From positions 1 through 64,000 of the forward strand of contig NZ_JAJNAL010000028.1 of the NCBI RefSeq assembly GCF_022271405.1: a DNA stretch of 64,000 nt, read 5' to 3'. This stretch comes from Rhodopseudomonas infernalis (GTDB lineage Bacteria > Pseudomonadota > Alphaproteobacteria > Rhizobiales > Xanthobacteraceae). How positions within the stretch are numbered: the stretch's first letter is position 1; every line of letters starts with the position of its first letter. The position numbers were made by a program, and so were the translations under genes. The notes under the pieces are model-generated. The model had not been told where the DNA came from and searched no databases. It was given only the letters and a program-made list of their open reading frames with translations. Below, one piece after another: positions 1 to 64,000 of this stretch.

Positions 1-81
1 CCCCCCCCCCCCCCCCCCCCGCGGGGCGGGCGCGGCCCCCCCCCCCCCCCCCGCGGGGGGGGGGCCCCCGCCACACACTCA
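1..81. other. Low-complexity C/G run at window edge
   Basis: The first roughly 70 bases consist almost only of long C runs and G runs with no A and no T. Normal complex sequence begins around base 70. Nothing elsewhere in the window resembles it. The simplest reading is low-quality or artificial sequence at a contig end; a genuine poly-C/poly-G tract is possible but unlikely. Confidence 0.75.
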
Positions 82-124
82 GTGCCCGTGGACCCCCACC
101 CCGGCCTCCGCTTTGCTCGGCCGA

Positions 125-145
125 CCCTCCCCGCAAGGGGGAGGG
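125..145. terminator. Stem-loop downstream of hpaD
   Basis: An 8-bp perfect stem, CCCTCCCC paired with GGGGAGGG around a 5-base loop, lies 20 bases past the hpaD stop on the minus strand. There is no T run after it in the minus direction, so it may be a weak terminator, an mRNA-stabilising hairpin or part of a dispersed repeat. Confidence 0.35.
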
Positions 146-165
146 GTACATTCGGCGCCCCGTTT

Positions 166-1143
166 TCAATCCGCAATCACCACATCGGCTACGAACACCG
201 GCTCGCGGACCTCCTGCCCGGCGAACGGCGAGCCTTGTTCGAACCAGGAACGCGGGGCCGGGGCGCCCCACAGGGTCTGGCGGCGGGGGTCGCGCAGCGA
301 CCAGCGCAGCGGCTCGTGGTCGTGGTCCATGGTCTGATAGTCGCTGCAATACAGCTCGATACGGTGGCCGTCCGGATCGCGGACATAGAGGAAGAACGCG
401 TTGGAGATGCCGTGCCGGCCCGGGCCGCGTTCCAGTGGCAAGCCGCTCGAGGCCATCACGTCGCATAGGTGGATGATGTTGAGCGGCCCCGGCACCCAAT
501 AGGCAAAATGGTGCAGCCGCGGGCCCTTGCCGTTGGTGATGGCGAAGTCGTGGACGTTGCCCTTGCGATGCATCCAGGCGGCGGCGATGCGGCCGCCGTC
601 GCCGTCCTCCTCGGCATATTCGGTGAGGCGGAAGCCTAGCCGCGCATAGAAGTCGATCGTATCCTGGGTCTCGGCGGCGAACACGTTGAAGTGGTCGAGC
701 CGCTGCGGATGGCAGCCCTTGTAGCGCTCATAGCGGCGCAACAGATGCGGCCGCTTCTCCATCGAGGCGTAGAACTCCAGCCGGAAGCCGAACGGATCGG
801 TGACGTGCAGCGTGCGGCCCTGGAACGGCCGGTCGACGAAGCTGTAGAGCACGCCATTTTCGGCGAAGAAGCTGCCGGCCTTGTCGAGATCGGCTTCGCT
901 CGCGACCTTGAAACCGAGCCGCGCTGCGGCGGGCTGCTCCGCTTTGCGCAGCACCACCGAGTGATGCTGATGCTCTTCGCTGCCGCGCAGATAAGCAGTG
1001 GCGTCGTCGCGATCCTCGACGTGCAGGCCGATGATGTTCTCGTAGAAGTCGACGCTTTTGGCGAGGTCGACGACGTCGAGCACGACATGGCTCGAGCGGA
1101 CGATGTTGAACGGCGGATCGAACACGTGTTGCGGCACCGGCAT
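166..1143 (-). CDS. hpaD: Homoprotocatechuate 2,3-dioxygenase (type I extradiol)
   Basis: 325 aa. It opens the ring of 3,4-dihydroxyphenylacetate between C2 and C3 with O2, giving 5-carboxymethyl-2-hydroxymuconate semialdehyde, in the cytoplasm. Two vicinal-oxygen-chelate modules are visible. By alignment with remembered Brevibacterium-type HPCD, the metal ligands are His151 (DHFNVF), His211 (RLHHFAYW) and Glu263 (HRIELY). The conserved second-sphere His198 (VHDF), His244 (GRHG) and Tyr253 are also present, so the active site looks intact. The metal (Fe or Mn) cannot be told from sequence. The gene is last in the leftward run hpaH-hpaF-hpaE-hpaD, and the next enzyme, HpaE, is its immediate neighbour. 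A REP-like palindrome separates the two genes. Confidence 0.93.
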   Translation of the reverse strand: MPVPQHVFDPPFNIVRSSHVVLDVVDLAKSVDFYENIIGLHVEDRDDATAYLRGSEEHQHHSVVLRKAEQPAAARLGFKVASEADLDKAGSFFAENGVLYSFVDRPFQGRTLHVTDPFGFRLEFYASMEKRPHLLRRYERYKGCHPQRLDHFNVFAAETQDTIDFYARLGFRLTEYAEEDGDGGRIAAAWMHRKGNVHDFAITNGKGPRLHHFAYWVPGPLNIIHLCDVMASSGLPLERGPGRHGISNAFFLYVRDPDGHRIELYCSDYQTMDHDHEPLRWSLRDPRRQTLWGAPAPRSWFEQGSPFAGQEVREPVFVADVVIAD

Positions 1144-1191
1144 TGCAGGGTCCCCAGGAAGTTTAGTTGTTAGTTCACTGCATCAAAGTTC

Positions 1192-1229
1192 GTCATTCCG
1201 GGCTCGCGCTTCGCGCGCCCCGAAATGAC
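1192..1229. repeat. REP-like palindrome between hpaE and hpaD
   Basis: An imperfect inverted repeat begins GTCATTCCGGG and ends CCCCGAAATGAC, with arms of about 17 bases. It belongs to the general class of extragenic palindromes that start GTCAT and end ATGAC, several more of which occur in this window. It could act as an mRNA processing or stability element between two genes of one operon. Confidence 0.7.
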
Positions 1230-1247
1230 TCTTGGAGGGGGCGATCG

Positions 1248-2798
1248 TCACGCCACCCCCAGCTTCTGAATTTTATGGGTGCCGCGCGCGAGCGAGACGT
1301 GTTTGGTTTCCATGTAGAACTCGAACGAGTAGTCGCCGCCGTCGCGGCCGATGCCGGACTGCTTCATGCCGCCGAACGGGGTCGGCAGGTGGCGGACGTT
1401 CTCCGAATTCAGCCAGATCATGCCGGCCTCGAGCGCATCGGCGACGCGCAGCGCGCGGCCCATGTCGCTGGTCCAGACATAGCCGGTGAGGCCGTAGCGG
1501 ATGTCGTTGGCGATGGCGATCGCCTCCGCCTCGTCGCTGAACGGGATGACGGTGAGGAACGGCCCAAACACTTCGTCTTGCGCGACACGCATGTCGCCGC
1601 GCGCGCCGGTCACCAGCGTCGGCTGCACGTAATGGCCGCCGCCCGGGCCTTCGTGACGCGCGCCGCCGACCGCGATGGTGGCGCCGTCGTTTTTGGCTAT
1701 GTCGAAATACGAGCAGACCTTGTCGAGATGGCGCTGATGAATCAGCGGCCCGACCTCGGTTGCCGGGTCGAGCGGATGGCCGACCTTGAGCGCGCGGACG
1801 CGGGCAGCCAGCTTGTCGATGAATTTGTCGGCGATCGACTGCTGGATCAGCAGCCGGCTCGACGAGGTGCAGCGCTCGCCATTGAGCGAGTAGATCATGA
1901 ACACCACGGCATCGAGCGCGCGGTCGAGATCGGCGTCGTCGAACACGATCACCGGGTTCTTGCCGCCGAGTTCGAAATGCACCCGCTTCAGCGTCGGTGC
2001 GCCCTGCGCCATGATCGCCGCGCCGGTCGCAGTTTCGCCGACAAACGCGATCGCCTTGATGGCCGGATGTTCGGTCAGCGCCTTGCCGGCCTCTTCGCCG
2101 AAGCCGTGGACGGTGTTGAGCACGCCGTTCGGCAGACCGGCGTCCCTGCAGATCCGCGTCAGCATGTCGGCCGTCACCGGCGACCATTCCGCCGGCTTGT
2201 GGACCACGGTGCAACCGGCGGCGAGCGCCGGCGCGATCTTCCAGGTCGACAGCATGAAAGGCGTGTTCCACGGCGTGATCACGCCGACCGGGCCGATCGG
2301 CACGCGGGTCGAAACGTTCCAGTGTTCGTCGCTCGGCGTGTTCAGCCCGTCGCGCGCCTCGGCGCATTTGTCGGCGAAGAACCGGAAGTTCTCGGCGGCG
2401 CGGACCGCCGCCTTGGCCATGAAGCGATGTGCCTGGCCGGTGTCGATGCATTCCAGCACGGCGATGTCGTCGGCGCGTGCTTCGATCGCATCGGCGATCT
2501 TGTGCAGCAGCTTGCGCCGCTTGGCCGGGGCCATATCACGCCAGGCCGGAAACGCGTCCTTCGCAGCCTTGGCGGCGCCATCGATATCCGCCGCCGTGCC
2601 ACGTGCAACCTGCGCCAATTCCCCATTATCGATCGGCGACGACGTCGCAAACGTCTCGCCCGACGAAGACGGCACGACCTCGCCGTTGATCAGATGGCCG
2701 ATGCCATCTGCGCGCAGTTGCTTCAGCAGCGGTGCGGCGCGGTCGAGATTGGCCTGCAGTGCAGCCGACGTGTTGGACGGGGGAGCGGCATCAGCCAT
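1248..2798 (-). CDS. hpaE: 5-carboxymethyl-2-hydroxymuconate semialdehyde dehydrogenase
   Basis: 516 aa from the ATG at 2798. It oxidises the ring-cleavage semialdehyde made by HpaD to 5-carboxymethyl-2-hydroxymuconate, using NAD. It is a full-length aldehyde dehydrogenase: the oxyanion Asn (TPWNTPF, about residue 178), the general base Glu276 (FELGGKNP) and the catalytic Cys310 (GERCTSSS) are present. The ATG at 2798 has a GAGG ribosome site 7 bases upstream. A TTG 15 bases further upstream is a poorer start. The start overlaps the end of hpaF by 8 bases, indicating translational coupling. Substrate assignment rests on the family match plus the surrounding hpa genes. Confidence 0.92.
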   Translation of the reverse strand: MADAAPPSNTSAALQANLDRAAPLLKQLRADGIGHLINGEVVPSSSGETFATSSPIDNGELAQVARGTAADIDGAAKAAKDAFPAWRDMAPAKRRKLLHKIADAIEARADDIAVLECIDTGQAHRFMAKAAVRAAENFRFFADKCAEARDGLNTPSDEHWNVSTRVPIGPVGVITPWNTPFMLSTWKIAPALAAGCTVVHKPAEWSPVTADMLTRICRDAGLPNGVLNTVHGFGEEAGKALTEHPAIKAIAFVGETATGAAIMAQGAPTLKRVHFELGGKNPVIVFDDADLDRALDAVVFMIYSLNGERCTSSSRLLIQQSIADKFIDKLAARVRALKVGHPLDPATEVGPLIHQRHLDKVCSYFDIAKNDGATIAVGGARHEGPGGGHYVQPTLVTGARGDMRVAQDEVFGPFLTVIPFSDEAEAIAIANDIRYGLTGYVWTSDMGRALRVADALEAGMIWLNSENVRHLPTPFGGMKQSGIGRDGGDYSFEFYMETKHVSLARGTHKIQKLGVA

Positions 2799-3189
2799 GG
2801 CGGGCCTCGGCAATCAGCAGATCGTGGATGGAGTTGCGCTTCCAGCTGGTTTCCTTGTCGTTGATCTGCATGTCGAACGACAGCGCGAAACCTTCCTCGG
2901 CGAACAGCGGGTCGAGTTCGTCCGAGAGCTTTGCGAAGATGTGCTCGCCGGCGCGCTTGCGGGCGGCGAGGTCGCGGCCTTCGCCGAGCCGCAGCAGCAT
3001 CGCCATGAAGGCGAAGTCGGTGCGGCCGTCGGCGATCGCATAATGCTCGCAGCGGATCGCGCGGACGCGGATGCCGCCGACCGGGAAGATCCCGGTCTCG
3101 ATCGCGGATGTGCGGACTAGCTCGACCAGCGCGGCGATGTCGACCTTGGCCTCGAGATTGGCCGAATATTCGATGGTGAAATGCGGCAT
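2791..3189 (-). CDS. hpaF: 5-carboxymethyl-2-hydroxymuconate delta-isomerase
   Basis: 132 aa. A small enzyme of the tautomerase fold that shifts a double bond in 5-carboxymethyl-2-hydroxymuconate, the product of HpaE. The protein begins MPHFTIEYS, so Pro becomes N-terminal after Met removal and would be the catalytic base, as in E. coli CHMI, whose opening (MPHF) and GIFP-GIR core it shares. The ATG at 3189 was chosen over longer in-frame readings because of the required N-terminal Pro. It lies 19 bases after hpaH and overlaps hpaE, so all four genes are probably one transcript. Confidence 0.9.
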   Translation of the reverse strand: MPHFTIEYSANLEAKVDIAALVELVRTSAIETGIFPVGGIRVRAIRCEHYAIADGRTDFAFMAMLLRLGEGRDLAARKRAGEHIFAKLSDELDPLFAEEGFALSFDMQINDKETSWKRNSIHDLLIAEARHG

Positions 3190-3208
3190 GGCTACGCTCG
3201 CTCGCTGA

Positions 3209-4015
3209 TCATCCGAAGTAACAACTGACGGTGCCGCAGGGCCCATAGTCGGCCTGAATGGTATCACCCTTGCGACATTCGATGGCGCGGATGAACGAGC
3301 CGGCCAGCACGACCTGTCCGGGCTCCAGCGCCAGCCCCAGGGCTGCGATCTTGTTGGCGAGCCACGCCACCGCGGTCGCCGGATGGTTGAGCACGCCGGC
3401 GGCGAGGCCGGTCTCTTCGAGCTGCCCGTTCTTATAAGCCAGCGCGCCGATCCAGCGCAGGTCGGTGTCGAGCGGGCGGATCGGCCGACCGCCGAGCACG
3501 ATGCCGGCATTCGCGGCGTTGTCGGCGATCGTGTCATAGATCTTGCGCGTCGCCTTGGTTTCCGGGTCGACGCGCTGCACGCGGGTATCGAGGATTTCCA
3601 GCGCAGGCACCACGAAATCGGTGGCGTTGAGCACGTCGAAGATCGTGCAATGCGGGCCGGCGAGGCGATGCTTGATGACGAAGGCGAGCTCGGCCTCGAT
3701 CCGCGTCGCAATGAAGCGATCGGTGGGGATCACGCCGCCGTCGTCGAAAAACATGTCGTCCAGCAGCACGCCGGAATCCGGTTCGTCGATCGCCAGCTGG
3801 CTCTGCATCGCCTTCGAGGTCAGGCCGATCTTGTGGCCACGGATGATGCAGCCTTCGCCGAGCTTGATGTCGATCCAGGCGTTCTGAATTGCATAGGCGT
3901 CGGCGATGCTGATCGCCGGATGATCGAGCGACAATTGCCGGATCTGGACCTTGGTTTGTTCCGCCTGGTGCAGCCGTTCGGCCGCGGCGCGAATTTCGTT
4001 GTTCGACAACGCCAT
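3209..4015 (-). CDS. hpaH: 2-oxo-hept-4-ene-1,7-dioate hydratase
   Basis: 268 aa. It adds water to 2-oxo-hept-4-ene-1,7-dioate to give 4-hydroxy-2-oxoheptanedioate, the substrate of the HpaI aldolase encoded at 6.1 kb. The sequence carries the hallmarks of the HpcG/MhpD hydratase family: the GHKIGLTSKAMQ segment near residue 60, the IEAELAFV metal-ligand segment near 107, and a C-terminal AGSFIRAIECRKGD stretch. A purine-rich ribosome site precedes the ATG at 4015. It is the first gene of the leftward hpa run and faces the regulator hpaR. The decarboxylase/isomerase HpaG that should act just before it is not in the window. Confidence 0.92.
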   Translation of the reverse strand: MALSNNEIRAAAERLHQAEQTKVQIRQLSLDHPAISIADAYAIQNAWIDIKLGEGCIIRGHKIGLTSKAMQSQLAIDEPDSGVLLDDMFFDDGGVIPTDRFIATRIEAELAFVIKHRLAGPHCTIFDVLNATDFVVPALEILDTRVQRVDPETKATRKIYDTIADNAANAGIVLGGRPIRPLDTDLRWIGALAYKNGQLEETGLAAGVLNHPATAVAWLANKIAALGLALEPGQVVLAGSFIRAIECRKGDTIQADYGPCGTVSCYFG

Positions 4016-4079
4016 GCTCGGCTTCCGCCTTGTTCTTCCACCCTGTGCGGGATCAACAAAATCCTCGCGCGAAAACTGG

Positions 4080-4091
4080 TTAACATGTTAA
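4080..4091. promoter_or_regulatory. Candidate HpaR operator palindrome
   Basis: A perfect 12-base palindrome, TTAACATGTTAA, lies 65 bases upstream of the hpaH start in the gap between divergent hpaH and hpaR. MarR-family regulators of catabolic operons usually bind palindromes of this kind close to the promoters they repress. The assignment is inferred from position and symmetry. Confidence 0.5.
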
Positions 4092-4144
4092 ATGATCGCG
4101 CTCAAACCCAATCCTTGTTTGTTGCGATGCAAAAATCTCAGCCA

Positions 4145-4226
4145 CCGTCATTGCGAGCGAAGCGAAGCAATTCAGCCGCGCGTTCCGGAGCTAGACTGCT
4201 TCGGCGCGTTGCGCCTTGCAAAGACC
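4145..4226. repeat. Degenerate family-A palindromic repeat upstream of hpaR
   Basis: The left arm starts CCGTCATTGCGAGCGAAGCG, the same left arm as in the repeats at 5951-6039 and 60164-60277. The right arm is decayed (GACTGCTTCGG...TTGCAAAGAC). The element fills the space between the candidate operator and the hpaR start, so it would lie in the hpaR leader. Confidence 0.65.
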
Positions 4227-4258
4227 CGGAGGGAGCGGCGCAGAACCAAGAGCCGCCG

Positions 4259-4792
4259 ATGCGCACCTTCTCGCGCTCGCTGCCGATGGCGCTGCTGCGC
4301 AGCCGCGAAGCGGTGATGCGGCATTTCCGGCCGCTGTTGCGCGCCCACGGCCTGAGCGAGCAGCAATGGCGCATCCTGCGCGCGCTGACCGAGATCGAGG
4401 CAGTCGAGGTGACGGAGCTGGCGGAGCGTGCGTTTCTGCTCGGGCCCAGCCTGTCGCGGATGCTGCGCGATCTCGAGGGGCGCAAGCTGATCGCGCGGAA
4501 GCTGGCGAAGGACGATCAACGCCGCAGCCGGGTGTCGATCACGCCCAAAGGCCTGAAGCTGATCGAGATCGTCGCGCCGTTCTCCGAACAGATCTACGCC
4601 GACATCGCGCGCCATTTCGGCCAAGCAAAGCTCGCTGCACTGCAGGAGATGCTGGGCGCGCTCGAAACTCATCTGGTGGAGATGCCGATGCGGCATGCGG
4701 CCGATGTGGTGGACAGCGAGCCGGAATTTCGGTCAACTGCGCCGAGCAAACGACGGCCGGCGACACGCCCGGACGCGCAGGGAGGACGATGA
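4259..4792 (+). CDS. hpaR: MarR-family repressor of homoprotocatechuate degradation
   Basis: 177 aa from the ATG at 4259. A winged-helix MarR regulator. The segment EVTELAERAFLLGPSLSRMLRDLE (about residues 50-73, helix-turn-helix) and the wing KDDQRRSRVSITPKG (about 84-98) are visible. The opening MRTFSRSLPMALLRSREAVM resembles the HpaR/HpcR branch, which represses hpa operons until an aromatic effector such as homoprotocatechuate binds. The C-terminal 30 residues are basic and low in complexity. The frame stays open far upstream, but that part reads through the repeat and the antisense of hpaH, so the later ATG is preferred. Position between two hpa gene groups supports the assignment. Confidence 0.88.
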   Translation: MRTFSRSLPMALLRSREAVMRHFRPLLRAHGLSEQQWRILRALTEIEAVEVTELAERAFLLGPSLSRMLRDLEGRKLIARKLAKDDQRRSRVSITPKGLKLIEIVAPFSEQIYADIARHFGQAKLAALQEMLGALETHLVEMPMRHAADVVDSEPEFRSTAPSKRRPATRPDAQGGR

Positions 4793-4862
4793 TGATCGGG
4801 CAGCGCTGGGCGGCGCGGCAAGGCCGTGACCGCGAGATTGTTCTCCGCGAGCGTGCGACGCC

Positions 4863-5948
4863 ATGGTGACGCTGCAGGTCGACCGGCTGATCGATTTCGT
4901 CGCCGCCGTGTTCGAGCGCGCCGGCTCGTCGAAAGACGAAGCGCGCCGTATCGGCTCCTATCTCACCACGGCGAACCTCACCGGCCACGATAGTCACGGC
5001 GTGATCCGCGTGCCGGTGTACATCCGCTGGCGTAATGCCGGCGCGGTGCATCCCGATCAGGTGGTCGACGTGCCGGTCGATCTGCCGTCGCTGGCGATCG
5101 TCGACGGCAAATTCGGCTACGGCCAGACCGTCGGACCGCAGGCGGTGCGGATCGGCATCGACAAATGCAAGGCGCAGGGGCTCGCTGCGGTCGGGCTGAA
5201 GAATGCGGGGCACATCGGCAGGATCGGCGACTGGGCCGAGATGGCCGCCGCCGAGGGGCTGGTGTCGATTCACTTCGTCACGGCCGCCGGCTCGATTCTC
5301 GTCGCCCCGTTCGGCGGCGTCGAACGCCGACTGTCGACCGCGCCGTATTGCGTCGGCATCCCGCGCCCCGGCGCGCCGCCGGTGGTGCTCGATCTCGCCA
5401 CCTCGATCGTCGCCGAAGGCAAGGTGCTGGTCGCGGCGCGCGGCGGCAAATCGCTGCCGGAAGGCGCGCTGATCAATCCGGACGGCAGCCTCAGCCAGGA
5501 TCCGGCGACGCTCTACGGCCCCTACGAAAAGGACGGCCCGATCAATCACGTCAACGGCGAGGGTGCGATCCGCGCCTTCGGCGAGCACAAGGGCTCGGGG
5601 CTGGCGCTGATCTGCGAATTGCTCGGCGGCGCGCTCACCGGCAACGGCGCCACCGGGCCGAACCGGCCGTTCGCGAACGGCATGTTCTCGATCTATGTCG
5701 ATCCGCAGCGCATCGATCCGGCCCATGTGTTCGACGCCGAGGTGACGCGCTACATCGATTACTTCAAGAGCGCCAAAACCATCGCCGGCGTTGATCAGGT
5801 GCTAATCCCCGGCGATCCCGAACAGAAGACCCGCGCCGAGCGCGGCCAGAACGGCGTCCCGCTGCCCGACGACACCTGGGCCGCCATCGTCGCGACAGCG
5901 CGCGAAGTCGGCGTGCCCGAGCAGGCGATCCAGGCGGCGACGGCGTGA
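4863..5948 (+). CDS. LDH2/MDH2-family 2-hydroxycarboxylate dehydrogenase (HcxB-like)
   Basis: 361 aa. An NAD(P)-dependent oxidoreductase of the malate/L-lactate dehydrogenase type 2 family, unrelated to classic Rossmann LDH. The family HDSHG motif (about residues 41-45), NAGHIGRIGDWAE and VSIHFV segments and the AFGEHKGSGLALICELLGG cofactor region are all present. Full-length similarity is closest to remembered E. coli YbiC/HcxB, which interconverts 2-oxo and 2-hydroxy acids including phenylpyruvate-type substrates. Its place between hpaR and hpaI suggests a role feeding or draining aromatic 2-oxo acids next to the homoprotocatechuate route; this is inference. No clear ribosome site precedes the ATG. 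Confidence 0.82.
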   Translation: MVTLQVDRLIDFVAAVFERAGSSKDEARRIGSYLTTANLTGHDSHGVIRVPVYIRWRNAGAVHPDQVVDVPVDLPSLAIVDGKFGYGQTVGPQAVRIGIDKCKAQGLAAVGLKNAGHIGRIGDWAEMAAAEGLVSIHFVTAAGSILVAPFGGVERRLSTAPYCVGIPRPGAPPVVLDLATSIVAEGKVLVAARGGKSLPEGALINPDGSLSQDPATLYGPYEKDGPINHVNGEGAIRAFGEHKGSGLALICELLGGALTGNGATGPNRPFANGMFSIYVDPQRIDPAHVFDAEVTRYIDYFKSAKTIAGVDQVLIPGDPEQKTRAERGQNGVPLPDDTWAAIVATAREVGVPEQAIQAATA

Positions 5949-5950
5949 TT

Positions 5951-6039
5951 ATCCGTCATTGCGAGCGAAGCGAAGCAATCCACGAGCCACACGCACGGCG
6001 CTGGATTGCTTCGTCGCTTCGCTCCCCGCAATGACGGAT
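5951..6039. repeat. Family-A palindromic repeat between hcxB-like gene and hpaI
   Basis: A long inverted repeat begins ATCCGTCATTGCGAGCGAAG and ends CCCCGCAATGACGGAT, with internal arms GAAGCAATCCA and TGGATTGCTTC. It can fold into one long interrupted hairpin. Related copies lie at 4145 and 60164. It ends 36 bases before the hpaI start. Confidence 0.85.
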
Positions 6040-6074
6040 GTGGCTCGGTAACAAGTAACTCACAGGAAGTAGCA

Positions 6075-6851
6075 ATGGCGAACAAGGTGAAAGAACTCTG
6101 GGCCTCCGGCAAGGTGGTGGTCAACGGCTGGCTCGCGATTCCGTCGGGCTTTTCCGCCGAGGTGATGGCGCAATGTGGCTTCGACAGCGTCACCGTCGAC
6201 ATCCAGCACGGCGTGCAGGACTATCAGTCGATGGTGGCTTGCTTCCAGGCGATGCAGGCGCATCCGGTGACGCCGATGGTGCGGGTGCCGTGGAACGAGC
6301 CGGGCATCATCGGCAAGGTGCTGGACGGCGGCGCCTACGGCGTCATCTGCCCGATGGTGAACACCAGGGAGGAAGCCGAGAACTTCGTGCAGTACTGCAA
6401 GTACCCGCCGCGCGGCACGCGCAGCAACGGCCCGATCCGCGCCGGCCTGTACGGCTCGTCCGGCAACTATCAGACGACTGCGAACGACGAGACGCTGTGC
6501 ATCCCGATGATCGAAACCCGCACCGCGGTCGAGAACATGGAGGCGATCCTCGACGTCGAGGGCATCGCCGGCGTCTATATCGGGCCGAGCGATCTCGGCT
6601 TCTCCTATGGTCTGGTGCCGAAGCTCGACCGCGAGGAGCCGGAGATTTTGAAGATCTACGACAAGCTGTTGAAGGAATGCGACAAGCGCGGCATCTATCC
6701 GGGCATCCATTGCTCCGGCCCCGAAGGCGCCGCCCGCAACATCGCACTCGGCTTCAAGCTGGTGACGCTGCTCAACGACAGCGGCATCATGGCGATCGGC
6801 GCGCGGCAGTGGGTCGGCGAGACGCGCAAGAACTCGGGCGGGAAGGCGTAA
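6075..6851 (+). CDS. hpaI: 4-hydroxy-2-oxoheptanedioate aldolase
   Basis: 258 aa. A class II, metal-dependent pyruvate aldolase that splits 4-hydroxy-2-oxoheptanedioate into pyruvate and succinate semialdehyde, the last step of homoprotocatechuate degradation. Active-site residues of the HpcH/HpaI family are visible: His45 (DIQHGVQD), Arg70 (VRVPWNE), metal ligands Glu147 (MIETRTA) and Asp173 (GPSDLG). The ATG at 6075 has the ribosome site AGGAAG 5 bases upstream; longer in-frame readings run into the repeat. It is on the opposite strand from the other hpa enzymes, on the hpaR side. Confidence 0.93.
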   Translation: MANKVKELWASGKVVVNGWLAIPSGFSAEVMAQCGFDSVTVDIQHGVQDYQSMVACFQAMQAHPVTPMVRVPWNEPGIIGKVLDGGAYGVICPMVNTREEAENFVQYCKYPPRGTRSNGPIRAGLYGSSGNYQTTANDETLCIPMIETRTAVENMEAILDVEGIAGVYIGPSDLGFSYGLVPKLDREEPEILKIYDKLLKECDKRGIYPGIHCSGPEGAARNIALGFKLVTLLNDSGIMAIGARQWVGETRKNSGGKA

Positions 6852-6879
6852 GAACGGCACTCGTGCAGCTTGCCTCGTC

Positions 6880-6995
6880 GTCATCGACCGGCTTGACCGG
6901 GCGACCCAGTATTCCAGAGAGCCAGCGTTTGGCTCCCACCGGAGGATAACCGTAAAGCCGGGCGTACTGGGTCGCCCGGTCAAGCCGGCGATGAC
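6880..6995. repeat. Family-B cruciform repeat, copy 1
   Basis: Two arms of about 31 bases pair with a single inserted base. The left arm starts GTCATCGACCGGCTTGACCG and the right arm ends CAAGCCGGCGATGAC. The two arms are separated by about 53 bases. Each arm also contains its own short hairpin (CCGGCTTGACCGG), so a cloverleaf fold is possible. It lies 28 bases after hpaI and could double as a terminator. Confidence 0.85.
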
Positions 6996-7019
6996 GTCAC
7001 GTTGGCCACTCCCACCACC

Positions 7020-7138
7020 GTCATCCTCCGCGAAAGCGGAGGACCCAGTATTCCAGAGCGCTTGCGTTCAGCGCGATGCTCGGGACCGACAATCGGCGCT
7101 CTTGGATACTGGGTCGTCCGGTCGAGCCGGACGATGAC
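7020..7138. repeat. Family-B cruciform repeat, copy 2
   Basis: A second element of the same class follows copy 1 after 24 bases. Both share the internal ACCCAGTATTCCAGAG and ACTGGGTC segments and the GTCATC...GATGAC ends. The outer hairpins differ: CCTCCGCGAAAGCGGAGG in the left arm and GTCCGGTCGAGCCGGAC in the right arm. The 440 bases between hpaI and the next gene are mostly these two elements. Confidence 0.85.
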
Positions 7139-7291
7139 GTCCGTTGTTTGGTGGGGCTCTGCCCCCGCACCGCGCGTTTCCGGCTGCGTCGGTCTGAAAT
7201 CGCCCCATCCTTGCGCATCCCTTGCCCTTTGTTAGCGCTTGATCCGTGCCAGTTCCGGTGTTCTGCTCAAAATCAATGCTGGAGCTGCCCT

Positions 7292-10630
<3,339 letters not shown>

Positions 10631-10653
10631 TTCAGCCGGCAGAGGGGGCTTTC

Positions 10654-13155
10654 ATGGCGCAGGGCGGCAGTCAGGCGAAACGCGTTCGTCCGCGCGACCG
10701 CAAGGTGGCGCAGTGGATGCGAGATTATACACGGCTGCCCGGCATCCCCGACGAATTCCTCGGTGACGATGGCGTGCCGCGACCGGTGTGGTCGCGCTAT
10801 TTCGATGCCTTTGCGGCGCTCACGCCGGACGAGATCGAACGCCGCTTCGGCGCCGCCGATCGGCATCTGCGCGACGCCGGTGTCACCTATCGGGCGCCTG
10901 GCGAGGCCGCGGAGCGTGCCTGGTCGCTGAGCCATGTCCCGCTGCTGATCGACGATGCCGAATGGCGGCAGATTTCGGAGGGCATCGCCCAGCGTGCGAC
11001 GCTGCTCGAACACGTGCTGCAGGATCTCTATGGCGACGGGCGGCTGATCGCGTCGGGTGCCATTCCGCCTGCGGCGATCGCCGGCAGCCCGGAATATCTG
11101 CGTGCGATGGCGGGCGTGAAGCCCCCGGCCGGACGGTATTTGCGGCTTTACGCCGCCGACATCGGGCGGGGTCCGGATGGGCGCTGGTGGGTGCTGGGCG
11201 ATCGCACCCAGGCGCCGTCGGGCATGGGCTACGCGCTGGAAAACCGCCTGGTGCTGTCACGCGCCTTCACCGATCTGTACAAATCGATGAATGTCGAGCG
11301 CGTCGCGCCGTTCTTCGAGGCGTTTCGTGACAGCCTGCGCGCCAGCGCCGATCGCGACGAGCCGCGGATCGGTCTGCTCACGCCCGGCCCGTTCAGCGAG
11401 ACCTATTTCGAGCATGCCACGCTGGCGCGCTATCTCGGCTTCCTGCTGGTCGAGGGCGATGATCTTGCGGTGTCGGGCGATCGCATCCACATCCGCACGG
11501 TCGCCGGATTGAAGCGGCTCGACGTGCTGCTGCGCCGGGTCGATTCCAATTCGCTGGATCCGCTCGAGCTCGACGCTTCGTCGCAGCTCGGCGTGCCCGG
11601 CCTGGTCGATGTGCTGCGCAAATCGGGCGTCGTCGTCGCCAACATGCCGGGCGCCGGCGTGATCGAGGCACGTTCGCTGCTCGGCTTCCTGCCCAGCCTC
11701 AGCCGCCGTCTGCTCGGCGAAGACCTGAAGATGCCGCATATCGCCACCTGGTGGTGCGGACAGGCCTCGGCGCGCGAGGAGGTGCTGTCGCGGCTCGATG
11801 ATTTCGTCATCGAGGGTGCTTACGGGCCGACGCTGCCGGGCTTCGCCCATATGGGCCCGGTTCTGCCCGCCGAATTGCCGCCGGTGGTGCGCGATCATCT
11901 GCGCGAGGCGATCGCCACGCGCGGCATGGACTATGTGGCGCAGGAGCAGGTGCGACTGTCGACCACGCCGGGGTGGGATGACGGCAAGCTGGCGCCGCGG
12001 CCGTTCGTGCTGCGCGTCTTTGCCGCCGCCACCGAGGATGGCTGGACCATCATGCCCGGCGGCTTTTGCCGGATCGCCGAGCGGCTGGATTCGCGCGCGG
12101 TGTCGATGGGCGAGGGCGCCCGCGCCGCCGACGTCTGGGTGGTGTCCGAGGGCGCGGTATCGACGGCGTCGCTGCTGCCGGCGGTCGAGAACGTCCGCAT
12201 CCGGCGCATCACCGGCCTGCTGCCGAGCCGCGCCGCCGACAATCTGTTCTGGCTCGGGCGTTATCTCGAGCGCGCCGAGGCGACGCTGCGGCTGGTGCGT
12301 GCGCTCAGCGTGCCGCAGCGTGATCCCGGCAAGGGGCCGCTGCACCAGGCGATCGAGCGGATCCAGCGGTTGCTGATCAGCTGGGGCGCGACCTCGCTGG
12401 CGGCGCGCGCCCAGACCGCGAAGATCGCCGCCGACGCGCTGCACAGCGAGGAGCAGTTCGGCTCGGCGCTGTCGCTGATCCGCGCCGCGCAGCGCAACGC
12501 CTCGTCACTGCGCGAGCGGCTGTCGCCGGACGCGTGGCAGGTGATCACCCAGACCGCCGACCGTCTGGCGTTGCCGGCCGAGGACGAGGAGGCGGTGATC
12601 GGCCTCGCCGAAATTACCCTGCAGGAGCTCGCCAGCTTCTCCGGCCTGTCGCAGGAAAACATGAACCGCGCCGCCGGCTGGCGCTTTCTGCGGCTGGGCC
12701 GCCGCGTCGAGCGTGCCATCAATACGACGCGGTGGACGCGTCAGTTCGCCGGCGAGGATGCCACCGCCGAAGATCTAGACGTACTGCTGACGCTGATCGA
12801 CTGCCAGATCACCTATCGGTCGCGCTATCTGGTGGCCCCGCTACTGGCGCCGGTGCGCGATCTGGCGGTGCTCGATCCGTACAATCCGCGCTCGGTGGCG
12901 TTCCAGGTCGAGGAGCTCAACGAGCATATCGCCAGCCTGCCGACGCTGAAGGAAGGCGGCCTGATCGAGCGGCCGCAGCGCCTCGCGGTCGCGCTGAAAG
13001 CGACGCTGACCACGGCGGAAGCGTCGGACCTCGACAGCCGCAAGCTGTTCGCGCTGGAGCAGGATCTGCTGTCGCTGGCCGACGCGATCGGTTCGCACTA
13101 CTTCCCGCACGGCGCCAGCGCCACGCGGCCGGAGAAACTGACGGGGCTGGCGTGA
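10654..13155 (+). CDS. Circularly permuted ATP-grasp / Alpha-E fusion protein
   Basis: 833 aa from the ATG at 10654, preceded by the ribosome site AGAGGGGG. A TTG at 10627 that overlaps the previous stop is a less likely start. The first ~470 residues match the DUF404/DUF407 type, a circularly permuted ATP-grasp ligase expected to form peptide or amide bonds from ATP. From about residue 520 (LLPSRAADNLFWLGRYLERAE) to the end is the all-helical Alpha-E domain (DUF403). In many bacteria these are two adjacent genes; here they are fused. It is sandwiched between two transglutaminase-fold proteins and overlaps the next gene, so the three are one translational unit. Confidence 0.85.
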   Translation: MAQGGSQAKRVRPRDRKVAQWMRDYTRLPGIPDEFLGDDGVPRPVWSRYFDAFAALTPDEIERRFGAADRHLRDAGVTYRAPGEAAERAWSLSHVPLLIDDAEWRQISEGIAQRATLLEHVLQDLYGDGRLIASGAIPPAAIAGSPEYLRAMAGVKPPAGRYLRLYAADIGRGPDGRWWVLGDRTQAPSGMGYALENRLVLSRAFTDLYKSMNVERVAPFFEAFRDSLRASADRDEPRIGLLTPGPFSETYFEHATLARYLGFLLVEGDDLAVSGDRIHIRTVAGLKRLDVLLRRVDSNSLDPLELDASSQLGVPGLVDVLRKSGVVVANMPGAGVIEARSLLGFLPSLSRRLLGEDLKMPHIATWWCGQASAREEVLSRLDDFVIEGAYGPTLPGFAHMGPVLPAELPPVVRDHLREAIATRGMDYVAQEQVRLSTTPGWDDGKLAPRPFVLRVFAAATEDGWTIMPGGFCRIAERLDSRAVSMGEGARAADVWVVSEGAVSTASLLPAVENVRIRRITGLLPSRAADNLFWLGRYLERAEATLRLVRALSVPQRDPGKGPLHQAIERIQRLLISWGATSLAARAQTAKIAADALHSEEQFGSALSLIRAAQRNASSLRERLSPDAWQVITQTADRLALPAEDEEAVIGLAEITLQELASFSGLSQENMNRAAGWRFLRLGRRVERAINTTRWTRQFAGEDATAEDLDVLLTLIDCQITYRSRYLVAPLLAPVRDLAVLDPYNPRSVAFQVEELNEHIASLPTLKEGGLIERPQRLAVALKATLTTAEASDLDSRKLFALEQDLLSLADAIGSHYFPHGASATRPEKLTGLA

Positions 13156-14048
13156 TCTACGATATCCGTCATGTCACCAGCTACAGCTATGGCAGCCAGG
13201 TCAGCTTCGCGCGCTGCTCGCTGCGGCTGACGCCGGTGAGCGACCCGCACCAGAAGCTGATCTCGCACAGCATCGAAATCAAGCCGAAGCCGGCGACGCG
13301 CAGCACGCGCGTTGATTTCTTCGGCATCTTGACCGAGAGCATCGTCATCGAGGCGCCCCACAAGGCGCTGCGGATCGACAGCCGCTCGCGCGTCGAAGTC
13401 GACCGTGTGCCGCCGGCGCGCGATGCCGGCAGCAGCGCGTGGGAGAGCGTGCGCGAAGCGGCGCTGCAATGCGCAAGCCTCGATGCTCGCGCGCCGGTTG
13501 GTTACGTGTTCCCCAGCGCTCTCGCGCCGATCCAGTCGGCGGTCACGCGCTATGCGGCCAAGAGTTTTACACCTGCGCGCGGCATCCTCAGCGCGACCGC
13601 CGAGCTGATGCAGCGGATCCACACCGAATTCAAATACGATTCCAAAGCGACGGTGATCTCGACGCCGCTAGCTGAGGTGTTCGAGAAGCGCCACGGCGTC
13701 TGTCAGGATTTCGCCCATGTGATGATCGCGGGGCTGCGCGGTCTCGGCCTGCCGGCAGCCTATGTCAGCGGTTACTTGCGGACCTATCCGCCGCCCGGCC
13801 AGGAGCGGCTGCAAGGCGCGGACGCGACACACGCCTGGGTTTCGGTATGGTGTGGCAACGAGACCGGCTGGGTCGGGTTCGATCCGACCAATGATCTGTT
13901 GGTTGCCAACGATCACATCGTACTGGCAGTCGGCCGTGACTTCTCCGACGTGTCTCCGGTCGACGGCGTGATCGTCGGCTCGCGCCGTCAGAAGCTGGCG
14001 GTCGCGGTCGATGTGATCCCGGTGGAGTCGTCGTCTCGGATCCGCTAG
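13152..14048 (+). CDS. Transglutaminase-like cysteine peptidase
   Basis: 298 aa from a GTG at 13152 whose GTGA overlaps the stop of the preceding gene, so translation is coupled. Residues 1-90 are the bacterial transglutaminase N-terminal domain (IYDIRHVTSYSY). The catalytic domain carries Cys184 (HGVCQDFAH), His227 (DATHAWVSVW) and Asp244 (GFDPTND). It is a smaller relative of the first gene of the set, without the DUF2126 part. In this family these folds act as amidases or peptidases more often than as cross-linkers. In the three-gene set it may trim or hydrolyse what the ATP-grasp protein builds; that is inference. Confidence 0.87.
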   Translation: MIYDIRHVTSYSYGSQVSFARCSLRLTPVSDPHQKLISHSIEIKPKPATRSTRVDFFGILTESIVIEAPHKALRIDSRSRVEVDRVPPARDAGSSAWESVREAALQCASLDARAPVGYVFPSALAPIQSAVTRYAAKSFTPARGILSATAELMQRIHTEFKYDSKATVISTPLAEVFEKRHGVCQDFAHVMIAGLRGLGLPAAYVSGYLRTYPPPGQERLQGADATHAWVSVWCGNETGWVGFDPTNDLLVANDHIVLAVGRDFSDVSPVDGVIVGSRRQKLAVAVDVIPVESSSRIR

Positions 14049-14199
14049 TTGCGATTGATGATCAATCGATCCTTGCTCGGCCGAATTCACGCGGTTGGAC
14101 CTCGTAACTAATCGAGGTGCTCACTTAACGTCTCGTTCGCCTTTGGTGGCGAGGATCGGTCGTCGCCATTCGGCTCGCCGATCCTCAGGAGATTCGCAG

Positions 14200-14655
14200 G
14201 TGCACAGGACATTGCTATTCACCGTTGCCGCTGTCATCGCCGTTAGCACGGCCGTTCCCGCTTTCGCACAAGCCAGCAAGGACGACGCGGTCGCGATGGT
14301 CAAGAAGGCGGTTGCCGCGATCAAGGCGGATGGGGCCGACAAGACCTACCCGCTGATCAGCGACAGGGCCGGACCTTTCGTCAGGGACGATCTATACGTC
14401 GTGGTCTATCAGCTCGACGGAAAGGTGCTCTCGCATGGCGCCAACGCCAAGTTCGTCGGCAAGGACATGATCGACGCCCAGGACGTCGACGGCAAGCTCT
14501 ACGTCAAGGAGCGCGTCGAACTCGCCGCCAAGCAGCCGTCGTTCTGGCAGGACTACAAATTCGTCAATCCGGTGAGCAAGAAGGTCGAGCCGAAGGAGAT
14601 GTATTGCGAGCGTCTCGACAACACCGCGGTCTGCGCTGGCGTCTACAAGCTCTAG
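14200..14655 (+). CDS. Secreted single-Cache-domain protein
   Basis: 151 aa from a GTG at 14200 with AGGAG 8 bases upstream. A signal peptide is clear (hydrophobic [12 protein letters not shown], cleavage near AFAQ-AS). The mature part resembles small stand-alone Cache (calcium channel/chemoreceptor) domains: the [26 protein letters not shown] segment is typical. Such proteins bind small ligands in the periplasm. It lies 58 bases upstream of a chemoreceptor gene and may present ligand to it; that pairing is inferred from position. Two Cys near the C terminus (YCERL, VCAGV) could form a disulfide. Confidence 0.75.
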
Positions 14656-14713
14656 GAAATGGTCCGCGATCGCTGCTTGGGCGGCGGGGCGGAGCGTTGG
14701 ATATGGGACGCTG

Positions 14714-16405
14714 ATGAAGGCCATCGGTCTGTCGTGGAAGGTTCAGCTCGCGCCGGCGCTGCTGGTGGTCGCGCTGCTTGGCATCGGTGGCTATGCACTG
14801 CAGGCGCTGCGGTTCAATCAGCAGAGCGTCGATGCTTTGATCTCTGGCCCGGTGCGGTTATCGGAACAGGCGAGCGAACTCAGCAGTGCGGCGTGGACCG
14901 CCCATGCCAAGCTGTATCGGCTCGCCGCCACGGCCGCGAACGAATCCGACGAGACCAAACTCACCAAAGTGTCGAAGGAGGCGAGCGTCGCGCTGACGCA
15001 GATTCCGGCGGCCTTGGCGAATATCGAAAAGGCTCTTGGCCCCGCCGCGTCGCAGTCGCCGTTTCAGAAACTGAAGGGGGCGGCAGCCGGCTATCAGAAG
15101 CAGGCGAAGAACGCGATCGAGATGGCCGACGGCGATGCCGGCTCGGCGATGTTGTTCATCAAGAGCGCGGAGAGGAGCTTCGCCGAGATCGATTCACAGA
15201 TCGATACTCTCATCGTCTCCAGCAACGAGAGCCGCGACCGTGAGATCGCCTTGGCCGCCATCGGGCTGGATCGGCAGCAATGGATGCTCGGCGCGATCCT
15301 GCTCGGCGTCTCGCTGCTCGGCGTGCTGACCTCGTTCCTGATCGGCCGCGGCATCGCCCGGCCTGTGGTGGCGATGGCCGGTGCGATGCACGAGTTGGCG
15401 TCCGGCAATTTCGGTGTTCAATTGCCCGGCCTGGAGCGCGGCGACGAGGTCGGCCGGATGGCGCGTGCCGTCGAGGAGTTCAAGCTGCAGGCGGTTGCCA
15501 AGGCGGAGCGCGATCACGCCGAGCGCGAACAGCAGGAACGCAAGGCCGCAGCTGTGCGCCGCGCCGAGTTGCATCAGCTCGCCGACGGGTTCGAAACTGC
15601 GGTGGGCCAGATCATCGAGGCTGTTGGCGCGGCCGCCCGTGAGCTCGAACACTCCGCTGACGCGCTCGCCAAGGGCAGCACCGCGACGCAGAAACTGTCG
15701 GACATCGTCACGGCCGCGTCGGGCGAAACCTCGCACAATGTTCAGTCGGTGGCGTCGGCCGCTCAGCAGATGAACGCCTCCGTTGCCGAGGTCGGGCGTC
15801 AGGTCCGGGAGTCGCGCAGCATCGCCGCCGAAGCCGTGACCCAGGCGGAACAGACCGACAGCCGGATCGGCAAGCTGGCGCAGGCCGCCACCCGGATCGG
15901 CGACGTCACCCAGCTCATTACAACCATCGCCGAGCAGACCAACCTGCTGGCGCTCAACGCCACGATCGAAGCCGCACGCGCCGGCGAGGCCGGCCGCGGC
16001 TTTGCCGTGGTGGCGCAGGAAGTGAAGGTGCTGGCCGAGCAGACGTCGAAGGCGACCGGAGAGATCAGCGCCCAGATCAACGAGATTCAATCGGCGACGC
16101 GCGAGTCTGTGCTGGCGATCAAGGAAATCGGAGGCACCATCGGCCGGGTTGCGCACATCGCGTCGACCATCGCCGCGGCGGTCGACGAGCAGGGCGTGGC
16201 GACGCAAGGCATCTCGCACAGCGTCAATCAGGCCGCTGTCGGCACCAACCAGGTCGCGCACAGCATTGCGGACGTCAATCGCGGCGCTGCCGACACCGGA
16301 GAAGCGTCGTCCCGCGTGCTGACCTCTGCGCAATTACTGTCCAATGAAAGTGGCCGTTTGCGCGCCGAAGTGCAAAAATTTCTCACAACGGTCCGGGTCG
16401 CTTAG
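14714..16405 (+). CDS. Methyl-accepting chemotaxis protein
   Basis: 563 aa. An inner-membrane chemoreceptor. Transmembrane helix 1 is at about residues 8-30, a helical periplasmic region of about 155 residues follows, helix 2 is at about 190-212, then a HAMP domain ([19 protein letters not shown]). The C-terminal signalling domain has the conserved hairpin tip ([24 protein letters not shown]). The periplasmic region looks like a four-helix bundle with no recognisable Cache fold. No C-terminal CheR/CheB pentapeptide is visible. The preceding gene encodes a secreted Cache-like protein that could act as its binding partner. Confidence 0.9.
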
Positions 16406-16429
16406 CCTGCCACGTGATGCTAGCCTGCC
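16403..16429. repeat. Short direct repeat between the chemoreceptor gene and eutB
   Basis: TAGCCTGCC occurs twice, at 16403 and 16421, 18 bases apart, each followed by a similar CGTG or TGTG. The pair straddles the chemoreceptor stop codon. It could be a small duplication or a tandem protein-binding site for eutB control. Confidence 0.35.
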
Positions 16430-16472
16430 GTGTGGACGACGCCTGCGATGGCAGGCCGTGCGCGGGGATGCC

Positions 16473-17855
16473 ATGAGCTATCGTCACTCGATCAGCAACG
16501 TCACTTATGTCTTCGACACGCTGCGGGACCTGCTGGCCAAGGCGACGCCGCCGCGTTCCGGCGACCGGCTCGCCGGTATCGCCGCCGAGAGCGCCGAGCA
16601 GATGGTTGCCGCGCGGATGGCGCTCGCGAACGTGCCGCTGCGGCAGTTCCTCAATGAAGCGGTGGTTCCTTACGAGGACGATGACGTGACGCGGCTGATC
16701 CTCGACAGCCATGATGCCGACGCATTCGCGCCGATCGCCTCGCTGACGGTCGGTGGCTTCCGCGACTGGCTGCTGTCGGACGCTGCAACGGCCGCCACGC
16801 TCGCCTCGATCGCCCGCGGCGTGACGCCGGAGATGGCGGCGGCGGTGTCGAAGCTGATGCGCAATCAGGATCTCATTCTGGTGGCGAAGAAGTGCAGCGT
16901 CGTCACCCGCTTCCGCAACACCATCGGGCGGCCGGGCCGGATGAGCGTGCGGCTGCAGCCCAACCACCCGTTCGACGACGCCCGCGGCATCACCGCGTCG
17001 ATCCTCGACGGCCTGCTGCTCGGCGCCGGCGACGCCTGCATCGGCATCAATCCGGCGAGTGACGATCCGGCGGGGCTCGCTGGTTTGGTGCGGTTGCTGG
17101 ACGACGTCATCACGCGTCTTGAAATCCCAACCCAGGGCTGCGTGCTGACGCACGTCACCACCTCGCTGAAGCTGATGGAAGCGGGCGCGCCGGTCGATCT
17201 GGTGTTCCAATCGATCGCCGGCACCGAGGCGGCGAACCGCAGCTTCGGTATCGACCTGGCGATGCTGAAGGAAGCCCACGATGCCGGCCTGGCGCTGAAG
17301 CGCGGCACGATCGGCGACAACGTGATGTATTTCGAGACCGGGCAGGGATCGGCACTGTCGGCGAACGCCCATTACGGCGTCGATCAGCAGACCTGCGAGG
17401 CGCGGGCCTACGCCGTGGCCCGTGCGTTCTCGCCGTTGCTGGTCAATAGCGTGGTCGGCTTCATCGGCCCCGAATATCTCTACGACGGCAAGGAGATCAT
17501 CCGCGCCGGGCTGGAGGATCACTTTTGCGGCAAGCTGCTCGGCCTGCCGCTCGGTGTCGACATCTGCTACACCAACCACGCCGAGGCCGACCAGGACGAC
17601 ATGGACACGTTGCTGACGCTGCTGGCGACCGCCGGCGTCAGCTTTATCATGGGCGTGCCGGGCGCCGACGATGTCATGCTGAATTACCAGTCGACTTCGT
17701 TTCACGATGCGCTTTACGTCCGCGACTTGCTCGGCCTGAAGCGCGCTCCGGAGTTCGACGACTGGCTGCTGCGCGTCGGTCTCGCCAGAGCGGACTTCCG
17801 CCTCGCCGCCGCCGATGGGCGTCTGCCGGATTTCGCCAGCCGCCTGATTGCCTGA
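16473..17855 (+). CDS. eutB: Ethanolamine ammonia-lyase large subunit
   Basis: 460 aa, the usual length. With EutC it forms the adenosylcobalamin-dependent lyase that converts ethanolamine to acetaldehyde and ammonia. The TIM-barrel sequence is well conserved, for example SVRLQPNHPFDD, GLLLGAGDACIGINP, VFQSIAGTEAANRSFGID and GVDICYTNHAEADQDD. The ATG at 16473 follows GGGGATGCC; longer readings in the same frame overlap the chemoreceptor gene. In most genomes eutC follows directly, but here hpnP lies between. No eut microcompartment, reactivase (eutA) or transporter gene is seen nearby. Loss of ethanolamine from lipids could link this enzyme to membrane turnover; that is speculation. Confidence 0.93.
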   Translation: MSYRHSISNVTYVFDTLRDLLAKATPPRSGDRLAGIAAESAEQMVAARMALANVPLRQFLNEAVVPYEDDDVTRLILDSHDADAFAPIASLTVGGFRDWLLSDAATAATLASIARGVTPEMAAAVSKLMRNQDLILVAKKCSVVTRFRNTIGRPGRMSVRLQPNHPFDDARGITASILDGLLLGAGDACIGINPASDDPAGLAGLVRLLDDVITRLEIPTQGCVLTHVTTSLKLMEAGAPVDLVFQSIAGTEAANRSFGIDLAMLKEAHDAGLALKRGTIGDNVMYFETGQGSALSANAHYGVDQQTCEARAYAVARAFSPLLVNSVVGFIGPEYLYDGKEIIRAGLEDHFCGKLLGLPLGVDICYTNHAEADQDDMDTLLTLLATAGVSFIMGVPGADDVMLNYQSTSFHDALYVRDLLGLKRAPEFDDWLLRVGLARADFRLAAADGRLPDFASRLIA

Positions 17856-17970
17856 TGCGCGTCGGCGACCGTGCTATCCCGAAAGCCGCTTAAGAAATCA
17901 GTGGCCGGGCCAATTGCGTCGTGATTAGATCGGGATAGCGGAGTTCGGTCGGTATTGTTTTGCAGTATCC

Positions 17971-17996
17971 GGAACCAGACTTGGCATTGGACGGTT
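17971..17996 (+). promoter_or_regulatory. EcfG-type sigma-factor promoter for hpnP
   Basis: GGAAC at 17971-17975, then 16 bases, then CGGTT at 17992-17996. This matches the alphaproteobacterial general-stress sigma factor consensus (GGAAC, 16-17 bases, CGTT) with one extra G in the -10 element. It ends 100 bases before the hpnP start. EcfG control of hpnP has been reported in R. palustris TIE-1, which supports the call. Confidence 0.7.
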
Positions 17997-18096
17997 AAGT
18001 CAGACGGGTCGAATTCGCCTCGTCATTCGAACCGCTCTGGGGCTCCGGCAAACAGATCAAAGACGGGCATGAAGAATTGTTCCCTGTGGGGGTCTG

Positions 18097-19680
18097 ATGA
18101 GAGCTGAATCCGGCGATATGAGCCGTCGCATTCTGTGTGTGTTTCCGCGTTACACGAAATCGTTTGGCACGTTTCAGCACGCTTACCCGTTGATGGACGG
18201 CGTTGCAGCCTTCATGCCGCCGCAAGGCCTGCTGGTGATCGCGGCCTATCTGCCGGAAGACTGGTCGGTGCGTTTCGTGGACGAGAACATTCGTGCCGCG
18301 ACCGCCGACGATTTCGAGTGGGCGGACGCGGTTTTCGTCAGCGGCATGCACATCCAGCGTCAGCAGATGAACGACATCTGCCGCCGCGCGCACGATTTCG
18401 ATCTCCCTGTCGCGATCGGCGGTCCCTCGGTGAGCGCCTGTCCGGCTCACTATCCGAACTTCGATTATCTGCACATCGGCGAGCTCGGCGACGCGACCGA
18501 TCAGTTGATCGCCCGGCTGTCGCACGACATCAGCCGCCCGAAGCGTCAGATCGTCTTCACCACCGAAGACCGTCTCGATATGACATTGTTTCCGATCCCG
18601 GCCTACGAGTTGGCGGAATGCAGCAAATATCTGCTCGGGAGCGTGCAATATTCGTCGGGCTGCCCGTATCAGTGCGAATTCTGCGATATTCCCGGCCTGT
18701 ACGGCCGCAACCCGCGACTGAAGACTCCGGAGCAGATCGTCACTGAGCTCGACCGCATGGTCGAATGCGGCATCCGCGGCTCGGTGTATTTTGTCGACGA
18801 CAATTTCATCGGCAATCGCAAGGCGGCGCTCGATCTGTTGCCACACCTGGTCGAATGGCAGAAGCGCACCGGATTCCAGCTGCAACTCGCCTGTGAGGCG
18901 ACGCTCAACATCGCCAAGCGGCCGGAGATCCTGTCGCTGATGCGCGAGGCGTATTTCTGCACGATCTTCTGCGGCATCGAAACGCCCGACCCGACGGCGC
19001 TGAAGGCGATGCACAAGGACCACAATATGATGGTCCCGATCCTGGAGGGTGTGGAGACGATCTCGAGCTACGGCATCGAAGTGGTGTCGGGCATCATTCT
19101 CGGCCTCGACACCGACACGCCGGAAACCGGCGAATTCCTGATGCAGTTCATCGAGCAGTCGAAGATCCCGCTGCTTACCATCAACCTGCTGCAGGCGTTA
19201 CCGAAGACGCCGCTATGGGATCGTCTGGAGCGCGAGGGGCGGCTGGTTCACGACGACAATCGCGAGTCGAATGTCGACTTCCTGCTGCCGCACGATCAGG
19301 TGGTGGCGATGTGGAAGGACTGCATGGCGCGGGCCTACGAGCCCGAGGCGCTGCTCGAGCGCTACGAGTATCAGATCAAACACGCTTATGCGACGCGGCT
19401 GCATCCGGCCACGCCGCAGCGTGCCTCCAAGGCGAACATCAAGCGCGGCCTGATCATGCTGCGGAACATCTTCTGGCAGATCGGCATCCGCGGCGACTAC
19501 AAGCTGGCGTTCTGGAAGTTCGCGCTGAAGCGGCTGGTGCGGGGCGACATCGAGAACCTGCTGCTGGTGATGGTCGTTGCGCATCATCTGATCATCTATG
19601 CGCGGGAAGCCTCGCAGGGGGAGGCCAATGCGTCCAATTACTCGATCCGGCTGCGCGAAGCCTCGGTGCCAGCGGAGTAG
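18097..19680 (+). CDS. hpnP: Hopanoid C-2 methylase (B12-binding radical SAM)
   Basis: 527 aa. It methylates hopanoids at C-2, giving 2-methylhopanoids. Residues 10-145 are a cobalamin-binding-like domain. The radical SAM cluster motif is Cys189-x3-Cys193-x2-Cys196 (SSGCPYQCEFCDIP), followed by the barrel (YFVDDNFIGNRKAAL) and the C-terminal helical part of this subfamily. The ATG at 18097 has GTGGGGG 4 bases upstream; an ATG at 18118 is an alternative. It has its own EcfG-like promoter and sits between eutB and eutC, about 10.7 kb from the core hopanoid genes. The identification relies on remembered similarity to R. palustris HpnP and on context. Confidence 0.9.
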   Translation: MRAESGDMSRRILCVFPRYTKSFGTFQHAYPLMDGVAAFMPPQGLLVIAAYLPEDWSVRFVDENIRAATADDFEWADAVFVSGMHIQRQQMNDICRRAHDFDLPVAIGGPSVSACPAHYPNFDYLHIGELGDATDQLIARLSHDISRPKRQIVFTTEDRLDMTLFPIPAYELAECSKYLLGSVQYSSGCPYQCEFCDIPGLYGRNPRLKTPEQIVTELDRMVECGIRGSVYFVDDNFIGNRKAALDLLPHLVEWQKRTGFQLQLACEATLNIAKRPEILSLMREAYFCTIFCGIETPDPTALKAMHKDHNMMVPILEGVETISSYGIEVVSGIILGLDTDTPETGEFLMQFIEQSKIPLLTINLLQALPKTPLWDRLEREGRLVHDDNRESNVDFLLPHDQVVAMWKDCMARAYEPEALLERYEYQIKHAYATRLHPATPQRASKANIKRGLIMLRNIFWQIGIRGDYKLAFWKFALKRLVRGDIENLLLVMVVAHHLIIYAREASQGEANASNYSIRLREASVPAE

Positions 19681-19684
19681 CGAG

Positions 19685-19744
19685 ATGGTGGGCTTGTTCT
19701 CATGGGTGCCCGGTGAGCACCAGCCGCTCCCGGGTCTTCCATGA
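19685..19744 (+). CDS. Possible 19-codon leader overlapping eutC
   Basis: An ATG 4 bases after the hpnP stop opens a 19-residue reading frame ([19 protein letters not shown]) that ends in a TGA overlapping the eutC ATG by ATGA. eutC itself has no clear ribosome site, so coupling through this short frame would explain its translation. There is no other evidence that it is expressed. Confidence 0.25.
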
Positions 19745-20511
19745 CGTCGCTGCCGACACCACGCGGGCTTACCGATCTGCGCGCGCTGACCCCCGCGCGC
19801 GTGGCGCTGGGACGCACCGGCGTCAGTCTGACCACCGATGCGCTGCTCGATTTCACGCTGGCCCATGCCCGCGCCCGGGATGCGGTTCACGCCGCGTTCG
19901 ACGTGGACAGCCTTGCGGAGGAGCTTGATACGCTCGGCCTGTCACCGCTGCGGGTGGCGAGCCGGGCGGTCGGTCGTCGCGACTATCTGGCACGGCCCGA
20001 CCTCGGCCGGCAGCTCGATCCGGTTGCGCGCGCCGTGCTGGAGCAGCAGACTTCAACCGCCGATCTGGCGGTCGTGGTCGGCGATGGTCTGTCGCCGGTG
20101 GCCGTTCAGGCTCAGGCGGCAGACGTGGTGCGGCGGCTGCTGCCGCGGCTGGCGGCGGCCGGGATCAGCGTTGGGCCCGCGGTGATCGCCACCGGCGCCC
20201 GGGTCGCGCTCGGTGATGAGATCGGTGCGCTGCTCGGCGCCCGGATCGTGCTGGTGCTGATCGGCGAACGCCCCGGCATGTCCGCTCCCGCCAGCCTCGG
20301 CGCCTATGTGACGTTCGGTCCCAGGCCCGGCCGTACCGACGCCGACCGCAACTGCGTCTCCAACATTCATGCCGCAGGCATCAGCGCCGATGAGGCCGCG
20401 TTCAAAATTGCGTGGCTGGTGCGTGAGGCGCTGGCGCGGGGGAGCTCCGGTGTTGCCCTGAAGGACGAAAGCGGGGATGGTAGCGTCGCACCGAGGCTCT
20501 CGGCGCCCTGA
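19741..20511 (+). CDS. eutC: Ethanolamine ammonia-lyase small subunit
   Basis: 256 aa. The partner of EutB; the two subunits together bind adenosylcobalamin. Recognisable family segments are [17 protein letters not shown] near the N terminus, [17 protein letters not shown], the [12 protein letters not shown] core, [16 protein letters not shown], and [24 protein letters not shown] near the C terminus. The start lacks an evident ribosome site and overlaps a possible short leader. It is separated from eutB by hpnP, an unusual order. Its reading frame and key segments are intact, so the split has not inactivated it. Confidence 0.92.
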
Positions 20512-20815
20512 CGCGCGGCATGGCGCAGGATCGCGCGCGGCGCGCGAATCTGATCGATTGTGCCCTGTGTGCTCCCTGCTGGGGAGCGCGGGCCAGTACA
20601 TCCATCCGATGATCCCATCGCCTGCCGTCACGGAGTTCAGCTTTTCCGAGCAATGCGGAAGTCGCGGTGCCCCGGGACCTTGCGTCGAAAACACTCTTGA
20701 GCGCCGGTTCGACTTCCAACCCAGCCGGTCCCGGTTGAGCGCCTTCCTCTGCGGCGAGGCCGTAATCGTGCCGGAATTATCGCGGACTTGAACGATCCCC
20801 AGAACGGAACAGCGC
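20512..20815. other. Gene-free stretch between eutC and the RND permease gene
   Basis: About 300 bases without a credible gene. A GCTCCC/GGGAGC hairpin at 20571-20587 follows eutC and might be a weak terminator; no T run follows. The right part should hold the promoter of the permease gene. No EcfG or FixK motif was found. Confidence 0.5.
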
Positions 20816-23182
20816 ATGCTGAATAAGAAAGTCACGGACCCCGAAGTCGACGAGGCGCACCGCCGAAGGCTCAGCATCGCCTTCGGGCTGGAGCGGATGG
20901 GGCTGATCGCTGTCCGCGCACCGATCCTGTCCTGCCTGATTCTGGTCGCCCTGGTGATCGGGGCGCTGTTCGGGATTCAGCGCATCCAGATCGACGACTC
21001 GCTGAGCCAGCTGTTCCGCTCCGACACCAAGGAGTTCAAGCAGTACGAGGAGGTCACCAAACGCTTCCCGTCGACTGAATACGACGTGCTGGTGGTTGTC
21101 GAAGGCAAGACGCTGCTGCAGCGCGACAATCTCGAGAAGGTCCGTGACCTCGTCACGGACCTTCAACTGGTCGACGGCGTCCGCGGCCTGATCTCGCTGT
21201 TCTCGGCGCGGCAGGCGCCCGAGCCCGGCAAGCTTCCGGCCGCGCTGTTTCCGAACGAGCTGCCGGAGGGCGAGGCCTACGACAAGTTCATCCAGACGGT
21301 GAAGAGCAACGAGATCATCCGCGGCAAGCTGCTGTCGGAGGACGGCACGCTGGCGCTGATCGTGCTGTCGCTGTCGCCGGAGATCGTCAGCAACAACAAG
21401 CTGTCGACCACGATCGGCGAGATCCGCAAGGTGATGGCGGAGGATCTCGAAGGCAGCAATCTGTCGCGGCAACTGTCCGGCGTGCCGGTGATGCAGCTCG
21501 AAATCCGCAACGCGGTCGAGCGCGACGGTCTGATCTACAACATTGCCGGCATCCTGGCCGGCTGCATCATCGCCATCCTGTTCTTCCGGAAAATCTCCTT
21601 CATGATCGCGGCGGCGTTTCCGCCGCTGCTGGCGATCCTGTTGTCGCTTGGCGTGCTCGGCTGGGCCGGCTTCAGCCTCAACATGTTCCTCAATGTGATG
21701 ACGCCGCTGATCATGGTGATCAGCTTCGCGGATTCAATGCAGCTCACCTTTGCGGCCCGCGACAGATTGATCGCCGGCGAGGACAAATACACGGCGTTCA
21801 AGAACGCGGTTCTGGTCGTCGGCCCGGCCTGCGTGCTGACCCACGCCACCGCCGGCATTTCGTTCATCGCGCTGCAGTTCTCGGATTCGGATCTGATCCG
21901 CGCGTTCGGCGAGGCGGGCCTCGTCGCCACCGTGATCGCGCTGATCGCGGTGCTGTCGCTGGTGCCGGTGTTCGGCGTACTCCTGGTCCGTAATGAGCAG
22001 GCGTTCGCGACCAAATTTCAGGGGGCCGACCTCGGCGTCAACGCGCTGCGCCGGTTCTGCGCCTTCATCGCGGTGCGGATGGTCGGTCATCCCGGCCTGT
22101 TCAGCCTGCTGGCGCTGCTGCTGGTCGGCGGCCTCGGCGTGATCTACGCCAATCTCGAACCGCGCTACCGACTCGCCGATCAGGTGCCCGACAAGGAGCA
22201 GGCGGTGCAGGCGAGCGGCCGGCTCGACGCCAAGCTGGCGGGCGCCAATCCGATCGATGTCCTCATCGAGTTTCCGAAGGGCCAGACGCTGTATTCGCCG
22301 GAGACATTGCAGGTCATCGCCGACGTGCACAGCCTGGTCGAGAAGCAGGCCGGCGTCGGCAACGTCTGGTCGCTGGAGACGCTGCGGCGCTGGCTCGCCG
22401 AGAAGGCTCACACCAGTGACGTCGCGACGCTCAAGGAATATGTCGACGTCATCCCCGAGCATTTGACGCGGCGCTTCATCTCGGCCGACCAGACCGCCGT
22501 CGTCGTGTCCGGACGCGTGCCGGATCTGGATTCCGCCCAGATCCTGCCGGTGGTGCAGAAGCTCGACCATGCGCTCGACACCGTGCGGCAGAAATATCCC
22601 GGCTACGAGGTCGCGGTCACCGGCCTGTCGGCGATCGCCGCGCGCAACAGCGCCGACATGATCTCGAAGCTCAACCACGGCCTGACCATCGAATTCCTGC
22701 TGGTCGCCGTGTTTATCGGGCTCGCCTTCCGCTCCGTGGTGGTGATGCTGGCCTGCATCCTGCCGGGTATCTTCCCGGTGGTGCTGTCGGGCACGCTGTT
22801 GTGGCTGATGGGGGAGGGATTGCAATTCGCCAGCGTGGTGGCGCTGACGGTGTCGTTCGGCCTCGGCCTCAGCGCGACGATCCACTTCCTCAACCGCCTG
22901 CGGCTGGAAAGTCCGCCGGGCACCAGCGCCGCACTCGCGGTGGAGCGCGCGACCGTGCTGGTCGGCCCCGCGCTGATCCTCACCACTGTGGTGCTGGCCT
23001 GCGGCCTCGGCGTCACGGTGTTTTCGGATCTGCCGTCGCTGCGGCTGTTCGGCTGGCTCAGCGCGTTTGCGATGGTGGCGGCGCTGATCGCCGACCTCTT
23101 CATCCTGCGCCCGACCGCGATGTGGCTGATCAGCACGGCGGAGCGGCTGCGCGGCCGTGGCAAGCCAGGCCCGGTCGTGTAA
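20816..23182 (+). CDS. RND/MMPL-family lipid-type permease
   Basis: 788 aa, an inner-membrane protein with two repeats of one transmembrane helix, a periplasmic domain and five helices. Helix 1 is at about residues 38-58; helix blocks lie at about 240-400 and 625-775. The first block (NIAGILAGCIIAILFFRK, MTPLIMVISFADSMQL) and second block (LTVSFGLGLSATIHFLNRL) are typical of MMPL or sterol-sensing-type transporters such as HpnN. It is shorter than HpnN at 43.4 kb but of the same build. Substrate is unknown; its place between hpnP/eutC and the hopanoid cluster suggests a lipid. An ATG at 20816 is used; the ribosome site is weak. Confidence 0.83.
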   Translation: MLNKKVTDPEVDEAHRRRLSIAFGLERMGLIAVRAPILSCLILVALVIGALFGIQRIQIDDSLSQLFRSDTKEFKQYEEVTKRFPSTEYDVLVVVEGKTLLQRDNLEKVRDLVTDLQLVDGVRGLISLFSARQAPEPGKLPAALFPNELPEGEAYDKFIQTVKSNEIIRGKLLSEDGTLALIVLSLSPEIVSNNKLSTTIGEIRKVMAEDLEGSNLSRQLSGVPVMQLEIRNAVERDGLIYNIAGILAGCIIAILFFRKISFMIAAAFPPLLAILLSLGVLGWAGFSLNMFLNVMTPLIMVISFADSMQLTFAARDRLIAGEDKYTAFKNAVLVVGPACVLTHATAGISFIALQFSDSDLIRAFGEAGLVATVIALIAVLSLVPVFGVLLVRNEQAFATKFQGADLGVNALRRFCAFIAVRMVGHPGLFSLLALLLVGGLGVIYANLEPRYRLADQVPDKEQAVQASGRLDAKLAGANPIDVLIEFPKGQTLYSPETLQVIADVHSLVEKQAGVGNVWSLETLRRWLAEKAHTSDVATLKEYVDVIPEHLTRRFISADQTAVVVSGRVPDLDSAQILPVVQKLDHALDTVRQKYPGYEVAVTGLSAIAARNSADMISKLNHGLTIEFLLVAVFIGLAFRSVVVMLACILPGIFPVVLSGTLLWLMGEGLQFASVVALTVSFGLGLSATIHFLNRLRLESPPGTSAALAVERATVLVGPALILTTVVLACGLGVTVFSDLPSLRLFGWLSAFAMVAALIADLFILRPTAMWLISTAERLRGRGKPGPVV

Positions 23183-23310
23183 TCCGGCTCGCGTCGGAGT
23201 CTCGATCCACGATCGGGGCGGGACGAATCGGCAGTGAGTCGCCGCCAGCGACCCGCGCTCCGATTCGCCCCGCAATTGTGCGAATGCCTCCTGCGAGCAA
23301 TTCGCTTATA

Positions 23311-23327
23311 TTCCACGTTTCGTGGAA
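23311..23327. promoter_or_regulatory. Palindrome downstream of the RND gene
   Basis: TTCCACG and CGTGGAA form a perfect 7-base inverted repeat around TTT. It could be a weak hairpin after the permease gene or a protein-binding site. No T run follows. Confidence 0.35.
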
Positions 23328-23779
23328 ACGAACTTGGCAGTCGGTGACGCTAGCCGATCGTCTGCCGCCGCATCGTCTCGCCTGCCGCAATCGAGATCTG
23401 GCCGCCGGCATTGCAGACACCAACCCAGTGACAGCTGTCGATCCGCTCGCAGTTGTCGGTCCGCGGCCGATCGTTTGCGGGCGTCGTGGCAGTCGTCTGC
23501 TGGAAACCAGCTTTGCTGATAACTGCTCACGGGTGGAAGGCGCGCTGTTAGTTCGTTTGCGTCGAATGTCCCGTCTTGCGTCGACGCCCGGATGATGCTG
23601 GTTTGAGGTCGTCTGCCGCGTCATTGTCTGCGCGAAAGCTATTTCTTGCTGTTTCTTGTTTGCTTGATGATGTTGCGCGCGATCCTAATCGTGCGTCTGG
23701 CCATTGTGTTAGTTCGTGAAATTCAGCGATCTGACTACTCGTCGTCGAAAATGCTGCACTGCTCCATCAGACGACTAAT

Positions 23780-23793
23780 TTGATTTGAATCAA
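23780..23793. promoter_or_regulatory. FixK/FNR box upstream of pioA
   Basis: TTGA, six bases, TCAA: a perfect 14-base CRP/FNR-type palindrome, extended by flanking T and A to TTTGATTTGAATCAAA. FixK is reported to control the pio genes in R. palustris TIE-1. The site lies 193 bases before the pioA start. If it acts as a class II activator site centred near -41.5, transcription would start near 23828 and give a leader of about 160 bases. Confidence 0.8.
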
Positions 23794-23986
23794 ATACAAT
23801 ATCTGCGTCCCCGTGTGACCATTTTAGAACAAGTAAGCGGTCGATTAGTATCGCGATCTGTGGGTGGCCTGGGCTGATTTGTTCGCCGCCCGTTTTCGAA
23901 AATTGAATTTTTTGTGCGCTCCGCCTGTGGCTGAGCGAATGCACCGCTGTGAGCATTTGTCAGCGCTGCGCAGCGTTTTGGGGGGA

Positions 23987-25666
23987 ATGATGGGGGGCTA
24001 TCGACGGTCGGCTGGAGCGTTCGGGCAATCCCTGAACCGTCGTTGGTTCGTTCGGCTATCTTTGCTGTTGGCTTCGGCAGCGATCGCTTGCGCGGCATTG
24101 CTGCCGGTCAATGCCGGGGATCTGTCCGGGCCCGCGCGCGCCGGCTCCGGTCCCCTTGCGCTGGACCTCTCCGCGCTGGACCTGCCACTGGACTCGTCCG
24201 CACAGGCCCCTTCGGCCCTCGATCCGGCCGCCGCAGCCGGTTCGCTGGCTGACCCGACTGTCGACGCCCTGATTGACTATGCCCACACCCTCAAGAAGTC
24301 CGGTCAGCCCGGCCTGAACTACTCGCCGGTTCCGGCCGATCACGGATTGTCCACGGCAGCGGCCTCGGCCCATGCGGGGATCATGCCGCATGGATCGTCC
24401 GGCTCATCGCGTCGCTTCGCGACCCATTTCTCCGGCCACGCGCACGCCAAACCATCGCTGAAGTTGCCAGAGACCGCCGAACTCAAGCGGCTCGATACCA
24501 CGCTGCAACTGGTCGCGACGTTCAGCATCGCAACGACCGCCGAGCAGCGCGTTCTGCGCTTTCACGAGACCCGCAAGGCGTTGGCGGCGATGCCGGCGCG
24601 CGCGCCCGACTTCGCCCTGCAGATGCAGGATCCGCGCGACGACACGACCCTCAGCAACTGGGTGGCGATCGAGAATTTCGACGACAGCATCGACCGGCCG
24701 CAGCGCTTCGATTTCGTCCAGATCCTGGCCGGCAAAGGCGAAGACTGGCAGCCGATCCTGATCGCCGCGCAGAAGCAGCCGAAGGCCGCCGCGGGATCGC
24801 GTGCACCGATGGTCGCTCCCGCGCCGGGCGATCCGGACGGCCGATACTTCGTCGGCTCGAAGCCGTGCGAAACCTGTCACGCCGGGCTGTTCGACGAATT
24901 TCAGCAGACCGTGATGGGCCGCAACATCAAGTCCGGCAAGATGACGCCGCAGGGCAAGATGGAGTGCGAGACCTGCCACGGCCCAGGCTCGGGGCATGTC
25001 AACGGCGGCGGCGGGCGCGAGAAGGGCGGCATCCGGTCGTTCCGGCTCAACGACAGCCGCGGCGTCGATATCGCCGAATACAACGGGGTCTGTCTGACCT
25101 GCCACGAGAAGGGCGACCAGACCTACTGGCAGGGCTCGCCGCACGAGAGCCGCGGGCTTGCCTGCGTCAGCTGTCACACCGTGATGCGCAAGACCTCGCC
25201 GCGCAACCAGCTCAAGACGCCGCTGGTGATGGATACCTGTTTCCAGTGCCACAAGGACCGCAAGGCGCAATTGCAGCGCACCTCGCACATGCCGATCCGC
25301 GAAAACAAGATCACTTGCGTCAACTGTCACAACCCGCACGGCAGCGCGACCGAGAAGCTGCTGCGCGAGGCGACGGTGAATGACGTTTGCTACACCTGTC
25401 ATGCCGACAAGCGCGGGCCGTTCCTGTTCGAGCATCCACCGGTCCGGGAGAACTGCCTCAATTGCCACGAGCCGCACGGCTCGAACCACGAAGCGCTGCT
25501 CGTGGTGGCGCGGCCGCGGCTCTGTCAGCAGTGCCACACCAATCCGCACAATCAGCCCGGCCTCGGCGCAGCGAGCATGCGCTACCAGGTCGGCAATGCT
25601 TGCCAGAATTGCCACACCAACATCCACGGCTCGAACTCGCCGTCGGGTGGACGCTGGCATCGCTGA
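23987..25666 (+). CDS. pioA: Decaheme c-type cytochrome, phototrophic Fe(II) oxidation
   Basis: 559 aa from the ATG at 23987; an adjacent ATG at 23990 fits the GGGGGG ribosome site slightly better. A signal sequence (RRWFVRLSLLLASAAIACAALLPVNAG) sends it to the periplasm. Ten CxxCH heme motifs lie between about residues 294 and 543, matching the MtrA/PioA family. The first ~290 residues contain no heme, which fits the N-terminal extension known for PioA relative to MtrA (~330 aa). It is thought to sit in the PioB barrel and carry electrons from extracellular Fe(II) inward. pioB and pioC follow. The gene lies next to the hopanoid cluster. Confidence 0.93.
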   Translation: MMGGYRRSAGAFGQSLNRRWFVRLSLLLASAAIACAALLPVNAGDLSGPARAGSGPLALDLSALDLPLDSSAQAPSALDPAAAAGSLADPTVDALIDYAHTLKKSGQPGLNYSPVPADHGLSTAAASAHAGIMPHGSSGSSRRFATHFSGHAHAKPSLKLPETAELKRLDTTLQLVATFSIATTAEQRVLRFHETRKALAAMPARAPDFALQMQDPRDDTTLSNWVAIENFDDSIDRPQRFDFVQILAGKGEDWQPILIAAQKQPKAAAGSRAPMVAPAPGDPDGRYFVGSKPCETCHAGLFDEFQQTVMGRNIKSGKMTPQGKMECETCHGPGSGHVNGGGGREKGGIRSFRLNDSRGVDIAEYNGVCLTCHEKGDQTYWQGSPHESRGLACVSCHTVMRKTSPRNQLKTPLVMDTCFQCHKDRKAQLQRTSHMPIRENKITCVNCHNPHGSATEKLLREATVNDVCYTCHADKRGPFLFEHPPVRENCLNCHEPHGSNHEALLVVARPRLCQQCHTNPHNQPGLGAASMRYQVGNACQNCHTNIHGSNSPSGGRWHR

Positions 25667-25758
25667 CGACAAGCACCGAACGGCGGGCCCAACCGCTGTC
25701 GACGAGGACATGAGGGAAGCGATCGGCAAAGCGCAAGTCTTTGCAGAGGGGGCATGCA

Positions 25759-28218
25759 ATGAGGATCGGGCACGGACATAGCTGGTTACTGACGCCCGCC
25801 TGGATCGTGGCTGCGACCGCGGTCTCCTGGAGCGCCAGGGCGGAAGAGGCCGCGCCGGCGCCGGGGCTCGCCGAGGAGCACGGCGGCGTCGTGTATTCGG
25901 GCGAGTTCGATGTCGGTTATCGGGCCTTCGTGGTCCGCCCGCCGCATTCGGCCTTTCCGTGGGTGAGGCCCGGCAGTCCGGCCAATATCAATCGCAACAA
26001 CATCTCCAAATTCGAGGAGTATGGCCGCGTTCCGCCCGGGCCCTACGCGGAGTATCTCAGGGTCAATCTTCAGACCAGGGACGGCACGTACGAGAGCGAG
26101 CTGCGGGCCGACAATATCGGCAACAACAACCAGCGCTTCATCTTCGATGCCACAAAGGCGGGCGAGCACTACCTGACCGTGATGTGGGACCAGATCCCGC
26201 ATTTGTACAACACCAGTGCGCAGAGCATCTGGAACGGCGTCGGTACCAACAATCTCACCACCTCGGTGCGGATCCCCGGCTCGACGGCGACGGCCAATGC
26301 CGTTGGCATCGCGCGGATGAATGCCGCGCTGGCGGGCAGGTTCAACACGATCGACGTCGGCATTCAGCGCAACAAAGGCGCGGTCGCGTATCGCTGGACT
26401 CCCGATCCGAACTGGGACGTCCGGGTGGCCTATTCGAATGAAAAGCGGGAAGGCACCCAGATCGCCGGCGTTGCGATCGGTAATCTGCCGGCGACCTCGA
26501 TCCAGCATCTGCAGGCACCGCGGCCGATCAACGATACGACGCAGATCGCCAAACTCGGCACCCAGTATTTTGGCGCGACGCCCTGGGGCGGACGCTACAA
26601 TGTCAATCTCGCTGGCGGCGCGTCGCTTTATCAGAACGAGTACAGCTCCTACACGTTGGAAAATCCATTCTACGACAACTCCACGGCAGCCAACCGCGCA
26701 TCGTTCCCGCAGTACGCGCGTATCAGCCTGATGCCGAGCAACGAGGCCTACAACAGCACGGTGACGAGCGGCATCGACCTTCCGTGGAAGTCGCGCTGGA
26801 ACAGCACGGTCCAGTACACCACGATGCGGCAGAACGATCCGTTCATACCGTTCACCTCGAACGTCAACGTCTATCTGCCGAACGGGATGCCGGCCTTCAC
26901 GACCGCGAGCCTCCCGGCCTCCAGCCTTCACGGCGAAGTCAACACGTTGCTGTACAACACCAATTTGACGTCGCAGCTCGGCCAGGATGTCCGGACGACG
27001 TTCCGTTACCGATACTACGATAATGACAATCAGACGCCCGAATTGCTGCTGCCGCGCTACGTCGTCGAGGATTCGTCACAAACATTGGCCGGCGGCCTTT
27101 ATCGCGACGGCGGTTCCGGCCGCCGGTCGCTGGCCTATTCGTACACCAAGCAGAACGTCAGCGAAGAGGCGCAATGGCGTCCGGCCAAGTGGGCGACGCT
27201 GGGCGCCACCGCAGGTTGGGAACGTTGGGACCGCACCCGCCGCGAGGCCAACGTCACCAACGAGTATCTCGGACGATTGACTGGCGACTTCAAGGTCGAC
27301 GATTGGGCGACGCTTCGATCGAGCGTGCAATATTCGGAGCGTCGCTACGATAACTACGATGCGTTGTCGCTGGCGCGTTACGTCTGGTACGATCCGACCA
27401 ACACCACCAACGGGCAAGGTGTCACCAACATCAATTTACGGAAGTTCGATCTCGCCAACCGCAACCAGACCAAGGCCAACGTCTTCCTCGATTTGACGCC
27501 CTTCAGCGACACCCCGCTCAGCGGACTGACGATGTCGCCCACCGGTGGTCTGCGGTTCGAGAGCTATCCCGATGATCCCAATTTCTTCGGGCTGCGGAAG
27601 AGCAATACCTGGAATGCCGGTATCGATTCAACCTACCTGTTCCAGGACGGCTCGTCGATCACGGCGTCCTATCTGCACGAAATCTACGATCGCAGCCTTG
27701 TCGGTGGCAACCAGACCACCGCGACGATCCTCGGCACGATTACCGCGCCTCCTCTCAACATGTACACGAGCCAGACCTACGAGAAGGTCGACACGGTCAT
27801 CATCGCGGCGAATATCGCGTTGATTCCCGGCAAGCTCGACATGAAGACGAGCTACGCCGTGTCGGTTTCGAACGAGGATTGGAATTTTGCGCCTTACGGC
27901 TCGGCGCCTGTGCCGCTCTGCGGCGGCGTGGCCTGCAGTGGCTATCCCACCGTGACGACCCGTTTCCAGCGCCTCGACGGCTCGCTGAAGTACACGGTGG
28001 ATCCGACTGCAGTGACGCAGATTGGCTGGAGCGGCGAGATGTTCATCAAGCTTCGCTACATCTGGGAGAACAATCGCGTCTCCAATTGGCAGCAGGATCT
28101 GGCGTCACCGTACTTGTATCTGGTCGACTCCGGGATCGCGCGCGCCATCAGCATGGGCGCGACCAATCCTAACTACAACGCGCAGTTCGTTCAGCTGTCG
28201 CTGAATGCGCGATGGTGA
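25759..28218 (+). CDS. pioB: Outer-membrane beta-barrel of the Pio/Mtr conduit
   Basis: 819 aa from the ATG at 25759 with AGAGGGGG 7 bases upstream. The signal peptide ends near WSARA-EEAAP. The mature protein is rich in alternating polar and aromatic strands and ends in Trp (QLSLNARW), the usual outer-membrane insertion signal. The length and the segment order (YSGEFDVGYRAF near the start, GLRFESYPDDPNFFGLRKS late) fit the MtrB/PioB family. It forms the pore that sheathes decaheme PioA. Two Cys near residue 720 (LCGGVACSG) could form a disulfide. It is 92 bases after pioA, in one operon. Confidence 0.92.
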   Translation: MRIGHGHSWLLTPAWIVAATAVSWSARAEEAAPAPGLAEEHGGVVYSGEFDVGYRAFVVRPPHSAFPWVRPGSPANINRNNISKFEEYGRVPPGPYAEYLRVNLQTRDGTYESELRADNIGNNNQRFIFDATKAGEHYLTVMWDQIPHLYNTSAQSIWNGVGTNNLTTSVRIPGSTATANAVGIARMNAALAGRFNTIDVGIQRNKGAVAYRWTPDPNWDVRVAYSNEKREGTQIAGVAIGNLPATSIQHLQAPRPINDTTQIAKLGTQYFGATPWGGRYNVNLAGGASLYQNEYSSYTLENPFYDNSTAANRASFPQYARISLMPSNEAYNSTVTSGIDLPWKSRWNSTVQYTTMRQNDPFIPFTSNVNVYLPNGMPAFTTASLPASSLHGEVNTLLYNTNLTSQLGQDVRTTFRYRYYDNDNQTPELLLPRYVVEDSSQTLAGGLYRDGGSGRRSLAYSYTKQNVSEEAQWRPAKWATLGATAGWERWDRTRREANVTNEYLGRLTGDFKVDDWATLRSSVQYSERRYDNYDALSLARYVWYDPTNTTNGQGVTNINLRKFDLANRNQTKANVFLDLTPFSDTPLSGLTMSPTGGLRFESYPDDPNFFGLRKSNTWNAGIDSTYLFQDGSSITASYLHEIYDRSLVGGNQTTATILGTITAPPLNMYTSQTYEKVDTVIIAANIALIPGKLDMKTSYAVSVSNEDWNFAPYGSAPVPLCGGVACSGYPTVTTRFQRLDGSLKYTVDPTAVTQIGWSGEMFIKLRYIWENNRVSNWQQDLASPYLYLVDSGIARAISMGATNPNYNAQFVQLSLNARW

Positions 28219-28350
28219 GCTTCGCCATGGGGCCAAACCCGTCGGCGCGCGGTCGAAGTGGGGATGCCGAGGTGGACGCCGCGTCTGCCGGCCAATGATT
28301 TCGGCAGCCAAAACGGCGGCCGGATAAATCAAAACAGGAGGAAATGAACG

Positions 28351-28638
28351 ATGGACGACAGACAAACAAAGACGGGTCGCGCGATCTCGCGGAGACAGAT
28401 GCTGAGTACAGCTGTCGGCGTCGCCGGGACCTTGGCGGCGCTGGGCCTCAGCGCCGGCGCAGCGAATGCCCAGGTGACCAAAAAGGCGACCCACAAGGAC
28501 GCCGGCTATCGCGACTCGCCGAACGGCGCGGCGCGTTGCTCGACCTGCCGGCAGTTCCGGCCGCCGAGCTCCTGCATCACGGTGGAGAGCCCGATCAGTG
28601 CGGATGGGTGGTGCCGACTGTTTGCCAAGGCGTCGTAA
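28351..28638 (+). CDS. pioC: High-potential iron-sulfur protein PioC
   Basis: 95 aa. A periplasmic 4Fe-4S HiPIP that passes electrons from PioA towards the photosynthetic reaction centre. A twin-arginine signal (SRRQML, residues 13-18) followed by a hydrophobic stretch ending ANA-QVT fits export as a folded cofactor protein. Cluster ligands are Cys63, Cys66, Cys75 and Cys88, spaced C-x2-C-x8-C-x12-C. The ribosome site AGGAGG is 8 bases before the ATG. It lies 132 bases after pioB. The length agrees with the ~94 aa known for PioC. Confidence 0.93.
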   Translation: MDDRQTKTGRAISRRQMLSTAVGVAGTLAALGLSAGAANAQVTKKATHKDAGYRDSPNGAARCSTCRQFRPPSSCITVESPISADGWCRLFAKAS

Positions 28639-28648
28639 GGACGTTGGT

Positions 28649-28674
28649 GCCGATGGCTTCTCGGGGGCATCGGC
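28649..28674 (+). terminator. Weak hairpin after pioC
   Basis: GCCGATG and CATCGGC form a 7-base stem 10 bases past the pioC stop. No T run follows, so it is at best a factor-assisted terminator or an mRNA 3'-end hairpin. Confidence 0.35.
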
Positions 28675-28712
28675 GCGGCTGGCTTCAGATCCGTAAGCAG
28701 GGGGGAGGATCG

Positions 28713-28934
28713 ATGCGTTCGATCAGAGACTGGTTTTTGTCGCAGGCTGCCGGGCTCGCCGAACATTCGTGCCCAATGGCCATCGTGGTGTCGACCGCGG
28801 CGGCGTCGCTGTGCGGCAAGAGGTTTGCAGCCGGCGTTTCGCTAAATATGGCCGACAGCCTTCGCGTCGATCGTGGCGCGATGTGGGCTCAGGGGGATCT
28901 CGCCTTGAGCTCGCTCCGCCGGCAGTGGAGATGA
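28713..28934 (+). CDS. Possible 73-aa protein of unknown function
   Basis: A short frame with a strong purine ribosome site (GGGGGAGG) just upstream of its ATG. The product begins MRSIRDWFLSQ and has a short hydrophobic stretch (MAIVVSTAAASL) but no recognisable domain. It occupies the gap between pioC and the terminator at 29044 that serves the opposite strand. The ribosome site is the only positive evidence. Confidence 0.28.
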   Translation: MRSIRDWFLSQAAGLAEHSCPMAIVVSTAAASLCGKRFAAGVSLNMADSLRVDRGAMWAQGDLALSSLRRQWR

Positions 28935-29043
28935 CCTGTCGGCGATGCGACAGCGCTCTCGTGCCTTTTCGGTCATGCGGTTGCGTTGACGCAGCGGCGT
29001 CGAATCTGCGCCGCTGAGGCGGCGGCCGTGATAGGCAAATAGA

Positions 29044-29073
29044 ACCCCCTCGGACCGGCAGGCCCGAGGGGGT
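29044..29073 (-). terminator. Intrinsic terminator for the 165-aa secreted protein gene
   Basis: A perfect 10-base stem (ACCCCCTCGG with CCGAGGGGGT) around a 10-base loop, followed on the minus strand by TTCTATTT. It starts 18 bases past the stop at 29091. Confidence 0.8.
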
Positions 29074-29090
29074 CCTCAGACGAAGATCTG

Positions 29091-29588
29091 TCAGCCCTTG
29101 GTCATGCTGATATTGACGCCGCGGATGTCGCCTTTGGAGCTGATCGCGACGGACTGCTTGTTGCCGCGGGTGGTTAACGAAATGTTGGCGGCGAATCCGG
29201 CTGCCTCGACGAACACTTCGATATTTCCGCCGCCGGCCTTGCCCTGCAGATTGCCGTTGATGTTGCGGCTCGCTTCGCTCCAGTTGCCGGAAATGCGGTC
29301 GCCGTTGCTGGCGACGTCGGCGGACAGGTCGAACTTGTAGCTGTCGCTGGCGCAGCGCAGCGTCTGGGCCAGCTGCTTGCCGCCGCCGCCGACCTTGTAG
29401 GTGGCGCGGCAGCGAATTCGCTCCTTCGTTCCATCCGAGAGAGCGACGGTGCCGGTGCCGGACCACGAGCCTTCGAATCCAGCGAACGGGCCCTCGGCAT
29501 GGCTCGCGGAGGCCGACAACAGCATTGCCGCGGCAACCCCGGCCACCTTCAACGAGCCAAACGAAAAGGATGAACGAAGCAGTGTCAT
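29091..29588 (-). CDS. Secreted protein of unknown function (165 aa)
   Basis: A signal peptide is clear (VAGVAAAMLLSASASHA-EGPF). The mature part of about 133 residues is rich in Gly, Ser, Asn and alternating hydrophobic residues (GFEGSWSGTGTVALSDG..., GDRISGNWSEASRNINGNL, GGNIEVFVEAAGFAANISL), which suggests a small all-beta barrel of lipocalin type. Two Cys (IRCRAT, LRCASD) may pair. I do not recognise a named family, but similar small exported proteins are common in Bradyrhizobium and Rhodopseudomonas. It is transcribed leftward with its own terminator, towards pioC. Confidence 0.75.
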   Translation of the reverse strand: MTLLRSSFSFGSLKVAGVAAAMLLSASASHAEGPFAGFEGSWSGTGTVALSDGTKERIRCRATYKVGGGGKQLAQTLRCASDSYKFDLSADVASNGDRISGNWSEASRNINGNLQGKAGGGNIEVFVEAAGFAANISLTTRGNKQSVAISSKGDIRGVNISMTKG

Positions 29589-29999
29589 TCTTAGCTACCC
29601 CTGAAAAATGATACCGAAACGACGCTGCGCCGTATCAGCCTGTTAGTGTTCTCGCGTACCGACTGGTTCAAATCAGATAATACGCCGGTTGGTTCCCTGC
29701 AACGAAGCTCGCGAACGATGCAGGCGGTCGGCTGGCGCACGCCGGCCACACGTTCTGCGTCCATCGTTCCCCGTCCATGTCGCAAATCCGCAACGTCGCG
29801 CGAAGAAATCGATCGACGTGACGTCGGCGTTTGAAACATGGTCGCAACTGTCGCACTATGTGCGCAAATTTGGCCGCATTCGCGCGGTTAAATGACGGTC
29901 TGCACACGACGAGTCGATCGAGGCCTCGCAGCCTGTCGGGAGCGCCTTTGACGCCGATCGATGACGCTTCTGGTTTCCCCGTACAATCGAAGGAATAAA
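29589..29999. other. Gene-free stretch between two small secreted-protein genes
   Basis: About 410 bases between divergently transcribed genes; it must hold both promoters. No credible reading frame, repeat or known operator was recognised. Confidence 0.5.
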
Positions 30000-30239
30000 A
30001 TGCAAAAGATCTTGGTTGCGATGATGCTGCTCGTTCCGCTGTCCACCGGCGCCTACGCCCAGCAGCAGCAACAGCGCAGCGGCACCCCCGAAGAGCAGGC
30101 CGCTTGCTCGCGCGACGTGTCCCGTCACTGCCGAGCGCTGATGGATCAGGGTGATTTCGCCATCCTCGCGTGCCTGAAGGAGCACCGTCCGAAGATCAGC
30201 CGCGCCTGCAACCAGGTGTTGGTGAATCACGGCCAATAA
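30000..30239 (+). CDS. Small secreted Cys-containing protein (79 aa)
   Basis: 79 aa from the ATG at 30000 (AAGGA ribosome site 5 bases upstream). A signal peptide (ILVAMMLLVPLSTGAYA) precedes a Gln-rich start (QQQQQRSG). The mature protein of about 60 residues has four Cys (AACSRDVSRHCRALM, LACLKEH, RACNQVL), spaced like the short Cys-rich repeat seen in Golgi glycoprotein 1-type domains, so probably two disulfides. Function is unknown. It lies just upstream of the hopanoid operon on the same strand, with about 190 bases between. Confidence 0.75.
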   Translation: MQKILVAMMLLVPLSTGAYAQQQQQRSGTPEEQAACSRDVSRHCRALMDQGDFAILACLKEHRPKISRACNQVLVNHGQ

Positions 30240-30377
30240 TCGCCAATGCTCGTCCCGGGCGGACGCTGGCCGCCCGCGTTGGTGGGGCGGTGAGGATCTG
30301 ACGCAGCCGCGCGGCCGTCCTGGCCGGCCTGCGTCAATATCGTTGGTTTAACCGGCGAATTTCCCGTATATGGCGTG

Positions 30378-30417
30378 CGCGAACGGATCAGCCCTGCATG
30401 GGGCGGGTCCGTTCGCG
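30378..30417 (+). promoter_or_regulatory. Perfect hairpin directly upstream of hpnC
   Basis: CGCGAACGGA and TCCGTTCGCG form a perfect 10-base stem around a 20-base loop, ending 10 bases before the hpnC ATG. It covers the place where a ribosome site would be expected, and none is otherwise visible. It may control translation of the first hopanoid gene or end transcription from upstream; no T run of terminator type is adjacent apart from TTTTT at 30420. Confidence 0.5.
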
Positions 30418-30427
30418 ACGTTTTTCC

Positions 30428-31336
30428 ATGTCCGAACCGAGCGTTAGTCAGAAACCGATGACGTCTGCGAGCGAATTGCGATCCGGCAAGACCCACCGGG
30501 ACGAGAATTTCCCGGTCGCGTCGTGGATCATCCACCCGCGCCATCGCGAGCTGATTCTGGCATTTTACAATTTCGTCCGGACCGCTGACGACATCGCCGA
30601 TCACGCGATGCTCGATGCTCCCACCAAGCTCAGCTATCTCGACCTGCTCGAAGCCGAACTGCTCGGTCGCGGCGAAACCCAGGCGGAGGCGGTGGCGCTG
30701 CGCAAGGCGCTGGCCGCGCGCGGAATGCCGCCGCGCCACGCGCTCGATCTGCTCACCGCATTCCGGATGGACGTCACCAAGCTGCGCTACGAGGACTGGG
30801 ACGAAGTCATCCATTATTGCCGCTACTCGGCGATGCCGGTGGGGCGCTTCATGCTCGATGTCCATGGCGAAAGCACGTCGACCTGGCCGGCCTCCGACGC
30901 GCTGTGCGCCGGCCTGCAGATCAACAATCACCTGCAGGATTGCGGCAAGGACTATCGCAATCTGAACCGCGTCTACCTGCCGCGCGACGCGCTGGATGCG
31001 GTCGGCGCCAAGGTCGACGAACTCGGCCTGCTGAAATCCTCGCCGGCGCTGCTGAAGTGCCTGCAGGACCTCGCCGTGCGCACCGACGTGCTGCTCGGCC
31101 AGGGCCGGCCGCTCGCCGCTGAAGTCAAGGACTTCCGGCTCGGCCTCGAGGTTTCGGTGATCCAGAGCTTCGCCGATCGCATCGTCGCCATGCTGAAGGT
31201 GCGCGATCCGCTCAGCGAGCGGGTGCATCTGAAGCCGGCCGAATTCCTGTTCGCGACGATCGGTGCGATCGGGTCCGAGGTCGCGCGCCGCACCTTCGGT
31301 AGGGGGCCGGTGTCGAAGCCGGCGCCGCGCGCATGA
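30428..31336 (+). CDS. hpnC: Hydroxysqualene synthase
   Basis: 302 aa from the ATG at 30428; an ATG at 30398 inside the upstream hairpin is an alternative. A trans-isoprenyl diphosphate synthase fold of the squalene/phytoene synthase type. It converts presqualene diphosphate, made by HpnD, into hydroxysqualene. The first aspartate-rich motif is TADDIADHA and the second region is NNHLQDCGKDY. It is the first gene of hpnC-hpnD-hpnE; its TGA overlaps the hpnD ATG (ATGA), so the two subunits of the pathway are translationally coupled. Confidence 0.93.
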   Translation: MSEPSVSQKPMTSASELRSGKTHRDENFPVASWIIHPRHRELILAFYNFVRTADDIADHAMLDAPTKLSYLDLLEAELLGRGETQAEAVALRKALAARGMPPRHALDLLTAFRMDVTKLRYEDWDEVIHYCRYSAMPVGRFMLDVHGESTSTWPASDALCAGLQINNHLQDCGKDYRNLNRVYLPRDALDAVGAKVDELGLLKSSPALLKCLQDLAVRTDVLLGQGRPLAAEVKDFRLGLEVSVIQSFADRIVAMLKVRDPLSERVHLKPAEFLFATIGAIGSEVARRTFGRGPVSKPAPRA

Positions 31337-32175
31337 GCATGCAGCAAGTGACTTCCGAACCCGTCGAACACCAAGGCGTCGCCGTCGGCAGCTCGTTCTA
31401 CGCCGCGATGCGCATCCTGCCGCGCCCGCAGCGCGAGGCGATGTTCCAGGTCTACAGCTTCTGTCGCTACGTCGACGACATTGCCGATTCCGACGGTCCC
31501 CGTGATGTTCGGGCCGCGGGATTGCAGCGCTGGCGCGAGGATATCGACGCGCTGTATCGCGGCTCGCCGCCGCCGCGGCTGGCGGACTATCAGGAGTCGG
31601 TGCGTGCCTTCGGGCTGAAGCGCGAGGATTTCCTGGCGATCATCGACGGCATGGAGATGGACGTCACCGCCGACATCCGCGCGCCCAGCGAAGCTACGCT
31701 CGACCTTTACTGCGACCGCGTCGCCAGCGCGGTGGGCCGCCTGTCGGTGCGGATTTTCGGTCTGCCCGAGCAGGACGGCATTCTGCTCGCGCATCATCTC
31801 GGCCGGGCGCTGCAGCTCACCAACATTCTGCGCGACATCGACGAGGATGCGGGCCTCGGCCGACTGTATCTGCCGCGCGAGGGACTGCTCGCTGCCGGCA
31901 TCACCAGCCTCGATCCGATGACGGTGGCCGAAGATCCGGCCGTGCCGAACGTCTGCGCGCCGCTGGTGGCGCGCGCGCTCGAGCATTTCGATGCCGCCGA
32001 CAGGGTGATGAGCCGTAATCCGCGCCGTGTCGTCAAGGCGCCGCGGATCATGGGCAAGTACTACTTCTCTATCCTTCAACTGCTGATCGCGCGCGGCTTC
32101 GCGCCGCCGCGGGCGCCCGTCAAGCTCGGCAAGGCGGCGAAGATCGGCATTCTTCTGCAATACGCGATCGTCTGA
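31333..32175 (+). CDS. hpnD: Presqualene diphosphate synthase
   Basis: 280 aa. It joins two farnesyl diphosphates to presqualene diphosphate, the first committed step to squalene in bacteria that use the HpnCDE route. The first Asp-rich motif is RYVDDIADS (Asp48, Asp49, Asp52), and the second is LTNILRDIDEDAGLGRLYLP. The start overlaps hpnC by 4 bases and the stop overlaps the hpnE start by one base (TGATG). No membrane anchor is present, so the protein is probably membrane-associated only through its partners. Confidence 0.94.
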   Translation: MSMQQVTSEPVEHQGVAVGSSFYAAMRILPRPQREAMFQVYSFCRYVDDIADSDGPRDVRAAGLQRWREDIDALYRGSPPPRLADYQESVRAFGLKREDFLAIIDGMEMDVTADIRAPSEATLDLYCDRVASAVGRLSVRIFGLPEQDGILLAHHLGRALQLTNILRDIDEDAGLGRLYLPREGLLAAGITSLDPMTVAEDPAVPNVCAPLVARALEHFDAADRVMSRNPRRVVKAPRIMGKYYFSILQLLIARGFAPPRAPVKLGKAAKIGILLQYAIV

Positions 32176-33431
32176 TGTCGAAAACCGTTCACGTTATCGG
32201 TGCTGGAATTTCCGGTCTCGCGGCCGCCACCAAGCTCGCGCGCGAGGGCTTCACCGTCCACGTCCACGAGGCGATGCAGCAGGCCGGCGGCCGCTGCCGC
32301 TCGTATTTCGACGCGCAGACCAATCTGGTGATCGACAACGGCAACCATTTGCTGCTGTCCGGCAACCAGGCCGCGTGCGACTACGCACGGTCGATCGGCA
32401 CCGAAGCGGGGCTGGTCGGCCCGGCTCGTGCCGAGTTCGACTTCATGGACCTGAAGTCGAAGGCGCGCTGGAAGCTCGATCTCGGCAGCGGCCGGATTCC
32501 GCTGTGGCTGTTCGATGCCAAGCGCCGGGTGCCGGACACCACGATCGGGGATTATCTGGCGCTGGCGCCGCTGCTGTGGGCGCCGACCACCAAGCTGATC
32601 GGCGACACCATTCCGTGCCGTGGCCCGCTGTATGACCGACTGGTGGCGCCGCTGCTGCTTGCCGCGCTCAATGTCGATCCGCCCGAAGGCTCGGCGGGGC
32701 TCGCCGGCGCCGTGGTGCGCGAGACGCTGCTGGCCGGTGGGCAGGCCTGCCGGCCGCTGATCGCCCGGGACGGCCTCAGCGCCGTGCTGGTCGAGCCGGC
32801 CGTCGAGCAGCTCAAGCGCAGCGGCCCGGGCGTCGCGTTCGGCCACGAGCTGCGGTCGCTGACACCGGCGGGTGACCGGGTCGGCGGGCTGAATTTCGGC
32901 GGCGAGCATGTGGTCACGGTCGGCCCGGACGATTCGGTGGTGCTGGCGGTGCCGCCGCGCCCGGCGGCGTCGCTGCTGCCCGGCCTGAACACGCCCCAGA
33001 AGTACCGGGCGATCGTCAACGCCCATTTCGCCTATCCGCCGCTGGCGGGCATGCCGGCGCTGACCGGGGTGATCGGCGGCGTGGTGGAGTGGCTGTTCGC
33101 CTTCCCGAATCGGGTGTCGGTGACCATCAGCAACGGCGACCGGCTGGTCGATGCGCCGCGCGACCAGCTTGCGGCCGAAATATGGGCCGAGATCTGCCAG
33201 ATCTCCGGTATCACGGCGAATCTACCGCCGTGGCAAATTGTCCGCGAGCGGCGGGCCACCTTCGAGGCTACACCGGCTCAGAACGCCCTGCGTCCAGGGC
33301 CGGTCACCCAGTGGAAAAACCTGTTCCTCGCAGGCGATTGGACTGATACGGGGTTGCCGGCCACCATCGAAGGGTCGGTCCGCTCGGGCAATCGTGCCGC
33401 GGATCTGGTGCTGGCGCGGGGCCGGGCCTGA
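32175..33431 (+). CDS. hpnE: Hydroxysqualene dehydroxylase (FAD)
   Basis: 418 aa. A flavin amine-oxidase/phytoene desaturase-type enzyme that reductively removes the hydroxyl of hydroxysqualene to give squalene. The FAD dinucleotide-binding motif is at the N terminus (IGAGISGLAAATKLA, residues 8-22), with the second glutamate region HEAMQQAGGRC, and the C-terminal FAD motif FLAGDWTDTGLPATIEGSVRSG is intact. It is coupled to hpnD by a one-base overlap. The gap to shc is 41 bases, so it is in the same operon. Confidence 0.93.
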   Translation: MSKTVHVIGAGISGLAAATKLAREGFTVHVHEAMQQAGGRCRSYFDAQTNLVIDNGNHLLLSGNQAACDYARSIGTEAGLVGPARAEFDFMDLKSKARWKLDLGSGRIPLWLFDAKRRVPDTTIGDYLALAPLLWAPTTKLIGDTIPCRGPLYDRLVAPLLLAALNVDPPEGSAGLAGAVVRETLLAGGQACRPLIARDGLSAVLVEPAVEQLKRSGPGVAFGHELRSLTPAGDRVGGLNFGGEHVVTVGPDDSVVLAVPPRPAASLLPGLNTPQKYRAIVNAHFAYPPLAGMPALTGVIGGVVEWLFAFPNRVSVTISNGDRLVDAPRDQLAAEIWAEICQISGITANLPPWQIVRERRATFEATPAQNALRPGPVTQWKNLFLAGDWTDTGLPATIEGSVRSGNRAADLVLARGRA

Positions 33432-33472
33432 GCGATTTCGCCGGGCCGGCGACCACGGAGACTACGAAAACT

Positions 33473-35437
33473 ATGGATTCCGGCATTCACAATTCCGGCG
33501 CCGAGCGCGGCAGGACGCTGGAGGCGTCGATCGATGCTGCGCGCGGCGCGCTGATGGGCCTCCGCCGCGACGACGGGCATTGGGTGTTCGAGCTCGAAGC
33601 CGACGCGACGATCCCTGCCGAATACGTGTTGATGCGTCATTTCCTCGGCGAGCCGGTTGCCACCGAGCTCGAGGCCAAGATCGCCACCTATCTGCGCCGC
33701 ACGCAGGGCGCGCATGGCGGCTGGGCGCTGGTGCACGACGGCGACTTCGACATGAGCGCCAGCGTGAAGGCCTATTTCGCGCTGAAGATGATCGGCGATG
33801 ACGTGGACGCCCCGCATATGGCGCGTGCCCGCGAGGCGATCCGCTCGCGTGGCGGCGCGATCCACAGCAACGTGTTCACCCGCTTCATGCTGGCGATGTA
33901 CGGGGTCACCACCTGGCGCGCCGTGCCGGTGCTGCCGGTCGAAATCATGCTGCTACCGAGCTGGTCGCCGTTCACGCTGACCAAGATTTCGTATTGGGCG
34001 CGCACCACCATCGTGCCGCTGATGGTGCTGTCGGTGCTCAAGCCGCTCGCGCGCAACCCCAAGGGCGTCGGCATCGACGAATTGTTCCTGCAGGATCCGA
34101 AGTCGATCGGCCTGCTGGCCAAGGCGCCGCACCAGAACGCGTTTCTGTTCAAGCTGTTCGGCTCGATTGACGCGGTGCTGCGGGCGATCGAGCCGGTGAT
34201 GCCGAAGAAGTACCGGAAGCTCGCGATCGAAAAAGCGCTCGTCTTCCTCGAAGAGCGCCTCAACGGCGAGGATGGGCTCGGCGCGATCTTCCCGCCGATG
34301 GCCAACGCCGTGATGATGTACGACTCGCTGGGCTACGGCGAAGACTACCCGCCGCGCGCCAGCCAGCGCCGCGGCATCGAGCTTCTGCTGGTGGATCGTG
34401 GCGACGAGGCCTACTGCCAGCCCTGCGTCTCGCCGATCTGGGATACGGCGCTGGCGAGCCATGCGGTGTTCGAGGCTGACCGCACCGAAGGAGCCAAGTC
34501 CGTTCAGCCGGCGCTCGACTGGCTACTGCCGCGCCAGGTGCTCGACCTCAAGGGCGACTGGGCCGCCAAGGCGCCGGATGTTCGTCCGGGCGGCTGGGCG
34601 TTCCAGTACAACAACGCCCATTACCCCGATCTCGATGACACCGCGGTGGTGGTGATGGCGCTCGACCGCGCCCGCAAGGACGCGCCGAACCCCGCCTACG
34701 ACACCGCCATCGCGCGGGCCCGCGAGTGGATCGAGGGCATGCAGAGCGACGACGGCGGCTGGGCTGCCTTCGATGTGAACAACACCGAGTATTATCTGAA
34801 CAATATCCCGTTCTCGGACCACGGCGCGCTGCTCGATCCGCCGACCGAGGACGTCACCGCACGCTGCGTGTCGATGCTGGCGCAGCTCGGCGAGACGATG
34901 CAGTCGAGCCCTGCGCTGGCGCGCGGCGTCGAATATCTGCGCAAGACCCAGCTTCCGGACGGCTCTTGGTACGGCCGCTGGGGCCTGAATTACGTGTACG
35001 GCACCTGGTCGGTGCTGTGCGGGCTGAACGCCGCCGGCGTCGACCATCAGGATCCGGCGATTCGCAAAGCGGTGGACTGGCTGGCTTCGATCCAGAACGC
35101 AGACGGCGGCTGGGGCGAGGATGCGATCAGCTATCGGCTGGATTATCGGGGCTACGAAAGATCAGCCTCCACGGCCTCGCAGACGGCATGGGCTTTGCTT
35201 GCTCTGATGGCTGCGGGTGAAGTCGATCATCCGGCCGTGGCGCGCGGGATTGAGTACCTAAAAAGCACACAGACCGAAAAAGGACTGTGGGACGAGCAGC
35301 GCTACACCGGTACGGGCTTTCCGCGGGTGTTTTATCTGCGGTATCATGGATACTCAAAGTTCTTTCCGCTCTGGGCGCTGGCGCGGTATCGAAATTTGAG
35401 ATCCACGAACAGCAAGGTCGTAGGGGTCGGAATGTGA
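33473..35437 (+). CDS. shc: Squalene-hopene cyclase
   Basis: 654 aa, usual length. It cyclises squalene to hopene and diplopterol at the cytoplasmic face of the inner membrane. The catalytic acid motif DxDD is Asp386-Leu-Asp388-Asp389 (YPDLDDTA). Several QW-type repeats are visible, for example RTQGAHGGWALVHDG, RPGGWAFQYNN, QSDDGGWAAFD, QLPDGSWYGRWG and QNADGGWGED. A non-polar stretch near residues 150-190 probably forms the membrane-docking surface. Upstream are the squalene-forming genes, and its stop overlaps the hpnG start. Also called hpnF. Confidence 0.96.
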   Translation: MDSGIHNSGAERGRTLEASIDAARGALMGLRRDDGHWVFELEADATIPAEYVLMRHFLGEPVATELEAKIATYLRRTQGAHGGWALVHDGDFDMSASVKAYFALKMIGDDVDAPHMARAREAIRSRGGAIHSNVFTRFMLAMYGVTTWRAVPVLPVEIMLLPSWSPFTLTKISYWARTTIVPLMVLSVLKPLARNPKGVGIDELFLQDPKSIGLLAKAPHQNAFLFKLFGSIDAVLRAIEPVMPKKYRKLAIEKALVFLEERLNGEDGLGAIFPPMANAVMMYDSLGYGEDYPPRASQRRGIELLLVDRGDEAYCQPCVSPIWDTALASHAVFEADRTEGAKSVQPALDWLLPRQVLDLKGDWAAKAPDVRPGGWAFQYNNAHYPDLDDTAVVVMALDRARKDAPNPAYDTAIARAREWIEGMQSDDGGWAAFDVNNTEYYLNNIPFSDHGALLDPPTEDVTARCVSMLAQLGETMQSSPALARGVEYLRKTQLPDGSWYGRWGLNYVYGTWSVLCGLNAAGVDHQDPAIRKAVDWLASIQNADGGWGEDAISYRLDYRGYERSASTASQTAWALLALMAAGEVDHPAVARGIEYLKSTQTEKGLWDEQRYTGTGFPRVFYLRYHGYSKFFPLWALARYRNLRSTNSKVVGVGM

Positions 35438-36168
35438 TTCTGGGGGCTAGGGATGAAGCGGCGGCGGACGATCCGCGGCCGGTTCTAATCGTGACGGGGC
35501 TGATACAGGAAGCAAGAATTGCAGAAGGACCGGGTCTTACGGTCATTTGCAGCAGTAGCGATCCAAAGCAGTTGCGCCGCATGATGGCGAGCTTCGACGC
35601 CACCTCGATCCGGGGTGTCATCAGCTTTGGCGTAGCCGGCGGTCTCGACCCGTCGCTGCGGGCTGGAGACGTCGTGATCGCCACCGAAGTTGTGGCGGGT
35701 GAACGCCGTTGGGCCTCGGAAGTTTCCCTCAGCGACGAATTATTGCGAAGCGCCGGCCTCGGCCGTCAGCGCGTCGTTCGCGGCGGTCTGGTTGGAGCCG
35801 AGCAGGTGGTGGCGGCGCGTGACGCCAAGGCCATCCTGCGCGCCGAAACCGGCGCCGCAGCGGTCGACATGGAAAGCCACATCGCCGCCGATTACGCCGC
35901 CGCTGCCCAGCTGCCGTTCGCGGCGCTGCGCGTGATCAGCGATCCCGCCAATCGAAGCCTGCCGCAGATCGTGTCCACCGCGATCAAGCCGAACGGCGAT
36001 GTCGATCTGCGCCGCGTGCTCCGTGGCCTCGCGCGTCACCCGACGTCGATCCGCTCGCTGGTCTCGACCGGTATCGACTTCAACCGGGCGCTCCGCAGCC
36101 TGCGCGGCTGCCGTGGTTTCATGCTGGACGCCGTGCTGGGCCGTGGCGGTCTTGTCGCGGAGCTCTGA
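35434..36168 (+). CDS. hpnG: Adenosylhopane nucleosidase/phosphorylase
   Basis: 244 aa from a GTG at 35434 whose GTGA overlaps the shc stop; the GGGG-rich segment just upstream can serve as ribosome site. A nucleoside phosphorylase-type enzyme that removes adenine from adenosylhopane made by HpnH, giving ribosylhopane. Visible segments are GVISFGVAGGLDPSLRAGDVVIA, the substrate-specificity motif AAAVDMESHIAADYA with Met and Glu, and ALRVISDPANRSLP. It is the last gene of the rightward block; the matching hpnH is 5 kb away on the other strand, behind four inserted genes. Confidence 0.92.
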   Translation: MILGARDEAAADDPRPVLIVTGLIQEARIAEGPGLTVICSSSDPKQLRRMMASFDATSIRGVISFGVAGGLDPSLRAGDVVIATEVVAGERRWASEVSLSDELLRSAGLGRQRVVRGGLVGAEQVVAARDAKAILRAETGAAAVDMESHIAADYAAAAQLPFAALRVISDPANRSLPQIVSTAIKPNGDVDLRRVLRGLARHPTSIRSLVSTGIDFNRALRSLRGCRGFMLDAVLGRGGLVAEL

Positions 36169-36514
36169 GGAGCTTCGCCACGTCGCATTTTGGGTGGCTG
36201 TGCCCGCGAGATCTTCGATCCCGGAACGTTGCGGCGACCGGTCGGGGCGTGATGAGATTGATGGCGCGTTGGTCGGGTTTAGCGGCGCCGCAATAGGCTG
36301 CCCGGCCGCAGCATCCTCCGCGCATTCGCGCCGACTGCAGATTTGAGAAACGGTTCTGCGAAATGCCGTGGGGCGGGGCGACTGATAGCAAGTCATCGAT
36401 TGCGTCGGACCGCGCGTGCGGCTTTCGACACGGCGCCAAAGATAGCGTCAGCCATAGATCAGCCCAAAAACGGGCCCCCACTTCGATCGATTGGCTTGCA
36501 ACCGAAAGATCGAG
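36169..36514. other. Gene-free stretch after hpnG
   Basis: About 345 bases with no credible gene, terminator or repeat. It marks the left border of the four genes that separate hpnG from hpnH. Confidence 0.5.
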
Positions 36515-37516
36515 ATGCGGTCCCCTTCGTCGTCATTCCGTATCGCGTGCTTCGCGATAATTGCTGCTGCCGTGGCAGTGCCTTCAACGGCAAGTGCCGA
36601 GCTGATTTCCGATAAGTCGCAAAGCGTGTCGTTGGACAGGCAAGCCGTCGGCAAGGTGGTCGGCGGCATCGCTGTCGAGTTGCGGGAAGGTTACGTCTTT
36701 CCCGACACCGGAGTGCGGGCGGCGGATGCGCTGGAGAAGGCATTGGGAGAGGGTGCCTATGCGGGCGTCACCGATCCAGCCCAGTTCGCGCGGATCCTGA
36801 CTGAACAACTCGGCGCGATCACCAAGGACAGCCATATGCGGGTGATCTTTGGCTCACCGTTTCGGAACCAGCCCCCGCCTGCCGCATCCCAGGGGGCCGG
36901 CTTCGAGGTGAAGCGATTGGACGGGAACATCGGATATATCCACCTCGCGCGCTTCGTTCCGCCCGATATCTTCAAGCCTGCGGCCGACGAAGCCATGCGC
37001 AATCTGGCCGATACCGCGGCGCTCGTCATCGACATGCGGGACAATGGCGGCGGACATCCGGGATCGGTAGCCTACCTGATCAGTTTTCTGCTCGACCCGG
37101 GCAAGAGCGTTCATATCAACGATTTGATCTGGCGAAACCGTGGGACTGCGACTTTCAGAACGGAATCGTTCTGGAGCGTCGCGACGCCGGTGCATTATGT
37201 CGACAAGCCCGTCTATGTCCTGGTCGGGCCTAAGACCTATTCGGCTGGAGAGGAGTTTGCCTACGATCTCCAAGCACTCAAGCGCGCGACCGTGGTGGGC
37301 GAGAAAACTCGCGGAGGCGCCAACCCCGGCGGCCTGAAAGACCTCGGTTCCGATATCTTCGTTGTCGTGCCGACCGGCAGGGCTGAGAACCCGATGACGC
37401 ACGGCAACTGGGGTGGCGTCGGTGTGCAGCCTGACGTCCCGGCGGCACTCGGAGACACTCAGGAAGTTGCAGTCGCCATGGCGAAGGGGCTGCCTGCACC
37501 GCAATTGGCGCGATAG
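36515..37516 (+). CDS. Secreted S41-family peptidase
   Basis: 333 aa from the ATG at 36515. The signal peptide ends near STASA-ELIS. An N-terminal helical domain of IRBP type is followed by the S41 protease core: GNIGYIHLARFVPP, VIDMRDNGGGHPGSVAYLISFLL, and the nucleophile Ser243 in TYSAGEEFAYDL. A Lys264 follows in VGEKTRGGANPGG where many family members have Thr. There is no obvious PDZ domain, unlike CtpA. It should be periplasmic. Substrate is unknown, and nothing ties it to hopanoids apart from position. Confidence 0.85.
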   Translation: MRSPSSSFRIACFAIIAAAVAVPSTASAELISDKSQSVSLDRQAVGKVVGGIAVELREGYVFPDTGVRAADALEKALGEGAYAGVTDPAQFARILTEQLGAITKDSHMRVIFGSPFRNQPPPAASQGAGFEVKRLDGNIGYIHLARFVPPDIFKPAADEAMRNLADTAALVIDMRDNGGGHPGSVAYLISFLLDPGKSVHINDLIWRNRGTATFRTESFWSVATPVHYVDKPVYVLVGPKTYSAGEEFAYDLQALKRATVVGEKTRGGANPGGLKDLGSDIFVVVPTGRAENPMTHGNWGGVGVQPDVPAALGDTQEVAVAMAKGLPAPQLAR

Positions 37517-37573
37517 CCCAAGCGTGCTTGCCGTTCGGGCCGCGCTTTCGCGTTACTCTGGAGCGATCGGACG

Positions 37574-38464
37574 TCACGTCTTGATCTCGTCCTTGAGCCA
37601 ATCGACGAACCGGCGAAGATATCGGGGATCCGCCCGCGACGTCGGGTGAGCGAAGTACTTCTCGCCCTTCACGACAAGGTCAGGAAAAGGACAGGCGAGT
37701 TTCCATTCTGGCTGGCCGGGAAAGAACTCCTTGGGCGCCACGATCGAGCCCAATCCTTCGCGCACCGCATGCATCGCGACGAACATGTGGTCGAAACGGT
37801 GACCGCCTTCGAAAACATGGTCGCGCAGGCCTGCCTTCTGCAGCCACGCCTCCCAGTGCCCCGGCCGCGTTGACGACGTGATCAGCGGAAACGCCAGAAG
37901 ATCCTCCGGCTTGTCGACGGGACTCGTCTGAAGCAGATCCAGGCTGCAGACCGGCGTCAGGTTCTCTTCAAGCAACGCCGTCGACGCTTTCGCATGCCCT
38001 CCGATCCTTTCGCTGCTGCCCCGCGTGATCAGCAGATCGTGTGAGGACACGTCCGGCGTTTGTCCGGTCATGCGCGTCGAAATCCAGACCGACAGATCGG
38101 GATTCGCCATTTCGAACCGTTTGAGCCGCGGCATCAGAAAGTACATGGCGAAGGTCGATGGCGCCTCGACCGCCAGCACCGCCTTGCTGCGGCGGCGTCG
38201 GACATAGTGGCAGGCAGCTTCGATGTCGCGAAACGATTGGCTCAGTTGCTCGGCCAGGACCCTGCCGTAGGGCGTGAGCGCCAGACTGCGACCCTCGCGC
38301 GTGAAAACCTGTTGTCCCAGCCAGTCCTCCAGCAATCGCACCTGCTTGCTGACGGCGCCGTGGGTGACCCCGAGTTCTTCGGCGGCCGCGCTCAGACTGT
38401 CGCTGCGCGCCGCGACCGCGAACGCCCGAAGCGCAACCAGCGGCAGTTCTCGTTCTTTCACCAT
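37574..38464 (-). CDS. LysR-family regulator, GcvA type, facing phnA
   Basis: 296 aa. The N-terminal winged helix-turn-helix is at residues 8-66 (LSAAAEELGVTHGAVSKQVRLLED), followed by a substrate-binding domain from about 90. The opening ELPLVALRAFAVAARSDSLSAAA is typical of the GcvA/AmpR branch. It is divergent from phnA with about 155 bases between. In Pseudomonas fluorescens a LysR protein, PhnR, activates phosphonoacetate genes, so this is probably the local activator. No operator was identified with certainty. Confidence 0.85.
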   Translation of the reverse strand: MVKERELPLVALRAFAVAARSDSLSAAAEELGVTHGAVSKQVRLLEDWLGQQVFTREGRSLALTPYGRVLAEQLSQSFRDIEAACHYVRRRRSKAVLAVEAPSTFAMYFLMPRLKRFEMANPDLSVWISTRMTGQTPDVSSHDLLITRGSSERIGGHAKASTALLEENLTPVCSLDLLQTSPVDKPEDLLAFPLITSSTRPGHWEAWLQKAGLRDHVFEGGHRFDHMFVAMHAVREGLGSIVAPKEFFPGQPEWKLACPFPDLVVKGEKYFAHPTSRADPRYLRRFVDWLKDEIKT

Positions 38465-38620
38465 GACCTCCGTGTGACGATAGCGACCAGCAGCGGCGCC
38501 TTATGGACGACTTTTACTCACATATCTGTAGGTTTTATTCGATCGATTCTCACACTTTCACCGACTACCACCGGGGCCGAGCCGACACGAATGGCGGCGC
38601 CCAGCACCCGGATGAACATC

Positions 38621-39886
38621 ATGACGACCCCTTCTCAATCCGACAGTTCGCAAACTCTGATCGAGGCCAACGGCCGCAGCTATGCCGTGCCCGAACGGCC
38701 CGTCGTCGTGATCTGTCTGGACGGCTTCGACCCCGATTATCTGGACCGCGGACTTGCCGATGGCGTGCTGCCGACCATCGCCGCGGTTCAGTCGGCCGGC
38801 TATGTCGGCACGGCGCTGGCTACGGTGCCGACGACCACCAACACCAACAACACCTCGATCGTCACCGGGGTCTCCCCCGCGATCCACGGCATTAACGGCA
38901 ACTACTATCTCGATGCCGAGACCGGTGAAGAGATCATGGTGACGGACGCCCGGCGGCTGCGCTGCGGCACCATTCTCGGGGCAATGAGCAAGGCGGGTGT
39001 ACGGACCGCGGTGGTCACTGCCAAGGACAAGCTGCTGAAGGTGCTCGCCTACGAAATGGACGGGATCGCCTTCTCATCCGAACACCCCAACGCCGCCGAT
39101 CTCACCGCGCTCGGCTTCAAAAGCGGTGAAGACATGGTGGGCCGCGCGAAGCCGGATCAATATTCAGCCGACCTCTCGCTGTTCGCGCTGGACGCCGGCA
39201 TCAAGCTGTTGGAAACGGCCAGGCCCGATCTGATGTATCTGTCGACGTCGGACTATGTGCAGCACAAGTACGAGCCGGGCGATCCGGAATCGAATGCCTT
39301 CCACACGGCGGTCGACGGCCGCATCGCGCGACTGATCGAACTCGGCGCAACCGTCGCACTAACCGCCGATCACGGCATGGCGGACAAGTCGGATGCCGAT
39401 GGACGGCCGAACGTCGTCTATCTCGAGGACGCGCTGAACGAGAAGTTCGGTGCCGGCGTCGCGCGGGTGATCTGTCCGATTGCCGATCCATTCGTTCGTC
39501 ATCACGGCGCGCTCGGCGGCTTCGTGCGCGTCCATCTGCTCAAGCCCTGCGACGTCAAAGCGATGATGACCTATGCGCGATCGCTGCCCGGCGTCGAGCT
39601 GGTGCTCGATCGCGCCACGGTGTGCGAGCGCTACCAGTTGCCGCCGGATCGCGAGGGCGACTTCGCGGTGTTCACCGATCGCGCAACGGTGGTGGGCGCG
39701 CGGCGTGAAGACCACGACCTCTCGGCCCTCGGCAACCACCGCTTGCGCTCGCATGGCGGGCTCGGCGAGCAGCGGGTGCCTTTTTTGCTGTCGCGCCCGC
39801 TCACGCGTGGCTACCGCGAGCGCGCGGAAACCGGCGTGCTGCGCAACTATGACATCTTCGACTTCGTCCTGAACGGCGTCGAATAA
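38621..39886 (+). CDS. phnA: Phosphonoacetate hydrolase
   Basis: 421 aa from the ATG at 38621; ATGs at 38612 and 38591 are in frame and cannot be excluded. It hydrolyses the C-P bond of phosphonoacetate to acetate and phosphate. Alkaline-phosphatase superfamily with two zincs: Asp34 (CLDGFDPDY), the nucleophile Thr within TTTNTNNTS (residues 71-79), the pairs SDYVQH and ADHGMAD, and the C-terminal HGGLGEQ His are all present. It lies 32 bases before a PstS-like gene and faces a LysR gene, giving a compact phosphonate-use module inside the hopanoid locus. Confidence 0.88.
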   Translation: MTTPSQSDSSQTLIEANGRSYAVPERPVVVICLDGFDPDYLDRGLADGVLPTIAAVQSAGYVGTALATVPTTTNTNNTSIVTGVSPAIHGINGNYYLDAETGEEIMVTDARRLRCGTILGAMSKAGVRTAVVTAKDKLLKVLAYEMDGIAFSSEHPNAADLTALGFKSGEDMVGRAKPDQYSADLSLFALDAGIKLLETARPDLMYLSTSDYVQHKYEPGDPESNAFHTAVDGRIARLIELGATVALTADHGMADKSDADGRPNVVYLEDALNEKFGAGVARVICPIADPFVRHHGALGGFVRVHLLKPCDVKAMMTYARSLPGVELVLDRATVCERYQLPPDREGDFAVFTDRATVVGARREDHDLSALGNHRLRSHGGLGEQRVPFLLSRPLTRGYRERAETGVLRNYDIFDFVLNGVE

Positions 39887-39918
39887 TCGCTTCATCGGCA
39901 AGTCAAAGGAAAACGGAC

Positions 39919-40923
39919 ATGCGTGCACTTCGCATCGGCATGGTGGCGCTCGCCATCACCGCGGCCGGCCTCTGCGCCGGCCACACCGAGACGTCGGTGA
40001 TGGGAACCGGGTCGGCCTTCGCCGCTCCGATCTATCTCAAGTGGGGAGAACAACAAAGGTCGACCACGGGGCTTGCGATCAACTATCAGCCGTCTGGATC
40101 CTCCATCGGGCAGCTCCAGGTCCTGAAAGGTCTGACGGACTTCGGCGCGTCCGACGTCCCGATGGACGATAGCAAGCTTAAGGAGGGCGACATCCTGCAG
40201 TTTCCCACCGTCGCCGGCGGCTATGCGATCGTGGTCAACATTCCCGGTGTTGCGCACGGCCAACTCCGGCTCACCGCGCCGGTCCTTGCCGACATCTTCA
40301 TGGGGCGCATTGCGTCGTGGGACGACGAACGGATCGTGGCGCTCAATCCCGGTCTCGGCCTGCCCAAGCTTGCGATCTCGCTACTCTATCATGCGGGCGG
40401 ATCGGGCGGCACCTACGCGATCTCCCGATATCTTTCCAAGACCAGCGACGTCTGGCGGGACAGGATGGGGATCGGCATGACACTGAATTGGCCGGTCGGG
40501 GCCGGCGTCAAGGGCAGCTACGGCGCAGCGTCGACCGTGCCGATGACCACCGGCGGGATCGGCTATGCCGAACTCTCCTATGTCCTCGCCAATAATCTGG
40601 CGACCGTTCAATTGCAGAACAAGGCGGGCCGGTTCGTCCTTCCGAACGGCGATACGTTCGCGGCCGCCGCCCAGAATGGCGATTGGTCCGTGCCGAACTA
40701 TGCCGTCGATCTCACCGATATGCCGGGCGAACAATCCTGGCCGATCGTCACGGCGACCTTCGTGCTTGTCCCCCGAAGCCCAGCCAAAGTCGCAACGTCC
40801 GCTGCCGCCCTGCGATTCTTCAAATGGGCCTTGGCGCATGGCGACGGCATGGCCCGGTCGATGCAGTTCGTTCCTCTACCAAGCAAAGTCAAAGCTGATA
40901 TTCTGAAGACCCTCAGGAATTGA
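39919..40923 (+). CDS. PstS-like periplasmic phosphate-binding protein
   Basis: 334 aa. The signal peptide is at residues 1-21 (MVALAITAAGLCAG). The start of the mature protein matches PstS: GTGSAFAAPIYLKWGE, GLAINYQPSGSSIGQLQVLKG, and TDFGASDVPM. Further phosphate-site segments are YHAGGSGGTYAISRYLS and TTGGIGYAELSY. The ATG has AAAGGA 8 bases upstream. No pstC, pstA, pstB or phoU follows, so it is an orphan binding protein, perhaps catching the phosphate freed by PhnA or binding phosphonate itself. A strong terminator follows. Confidence 0.88.
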   Translation: MRALRIGMVALAITAAGLCAGHTETSVMGTGSAFAAPIYLKWGEQQRSTTGLAINYQPSGSSIGQLQVLKGLTDFGASDVPMDDSKLKEGDILQFPTVAGGYAIVVNIPGVAHGQLRLTAPVLADIFMGRIASWDDERIVALNPGLGLPKLAISLLYHAGGSGGTYAISRYLSKTSDVWRDRMGIGMTLNWPVGAGVKGSYGAASTVPMTTGGIGYAELSYVLANNLATVQLQNKAGRFVLPNGDTFAAAAQNGDWSVPNYAVDLTDMPGEQSWPIVTATFVLVPRSPAKVATSAAALRFFKWALAHGDGMARSMQFVPLPSKVKADILKTLRN

Positions 40924-40942
40924 ACTGCAGCACGGTCAAAAT

Positions 40943-40970
40943 AAAAGCGCGGCCCGCAGGCCGCGCTTTT
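40943..40970. terminator. Bidirectional terminator between pstS-like gene and hpnH
   Basis: A perfect 12-base stem (AAAAGCGCGGCC with GGCCGCGCTTTT) around CGCA. The T run on the plus strand serves the pstS-like gene and the matching A run gives a T run on the minus strand for hpnH, which ends at 40993. Confidence 0.93.
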
Positions 40971-40992
40971 TGTCTATCAGCCGTGCCGGCAA

Positions 40993-42153
40993 TCAGGCCG
41001 CGGTGGAGGCTTGCGGCTGGCGCTTGTCCTTGGCTTCCGCCGCCTCGTCGCGGCGGATCTCCGTCAGCGTCTTCTGCACCTGCTCGGCGAAGATGTACTG
41101 AGCCGGCCGCTGCTTCGACAGATCGATTTCCGGCGCCATCGGGCCCGAGGTCCGGATGCCGCGGATCGCCACCCAGGCAGCCTTCAGCGGGTTATTGAGC
41201 GACGCCGCTGCGGCGGTCGGCTCGTAGCCGCAATGCGCCATGCAGTCTGCGCACTTCTCGTACTTGCCGGTGCCGTAAGTTTCCCAGTCGGTGGTCTCCA
41301 TCAGCTCCTTGAAGGTCTTGGTGTAGCCTTCACCGAGCAGATAGCAGGGCTTCTGCCAGCCGAAGATGTTACGGGCCGGCATGCCCCACGGCGTGCACTC
41401 GAACTCCTGATTTCCCGCCAGGAAGTCCAGGAATAGCCCCGAGTGCATAAAATTCCACTTCTTGCCCTTGCCGCGCGCGAACACGTCGCGGAACAGGTTC
41501 TTGGTCTTTTCGCGGTTCAGGAAGTGCTCCTGATCCGGCGCGCGCTCATAAGCGTAGCCCGGCGACATCGAAACGCCGACGCCGAGTTCCGCTGTGAAGT
41601 CGAGGAATTTGGCGATCTCTTCGGCCGGATGGTTGTCGAAGATCGTGGCGTTGACGTTGACGGCGAAGCCGCGCGCCTTGGCAGCCTTGATCGCCGACAC
41701 GGCGCGATCGAACACGCCCTTCTGCGACACCGCCTGATCGTGGTGCTGCTTCAGGCCGTCGAGGTGCACCGAGAAGAACAAATAGGGCGAGGGCTCGAAC
41801 AGATCGAGCTTCTTCTCCAGCAGCAGCGCGTTGGTGCACAGCGACACGAACTTCTTGCGCGCCACCAGGCCGCGCACGATCTCGCCGATCTCCTTGTGGA
41901 TCAGCGGCTCGCCGCCCGGGATCGCGACCATCGGCGCACCGCATTCCTCGGCGGCGTCCCAGCATTCCTGCGCGGTCATGCGGCGGTTCAGAATCGCATC
42001 CGGGTAATCGATCTTGCCGCAGCCGACGCAGGCCAGGTTGCAGCGGAACAGCGGTTCGAGCATCAGCACCAGCGGGTAACGCTTGCGCCCCAGCAGCTTC
42101 TGCTTGAGCAGGTAGCCGCCGATCACGAGCTCCTTGTGAAACGGTATTGCCAT
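40993..42153 (-). CDS. hpnH: Adenosylhopane synthase (radical SAM)
   Basis: 386 aa from the ATG at 42153, with AGAGAAG 8 bases upstream; a TTG at 42177 is less likely. It joins a 5'-deoxyadenosyl group to hopene, the first step of side-chain extension. The iron-sulfur/SAM motif is Cys38-x3-Cys42-x2-Cys45 (FRCNLACVGCG). GGEP follows at about residue 85, and the C-terminal domain has further Cys (YEKCADCMAHCGYEP). ispH lies 40 bases upstream on the same strand. It is separated from hpnG by the phosphonate and peptidase genes. Confidence 0.94.
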   Translation of the reverse strand: MAIPFHKELVIGGYLLKQKLLGRKRYPLVLMLEPLFRCNLACVGCGKIDYPDAILNRRMTAQECWDAAEECGAPMVAIPGGEPLIHKEIGEIVRGLVARKKFVSLCTNALLLEKKLDLFEPSPYLFFSVHLDGLKQHHDQAVSQKGVFDRAVSAIKAAKARGFAVNVNATIFDNHPAEEIAKFLDFTAELGVGVSMSPGYAYERAPDQEHFLNREKTKNLFRDVFARGKGKKWNFMHSGLFLDFLAGNQEFECTPWGMPARNIFGWQKPCYLLGEGYTKTFKELMETTDWETYGTGKYEKCADCMAHCGYEPTAAAASLNNPLKAAWVAIRGIRTSGPMAPEIDLSKQRPAQYIFAEQVQKTLTEIRRDEAAEAKDKRQPQASTAA

Positions 42154-42193
42154 TACGTGTACTTCTCTTTCATTCAAATCGTCGGTGTGCGGA

Positions 42194-43138
42194 TCAGGCC
42201 GTCGCCAGTTCCGCGGGCAGGACGAACTCGATGTTTTCTTCGCGGCCCGGAAGCATCGAGACCGTCACCGGTACGATCCGGCGCAGCGCCTCGATGACGT
42301 CGTCCACCAACACTTCGGGAGCGGACGCACCGGCGGTGATTCCCACCGCCTTCTTGCCTGCGAGCCATTCCGGGTTCAGCTCGCTGCCGTCGGCAATCAG
42401 ATAACTCGCGATGCCGGCTTCGGTACCGATTTCCCGCAGCCGATTCGAGTTGGAACTGTTATTTGCGCCGACCACCAGGATCAGGTCGACCAGCTTGCTC
42501 ATGTCGCGCACCGCTGACTGCCGGTTTTGCGTAGCATAGCAGATATCGCGGGTATCGGGGCCCTGGATATCCGAGAATCGCTTTGAAAGCGCCGCGATGA
42601 TGTCCTTGGTGTCGTCGACGCTGAGGGTGGTCTGGGTGATGTAGGCCACCGGGGTGTCGGACGGCAGCGTCAGCGACGCCACGTCCTGCAGATTCTGCAC
42701 CAACAGCACCGGGCCGGGAACCTGGCCCATCGTACCGACAACCTCTGGATGGCCTGCGTGGCCGATCAGGATCAGGGTCCGGCCCTTGGAGGTATAACGC
42801 TTGCCCTGGTTGTGAACCTTGGTCACAAGCGGGCAGGTGGCATTGAGCACCGGAAGGTCGCGGGCAGCAGCCTCTTCTTCGACGCTACGGGCGACGCCAT
42901 GGGCACTGAACACCGTCACGGCCTTCGGCGGCACCTCGGACAGGTCCTCGACGAAGATCGCACCCTTTGCCTTCAGGCTCTCGACCACGTATTTGTTGTG
43001 CACGATTTCGTGTCGCACATAGACCGGCGGGCCATATTTTTCCAGCGCGCGTTCGACGATCTCGATCGCACGAACGACGCCTGCACAGAATCCACGAGGC
43101 TGGGCTAGAAACACTTCGAGAGGGCGAACGTCAGACAA
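42194..43138 (-). CDS. ispH: 4-hydroxy-3-methylbut-2-enyl diphosphate reductase
   Basis: 314 aa. The last enzyme of the methylerythritol phosphate pathway; it produces isopentenyl and dimethylallyl diphosphate using an iron-sulfur cluster. Cluster ligands Cys18 (PRGFCAGV), Cys102 (NATCPLV) and Cys200 ([11 protein letters not shown]) are intact, and the substrate residues of [10 protein letters not shown] and NNSSNSNRL are present. It is first in the leftward pair with hpnH, so precursor supply and side-chain addition share a promoter. It may be a second ispH copy dedicated to hopanoids; that cannot be judged from this window. Confidence 0.95.
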
Positions 43139-43432
43139 AGGGCACCACGCTCATGATTGTTCTGTCTCCGGCGATTTTAACGGTAAATCCCATACCACAT
43201 CTAGTCGGTACGGTGACACCCACATCGCTGGGACGCAGGGTTCCCACGGGCGCCCTGTGAAAACGCGCTTGGCAATCCAATCTGTTGAGATTACTTCCGG
43301 CCACGACGCCCGCGGGCTTCATGGGTCTTTCGAGTTTTGGTCGCTGGAACCACAGAGACCGTTCGATCGTCTTTCGATCCCCGGCAGAGCCGCCGCATTC
43401 TAGGCCAGCCGATAGCAATAGAAAGAGCAAAT
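43139..43432. other. Divergent promoter region ispH / hpnN
   Basis: About 290 bases between divergent ispH-hpnH and hpnN. It must hold both promoters. GGAAC at 43346 followed after 17 bases by CGTC resembles a weak EcfG site towards hpnN, but the -10 does not match well. Nothing else was recognised. Confidence 0.45.
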
Positions 43433-46039
43433 GTGCTGAAAAGTGCCGTCGTTTCCGTTGTCAAAGCCAGCACCCGGTTTGCATCTATTACTGTCGCGAT
43501 TGGAGTACTCCTGGCCATCGCAAGTGGCTTCTATACTTTCAAACACTTCGGCATCAACACCGATATCAATCATTTGATCTCGGAGGATCTGGACTGGCGC
43601 AAGCGTGATATCGCGTTCGAGAAGGCGTTCGACCAGGAAAGACTGATCCTCACGGTGGTGGAGGCTCCGACGCCGGAGTTTGCCAACGCCGCGGCGGCCG
43701 CTTTGTTTCAAAAATTATCCAGCAATAACAAAAACTTCGAATCGGTGAAGCGGCTCGGCGGCGGGCCGTTTTTCGACCGGAACGGCCTGCTGTTCATCCC
43801 GACCGAAGAGGTCGCGAAGGTCACCGGGCAATTCCAGTCCGCGGTGCCGCTGATCGAGATCATGGCCGGTGATCCCAGCATTCGCGGCCTGACGGCCGCC
43901 CTGGAGACCGGTCTGATCGGTGTGAAGCGTGGCCAAGCCAGCCTTGATGGTGCCGCGGCACCGTTCAATGTGATCAGCCAGACGGTCGAGGATGTGCTGG
44001 CCAATCGCCCGGCCTTCTTCTCCTGGCGCGGCTTGAGCAGCCCGGAACCGCTGACCGAAGGCGACAAGCGGCAGTTCATCGAGATCAAGCCGATCCTGGA
44101 CTTCCAGGCGCTGGAGCCCGGCAAGGACGCCACGGACGCGATCCGGCAGGCCGCCGCCGATCTCAAGCTCGAGCAGGAATTTGGTGCCCACGTGCGGCTG
44201 ACCGGCCCGGTGCCGATTGCCAACGAGGAATTCGCCACCGTCAAGGACGGCGCCGTGGTCAACGGCATCGGCACGGTGCTGGTGGTGCTGTTCATCCTGT
44301 GGCTGGCGCTGCATTCCGGAAAGATCATCTTTGCCGTGGCCGCCAACCTGTTCATCGGCCTGGCCATCACGACCGCTGTCGGGCTGATGCTGGTGGATTC
44401 GCTGAACCTGCTGTCGATCGCCTTTGCGGTGCTGTTCGTCGGTCTCGGGGTCGATTTCGGGATCCAATACAGCGTCCGCTACAGGTCGGAACGCCACAAG
44501 GCCGGCGACCTGGACAAGGCGCTGGTGCAGGCGGCGGACTATTCGGCCGTGCCGCTGTCGCTTGCGGCGATGTCGACCACCGCCGGGTTCCTGTCGTTCC
44601 TGCCGACCTCCTATAAGGGGATCTCGGAACTCGGCGAGATTGCCGGCGCCGGCATGGCGATCGCGTTTCTCACCAGCATCACGGTGCTGCCGGCGCTCAT
44701 CAAGCTGCTGAATCCGCGCGGCGAGAAGGAGCCGCTCGGCTACGCCTTCCTGGCGCCGCTCGACCATTTCCTCGAGAAGCACCGGATCGCGATCATTGCC
44801 GGCACCATCGGCGTGTCGCTCGCCGGCCTGCCGCTGCTGTACTACATGCAGTTCGACTTCAACCCGATCAACCTGCGCAACCCGAAGGTCGAGTCGATCG
44901 CCACCTTCCTGGATTTGCGGCGGGATCCCAACACCGGCGCCAATGCGGTCAATGTGATGGCGCCGAACGAGCAGGGGGCCCGGACGATCGAGGCCAAGAT
45001 GGCCAAGCTGCCGGAAGTGTCGCGCACCCTGTCGCTCGATACCTTCGTGCCGGCCGACCAGCCCGCCAAGCTGAAGCTGATCCAGGCCGGCGCCAAGGTG
45101 CTGCAGCCGGCGCTCAATCCGGACCAGGTCGATGCTCCGCCGACCGACAAGGAAAACGTCGATTCGCTGAACAGCTCGGCGGAGGCGTTGCGCAAGACCG
45201 CCGGCGACGCCAGCGGGGCGGGGCCGGATGCCGCTCGGCGGCTGGCCAAGGCACTCGGCGCATTGGCGACGGCCGATGAGGCGACGCGAGAGCGTGCCCA
45301 GGCGGTGTTCGTCACACCGCTGAAGATCGCCTTCGACCAGCTCCGCAACATGCTGCAGGCCCAACAGGTGACGCTCGACAACCTGCCGCCGGATATCGTG
45401 TCGTCGTGGAAGACCAAGGACGGCCAGATCCGCGTCGAGGTCCTGCCGAACGGCGACCCGAATGACAACGACACGTTACGCAAGTTCGCCGCCGCGGTGC
45501 TGCAGGTCGAGCCGAATGCGATCGGCGGCCCGGTGTCGATCCTGAAGTCGGGCGACACCATCGTCGGATCGTTCATCCAGGCCGGCCTGTGGGCGCTGCT
45601 GTCGATCTCCCTGCTGCTGTGGATCACGCTGAAGCGCTTCACCGATGTCCTGCTGACGCTGGTTCCGCTCCTGGTGGCCGGCGCCGTGACGCTGGAAATC
45701 TGCGTGCTGATCGATCTGCCGCTGAACTTCGCCAATATCGTCGCGCTGCCATTGATGCTCGGCATCGGCGTGGCGTTCAAGATCTACTACGTCACGGCAT
45801 GGCGCGCGGGCCGCACTAATCTGCTGCAATCGGCGCTGACGCGAGCGATCTTCTTCAGCGCGCTGACCACCGCAACGGCGTTCGGGAGTCTGTGGCTGTC
45901 GAACCACCCCGGCACCGCCAGCATGGGCAAATTACTGGCTCTATCGCTGCTCACCACGCTCGGCGCGGTGCTGCTGTTCCAGCCGGCGCTGATGGGCAAG
46001 CCGCGGCACGTCGACGAGAGCGGCGACACCGACTTGTGA
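43433..46039 (+). CDS. hpnN: Hopanoid RND transporter
   Basis: 868 aa from a GTG at 43433; a longer reading from 43337 enters the promoter region. An RND/MMPL inner-membrane exporter that moves hopanoids to the outer membrane. One N-terminal helix (about 14-34), a periplasmic domain, helices at about 275-430, a second periplasmic domain with a helical AEALRKTAGDASGAG insert, and helices at about 715-855. Signature segments include LFVGLGVDFGIQYSVRYRSER and ANIVALPLMLGIGVAFKIYYV. hpnO follows after 302 bases. Confidence 0.93.
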   Translation: MLKSAVVSVVKASTRFASITVAIGVLLAIASGFYTFKHFGINTDINHLISEDLDWRKRDIAFEKAFDQERLILTVVEAPTPEFANAAAAALFQKLSSNNKNFESVKRLGGGPFFDRNGLLFIPTEEVAKVTGQFQSAVPLIEIMAGDPSIRGLTAALETGLIGVKRGQASLDGAAAPFNVISQTVEDVLANRPAFFSWRGLSSPEPLTEGDKRQFIEIKPILDFQALEPGKDATDAIRQAAADLKLEQEFGAHVRLTGPVPIANEEFATVKDGAVVNGIGTVLVVLFILWLALHSGKIIFAVAANLFIGLAITTAVGLMLVDSLNLLSIAFAVLFVGLGVDFGIQYSVRYRSERHKAGDLDKALVQAADYSAVPLSLAAMSTTAGFLSFLPTSYKGISELGEIAGAGMAIAFLTSITVLPALIKLLNPRGEKEPLGYAFLAPLDHFLEKHRIAIIAGTIGVSLAGLPLLYYMQFDFNPINLRNPKVESIATFLDLRRDPNTGANAVNVMAPNEQGARTIEAKMAKLPEVSRTLSLDTFVPADQPAKLKLIQAGAKVLQPALNPDQVDAPPTDKENVDSLNSSAEALRKTAGDASGAGPDAARRLAKALGALATADEATRERAQAVFVTPLKIAFDQLRNMLQAQQVTLDNLPPDIVSSWKTKDGQIRVEVLPNGDPNDNDTLRKFAAAVLQVEPNAIGGPVSILKSGDTIVGSFIQAGLWALLSISLLLWITLKRFTDVLLTLVPLLVAGAVTLEICVLIDLPLNFANIVALPLMLGIGVAFKIYYVTAWRAGRTNLLQSALTRAIFFSALTTATAFGSLWLSNHPGTASMGKLLALSLLTTLGAVLLFQPALMGKPRHVDESGDTDL

Positions 46040-46341
46040 GTCGCGCGGAGGTGCCATGCGGGCGTGGGGGAGGTGGATATTCCCCCGCAGCCGGCGGGCA
46101 AATCATGAAATACTGTGCAAAGGCTGGGCGCGTCCCGATTGACGCAGGGGCGTTGACGGGGCTGGCGCCTGACCGTCCGATCGGACTATACGTTCGTCGG
46201 GGCTTCGCTATCACGCCGAGGTCGCGTCCGCCGCAGATGGGCATGGCGAGCGCGCATCACCAGTCCGGAAACAAAGCCCGAGAGCGGCGCGCGCCTGCCT
46301 TTTGTATTGACGGCGCGTCCAACAAGCGACGTAAGTAGTCC
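46040..46341. other. Gene-free stretch between hpnN and hpnO
   Basis: About 300 bases. A GGGGGA/TCCCCC 6-base hairpin near 46064-46085 could be a weak end point for hpnN. No motif for a known regulator was recognised; an hpnO promoter is expected on the right. Confidence 0.45.
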
Positions 46342-47733
46342 ATGCAGCAGTCGGATCTAGACTTCGCCGAGATGTTCGCGGCCCGCGAAGCGCAGCGCAG
46401 CAATATGCATGCGCGCCATCTCAACGAACAGCTCGTGCGCGTCCTGAAGACCATCGGTTACGATGTCGGCTTCCAGAAGGGCACCGGCCAGTATCTCTAC
46501 GATCGCGACGGAGCGCGCTATCTCGACCTGCTGAGCGGCTTCGGCGTGTTCGCGCTGGGACGTAATCATCCGGTCCTGCGCAAGGCGCTGCAGAGCGTGC
46601 TCGACGCCGACATGCCGAACCTGGTGCAGCTCGACGTCTCGACACTGGCGGGCATTCTCGCCGAACGTTTGCTCGAGCAGGTGCCGTATCTCGACAAGGT
46701 GTTCTTCGCCAATTCCGGTGCCGAATGCGTCGAGGCTGCGATCAAGTTCGCGCGCGGCGCCACCGGCCGCAACGGCATCGTCAACTGCGACCACAGCTAT
46801 CACGGCCTGACCTACGGTGCGCTGTCACTGACCGACGACCCGAATTTCCAGGGCGGCTTCGGACAGTTGCTGCCGGGAGTCACCACGATCCCGTTCAACG
46901 ATCTCGCTGCGCTGGAAAAGGCGCTATCGACTCGCGAGATCGCCGCCTTCATCGTCGAGCCGATCCAGGGCAAGGGCGTCAACATGCCCACCGACGAGTT
47001 CCTGCCGGCCGCTGCGGCGCTGTGCAAGCGCTACGGCACGCTGTTTGTCGCCGACGAGATCCAGACCGGCATGGGCCGCACCGGCCGCTTCCTGGCTGTC
47101 GAGCATTGGAACGTCGAGCCCGACATGGTGCTGTTGTCCAAGGCGCTGTCGGGCGGCCATGTGCCGGTCGGCGCGGTGCTGACCCGCAAGGCGATCTTCG
47201 ACAAGATCTTCAACCGCATGGATCGCGCCGTGGTGCACGGGTCGACCTTCGCCAAGAACGATCTGGCGATGGCGGCGGGCATCGCCACGCTGGAGGTGCT
47301 CAAGGCCGAGAAGCTAGTCGAGGCCGCCGCCAAGCGCGGCGCCGAGCTGCGGCTGGCGCTGACCCGCATGGTCCCGGGCTACGAGCTGCTCAAGGAAGTC
47401 CGCGGCAAGGGGCTGATGATCGGCGTCGAATTCGGCCCGCCGAAGTCGCTGCGGCTGAAAGCGTCGTGGACGATGCTGGAGAGCGCCAACAAGGGCCTGT
47501 TCGTCCAGCTCATCACGGTGCCGTTGTTCAAGGATCACAAGATCCTCACGCAGGTCGCCGGCCACGGCCTGCACACGGTCAAGCTGCTGCCGCCGCTGAC
47601 CATCACCGAGGACGACTGCAGCTGGATCGAGCGCTCGTTCGATCAGGTGATCGCCGACAGCCACAAGGTCCCCGGCGCGATCTGGTCGCTCGGCAAGACG
47701 CTGGTCGACAACGCGATGCGCAAGTCGGCATAG
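46342..47733 (+). CDS. hpnO: Aminobacteriohopanetriol synthase (class III aminotransferase)
   Basis: 463 aa. A PLP enzyme that puts the terminal amine on the hopanoid side chain, giving aminobacteriohopanetriol. Fold-type I features are present: NSGAECVEAAIKFAR for phosphate binding, Asp238 that holds the pyridine nitrogen (FVADEIQTGMGRTG), and the Schiff-base Lys267 (LLSKALSGGHVPVGA). It resembles ornithine or acetylornithine aminotransferases, but the hopanoid context and the N-terminal extension (first ~40 residues) favour HpnO. The ribosome site is weak. Confidence 0.92.
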   Translation: MQQSDLDFAEMFAAREAQRSNMHARHLNEQLVRVLKTIGYDVGFQKGTGQYLYDRDGARYLDLLSGFGVFALGRNHPVLRKALQSVLDADMPNLVQLDVSTLAGILAERLLEQVPYLDKVFFANSGAECVEAAIKFARGATGRNGIVNCDHSYHGLTYGALSLTDDPNFQGGFGQLLPGVTTIPFNDLAALEKALSTREIAAFIVEPIQGKGVNMPTDEFLPAAAALCKRYGTLFVADEIQTGMGRTGRFLAVEHWNVEPDMVLLSKALSGGHVPVGAVLTRKAIFDKIFNRMDRAVVHGSTFAKNDLAMAAGIATLEVLKAEKLVEAAAKRGAELRLALTRMVPGYELLKEVRGKGLMIGVEFGPPKSLRLKASWTMLESANKGLFVQLITVPLFKDHKILTQVAGHGLHTVKLLPPLTITEDDCSWIERSFDQVIADSHKVPGAIWSLGKTLVDNAMRKSA

Positions 47734-47791
47734 CCGACGCCTGCGGAGACCGGCATCGGCGCAGCGCTCGCGCATCTGCATGCGTGTCGGC

Positions 47792-47805
47792 TTGACTTGC
47801 AGCAA
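47792..47805. promoter_or_regulatory. FixK/FNR-like box upstream of the stress protein gene
   Basis: TTGA, six bases, GCAA: it fits the FixK-type pattern with one deviation from perfect symmetry. It lies 75 bases before the start of the universal stress protein gene. Such proteins are often under FixK control in Bradyrhizobium relatives. Confidence 0.45.
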
Positions 47806-47880
47806 GACCCCGCGCGTGGGGGCGACTACGTTGCGGAAGCCGCCGTGTACCACGGCTGACCTCAACCGAGGGCGAGCGGA

Positions 47881-48723
47881 ATGTCCCTGAAATCACTAGT
47901 CGTTTTCGTCGACCCGACCAGCGCCTGTGAGGCGCGGATTCGCTATGCCGCGGAGCTGGCGTTGCGGCACGGCGCGCATTTGATCGGGGTCTACATCCAG
48001 CCGAACGCGTGGCAGAACGACCGATCCGACAATTTCATCCAAGGCGGCGGCGCGATCCGGGAGATGCTTGAACGACACGGCCTCGCCGAACGCAACGCGC
48101 GGTCGGACGCAAGTTTGCGCTTCGAGACTTTGGCCGAGCGCGGCAATTCGTCGTTCGAATTTCGCGTCATCCGCGACGACGATGCCGACCATCTCGCGCG
48201 GCTGCATTGCCTGCACACCGATCTGGTCGTGGTCGGTCATCCAGCTCCGGGAGGCCTGTCCGCGCCATGGTCGCCGGAGCGGATGCTGCTGTCGTCCGGC
48301 GTGCCGCATCTGATCGTTCCGCAAGGCTGGCACGATGGGCCGGTTGCGACCAAGGTGCTACTGGCCTGGAACGGAAGCCGCGAGGCGCGGCGCGCGATTA
48401 CCGACTCGCTGCCGATCCTGAAAGCGGCGGAGTCGGTCGCGGTGGTCGTCATCGACGCGGGCAAAAATCCGCTGCATGGGCCCGAGCCGGGCGCGGATAT
48501 TGCGCATCTTTTGAGTCGTCACGGCGTGACGGCTCGGGTCGAGCAACTGCAGTCTAAGGGGACGCCGGTCGCCGATGTGATCCGTCGCTTCGCCGCCGAC
48601 GATCGATCGGACTTGATCGTGCTCGGCGCCTTTAGTCACTCGCCGAAACGCGAATTGCTGTTCGGCGGGGTGACGCGATCGCTGTTGGGCGTAGTGACGA
48701 TCCCGATGCTGATCGCGCATTGA
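47881..48723 (+). CDS. Tandem universal stress protein
   Basis: 280 aa with two UspA-like halves. The first runs from about 1 to 145 (SLVVFVDPTSACEARIRYAAELALRHGAHLIGVYI, ending DLVVVGHPAPGG...SGVPHLIVPQ). The second runs from about 155 to 280 (KVLLAWNGSREARRAITDSLPIL, ending DLIVLGAFSHSPKRELLFGGVTRSLL). The second half keeps the nucleotide-loop pattern G-x2-x9-G-S/T in altered form, while the first looks divergent. Such cytoplasmic proteins aid survival under low oxygen or energy stress. A FixK-like box precedes it. Confidence 0.88.
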   Translation: MSLKSLVVFVDPTSACEARIRYAAELALRHGAHLIGVYIQPNAWQNDRSDNFIQGGGAIREMLERHGLAERNARSDASLRFETLAERGNSSFEFRVIRDDDADHLARLHCLHTDLVVVGHPAPGGLSAPWSPERMLLSSGVPHLIVPQGWHDGPVATKVLLAWNGSREARRAITDSLPILKAAESVAVVVIDAGKNPLHGPEPGADIAHLLSRHGVTARVEQLQSKGTPVADVIRRFAADDRSDLIVLGAFSHSPKRELLFGGVTRSLLGVVTIPMLIAH

Positions 48724-48831
48724 TCGGGCTGGTGGCGAGCAGCTTGCCGCGCCGCCCGTGAGCAGCTCGGAACAGACTGATCCTCCGCCCGCGAACCCGG
48801 CCCGCGGACCGGGCCGGGTGAGGTCGTGGCC

Positions 48832-51171
48832 TCAGAACGTATGCGTGAGCCGGGCGGTGAAGTTGCGACCGGGCTCGAGCAGCGGGTTGTACATCGACTG
48901 GGCGTAGGACTTGTTCACATAGGTCGCTGCGCTCACATAGCGCGTGTCGAAGATGTTCTGCAGGCTGATATGCAGCTTGGTGTCGCCGAGGCGGGGCGAG
49001 ATCAGAACGCCGAGGTCGAACGACGCATACAGGCTCGGCACAGCGTAGCTCGCGGTCGGGTATTCCTCAGATGTGCTGATGCGGGTCTTTGCAGCCGCCC
49101 AGTCGACGGCCGCGCCGAGCGAGTAGCCGGAGCCGAGCGGGGCGTATTGTACGCCGACCCGGCCCTTCCACGGCGCGATGAACGGCAGCGGCGTGCCTGT
49201 GTCGGTGTTGGTCGCCTGCAGCCAGGCGGCGTTGCCGTACAGGTTGAATGACTGCGTCGCCTGCCAGCGCCACTCGGCCTCGACGCCGTTCACCGTGGCG
49301 TGGCCGACGTTCTGCCGCTGGATCATCGAGGAGCCGTTGTAATTGACGAACACCGTCTGCAGGAAGTTCGCGTAGTGGCTGTCGAACGCCGTCACCTTGA
49401 CGGTGGCGGTCGGGAAGTTGAGCTGGAAGCCGCCCTCGTAGGTGAGGCCGGTCTCCGGCTTCAGCTCCGGATTCGGAATCGTGGTGGCCGAGAAGGCGAA
49501 CAGCTCGGAATTGGTCGGATAGCGATAGGAGGTGCCGACCGAGGCGAGCAGATCGAGGATCGGCGTCACGTGAACGGTGGCGCCGAAGCTGCCGGTCGGC
49601 GCAGTGGTGCTGACATCGGCGTTGCGGCGAAGCACCTCGAGCGCCTTCGCCGAACTGACCGGCGACAATTCGGACGTCGTGTTGAACCAATCGAACCGGC
49701 CGCCGGCCGACAACGTCAGCAGCTTGAACGGGGTCCATTCGTTCAGCACGAAGGCGCCGACATTGGCTTGGGTATTGTCCGGTCCGGTTTTGGTTTCGGG
49801 CGTGATCGTCGACGTCGTCGCGGTCTGCCGCACCGACCACGACGTGCTGCCGGGCCGCCATTCCTGGAAGCCGTCGATCCCGAACGTCGTCTTCACCAGT
49901 CCCCAGCGCGCCGGCTCCCACGGGATTACGCCCTGGGCCCGGCCGCCGATCACCAGCGGGCCACCGACGTGGCTCACCGAACGGGTGAGGACTCCCGGCG
50001 TCGCGGTGTTCACGGTGGCGAGCTTGGTGTCGAAGTAATTGGCGTAGAACGATCCCTCGACGTGCTGAACCAGCTGATCGGTGAAGTCGCCCGCGTAAGA
50101 CAGCTTCGCCATGTGCACCTGGTTCGGCTGCTGGCGGACTTGCGTATACGGCCAGCCCGGGGCCCCGCCGACGCCGCCGGCGCGGCCGTCTTCTTCCCAA
50201 TAGTCGCGCAGCGTGAGTTCGAAGCGTTGGTCGCGGGTGGGCGACCAGCCGAGCCGCAGATTTCCGCCGATGCTCTCGTAGTCGCTGTTGAGCGCCGGGC
50301 CGCTCGGGGTGTGATAATTGCCGCCCTTGCGATAGCTGACGCCGCCGAGCACGTCGAAGCCGAGGCCCGCCGCCTGCGCCCATTCGTAGGTGCTGAAGCC
50401 GTTGTCGACAGAGCTGTAGCCCGCCGAGAAGCCGCCATGCGCAAGCCGCCACGGTCCGAACGGATCGACGTTCGGCCGCCGGGTGACGACGTTGACCAGA
50501 CCGGTCATCGCCTCCGAGCCGTACACCACCGAGGCCGGCCCGCGAACCACCTCGACGCGCTCGATCTCTTCGGGCGCGAAGTAATTGAGCTGCAGCGTAT
50601 TGCGGCCGCGGAAGCGGTCGCCGTCGATGTACATCGGCGAGCGCCAGTTGTTGGACGAAAAGCCGCGCAGATAGATCTGGCCGCCGATGCCGCCGGCACG
50701 CGCGATCGACACGCCGGGGACATTCTGCAGAATGTCGAGCAGGCTGGTCGGGCTGGTCTGCTCGATCTGCGCGCGGTCGACGACCGTGATGCTCTGCTGC
50801 GCCGGATGCGGGATACCAGCCTGCGGCAGCTTGCCGCCCATCGGCTTCAGAGAATTATCGGCGCTCGCAGCGGCGCCGACCGCCGCGGCCTGCGGAGCCT
50901 GCTGCGGCTTGGGACCACGTGTCGACGACCGGCGCGTCGCCTGACCGGTGTTCGAGCGTGGCGCGCGCTGCAGCCGCGACGAATTCGCCGATTCGACGCG
51001 CACTTCCGGCAAGACGTGACGGGCGCGCTGCGTCGAAGTCTCCGCGGTCTGGGCCCGAACACCGACGCTCGATCCCGCTGTCATCACGCACGCGAGCGCG
51101 AGGCTCAATCCGCAGGTCGACGCGAGTGGTGCGCTCTTTCTGGTTTCGAGCGTGATTGTTCTTTGCATCAT
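48832..51171 (-). CDS. TonB-dependent outer-membrane receptor
   Basis: 779 aa from the ATG at 51171, with GGGGG 9 bases upstream. A signal peptide ends near VGVRA-QTAE. A TonB-box-like segment (LPEVRVES) is followed by a basic, Gln- and Ala-rich linker, then the plug domain (QSITVVDRAQIEQTSPTSLLDILQNVPGVSIARAGG, IYLRGFSSNNWRSPMYIDGDR, ERVEVVRGPASVVYGSEAMTGLVNVVTRRP) and a 22-strand-type barrel ending in Phe. It is divergent from an importer of the FecCD class and should be its outer-membrane entry. Substrate is unknown: siderophore, heme, cobalamin or another metal complex. Confidence 0.9.
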   Translation of the reverse strand: MMQRTITLETRKSAPLASTCGLSLALACVMTAGSSVGVRAQTAETSTQRARHVLPEVRVESANSSRLQRAPRSNTGQATRRSSTRGPKPQQAPQAAAVGAAASADNSLKPMGGKLPQAGIPHPAQQSITVVDRAQIEQTSPTSLLDILQNVPGVSIARAGGIGGQIYLRGFSSNNWRSPMYIDGDRFRGRNTLQLNYFAPEEIERVEVVRGPASVVYGSEAMTGLVNVVTRRPNVDPFGPWRLAHGGFSAGYSSVDNGFSTYEWAQAAGLGFDVLGGVSYRKGGNYHTPSGPALNSDYESIGGNLRLGWSPTRDQRFELTLRDYWEEDGRAGGVGGAPGWPYTQVRQQPNQVHMAKLSYAGDFTDQLVQHVEGSFYANYFDTKLATVNTATPGVLTRSVSHVGGPLVIGGRAQGVIPWEPARWGLVKTTFGIDGFQEWRPGSTSWSVRQTATTSTITPETKTGPDNTQANVGAFVLNEWTPFKLLTLSAGGRFDWFNTTSELSPVSSAKALEVLRRNADVSTTAPTGSFGATVHVTPILDLLASVGTSYRYPTNSELFAFSATTIPNPELKPETGLTYEGGFQLNFPTATVKVTAFDSHYANFLQTVFVNYNGSSMIQRQNVGHATVNGVEAEWRWQATQSFNLYGNAAWLQATNTDTGTPLPFIAPWKGRVGVQYAPLGSGYSLGAAVDWAAAKTRISTSEEYPTASYAVPSLYASFDLGVLISPRLGDTKLHISLQNIFDTRYVSAATYVNKSYAQSMYNPLLEPGRNFTARLTHTF

Positions 51172-51496
51172 TAGTAACGTCCCCCAGCTCACGAACCGTG
51201 AGCGGGTCCTTAACGCGTCGTTACCTCTTCCACCACCATCCCAACGTTAGCGGGCGGTTCGCCTGCTACCATGCGGATGCAAACTTCGACACATTACAGA
51301 TTGCAATGCGCGCTTTGCGGAAGTGCGATTAGTACGGCTTTCAACCGTGTGCGCTCACGCGTTGAACGATTCTATTTCGTTGGGCCTCGCTTGCGATTGG
51401 CGGGAGCTGTTTTGGTTTTGTGTTTTCGCATCGTCACCCTATGAAGACACGTCAATTCGCCGCGCGATCGTCGCCGGCCCGAGAGGCGTTGAATTC
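51172..51496. other. Divergent promoter region, TonB receptor / binding protein
   Basis: About 325 bases between divergent transport genes. Neither a cobalamin riboswitch box nor a clear Fur or Irr operator was recognised, so the sequence does not reveal the regulating metal. Confidence 0.45.
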
Positions 51497-52585
51497 ATGT
51501 TGCCATCGCTGCGTCGGACGAGATCATCAGTTGTTGCCGCGATCGTCGTCGTCGTCGCGATGCTCGGCTCGGTGCATGCCGGCGAGCTCACCGATCAGCG
51601 CGGCCGCACCGTTGCGGTCCCTGCACCGGCACAGCGCGTCGTCTTCCTGCCGATGCCGGCGCCGTCGACCTACATGGCGATCGACCGCTCCGCTGCGCAT
51701 GTCGCCGGCATGAACCCGGCTTCGGCGAGCGCGATGCAGTCGGGTATTCTCGGTCGCATCTTTCCATCCTTCGACAAGATCCCGACCGGCATCACGCGCG
51801 GTGCCGGCGTCGTGCCGAATGTCGAAGCGATCATGGCGTTGCATCCGGACGCCGTGCTGCAATGGGCGACGTCCGGCGACGAGCCGATCGCGATGCTCGA
51901 CCGCGCCGGACTGACCGTGCTGGGGCTGCGCTACGGCGGCCAGGACGAGGTCGAAGGCGCGATCATGATGATGGGGAGGCTCGCGGGACAGGCGCCGCGC
52001 GCGGCCGCGATCATCGAACGGCAGCGACAGCGGCGCGACCGGCTCGCCACCGCGCTCGGTGGCCTGCACGACACCGAGCGTCCCCGCGTCCTGCATCTGA
52101 CGCGCGCGTCGGATTCGTTCGCCGCCGCCGGTCGCGACTCCTACTCGGATTTCGTGATCAGGACGGCGGGCGGCCGCAACGCCGCCGCGGAGATCGGCGG
52201 CAGCCGCACCGTCACGCTCGAGCAACTGCTGGTCTGGAATCCGGACGTCATTCTGCTCGGTAACTTCGATACGGCGACGCCCGACGATCTGTATCGCGAT
52301 CCGAGGCTGCAGGGTGTTGCGGCGGTGAGGCAGCGGCGGGTGTATCGCGTTCCGCTCGGCGGCTATCGATGGGACCCGCCGAGCCACGAGTCGGCATTGG
52401 CCTGGACCTGGCTCGCGGCTCTGCTGCATCCGGCGCGCGTCGCGACCGATCTGCGCGCCGAGATGCGCGGCTGGTACACGTTCCTGTACGGTCACGCCCT
52501 GGTCGACAGCGAGATCGACGACATCCTGCATGCGCGGCAGAATGGCGGCTCCGCCGGCTACGCAAGATTTGCGGCGATGCCATGA
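51497..52585 (+). CDS. Periplasmic metal-chelate binding protein of an ABC importer
   Basis: 362 aa from the ATG at 51497 (GAGAGG 10 bases upstream). The signal peptide ends near GSVHA-GEL. The class III binding-protein fold of FepB/BtuF/TroA type is visible: TDQRGRTVAVPAPAQRVVFLP at the start, NVEAIMALHPDAVLQW, LTVLGLRYGGQDEVEGAIMMMGRLAGQ, and VTLEQLLVWNPDVILLGNFDTATPDDLYRDPRL. The C-terminal segment GGYRWDPPSHESALAWTWLAALLHP is longer than in many relatives. It delivers the ligand to the FecCD permease encoded next; the stop overlaps that start (ATGA). Confidence 0.88.
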   Translation: MLPSLRRTRSSVVAAIVVVVAMLGSVHAGELTDQRGRTVAVPAPAQRVVFLPMPAPSTYMAIDRSAAHVAGMNPASASAMQSGILGRIFPSFDKIPTGITRGAGVVPNVEAIMALHPDAVLQWATSGDEPIAMLDRAGLTVLGLRYGGQDEVEGAIMMMGRLAGQAPRAAAIIERQRQRRDRLATALGGLHDTERPRVLHLTRASDSFAAAGRDSYSDFVIRTAGGRNAAAEIGGSRTVTLEQLLVWNPDVILLGNFDTATPDDLYRDPRLQGVAAVRQRRVYRVPLGGYRWDPPSHESALAWTWLAALLHPARVATDLRAEMRGWYTFLYGHALVDSEIDDILHARQNGGSAGYARFAAMP

Positions 52586-53673
52586 GTCTGCTTGATGCCG
52601 CTGCGGGCCGGCCCGGCCGACCGGTCGCTGCCCCGATCGCGATCGCAGCGCTGGTGCTGCTGCCGGTGGTGACGGCGATGCTGTGCCTGTCGGCGGGGCG
52701 CTATCAGGTGCCGGCCGCGCACGTGTTCGGCATTCTGCTGCACGACCTGCTCGGCCTGTTCGGTGTCGACCCGGCCGGCTGGCTGCCGTCGGGCTGGGCC
52801 GCCGCGAGCTGGACGCCGACCGAGCGCATCGTCGTGACCACGGTGCGGCTGCCGCGCGTTCTGATGGCCGGAATCGCGGGGGCCGGGCTGGCGCTCTCCG
52901 GTGCCGTGCTGCAGGGCATGTTTCGCAACCCCTTGGTCGGCCCACAGACCATTGGTGCGGCGTCCGGCGCGTCGCTCGGCGGCGTCGTCGCGATTCTGCT
53001 GTTCGGCTTCGGCCTGCCGGTTCATCTCGGGGCATTCGGCGGCGCCGCGCTGGCGCTCGCTGCGGTGCTACTGGTGCATCGCGGCGACGGCGTCTCGCCG
53101 GTGCTGACGCTGGTGCTCGCTGGCGTCGTGGTCGGTGCGTTCTGCGGCGCGCTGGTTGGCTTCGTCACGTTCATTGCTGATCCGGAAGTGAAGCTGCCCG
53201 GCATCGTGTTCTGGCTACTCGGCAGTTTCGCTGCGGCGAGCTGGCCGAACCTTGCGCTGCTGGCGGCGTGTACCATCGTCGGTGGCGGCGTGATGCTGGC
53301 GATGCGCTGGCGCGTCAACGTGCTGTCGCTCGGCGACGAGGAAGCGCGGACGCTCGGCGTCGAGCCCGGCCGCGACCGCGTCATCCTGCTGGCCGCGACC
53401 TGCCTGGCGATCTCGGCACAGGTCGCGGTGTCCGGCACGATCGGCTGGGTTGGCCTGGTGATTCCCAATCTCGTGCGCATGGTGGTCGGTGCCGATCACC
53501 GCCGGCTGCTGCCGGTGTCGGCCGTGGCCGGCGCGGCCTTCCTGATGGCGGCCGACACGCTGGCGCGCGATCTGTCGGCGGCAGAGATTCCGGTCGGCAT
53601 CGTCACTGCGATCGTCGGCACGCCGGTGTTCGCCTGGTTGCTGCGCCGGCATGCGAGAGGACAGGCGGCATGA
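52582..53673 (+). CDS. FecCD-family ABC permease
   Basis: 363 aa, about ten transmembrane helices. Conserved segments of the BtuC/FecCD family are VRLPRVLMAGIAGAGLALSGAVLQGMFRNPLVGPQTIGAASGASLGG, the ATPase-contact region SLGDEEARTLGVEP, and GTIGWVGLVIPNLVRMVVGADHR. It overlaps the genes on both sides by 4 bases (ATGA), so binding protein, permease and ATPase are one coupled unit. An insert around residues 45-70 (LGLFGVDPAGWLPSGWAAASW) lengthens the first periplasmic loop. Confidence 0.92.
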   Translation: MSLLDAAAGRPGRPVAAPIAIAALVLLPVVTAMLCLSAGRYQVPAAHVFGILLHDLLGLFGVDPAGWLPSGWAAASWTPTERIVVTTVRLPRVLMAGIAGAGLALSGAVLQGMFRNPLVGPQTIGAASGASLGGVVAILLFGFGLPVHLGAFGGAALALAAVLLVHRGDGVSPVLTLVLAGVVVGAFCGALVGFVTFIADPEVKLPGIVFWLLGSFAAASWPNLALLAACTIVGGGVMLAMRWRVNVLSLGDEEARTLGVEPGRDRVILLAATCLAISAQVAVSGTIGWVGLVIPNLVRMVVGADHRRLLPVSAVAGAAFLMAADTLARDLSAAEIPVGIVTAIVGTPVFAWLLRRHARGQAA

Positions 53674-54440
53674 TCAGGGTCGAACAGGCCGGGCATTGGT
53701 TCCGGCCGGAGCAATGGCTGTTTCGCGATCTGTCGTTTGCTGTGGCTGAGGGCGAGTCGACCGCGATCCTGGGGCCGAACGGCTGCGGCAAGACGACGTT
53801 GCTGCGGGCGCTGGCGGCGACGCTGGCGTTGAAGCAGGGGCGGATCAGCGTCGACGGCGTCGTCGGCGTGGTGCCGCAGGCGCTGCGCGGCGACGTCGGC
53901 TATCGGGTGATCGACATGGTGCTGCTCGGTCGCAGCCGCTATCTCGGCCGATTCGGCGCACCGGGCCGGCGCGATCTCGCCCGCGCCGAAGCTTGTCTCG
54001 ATGCTGTTGGTATCGCCGAGCTCGCCGAGCGTCGCTACGACCGGCTGAGCGGCGGCCAGCGCCAGCTCGTGCTGTTCGCCCGCGCGCTGGCCTGCGACTG
54101 TCGGGTGCTGCTGCTCGACGAGCCGGCCTCGGCGCTCGATCTCGCCAATCAAGGCGTGGTGCTGCGGCTGATCCGTCGCCTGGTGCGCGACGACGGCATG
54201 ACGGTGGTGTTCACCACCCATCATCCCGATCACGCGCTGGCGGTGGCCGACAAGGTGCTGATGATGGCAGGCGAGCCGGTGTTCGGCCCCGCCGACACCA
54301 CGCTCGACGAAGCCAATCTGGCGCGTGTCTACGGCGTGCCGGTGCGCCGTGTCACGATCGAGGCGGACGGCGCGCGCATCGAGGCGACCGTGCCGGTGCA
54401 TCGGCTGTCGGCCGACGCAGCTGGCACTGTGCCGTCATGA
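53670..54440 (+). CDS. ABC-importer ATPase of the FecE/BtuD type
   Basis: 256 aa. The Walker A motif is GPNGCGKTT (about residues 34-42), the signature LSGGQRQLV, Walker B VLLLDEPASALD and the switch His in TTHHPDHAL. The Q-loop segment is GVVPQALRGD. It powers the FecCD-type permease encoded upstream. Its stop codon overlaps the stop of the leftward gene that follows through the shared hexamer TCATGA, so the two opposing operons meet tail to tail with no terminator between them. Confidence 0.92.
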   Translation: MIRVEQAGHWFRPEQWLFRDLSFAVAEGESTAILGPNGCGKTTLLRALAATLALKQGRISVDGVVGVVPQALRGDVGYRVIDMVLLGRSRYLGRFGAPGRRDLARAEACLDAVGIAELAERRYDRLSGGQRQLVLFARALACDCRVLLLDEPASALDLANQGVVLRLIRRLVRDDGMTVVFTTHHPDHALAVADKVLMMAGEPVFGPADTTLDEANLARVYGVPVRRVTIEADGARIEATVPVHRLSADAAGTVPS

Positions 54441-55064
54441 CCGCGCGGTGGCTTGCGCCCAGCGCAGGAAGCCGTCGAGGAAGCGGGTCGTCGCCGGCAT
54501 GAACCGGCTGCCGTGATGGTAGAACGGATCGAGCGTCGAGACGATCAGACGGCCCGGCGTCGAGACGCGGTCATCGTACAAGAGGGCGCCGCCAGGATCG
54601 CGACCGTCACGATCCTCCGGCACAGTGACGAGCGGCTGCGCGCCCTCCGGCGGAAACAGCACGCCGTGGATGTGCCAGATCGTCGAGTCCGGGGCGACGT
54701 GGCCGAACATCTCGTGATCGGGCGCGACGAACTGGTGCGGCGGTTTCTGCGCGGGGTCGAGCCACCACCAAAAATTGGTCGGCCGCGCGGCGCTTCGCAC
54801 GCCCGGCGCCCAAGTCTCCGCATCGGATTCGCCGAGCACGACCAGGGTGCGGCCGCGGGCGAGATAGTCCGTGAGCAGAGGACGGTGCCGGCGCATCAGC
54901 TCGGGATTCGTCCGATCCGGCACGATCAGCAGCGTCGGTTCGACGAGGTCGTCGGCGGTCAGTGCCGGCGTATAGATCACGCGGTCGAAACGGTCGCGGA
55001 AGCGGTCCCCGAAGATCGTCTCGTGATGATAGTAAGTGCCGCCGTCGAGTACTGCCACGGTCAT
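54435..55064 (-). CDS. Unknown protein with a class I glutamine-amidotransferase-like look (209 aa)
   Basis: 209 aa from the ATG at 55064. Not clearly recognised. The pattern of beta strand and turn (MTVAVLDGGTYYHHETIF, TLLIVPDRTNPELMRRHRPLLTDYLARGRTLVVLGES) resembles ThuA or class I amidotransferase-like flavodoxin folds. There is no Cys nucleophile elbow, so it is probably not a classical amidotransferase. It contains many His and Trp (FWWWLDP, IWHIHGVLF, DPFYHHGSRF). It overlaps the preceding gene by ATGA and shares the operon with a sister protein and an FmdE-like protein, opposite a TonB/ABC import system. Confidence 0.6.
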   Translation of the reverse strand: MTVAVLDGGTYYHHETIFGDRFRDRFDRVIYTPALTADDLVEPTLLIVPDRTNPELMRRHRPLLTDYLARGRTLVVLGESDAETWAPGVRSAARPTNFWWWLDPAQKPPHQFVAPDHEMFGHVAPDSTIWHIHGVLFPPEGAQPLVTVPEDRDGRDPGGALLYDDRVSTPGRLIVSTLDPFYHHGSRFMPATTRFLDGFLRWAQATARS

Positions 55065-55666
55065 GAGCGCGCCTCCACCAGCCAGGTGATGAGTTGTGGC
55101 AGCAGCCGACGGGAAGTGTCGTCGCCGCCGAAGCTCCACAGATCGTTGCCGCCGTGCAGCAGCACGGTGCCGCGGCCGAGCGGATAGATGAAGTCGAGCG
55201 GGCGAGCGGCGGGCCCGAGCGTATGGATCACCGTCGCGCCGTCGGGCGGGACGTGCCATGCATGGCCGTAGAAGCCGGCGACGCCGCGGCGGAAGGTGAG
55301 GTCGTCGAGCGCGACGCCGTCCCAGATCGGATGCGTGGTCGCGCGGGACACGGTGAGATCGGCGATGCTGCCGCCGTCCAGCGGCTGCACCGGGGAAAGG
55401 CCTGTGAGGAACGGGTGGGCGACGTGTCCGCTGATCACCACGCGGCCGCCGGCGGCGACGTAGTTGTCGAGCAGCGCGGTGTTCGCCTGCAGGAAGCGCT
55501 GATCCATGTGCATGCCGATCAGCAGCGCATCGGCGCTGCCGAGCAGCGTGGCGTCGAGCGCATAGAGGTCGACGTCGCGAACGTTGCAGTCGAGAGCGGC
55601 GAGCCGTTCGGCCCAGGCTGCCGATGATGTCTTGTGGCCGCAGAACGGGCGGATGATGGTCTTCAC
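55061..55666 (-). CDS. Unknown protein, amidotransferase-like fold (201 aa)
   Basis: 201 aa from a GTG at 55666, 14 bases after the FmdE-like gene. Not clearly recognised. Strand-helix alternation (VDLYALDATLLGSADALLIGMHMDQRFLQANTALLDNYVAAGGRVVISGHVAHPFL) resembles its downstream neighbour, so the two may be distant paralogs. His-rich segments (GFYGHAWHVPPDG, VLLHGGND) suggest metal or substrate binding. A conserved GND-SFGGDD run is near the C terminus. No signal peptide; probably cytoplasmic. Function can only be guessed as processing of whatever the neighbouring importer brings in. Confidence 0.6.
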   Translation of the reverse strand: MKTIIRPFCGHKTSSAAWAERLAALDCNVRDVDLYALDATLLGSADALLIGMHMDQRFLQANTALLDNYVAAGGRVVISGHVAHPFLTGLSPVQPLDGGSIADLTVSRATTHPIWDGVALDDLTFRRGVAGFYGHAWHVPPDGATVIHTLGPAARPLDFIYPLGRGTVLLHGGNDLWSFGGDDTSRRLLPQLITWLVEARS

Positions 55667-55679
55667 GGCGAAATCCGGA

Positions 55680-56207
55680 TCACAGCCGCTCGAACAACGT
55701 GTCCGGCGCAGCGGCCAGCACGTCGTCGGCAACGCGTCGCTTCAGCGCCGACAACTCGACGTTCTCTTCGTCGCTGCGAGCGCCGCCGCGGGCGATCAGT
55801 TCGAAGAACCGCTCCGGCACCACGCCGGCGCGTAGCGCGGCCCCGACGCTGCGATCACCTGCCGACAGCCGCCAGCTATAGGACATGTCGACGCCCGGAC
55901 ACAGCCGCGCATGTGGCAGCGCGCGGTCGACGGTGTAGACGCCTCGCGTCACCGCGCGGGTCACGAATTCGAACGCGTCGCGTACGCCGGGACCGGGATG
56001 TCCGCTGACCACGACGAGATCGGCGCGGCGTGGCGGTCGCTGCGGCGATAGCGCCGGCAGCATCAGCCGTAGCGCCTGAAACGTCACCGCCAGCATCGCC
56101 AGCGCGGCTTGCCCGTGATACGCGGCAACCGCGTCGTAGGCGATATGGATGAGATTCTCCTCGCCCTCCACGATGATCGTGGGGCGTGTGTCCGCAACTA
56201 TGTTCAT
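55680..56207 (-). CDS. FmdE-like protein
   Basis: 175 aa. The segments IHIAYDAVAAYHGQAALAML, DLVVVSGHPGPGVRDAFEFVTRAVTRGVYTVD and the C-terminal RAGVVPERFFELIARGG resemble the formylmethanofuran dehydrogenase subunit E fold, in which a similar core holds a metal or pterin site. The usual Cys of the HG-CPG motif is missing here (YHGQAALAM), so the site is altered; a CPGVDMSY Cys lies further on. FmdE-like proteins occur next to metal-uptake genes in other prokaryotes. It is the first gene of a three-gene leftward operon. The family call is tentative. Confidence 0.5.
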   Translation of the reverse strand: MNIVADTRPTIIVEGEENLIHIAYDAVAAYHGQAALAMLAVTFQALRLMLPALSPQRPPRRADLVVVSGHPGPGVRDAFEFVTRAVTRGVYTVDRALPHARLCPGVDMSYSWRLSAGDRSVGAALRAGVVPERFFELIARGGARSDEENVELSALKRRVADDVLAAAPDTLFERL

Positions 56208-56511
56208 ATGACGTGTACTTCACGGAGTGACGGAAGCGCGATGCCGACGGCAGCGACGCGATATCCTGGCTGCGTAACAGCAATGCCAGGCTGCAGCAAT
56301 TTCCGGAGCTCACGCAAAGCGTGCGGCGATCATTGCAGATCCGTGTAACGTCATGGTCTGACGTGTTTCTTCCCGAACTTTAGAATAGTCGCAAGATCGA
56401 GTGGCATTGCTCGGCAATGCTGGTCGCTCGGATCGGCGCGGCAACGCAAGACGCATGCCCGCACGAGTCGAGCCCCGATCGATCGTGCTTTCTCGCTGCG
56501 TCTCTCGCCGC
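56208..56511. other. Intergenic region before the FmdE-like operon
   Basis: About 300 bases. It should hold the promoter of the leftward FmdE-like operon and the 3' end region of the GMC gene. TTTAGAATAGTC at 56379 resembles half of an iron-control (Irr) element but lacks the second half. No gene is visible. Confidence 0.45.
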
Positions 56512-58131
56512 TTACTTCCCGTCCTCCACGATCATGCTCGCGCCTTTCTCGGCGATCATCGCGGTCGGGGTGTTGGTGTTGCCGGAGGTAATGGTCGGCA
56601 TGACCGAGGCGTCGACCACGCGCAGGCCTTCGAGGCCGTGCAGGCGCAGGCGTTCGTCGACCACGGCCATCGGGTCGCTGGCGAGGCCCATCTTGGCGGT
56701 GCCGACCGGGTGGAAGATCGTGGTGCCGATATCGCCGGCCGCCTTGGCGAGTGAAGCATCGTCGTCGCCGACTTTGGAGCCGGGTAGATATTCCTCGGGG
56801 TGATACTTCGCCAGGGACGCCTGCTTCATCAGCCGCCGGGTGACACGGATCGCGTCAGCGGCGACCTGGCGGTCGTCTTCGGTCTCGAGATAATGCGGCG
56901 CGATCGACGGCGCAGCGTCGAGCGCTGTCGATTTCAGTTTGATCTCGCCGCGCGAGGTCGGCCGCAGATTGCAGGCCGCGACGGTGATGGCGGAAAACCG
57001 ATGCAGCGGATCGCCGAACTTGTCGAGCGATAGCGGCTGCACGTGAAACTGGATGTTGGCGCGCTCCTGGTGCGGATCGGAGCGGGTGAAGATGCCGAGC
57101 TGCGACGGCGCCATGGTCAGCGGGCCGCGGCGGCGGAACGCGTAGTCGAGGCCCATCCAGGCGCGCCGCGGCAGCGAGTGATAGATGTCGTTGAGCGTGC
57201 GGCCGCCGCTGATCCGGTAGATCGCGCGCTGCTGCAGATGGTCCTGCAGATTACGGCCGACGCCGGGACGGTCCAGCACCGGCGCGATGCCGAGCGGCGC
57301 CAGCCATTCGGCCGGGCCGATGCCCGAGCGCTGCAGCACCTGCACCGAGCCGATCGAGCCGGCGCACAGTACCACCTCACGCCTCGCCCGTGCTTCCACT
57401 GCCACGCCGTTCTGCAAGAATCGCACGCCGACGGCGCGGCCGTTCTCGACCAGCACGCGATCGGTGAGGACATTCGTCTCCAGCCGCAAGTTTCGGCGAT
57501 GCAGAGCCGGCTTGAGGAAGCCGCGCGCCGACGACCAGCGCCGGCCGCGCTTCTGGTTGACGTGGAAATAGCCGACGCCCTCGTTGTCGCCGGTGTTGAA
57601 ATCGGCGCTGCGCGGGATGCCCATCTCGCCGGCCGCGCTCGCCACCGCGTCGAGGATCGGCCAGGACAGCCGCGCAGCCTCGATTCGCCAGCCGCCGCCG
57701 GCGCCGTGATGCTCGCTGTCGCCGAGGAAGTGGTCCTCCAGCCGGCGGAACGCCTGCCGCACGTCGTCCCAGCCCCAGCCGGACAGTCCGAGCTGGCGCC
57801 AGTGATCGTAATCGGCGGCCTGGCCGCGCATCGAGATCATCGCATTGATGGCCGACGAGCCGCCGATCACCTTGCCGCGCGGATAGGCCAGCGAGCGGCC
57901 GTTGAGGCCCGGCTCCGGATCGGTCTTGAACATCCAGTCCGAGCGCGGATTGCCGATCGCGAACAGATAGCCGACCGGGATGTGAAACCAGATCCAGTTG
58001 TCGCGGCCGCCGGCTTCCAGCAGCAGCACCCGGCAATTCGGGTCGGCCGACAGCCGATTGGCGACGATGCAGCCGGCGGTGCCCGCGCCGACCACGATAT
58101 AGTCGAATTCGCCCTCGATCTGCGCGGTCAT
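56512..58131 (-). CDS. GMC-family FAD oxidoreductase (choline-dehydrogenase-like)
   Basis: 539 aa from the ATG at 58131; an ATG 9 bases upstream leaves no room for a ribosome site. The N-terminal FAD motif is YIVVGAGTAGCIVANRLS, followed by LLLEAGG and the GMC signatures PRGKVIGGSSAINAMISMRG and GSIGSVQVLQRSGIGP. The catalytic His is in TTIFHPVGTAKMG and the second conserved residue in SGNTNTPTAMIAEKGA. It oxidises an alcohol with FAD; substrates range from choline to aliphatic alcohols and cannot be told from sequence. No betaine-aldehyde dehydrogenase lies nearby. Confidence 0.88.
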   Translation of the reverse strand: MTAQIEGEFDYIVVGAGTAGCIVANRLSADPNCRVLLLEAGGRDNWIWFHIPVGYLFAIGNPRSDWMFKTDPEPGLNGRSLAYPRGKVIGGSSAINAMISMRGQAADYDHWRQLGLSGWGWDDVRQAFRRLEDHFLGDSEHHGAGGGWRIEAARLSWPILDAVASAAGEMGIPRSADFNTGDNEGVGYFHVNQKRGRRWSSARGFLKPALHRRNLRLETNVLTDRVLVENGRAVGVRFLQNGVAVEARARREVVLCAGSIGSVQVLQRSGIGPAEWLAPLGIAPVLDRPGVGRNLQDHLQQRAIYRISGGRTLNDIYHSLPRRAWMGLDYAFRRRGPLTMAPSQLGIFTRSDPHQERANIQFHVQPLSLDKFGDPLHRFSAITVAACNLRPTSRGEIKLKSTALDAAPSIAPHYLETEDDRQVAADAIRVTRRLMKQASLAKYHPEEYLPGSKVGDDDASLAKAAGDIGTTIFHPVGTAKMGLASDPMAVVDERLRLHGLEGLRVVDASVMPTITSGNTNTPTAMIAEKGASMIVEDGK

Positions 58132-58276
58132 GCGTTCCATCCCACCCGGCTGCGTCCCATGACGTCGTGATTTTGCAGACGCTTAGACCGCTGCGACGAC
58201 GCTGTACAGTTGCTGCGAAGCGGCAGGGCGGCTAGCCTGCCATTTCGGTTCGTGAAATTTGGAGACTGTCAGCCTC

Positions 58277-59446
58277 ATGCCCGTGATCAACCGCGTCGCC
58301 GACCTGCAACCCGAGATCATGGCCTGGCGCCACGACATCCATCAGCATCCCGAGCTGATGTACGACGTCGACCGGACCGCGGCGTTCGTTGCCGAGCGGC
58401 TGCGCGAATTCGGTTGCGACGAGGTGGTCACCGGGCTGGGCCGCACCGGCGTGGTCGGCGTGATCCGCGGCCGCAAGCCGGCCTCGGGCGAGCTCAAGGT
58501 GATCGGGCTGCGCGCCGATATGGACGCGCTGCCGATCGAGGAGGCGACAGATCTTCCTTACGCCTCCAAGGTGCCCGGCAAGATGCACGCCTGCGGCCAT
58601 GACGGCCACACCGCCATGCTGCTCGGCGCCGCGCGCTATCTCGCCGAGACCCGTAACTTCGCCGGCGATGTGGTGGTGATCTTCCAGCCGGCCGAGGAGG
58701 GCGGCGCCGGCGCCGCCGCGATGATCAAGGACGGCCTGATGGACCGCTTCGGCATCGAGCAGGTCTACGGCATGCACAACGGCCCCGGCATCCCGGTCGG
58801 CGCCTTCGCGATCAGCCCCGGGCCGATCATGGCCTCGACCGATTCGGTCGACATCCGCATCGAGGGCGTCGGCGGCCACGCCGCCCGGCCGCATATGTGC
58901 ATCGACTCGGTGCTGGTCGGCGCGCAGCTGATCAACGCGCTGCAGTCGATCGTGTCGCGCACCGTCGACCCGCTGGAGGCCGCCGTGGTGTCGATCTGCG
59001 AATTCCACGCCGGCAACGCCCGCAACGTCATTCCGCAGGTCGCCGAGCTGAAGGGCACCGTGCGGACGCTGACGGCCGAGGTTCGCGATCTCGTCGAGAA
59101 GCGCATCCACGAGGTCGCGGCCGGCGTGGCGCAATCGACCGGCGCCAAGATCACCGTCGACTACGAGCGCGGCTATCCGGTGGTGGTCAATCACGCCGAG
59201 CAGACGGAGGTGGCGCAGCGCATCGCCCGCGACATCGCCGGCGACGCCAACGTGGTGTCGATGCCGCCGCTGATGGGCGCCGAGGACTTCGCCTATATGC
59301 TGGAAGCACGCCCGGGCGCCTTCATCTTCATCGGCAACGGCGACAGCGCCGGGCTTCATCACCCGGCCTATAACTTCAACGACGATGCCATCGTGTACGG
59401 CACGTCGTACTGGATCAAGCTGGTCGAGACCCAGCTCGCGGCCTGA
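58277..59446 (+). CDS. M20D-family amidohydrolase
   Basis: 389 aa from the ATG at 58277; GGAG lies 12 bases upstream. A metal-dependent aminoacylase/carboxypeptidase of the HipO/AmhX type. Metal-site motifs are ACGHDGHTAML (about residues 95-105), QPAEEGGAGA (near 133), YGMHNGPG (near 157) and the late GAEDFAYMLEARPG. The dimerisation/lid domain is inserted from about 180 to 290. Probable substrates are N-acyl amino acids, hippurate or similar. It is divergent from the GMC gene and has no partner genes that narrow its role. Confidence 0.9.
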   Translation: MPVINRVADLQPEIMAWRHDIHQHPELMYDVDRTAAFVAERLREFGCDEVVTGLGRTGVVGVIRGRKPASGELKVIGLRADMDALPIEEATDLPYASKVPGKMHACGHDGHTAMLLGAARYLAETRNFAGDVVVIFQPAEEGGAGAAAMIKDGLMDRFGIEQVYGMHNGPGIPVGAFAISPGPIMASTDSVDIRIEGVGGHAARPHMCIDSVLVGAQLINALQSIVSRTVDPLEAAVVSICEFHAGNARNVIPQVAELKGTVRTLTAEVRDLVEKRIHEVAAGVAQSTGAKITVDYERGYPVVVNHAEQTEVAQRIARDIAGDANVVSMPPLMGAEDFAYMLEARPGAFIFIGNGDSAGLHHPAYNFNDDAIVYGTSYWIKLVETQLAA

Positions 59447-59523
59447 GCCGCGGGCGAGCCCGGATCAGATGATCGGCCGCCACGCTTCGCGCAGCCGCGC
59501 CCTGTCGGCTGCGCGAAGATACA

Positions 59524-59548
59524 GGAACTATCGCTCCGAAGTTGCGTT
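59524..59548 (+). promoter_or_regulatory. EcfG-type promoter for the YciE/YciF-like gene
   Basis: GGAAC, 16 bases, CGTT: an exact match to the alphaproteobacterial general-stress sigma factor consensus. The -10 element ends 45 bases before the ATG at 59594, a normal distance. The gene is of a family known for stress control. Confidence 0.82.
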
Positions 59549-59593
59549 GGGCGCTCGTCAGAGACGACCCCCCATCACCAACCGGAGACGACA

Positions 59594-60094
59594 ATGGCCG
59601 CTGCCAAGGACAAGACCCTCAACGACCTCTTCCTCGATACGCTCAAGGATATCTACTACGCCGAGAAGCAGATCCTGAAGGCGCTGCCGAAGATGGCGAA
59701 GGCCGCCACCTCGGACAAGCTGCGCGCCGCGTTCGAGAAGCACGAAGGCGAGACCGAGGGTCAGATCGATCGTCTGGAGCAGATCTTCGAACTCCTCGAC
59801 AAGCCGGCGCGCGGCAAGACCTGTGACGCGATCATGGGGATCCTTGAAGAGGGCAAGGAGATCATGAGCGAGTACAAGGGGACCGAGGCGCTCGACGCCG
59901 GGCTGCTCGCCGCGGCCCAGGCTGTGGAGCACTACGAGATCTCGCGCTACGGCACGCTGAAGACCTGGGCCGGCCTGCTCGGCATGAAGGACGCCGTCAA
60001 ACTGCTCGACCAGACCCTGCAGCAGGAAAAGACCACCGACGGCAACCTCAGCAAGCTGGCGGAGAGCGAAATCAACTACGAAGCCGCGGCGTAA
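59594..60094 (+). CDS. YciE/YciF-type ferritin-like stress protein (DUF892)
   Basis: 166 aa, all-helical. The family opening TLNDLFLDTLKDIYYAEKQILKALPKM is clear. Di-iron ligand candidates are Glu24 and Glu/His in FEKHEGETEGQIDRLEQIF, plus Glu and His in AAAQAVEHYEISRYGTLKTWA and Glu in LLDQTLQQEKTTDGNLSKL. The GGAG ribosome site is 8 bases before the ATG. These cytoplasmic proteins accumulate in stress and stationary phase, and their exact job is unsettled. The exact EcfG promoter fits that role. Confidence 0.9.
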   Translation: MAAAKDKTLNDLFLDTLKDIYYAEKQILKALPKMAKAATSDKLRAAFEKHEGETEGQIDRLEQIFELLDKPARGKTCDAIMGILEEGKEIMSEYKGTEALDAGLLAAAQAVEHYEISRYGTLKTWAGLLGMKDAVKLLDQTLQQEKTTDGNLSKLAESEINYEAAA

Positions 60095-60163
60095 CGTCGA
60101 AGCGTCATCCTATGGGGCCGGCCCGCCGTGCCACGGCGCGGCGAGCCGCGATCCCAAAGCCTC

Positions 60164-60277
60164 CGTCATTGCGAGGAGCGAAGCGACGAAGCAATCCAGC
60201 TCCGTGCTCGGCGCTGGATTGCTTCGCGAGCCTGTACCAGGACGGCGCGATGCGCCGATCGGGTGCTAGCAATGACG
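60164..60277. repeat. Family-A palindromic repeat after the YciE/YciF-like gene
   Basis: Begins CGTCATTGCGAGGAGCGAAG and ends GCTAGCAATGACG, with inner arms GAAGCAATCCAGC and GCTGGATTGCTTC. It is related to the copies at 4145 and 5951. The right arm carries extra sequence (about 40 bases) compared with the 5951 copy. Confidence 0.82.
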
Positions 60278-60306
60278 AACGGGGTTATCGCCCAATGCCA
60301 CGAATG

Positions 60307-60398
60307 CCGTCATGGCCGGGCTTGTCCCGGCCATCCACGCCTTTACTGGATTTCCGTCGGCAAGGCGTGGATGCCCGGCACAAGGCCGGGCATGACGG
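60307..60398. repeat. Family-C palindromic repeat
   Basis: Begins CCGTCATGGCCGGGCTTGTC and ends CAAGGCCGGGCATGACGG, with inner arms ATCCACGCCTT and AAGGCGTGGAT. Each arm contains a small hairpin of its own. Together with the family-A element it fills most of the 349 bases between the YciE/YciF-like gene and the first binding protein gene. A short GACGTGG/CCACGTC hairpin (60406-60424) follows, next to the binding protein stop. Confidence 0.85.
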
Positions 60399-60443
60399 AG
60401 TGTGAGACGTGGGCTCTCCACGTCCACTTCAGTGGTGCAACTA

Positions 60444-61673
60444 CTATCCTCCGACGTCGCCGCTGATGACGTCGCCGAACAGCTCCCACTTCTCACCCTT
60501 GAACCGCATCAGCTGCAACTGGCTGATCGGCGCGAAGTCGGTCGCCGAGGTGTTGATGGTGATGCCGGGCAGCAGCACTTCGGTGCGGAAGTCTTTCAGG
60601 CTCGCGGCCTGCTTCATGACGTTCTCGCGGGTCAGGTTGTCGCCGCACCGCTTCAGCACTTCGACCAGCGTCTGCGCCACGCCGTAGCCGACGATGGTGC
60701 CGCCGTCGAGCTTGTTGCCGTCCGGAAAGTCCTTGTCCATGAAGGCGAGAAACTCCTTCATGCCGGCATCGTTCTTCCACTGATCGTCGCTGACGTCCTT
60801 CACATACGCCGCGGAGATCACGCCCTGCGCGGCTTCGTAGCCTGCCGGCTTGATCACGCTGCCGACCGAGGCCGACACGTTGTTGAGGAAGTGCACCGGC
60901 TTCCAGCCGATCTCGGCGTTCTTCTTGATCGCCTGGGCGGCGAATTTCGGCGTGGTGATGTTGATGAAGACATCGGCGCCGCTCGCCTTCAGCTTGACGA
61001 GGTGGTTGTCGATCGTCGGTGAGGAGACCTCATAGCTCTCCTTCATCACGATCATCGACTTGGCCTTGTCGCCGAGCCCGTCCTCGAGGCCCTTGAGATA
61101 GTCCTTGCCGTAGTCGTCGTTCTGATACAGCACGCCGATCTTGGCGTTCGGCATCTCCTTTAGAATGTATTTGGCGTAGATCTGGGTCTCGCTCTGGTAG
61201 TTGGGCTGCCAGCCCATCGTCCACGGGAAGTCCTTCGGATCGTTCCATTTGGTCGCGCCGGTGGCGACGAACAGCTGCGGCACCTTCTTGGCGTTCATGT
61301 ATTTGTGGATCGCCGAGTTCGGCGGCGTGCCGAGCGAGTTGAAGATCAGCAGCACCTCGTCGCTCTCGACCAGTTTGCGGGCCTGTTCGACGGTCTTCGG
61401 CGGCGAATAGGCGTCGTCGTAGCTGATGAAGTTGATCTTGCGGCCGTTGATGCCGCCGGCATCGTTGATCCTCTTGAAGTACGCAGCTTCGGTGCGGCCG
61501 ATCACCCCGTAGGCGGAGGCGGGGCCGCTGTAGGGCATGATGTTGCCGATCTTGATCTCGGTGTCGCTGGCACCCGGATCGTACTTCTTCTGCGCCATGG
61601 CGCTGCTCGACGCCGCGAGCGTGAAGGCAAGCACGGCCGAGAGGGCAGCCGCGCGCGTGCGGAGTGAAGGCAT
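60444..61673 (-). CDS. Leu/Ile/Val-type ABC binding protein, copy 1
   Basis: 409 aa from the ATG at 61673 (GGGAG 7 bases upstream). The signal peptide ends at SSAMA-QKKYD. A two-lobed periplasmic binding protein of the LivJ/amide-urea class: DTEIKIGNIMPYSGPASAYGVIGR, GRKINFISYDDAYSPPKTVEQARKLVE, and GVLYQNDDYGKDYLKGLEDGL. In R. palustris this family includes proteins that bind aromatic and fatty acids as well as amino acids, so the ligand is open. No permease or ATPase gene is nearby. It is closely related to the next two genes, roughly 70 percent by eye. Confidence 0.9.
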   Translation of the reverse strand: MPSLRTRAAALSAVLAFTLAASSSAMAQKKYDPGASDTEIKIGNIMPYSGPASAYGVIGRTEAAYFKRINDAGGINGRKINFISYDDAYSPPKTVEQARKLVESDEVLLIFNSLGTPPNSAIHKYMNAKKVPQLFVATGATKWNDPKDFPWTMGWQPNYQSETQIYAKYILKEMPNAKIGVLYQNDDYGKDYLKGLEDGLGDKAKSMIVMKESYEVSSPTIDNHLVKLKASGADVFINITTPKFAAQAIKKNAEIGWKPVHFLNNVSASVGSVIKPAGYEAAQGVISAAYVKDVSDDQWKNDAGMKEFLAFMDKDFPDGNKLDGGTIVGYGVAQTLVEVLKRCGDNLTRENVMKQAASLKDFRTEVLLPGITINTSATDFAPISQLQLMRFKGEKWELFGDVISGDVGG

Positions 61674-61779
61674 TGTCTGACTCCCTTTTCTTGATACGTT
61701 GATTGTGTGTTGTTGTTGTTCGGGCTCTTGGCGGCCCTGCCGGAGCATACAACACGTTTCCCGCCGGACCAGCAACAAA

Positions 61780-61807
61780 AAGCCCCTGCGACATGTCGCA
61801 GAGGCTT
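61780..61807 (-). terminator. Intrinsic terminator after binding protein copy 2
   Basis: A 28-base hairpin built from AAGCC...GGCTT with TGCGACA/TGTCGCA inside, followed on the minus strand by TTTTTGTTG. It lies 94 bases past the stop at 61901. Confidence 0.88.
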
Positions 61808-61900
61808 GTTGCAGTGCGGAGTAACAGTGGCTGTTAGTAAAAGTCCGAGGCGCGTTTTCGCATAGCTCGCGACGGCGGATGCGCCTCGGTCATTGCGGCG

Positions 61901-63127
61901 CTAGCCGCCGGTTTCGGCGCTGATGATGTCGCCGAACATCTCCCACTTACCCTTGGTAAACCGCATCATCTGCAGTTGCTCGATCGGCGCGAAGTCGGTC
62001 GCGGAGGTGTTGATCTTGATGCCCGGCAGCAGGGTGTCGGCGGCGAAATCCTTGATGCCGGCGGCCTGCTTCATGACGTTGGCGCGGGTCAGATCGTTGC
62101 CGGACTGCTTGAGAACCTGCACCATGGTTTGCGCTGCAGTATAGCCGTACACAAGATTGGTGTCGGAGATATTGGCGCCGGGCATGTACTTTTCGAGAAA
62201 GGCCTTGAATTTCTTCATGCCCTCGTCGTTGTCCCACTGCGCGTCCGACGCGTCCTTGAGATAGCCGGCGGACAGGACGCCTTCCGAGGCGTCGAGCCCG
62301 GCGGGCTTCATCACCGCGCCGATCGAAATCGACACGTCGGTCATCAGATGCATCGGCTTCCAGTTGAGCTCGGCGATCTTCTTGATCGCCTGGGCGGCGA
62401 ATTTCGGCGTCGAAATGTTGACGAAGACGTCGGCGCCGGTGTCCTTCAGCTTGACGATATGGGCGTCGATCGACGGCTCGGAGGTCTCGTAGCTCTCTTC
62501 GGCGATGATCAGCTTGGAGTTGGCGCCGAGCACGTCCTTGAGGCCGAGCAGATAGTCCTTGCCGAAATCGTCATTGGCGTAGAACACACCGATCTTGGCG
62601 TTCGGCTTCTCCTTCAGGATGTATTTGGCGAAGATCCGGGCCTCGACGCGGTAGCTCGGCTGGAAGCCCATCGTCCAGGGGAAATCCTTCGGGTCGTTCC
62701 ACTTGCTCGCGCCGCTTGCCACGAACAGCTGCGGCACCTTCTTGGCGTTGTGATACTTCTGCACCGCGGTCTGGGTCGGCGTGCCGAGCGCGTTGAACAC
62801 CAGGAAGACTTCGTCGCTCTCGATCAGCTTGCGCACCTGCTCGACCGTCTTGGGAGGCGAGTAGGCGTCGTCATAGCTGATGAAATTGATCTTGCGGCCG
62901 TTGATGCCGCCCTGATCGTTGATCATCCGGAAATAGGCTTCTTCGGCCTTGCCGATGACGCCGTAGGCCGACGCCGGGCCGCTATAGGCTTCGACATTGC
63001 CGATCTTGATCTCGGTGTCGGTCACGCCCGGGTCGTACTTCTTCTGGGCGAGGGCGGCGTTGCTGCTCACCGCGAAGAACAGGGCAGCGGCCGAAAGCGC
63101 CGCGAGTTTTGAACGCGAAAAGGACAT
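61901..63127 (-). CDS. Leu/Ile/Val-type ABC binding protein, copy 2
   Basis: 408 aa from the ATG at 63127 (AGGAGA about 8 bases upstream). The signal peptide ends at NAALA-QKKYD. Same fold and motifs as its neighbours (DTEIKIGNVEAYSGPASAYGVIGK, SYDDAYSPPKTVEQVRKLIE, YANDDFGKDYLLGLKDVLG). Differences from copy 1 cluster in the likely ligand region (for example NALGTPTQTAVQKYHN against NSLGTPPNSAIHKYMN), which suggests different ligands. It has its own terminator, so the copies may be expressed separately. Confidence 0.9.
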   Translation of the reverse strand: MSFSRSKLAALSAAALFFAVSSNAALAQKKYDPGVTDTEIKIGNVEAYSGPASAYGVIGKAEEAYFRMINDQGGINGRKINFISYDDAYSPPKTVEQVRKLIESDEVFLVFNALGTPTQTAVQKYHNAKKVPQLFVASGASKWNDPKDFPWTMGFQPSYRVEARIFAKYILKEKPNAKIGVFYANDDFGKDYLLGLKDVLGANSKLIIAEESYETSEPSIDAHIVKLKDTGADVFVNISTPKFAAQAIKKIAELNWKPMHLMTDVSISIGAVMKPAGLDASEGVLSAGYLKDASDAQWDNDEGMKKFKAFLEKYMPGANISDTNLVYGYTAAQTMVQVLKQSGNDLTRANVMKQAAGIKDFAADTLLPGIKINTSATDFAPIEQLQMMRFTKGKWEMFGDIISAETGG

Positions 63128-63220
63128 TAGGGATCGTCTCCTGGGCCTGGTATCGCCGCCTCGTTGCTCGGGCGGCGTAGCGCGGATTGAAACCTGTTTG
63201 TCCAGGCGCGGCAACAAATA

Positions 63221-63247
63221 ACCCCCGGCGATGCGATCGCCGGGGGT
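63221..63247 (-). terminator. Intrinsic terminator after binding protein copy 3
   Basis: A perfect 12-base stem (ACCCCCGGCGAT with ATCGCCGGGGGT) around GCG, followed on the minus strand by TATTTGTTG. It lies 63 bases past the stop at 63311. Confidence 0.9.
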
Positions 63248-63310
63248 GATAATTTGAGCGCTTGGAGCGAGTTGTGTCGAGACGCTATGCGTCTGGCGCG
63301 GTGCTCGCGC

Positions 63311-64000
63311 TTAGTCGGTCTTGACGTCGCCCGAGATGATGTCGCCGAACAGCTCCCAGCGTTCGCCCTTGAAGCGCATCATCTGCAACTGGCTGATCGG
63401 CGCGAAGTCGGTCGCCGAGGTGTTGATCTTGATGCCGGGCAGCAGGGTGTCCGGTTCGAAGTCCTTCAGGCTGGCGGCCTGCTTCATGACGTTGGCGCGG
63501 GTGAGATCGTCGCCGCACATTTCGAGCACCTTGTGCAGCGTCTGAGCGGCGCCGTAACCGTACACCATGTTGCTGTCGTTCTTGTTGGTGCCCGGCATGT
63601 ATTTCTCGACGAAGGCATGCCAGTTCTTGAACTTCGGATCGTTCACCCACTGCTGGTCGGTGCCGTCCTTGACGTAGTTCGCCGACAGCACGCCCTGTGC
63701 GTTCTCGAACCCGGCGGGCTTCATCACGCTGCCGACCGAGGCGGAGACGTTGGTGATGATCACCAGCGGCTTCCATCCGAGTTCGGCGATCCGCTTGACC
63801 GATTGGGCACCGAACTTGGGCGTAACGTACAGCAGCACGACGTCGGGATTGAGCGATTTCAGCTTGACGATGTTGCTGTCGATGGTCGGGGCGGAAATCT
63901 CGTAGGTTTCCTCGGCGACGATCATCGAGGCCGCTTTCGCGCCGAACGCGTCCTTGGTGCCTTTCAGGTAGTCTTTGCCGAAGTCGTCGTTCTGATAGAG
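63311..64000 (-). CDS. Leu/Ile/Val-type ABC binding protein, copy 3 (partial)
   Basis: The C-terminal 229 residues; the 5' part lies beyond the window. The visible part begins LYQNDDFGKDYLKGTKDAFG and ends DFAPISQLQMMRFKGERWELFGDIISGDVKTD. It aligns along its whole length with copies 1 and 2. The middle segment NPDVVLLYVTPKFGAQSVKRIAELGWKPLVIITN differs from both, again in the ligand region. Confidence 0.88.
   Translation of the reverse strand, partial: LYQNDDFGKDYLKGTKDAFGAKAASMIVAEETYEISAPTIDSNIVKLKSLNPDVVLLYVTPKFGAQSVKRIAELGWKPLVIITNVSASVGSVMKPAGFENAQGVLSANYVKDGTDQQWVNDPKFKNWHAFVEKYMPGTNKNDSNMVYGYGAAQTLHKVLEMCGDDLTRANVMKQAASLKDFEPDTLLPGIKINTSATDFAPISQLQMMRFKGERWELFGDIISGDVKTD

Follow-up and report, generated by a model that had tools for sequence, protein, structure and literature searches.

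A divergent pioABC operon in a recurrent cargo slot beside the hopanoid genes of Rhodopseudomonas infernalis, probably gained separately

In the 64,000-nucleotide stretch of the Rhodopseudomonas infernalis genome analysed here (contig NZ_JAJNAL010000028.1 of assembly GCF_022271405.1; hereafter the window), the genes pioA, pioB and pioC lie between an MMPL/RND-type permease gene and hpnC. They resemble pioABC of R. palustris TIE-1, the operon of phototrophic Fe(II) oxidation, in their three-gene order (PMC3050613, PMC6831781), and share with it a decaheme PioA with a long N-terminal extension, an MtrB/PioB porin, a HiPIP PioC and an upstream FixK-type box. The question is how such an operon came to lie beside the hopanoid genes; the original prediction, which had placed it correctly between the RND permease gene and hpnC, offered insertion, translocation or a second copy. 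The features of the locus are collected in Table 1.

Table 1. Features of the pio insert and its flanks, in window coordinates.
Feature	Position	Strand	Remarks
MMPL/RND-type permease gene	20816..23182	+	left flanking core gene
left spacer of insert	23183..23779	+	GC 0.56, measured over 23183-23863
FixK-type box TTGATTTGAATCAA	23780..23793	+	0 mismatches to consensus; ~203 bp upstream of likely pioA ATG
pioA	23990..25666	+	decaheme c-type cytochrome, long N-terminal extension
pioB	25741..28218	+	outer-membrane MtrB/PioB-type porin; start uncertain, TTG 25741 or ATG 25759
pioC	28351..28638	+	HiPIP with RR (Tat-like) signal
73-aa ORF	28713..28934	+	3' of pioC; preceded by GGGGGGAGG; may not be a gene
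hairpin, terminator-like	29041..29076	.	common to congeners; right edge of slot
165-aa protein gene	29091..29588	-	conserved, secreted-looking; right flanking gene
81-aa protein gene	30000..30236	+	small, Cys-containing, secreted-looking; present in 14/14 slots compared
hpnC (SQS_PSY)	30398..31336	+	probable true start near 30428; hpnD next

The operon is intact (about 23990-28638, forward strand), and the three gene identities first read from the letters were borne out. A regular expression counts ten CxxCH motifs in PioA, as had been claimed, and the protein passes TIGR03508 (252.3 bits against a cut-off of 192.2) and also matches Paired_CXXCH_1. Its longest reading frame opens at GTG 23864, and alignment with relatives points to ATG 23987 or 23990 as the likely start; the N-terminal extension aligns with those of XCP, G003, R. 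rhenobacensis DSM 12706 (G060) and G064. A scan of the genome for paired CxxCH codons used too strict a pattern and gave no match at all, missing even the window pioA. PioB matches PF11854 (MtrB_PioB, 4.6e-135) and passes TIGR03509 (546.8 bits against 240). PioC, predicted as a four-cysteine HiPIP with a Tat signal, aligns with the solved PioC structures (6xyv/7a4l/7a58; E 1.3e-27) over 51 residues that include the four cysteines, and an RR signal can be read from its sequence; it falls below the cut-off of the NCBIfam iron-oxidase (Iro) model (51.8 of 100 bits), and a Pfam search gave no match. For the short ORF 3' of pioC no convincing relative was found.

The FixK consensus is TTGAT-N4-ATCAA, and within two mismatches of it there is one box only; of two further matches with three mismatches, one overlaps this box and the other lies downstream at 23841. 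The upstream region of R. rhenobacensis pio carries the identical 14-nt box, as in the window, whereas two FixK boxes are described at pioA of TIE-1 (PMC3050613). Anaerobic, FixK-dependent control of the window operon would be consistent with this sequence. If the proteins work as in TIE-1, PioA and PioB would form a conduit by which electrons of Fe(II) or a cathode cross the outer membrane, to be handed on inside by PioC.

PioB is found in 6 of the 16 genomes labelled Rhodopseudomonas. The other five carry the operon elsewhere in the genome, beside a sulfate-type ABC ATPase gene and not at the hopanoid locus; measured positions (for example 811 kb and 4147 kb in G003) agree with the locus numbers that had set pio far from the hopanoid genes. 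The genome of the window (G000; 5.50 Mb, a phototroph with two reaction-centre (PF00124) genes) gives a single PioB match, and [NiFe]-hydrogenase genes, without pio, follow the ABC-ATPase gene at the usual pio site, which speaks against a second copy. Relatives of the RND, 165-aa, hpnC and hpnD genes are absent from 50 pio loci within the flanks compared, and in the 22 further family genomes in which PioB was detected, the pio flanks compared contain no RND, hpnC or hpnD. The literature searched yielded, among the matches listed, no description of pio adjoining hopanoid genes.

The RND gene and hpnC are themselves present in all 16 genus genomes. In ten congeners both flanks align around an empty slot, with 76-226 bp between the RND gene and the convergent 165-aa gene; in the window the distance from the RND gene to the next convergent gene is 5.9 kb, and we therefore read the difference as an insertion. 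Together with the lack of hopanoid neighbours in the compared flanks of other pio loci, the empty slots uphold the proposal that a whole operon was inserted into the hopanoid locus. Measured from the RND gene to hpnC, the gap is 7.2 kb in the window. It is below 2 kb in 9 of the 14 genus genomes in which the two genes are collinear, and in 24 of 34 such genomes of a 149-genome family sample (59 genomes had both genes, hpnC being taken only from genomes that also had an RND match, and the 25 in which the pair did not lie collinear within 20 kb of a single contig were left out). The slot has taken cargo repeatedly: different gene sets occupy it in G000, G008, G014, G001 and G041, the last four holding cargo unrelated to pio and one of them belonging to another genus.

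The inserted block had been drawn from 23183 to 30428; such a block is there, but it spans about 23190-29030, and the two small, secreted-looking proteins noted 5' of hpnC, of 165 aa on the reverse and 81 aa on the forward strand, were confirmed in the right flank. The left spacer has no similarity to the other loci compared and a strong predicted fold (-70.6 kcal/mol over 23183-23330), with a single weak site in the terminator scan (23293-23305). On the right, the terminator-like hairpin is the first element shared in alignment with the congeners. It is absent from the output of the promoter/terminator scan, which was uninformative: its single promoter-like site compares with a mean of 1.2 after shuffling, and its single terminator-like site with a mean of 5.2. 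A RybB match on the hairpin was below threshold (23 of 40 bits, E 0.41) and was judged to be chance, and nothing in 22500-32000 rose above an Rfam gathering score. The 165-aa protein belongs to no Pfam or NCBIfam family, and identification of the RND gene as hpnN was rejected at only 52 bits against the HpnN cut-off of 752.

The marks of an integrative element or genomic island with its own integrase (integrase, tRNA target, end repeats) were not found at this locus. The 64-kb window contains no tRNA gene; no high-identity repeat pairs the insert edges among the best 20 of 41 direct repeat families; no target duplication is seen at the edges; and the insert ORFs searched (pioA, pioB, pioC and those of 73 and 164 aa) include no mobility family and no integrase. 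Composition does not mark the operon as foreign, since it overlaps that of the neighbours both in GC3 (0.81-0.83 for pio, 0.82-0.90 around it) and in codon cross-entropy (0.96 for pioB and 1.02 for pioC, 0.97 for the 165-aa gene).

In trees of PioB and of PioA plus PioB (16 sequences, with G087 (L029), L055, L056 and other distant PioB matches (L031-L041) left out, and with the G005 PioA incomplete where it runs off the edge of its locus), the canonical Rhodopseudomonas copies group with R. rhenobacensis with a support of 100 and the window operon falls outside, its placement relative to G064 having supports of only 31 and 42. In a tree of PioA alone, the window copy is drawn weakly (support 51) to G064 and R. 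rhenobacensis rather than to the canonical sequences. These two are among its nearest relatives by PioA and PioB, yet their PioB is about 64-65% identical to that of the window, no nearer than the canonical copies; neither has pio beside RND/hpnC, and the RND-hpnC gap is 1.6-1.8 kb in both. In the collection G064 shares its genus with one other genome, which lacks PioB. No donor above about 65% identity in PioB was found, and a search of 72,556 plasmid records with PioB came back empty.

The rpoB tree, computed without the fragments G009 and G013 and without G002, joins G000 to G008 and G014 (support 100) and keeps it away from R. rhenobacensis and G064. Genomes labelled Rhodopseudomonas do not form a single clade in it, G001 falling with R. 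rhenobacensis and G064 (97). How G000, G008 and G014 branch relative to one another differs among the rpoB, RND and hpnD trees (supports 94, 96 and 94). Such conflict at the flanks is expected from recombination there, and it may be a weak signal, the hpnD alignment being 588 nt. The window operon is neither at the canonical site nor in the clade of the five other genus copies, from which it differs in chromosomal position, in PioB (only about 65% identical) and in branch. These sequence comparisons suggest that the operon was gained separately, and is distinct from the copy found at another site in other Rhodopseudomonas.

Translocation of the resident operon from its usual site, between the sulfate-type ABC ATPase and acyl-CoA ligase genes, could explain why that site lacks pio in G000, and PioA, in an alignment trimmed mostly to the heme domain, shows about 80-82% identity with the canonical protein. 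However, the usual site is equally without pio in the five other pio-less congeners read (G007, G008, G010, G011 and G012), and PioB is 64-65% identical between genomes whose RND genes are 86-88% identical. The canonical operon is closer to that of R. rhenobacensis, and monophyly of the window and canonical copies is rejected (AU p=0.003, on 15 sequences, the long-branch Hyphomicrobiales_MAG being dropped). An operon this divergent makes a move of the resident copy highly improbable, and this part of the original prediction falls.

The position of the window operon just outside the canonical and R. rhenobacensis copies, near G064, would also fit an ancient second pio lineage, already present in an ancestor that Rhodopseudomonas shares with its neighbours and lost elsewhere; reaction-centre genes in both R. 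rhenobacensis and G064 are in keeping with such a history. It would nevertheless demand loss of the window version from the other 15 genus genomes, and the slot is empty in ten congeners and holds other cargo in two sister species, so that we consider differential loss unlikely. The analysis rests on the assembly of one draft genome in 87 contigs, and a chimera might have fused the hopanoid locus with a contig carrying pio. Against this, the gene order of both flanks is that of relatives, the edges lie within the intergenic spacer that is short in the empty-slot congeners and occupied in sister species, the genome holds no other PioB, and its contamination estimate is 0.08%; we give a chimera next to no credence.

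We propose, with good confidence, that the intact, FixK-box-bearing pioABC is foreign (xenologous) and entered this lineage by insertion between the stop codon of the RND gene and the hairpin, beside hpnC, rather than being the canonical operon in a new position. The likeliest route would be homologous recombination in the flanking core genes, the operon arriving without an element of its own. The locus resembles the core-gene-flanked hotspots without mobile elements described by Oliveira et al. (2017, PMC5635113) in its fixed slot, varying cargo, lack of a visible integrase and conflicting flank trees; those hotspots are defined within species by accessory-gene statistics, whereas this slot is seen between species and in few genomes. 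It also resembles the mobile mtrCAB loci (PMC8805035), where an extracellular electron conduit is inserted relative to syntenic relatives. The cargo there is MtrCAB and here PioABC, and several of those loci are described with transposases or tRNA genes nearby, of which none was seen here. We would give an even chance to a broader reading, in which the gap between the RND and 165-aa genes has long served more than one genus of the family as a docking site without elements of its own, recombination in the core genes on either side exchanging one metabolic operon for another; pioABC would then have reached Rhodopseudomonas two or more times, from different donors and at two sites, and read-through from the RND gene may give the cargo some basal transcription. 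That read-through into pio is a guess, prompted by the shared terminator now standing behind the cargo.

Taken together, our comparisons suggest a known operon at a new site and of independent origin. If this is right, the photoferrotrophy genes of this well-studied genus do not all belong to one inherited locus: a second site, which surveys of the known locus alone would miss, has separately gained a divergent and apparently complete operon. The two pio lineages would offer a natural comparison in closely related hosts, and the defined slot would let the gain be dated and tested.

The window covers bases 1-64000 of a 72,920-base contig (C21) in a genome of 5,496,629 bases and 87 contigs. The original prediction that it holds pioABC beside the hopanoid genes was correct: the gene order, the ten CxxCH motifs of PioA, the family of PioB (an MtrB/PioB porin scoring over curated cut-offs) and the match of PioC to the solved protein (43 of 51 aligned residues, counted from the alignment) were all found, and each frame of the operon runs uninterrupted from start to stop. 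The curated model rejected the identity HpnN for the neighboring RND gene. Flanked by eutB- and eutC-like genes, the B12-type radical SAM gene scores under all NCBIfam cut-offs; its naming as hpnP in the original prediction is tentative. A strong ribosome-binding-like sequence precedes a 73-residue open frame 3' of pioC; the loci compared yielded no convincing relative of this frame. A run of five T follows a strong hairpin (-37.5 kcal/mol over 30360-30430) just 5' of the likely hpnC start, and this structure may act on hpnC as a terminator or attenuator. Similar hairpins occur in G010, G014 and G009; in the last two genomes the draft contigs break inside the hairpin.

Features of the pio-hopanoid region of the window
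Feature	Position	Strand	Remark
B12-type radical SAM gene	18097-19680		
MMPL/RND gene	20816-23182	+	
pioA	23864-25666	+	longest ORF; likely start 23987 or 23990
pioB	25741-28218	+	
pioC	28351-28638	+	
73-aa ORF	28713-28934		
165-aa protein gene	29091-29588	-	
81-aa protein gene	near 30000-30236		then hpnC, hpnD
Hairpin	30374-30421		

In ten congeners whose slot beside hpnC is empty, the RND stop codon lies 76-226 bp from that of the 165-aa gene, which converges on it; in R. infernalis the distance is 5.9 kb. Alignment with the closest Rhodopseudomonas relatives ends at the RND stop codon or within about 7 bases of it, and restarts at about 29030-29091. A terminator-like hairpin occupies the spacer in all 12 congeners compared (by eye; folded for the window). 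The break, the restart and the spacer comparison thus place about 5.85 kb of extra DNA, with pio, between the RND stop and the shared hairpin, which bears out the proposed insertion of a whole pio operon into the hopanoid locus. At the insert edges we found no tRNA (in the 64-kb window), integrase (among the insert ORFs searched) or long repeat pair (among the repeats listed).

PioB is present in 23 of 391 sampled family genomes, 22 besides R. infernalis. A scan of named genomes yielded 12 pio loci with flanks of up to 10 kb per side. Loci L024-L059, and then wider flanks for genomes with short loci, were searched for relatives of the RND gene, the 165-aa protein, hpnC and hpnD. None was found at any of 50 pio loci, nearly all of which have one or both flanks several kb long; a contig end cuts one flank at some named loci, at one of the two loci of G238, and in G298, G312 and G343, where adjacency is only partly covered. 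Where both could be placed, pio and hpnC are distant or on separate contigs (e.g. G003, G004, G005, G064, G024 and G060).

Among the 16 genomes of the genus, PioB matches occur once in R. infernalis and in five others. The suggested second copy was not supported: a search of the genome returned the window's PioB as its single match. The other five copies, here termed canonical, all have a sulfate-type ABC ATPase gene no more than a few kb away (5/5); at one such locus (XCP) an acyl-CoA ligase gene stands on the far side of pio. In R. infernalis these two flanking genes are on different contigs, and 3' of the ATPase gene (L060:9160-15540, contig C9) lie genes for the small and large subunits of a [NiFe]-hydrogenase and a cytochrome b. 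As these stand where five congeners have pio, the canonical site also changes cargo. In G011 (L061, contig C30, near 188342-188365) the two pio-flanking genes are about 22 bases apart without pio, so that the canonical site is either empty or has undergone a clean deletion.

Translocation of a resident pio operon, one of the routes first suggested, would group the window copy with the canonical ones. Instead, the canonical copies and that of R. rhenobacensis form a clade (support 100 in PioB and PioA+PioB trees) with the window operon outside, and an AU test rejected the grouping of window and canonical copies (p=0.003). The window operon falls either beside G064 (support 31-38) or outside G064 plus that clade (42), and the AU test did not separate its remaining placements (p 0.40-0.69). 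The PioA-only tree is weak, joining the window copy to G064 and R. rhenobacensis (51), separate from the canonical copies. In the rpoB tree R. infernalis groups with its sister species G008 and G014 (100), away from R. rhenobacensis, G064 and G001, the last labelled Rhodopseudomonas, which fall together (97). PioB of the window is 64-65% identical to the canonical proteins, against 86-88% for the RND proteins of the same genomes. The trees, the AU test and this contrast in identity fit an independent gain of the window operon; an ancient second pio lineage with many losses appears less likely.

The gap between the RND and 165-aa genes is a recurrent cargo slot. RND and hpnC genes occur in all 16 genomes labelled Rhodopseudomonas; in 14 a single contig carries both in collinear order, with gaps below 2 kb in nine, 2.1-2.3 kb in two, and 4.4, 7.2 and 7.7 kb in G001, R. 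infernalis and G008, respectively. For G009 and G014, with the two genes on separate contigs, the RND-side contig revealed an empty slot and about 4.4 kb of cargo, respectively. In a 149-genome family sample both genes were listed in 59 and collinear in 34; 24 gaps were below 2 kb, seven of 2.0-3.3 kb (counted by size alone) and three above 6 kb, and flanking-gene positions were measured in G002, G117 and G039. Cargo was read in R. infernalis and four other genomes. G008 has a pyridoxal-dependent decarboxylase and an isochorismatase, along with genes that match no Pfam family; G014 has a LysR regulator, a CitMHS transporter and AtuA; G001 has a GT20 (trehalose-phosphate synthase type) gene; and G041, from another genus, combines a LysR regulator with an amidohydrolase and NMT1-type ABC transporter genes.

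This changing cargo resembles the element-free hotspots of PMC5635113, which that study attributes to double recombination within the core genes on either side. The rpoB, RND and hpnD trees conflict on the order of R. infernalis, G008 and G014, as that model predicts, a small signal from three genes. The G008 cargo (L007:5530-11864), unlike those of R. infernalis and G014, has a terminator-like hairpin on each side, hinting at a duplicated edge. By eye, a repeat-rich GC stretch of inverted-repeat appearance separates cargo and terminator in G014 (L008:1346-1780).

By analogy with R. palustris TIE-1, whose electron route into the cell is described in PMC3050613 and PMC6831781, PioA would lose its extension after export, sit inside PioB and move electrons supplied by Fe(II) or a cathode through the outer membrane; PioC would then pass them towards the photosynthetic chain. 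Reaction-centre genes are present in the genome. A FixK-type box, perfect against the consensus TTGAT-N4-ATCAA, lies about 203 bp 5' of the likely pioA start, compared with about 221 bp by arithmetic from the TIE-1 description, and R. rhenobacensis has the identical 14 bases upstream of its pioA. No second box within 2 mismatches was found upstream of the window pioA; of two 3-mismatch matches, one overlaps the perfect box and one is at 23841. Since the shared hairpin is now 3' of the cargo, transcription of the RND gene could conceivably read through into pio. The strong predicted fold of the left spacer (-70.6 kcal/mol over 148 nt) counts against this, tempered by the absence of a clear T-run terminator there.

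Taken together, the comparisons identify the window pioABC as a known kind of operon in a new place and, judged from sequence, of independent origin, which goes beyond ordinary strain difference and stops short of a new system.
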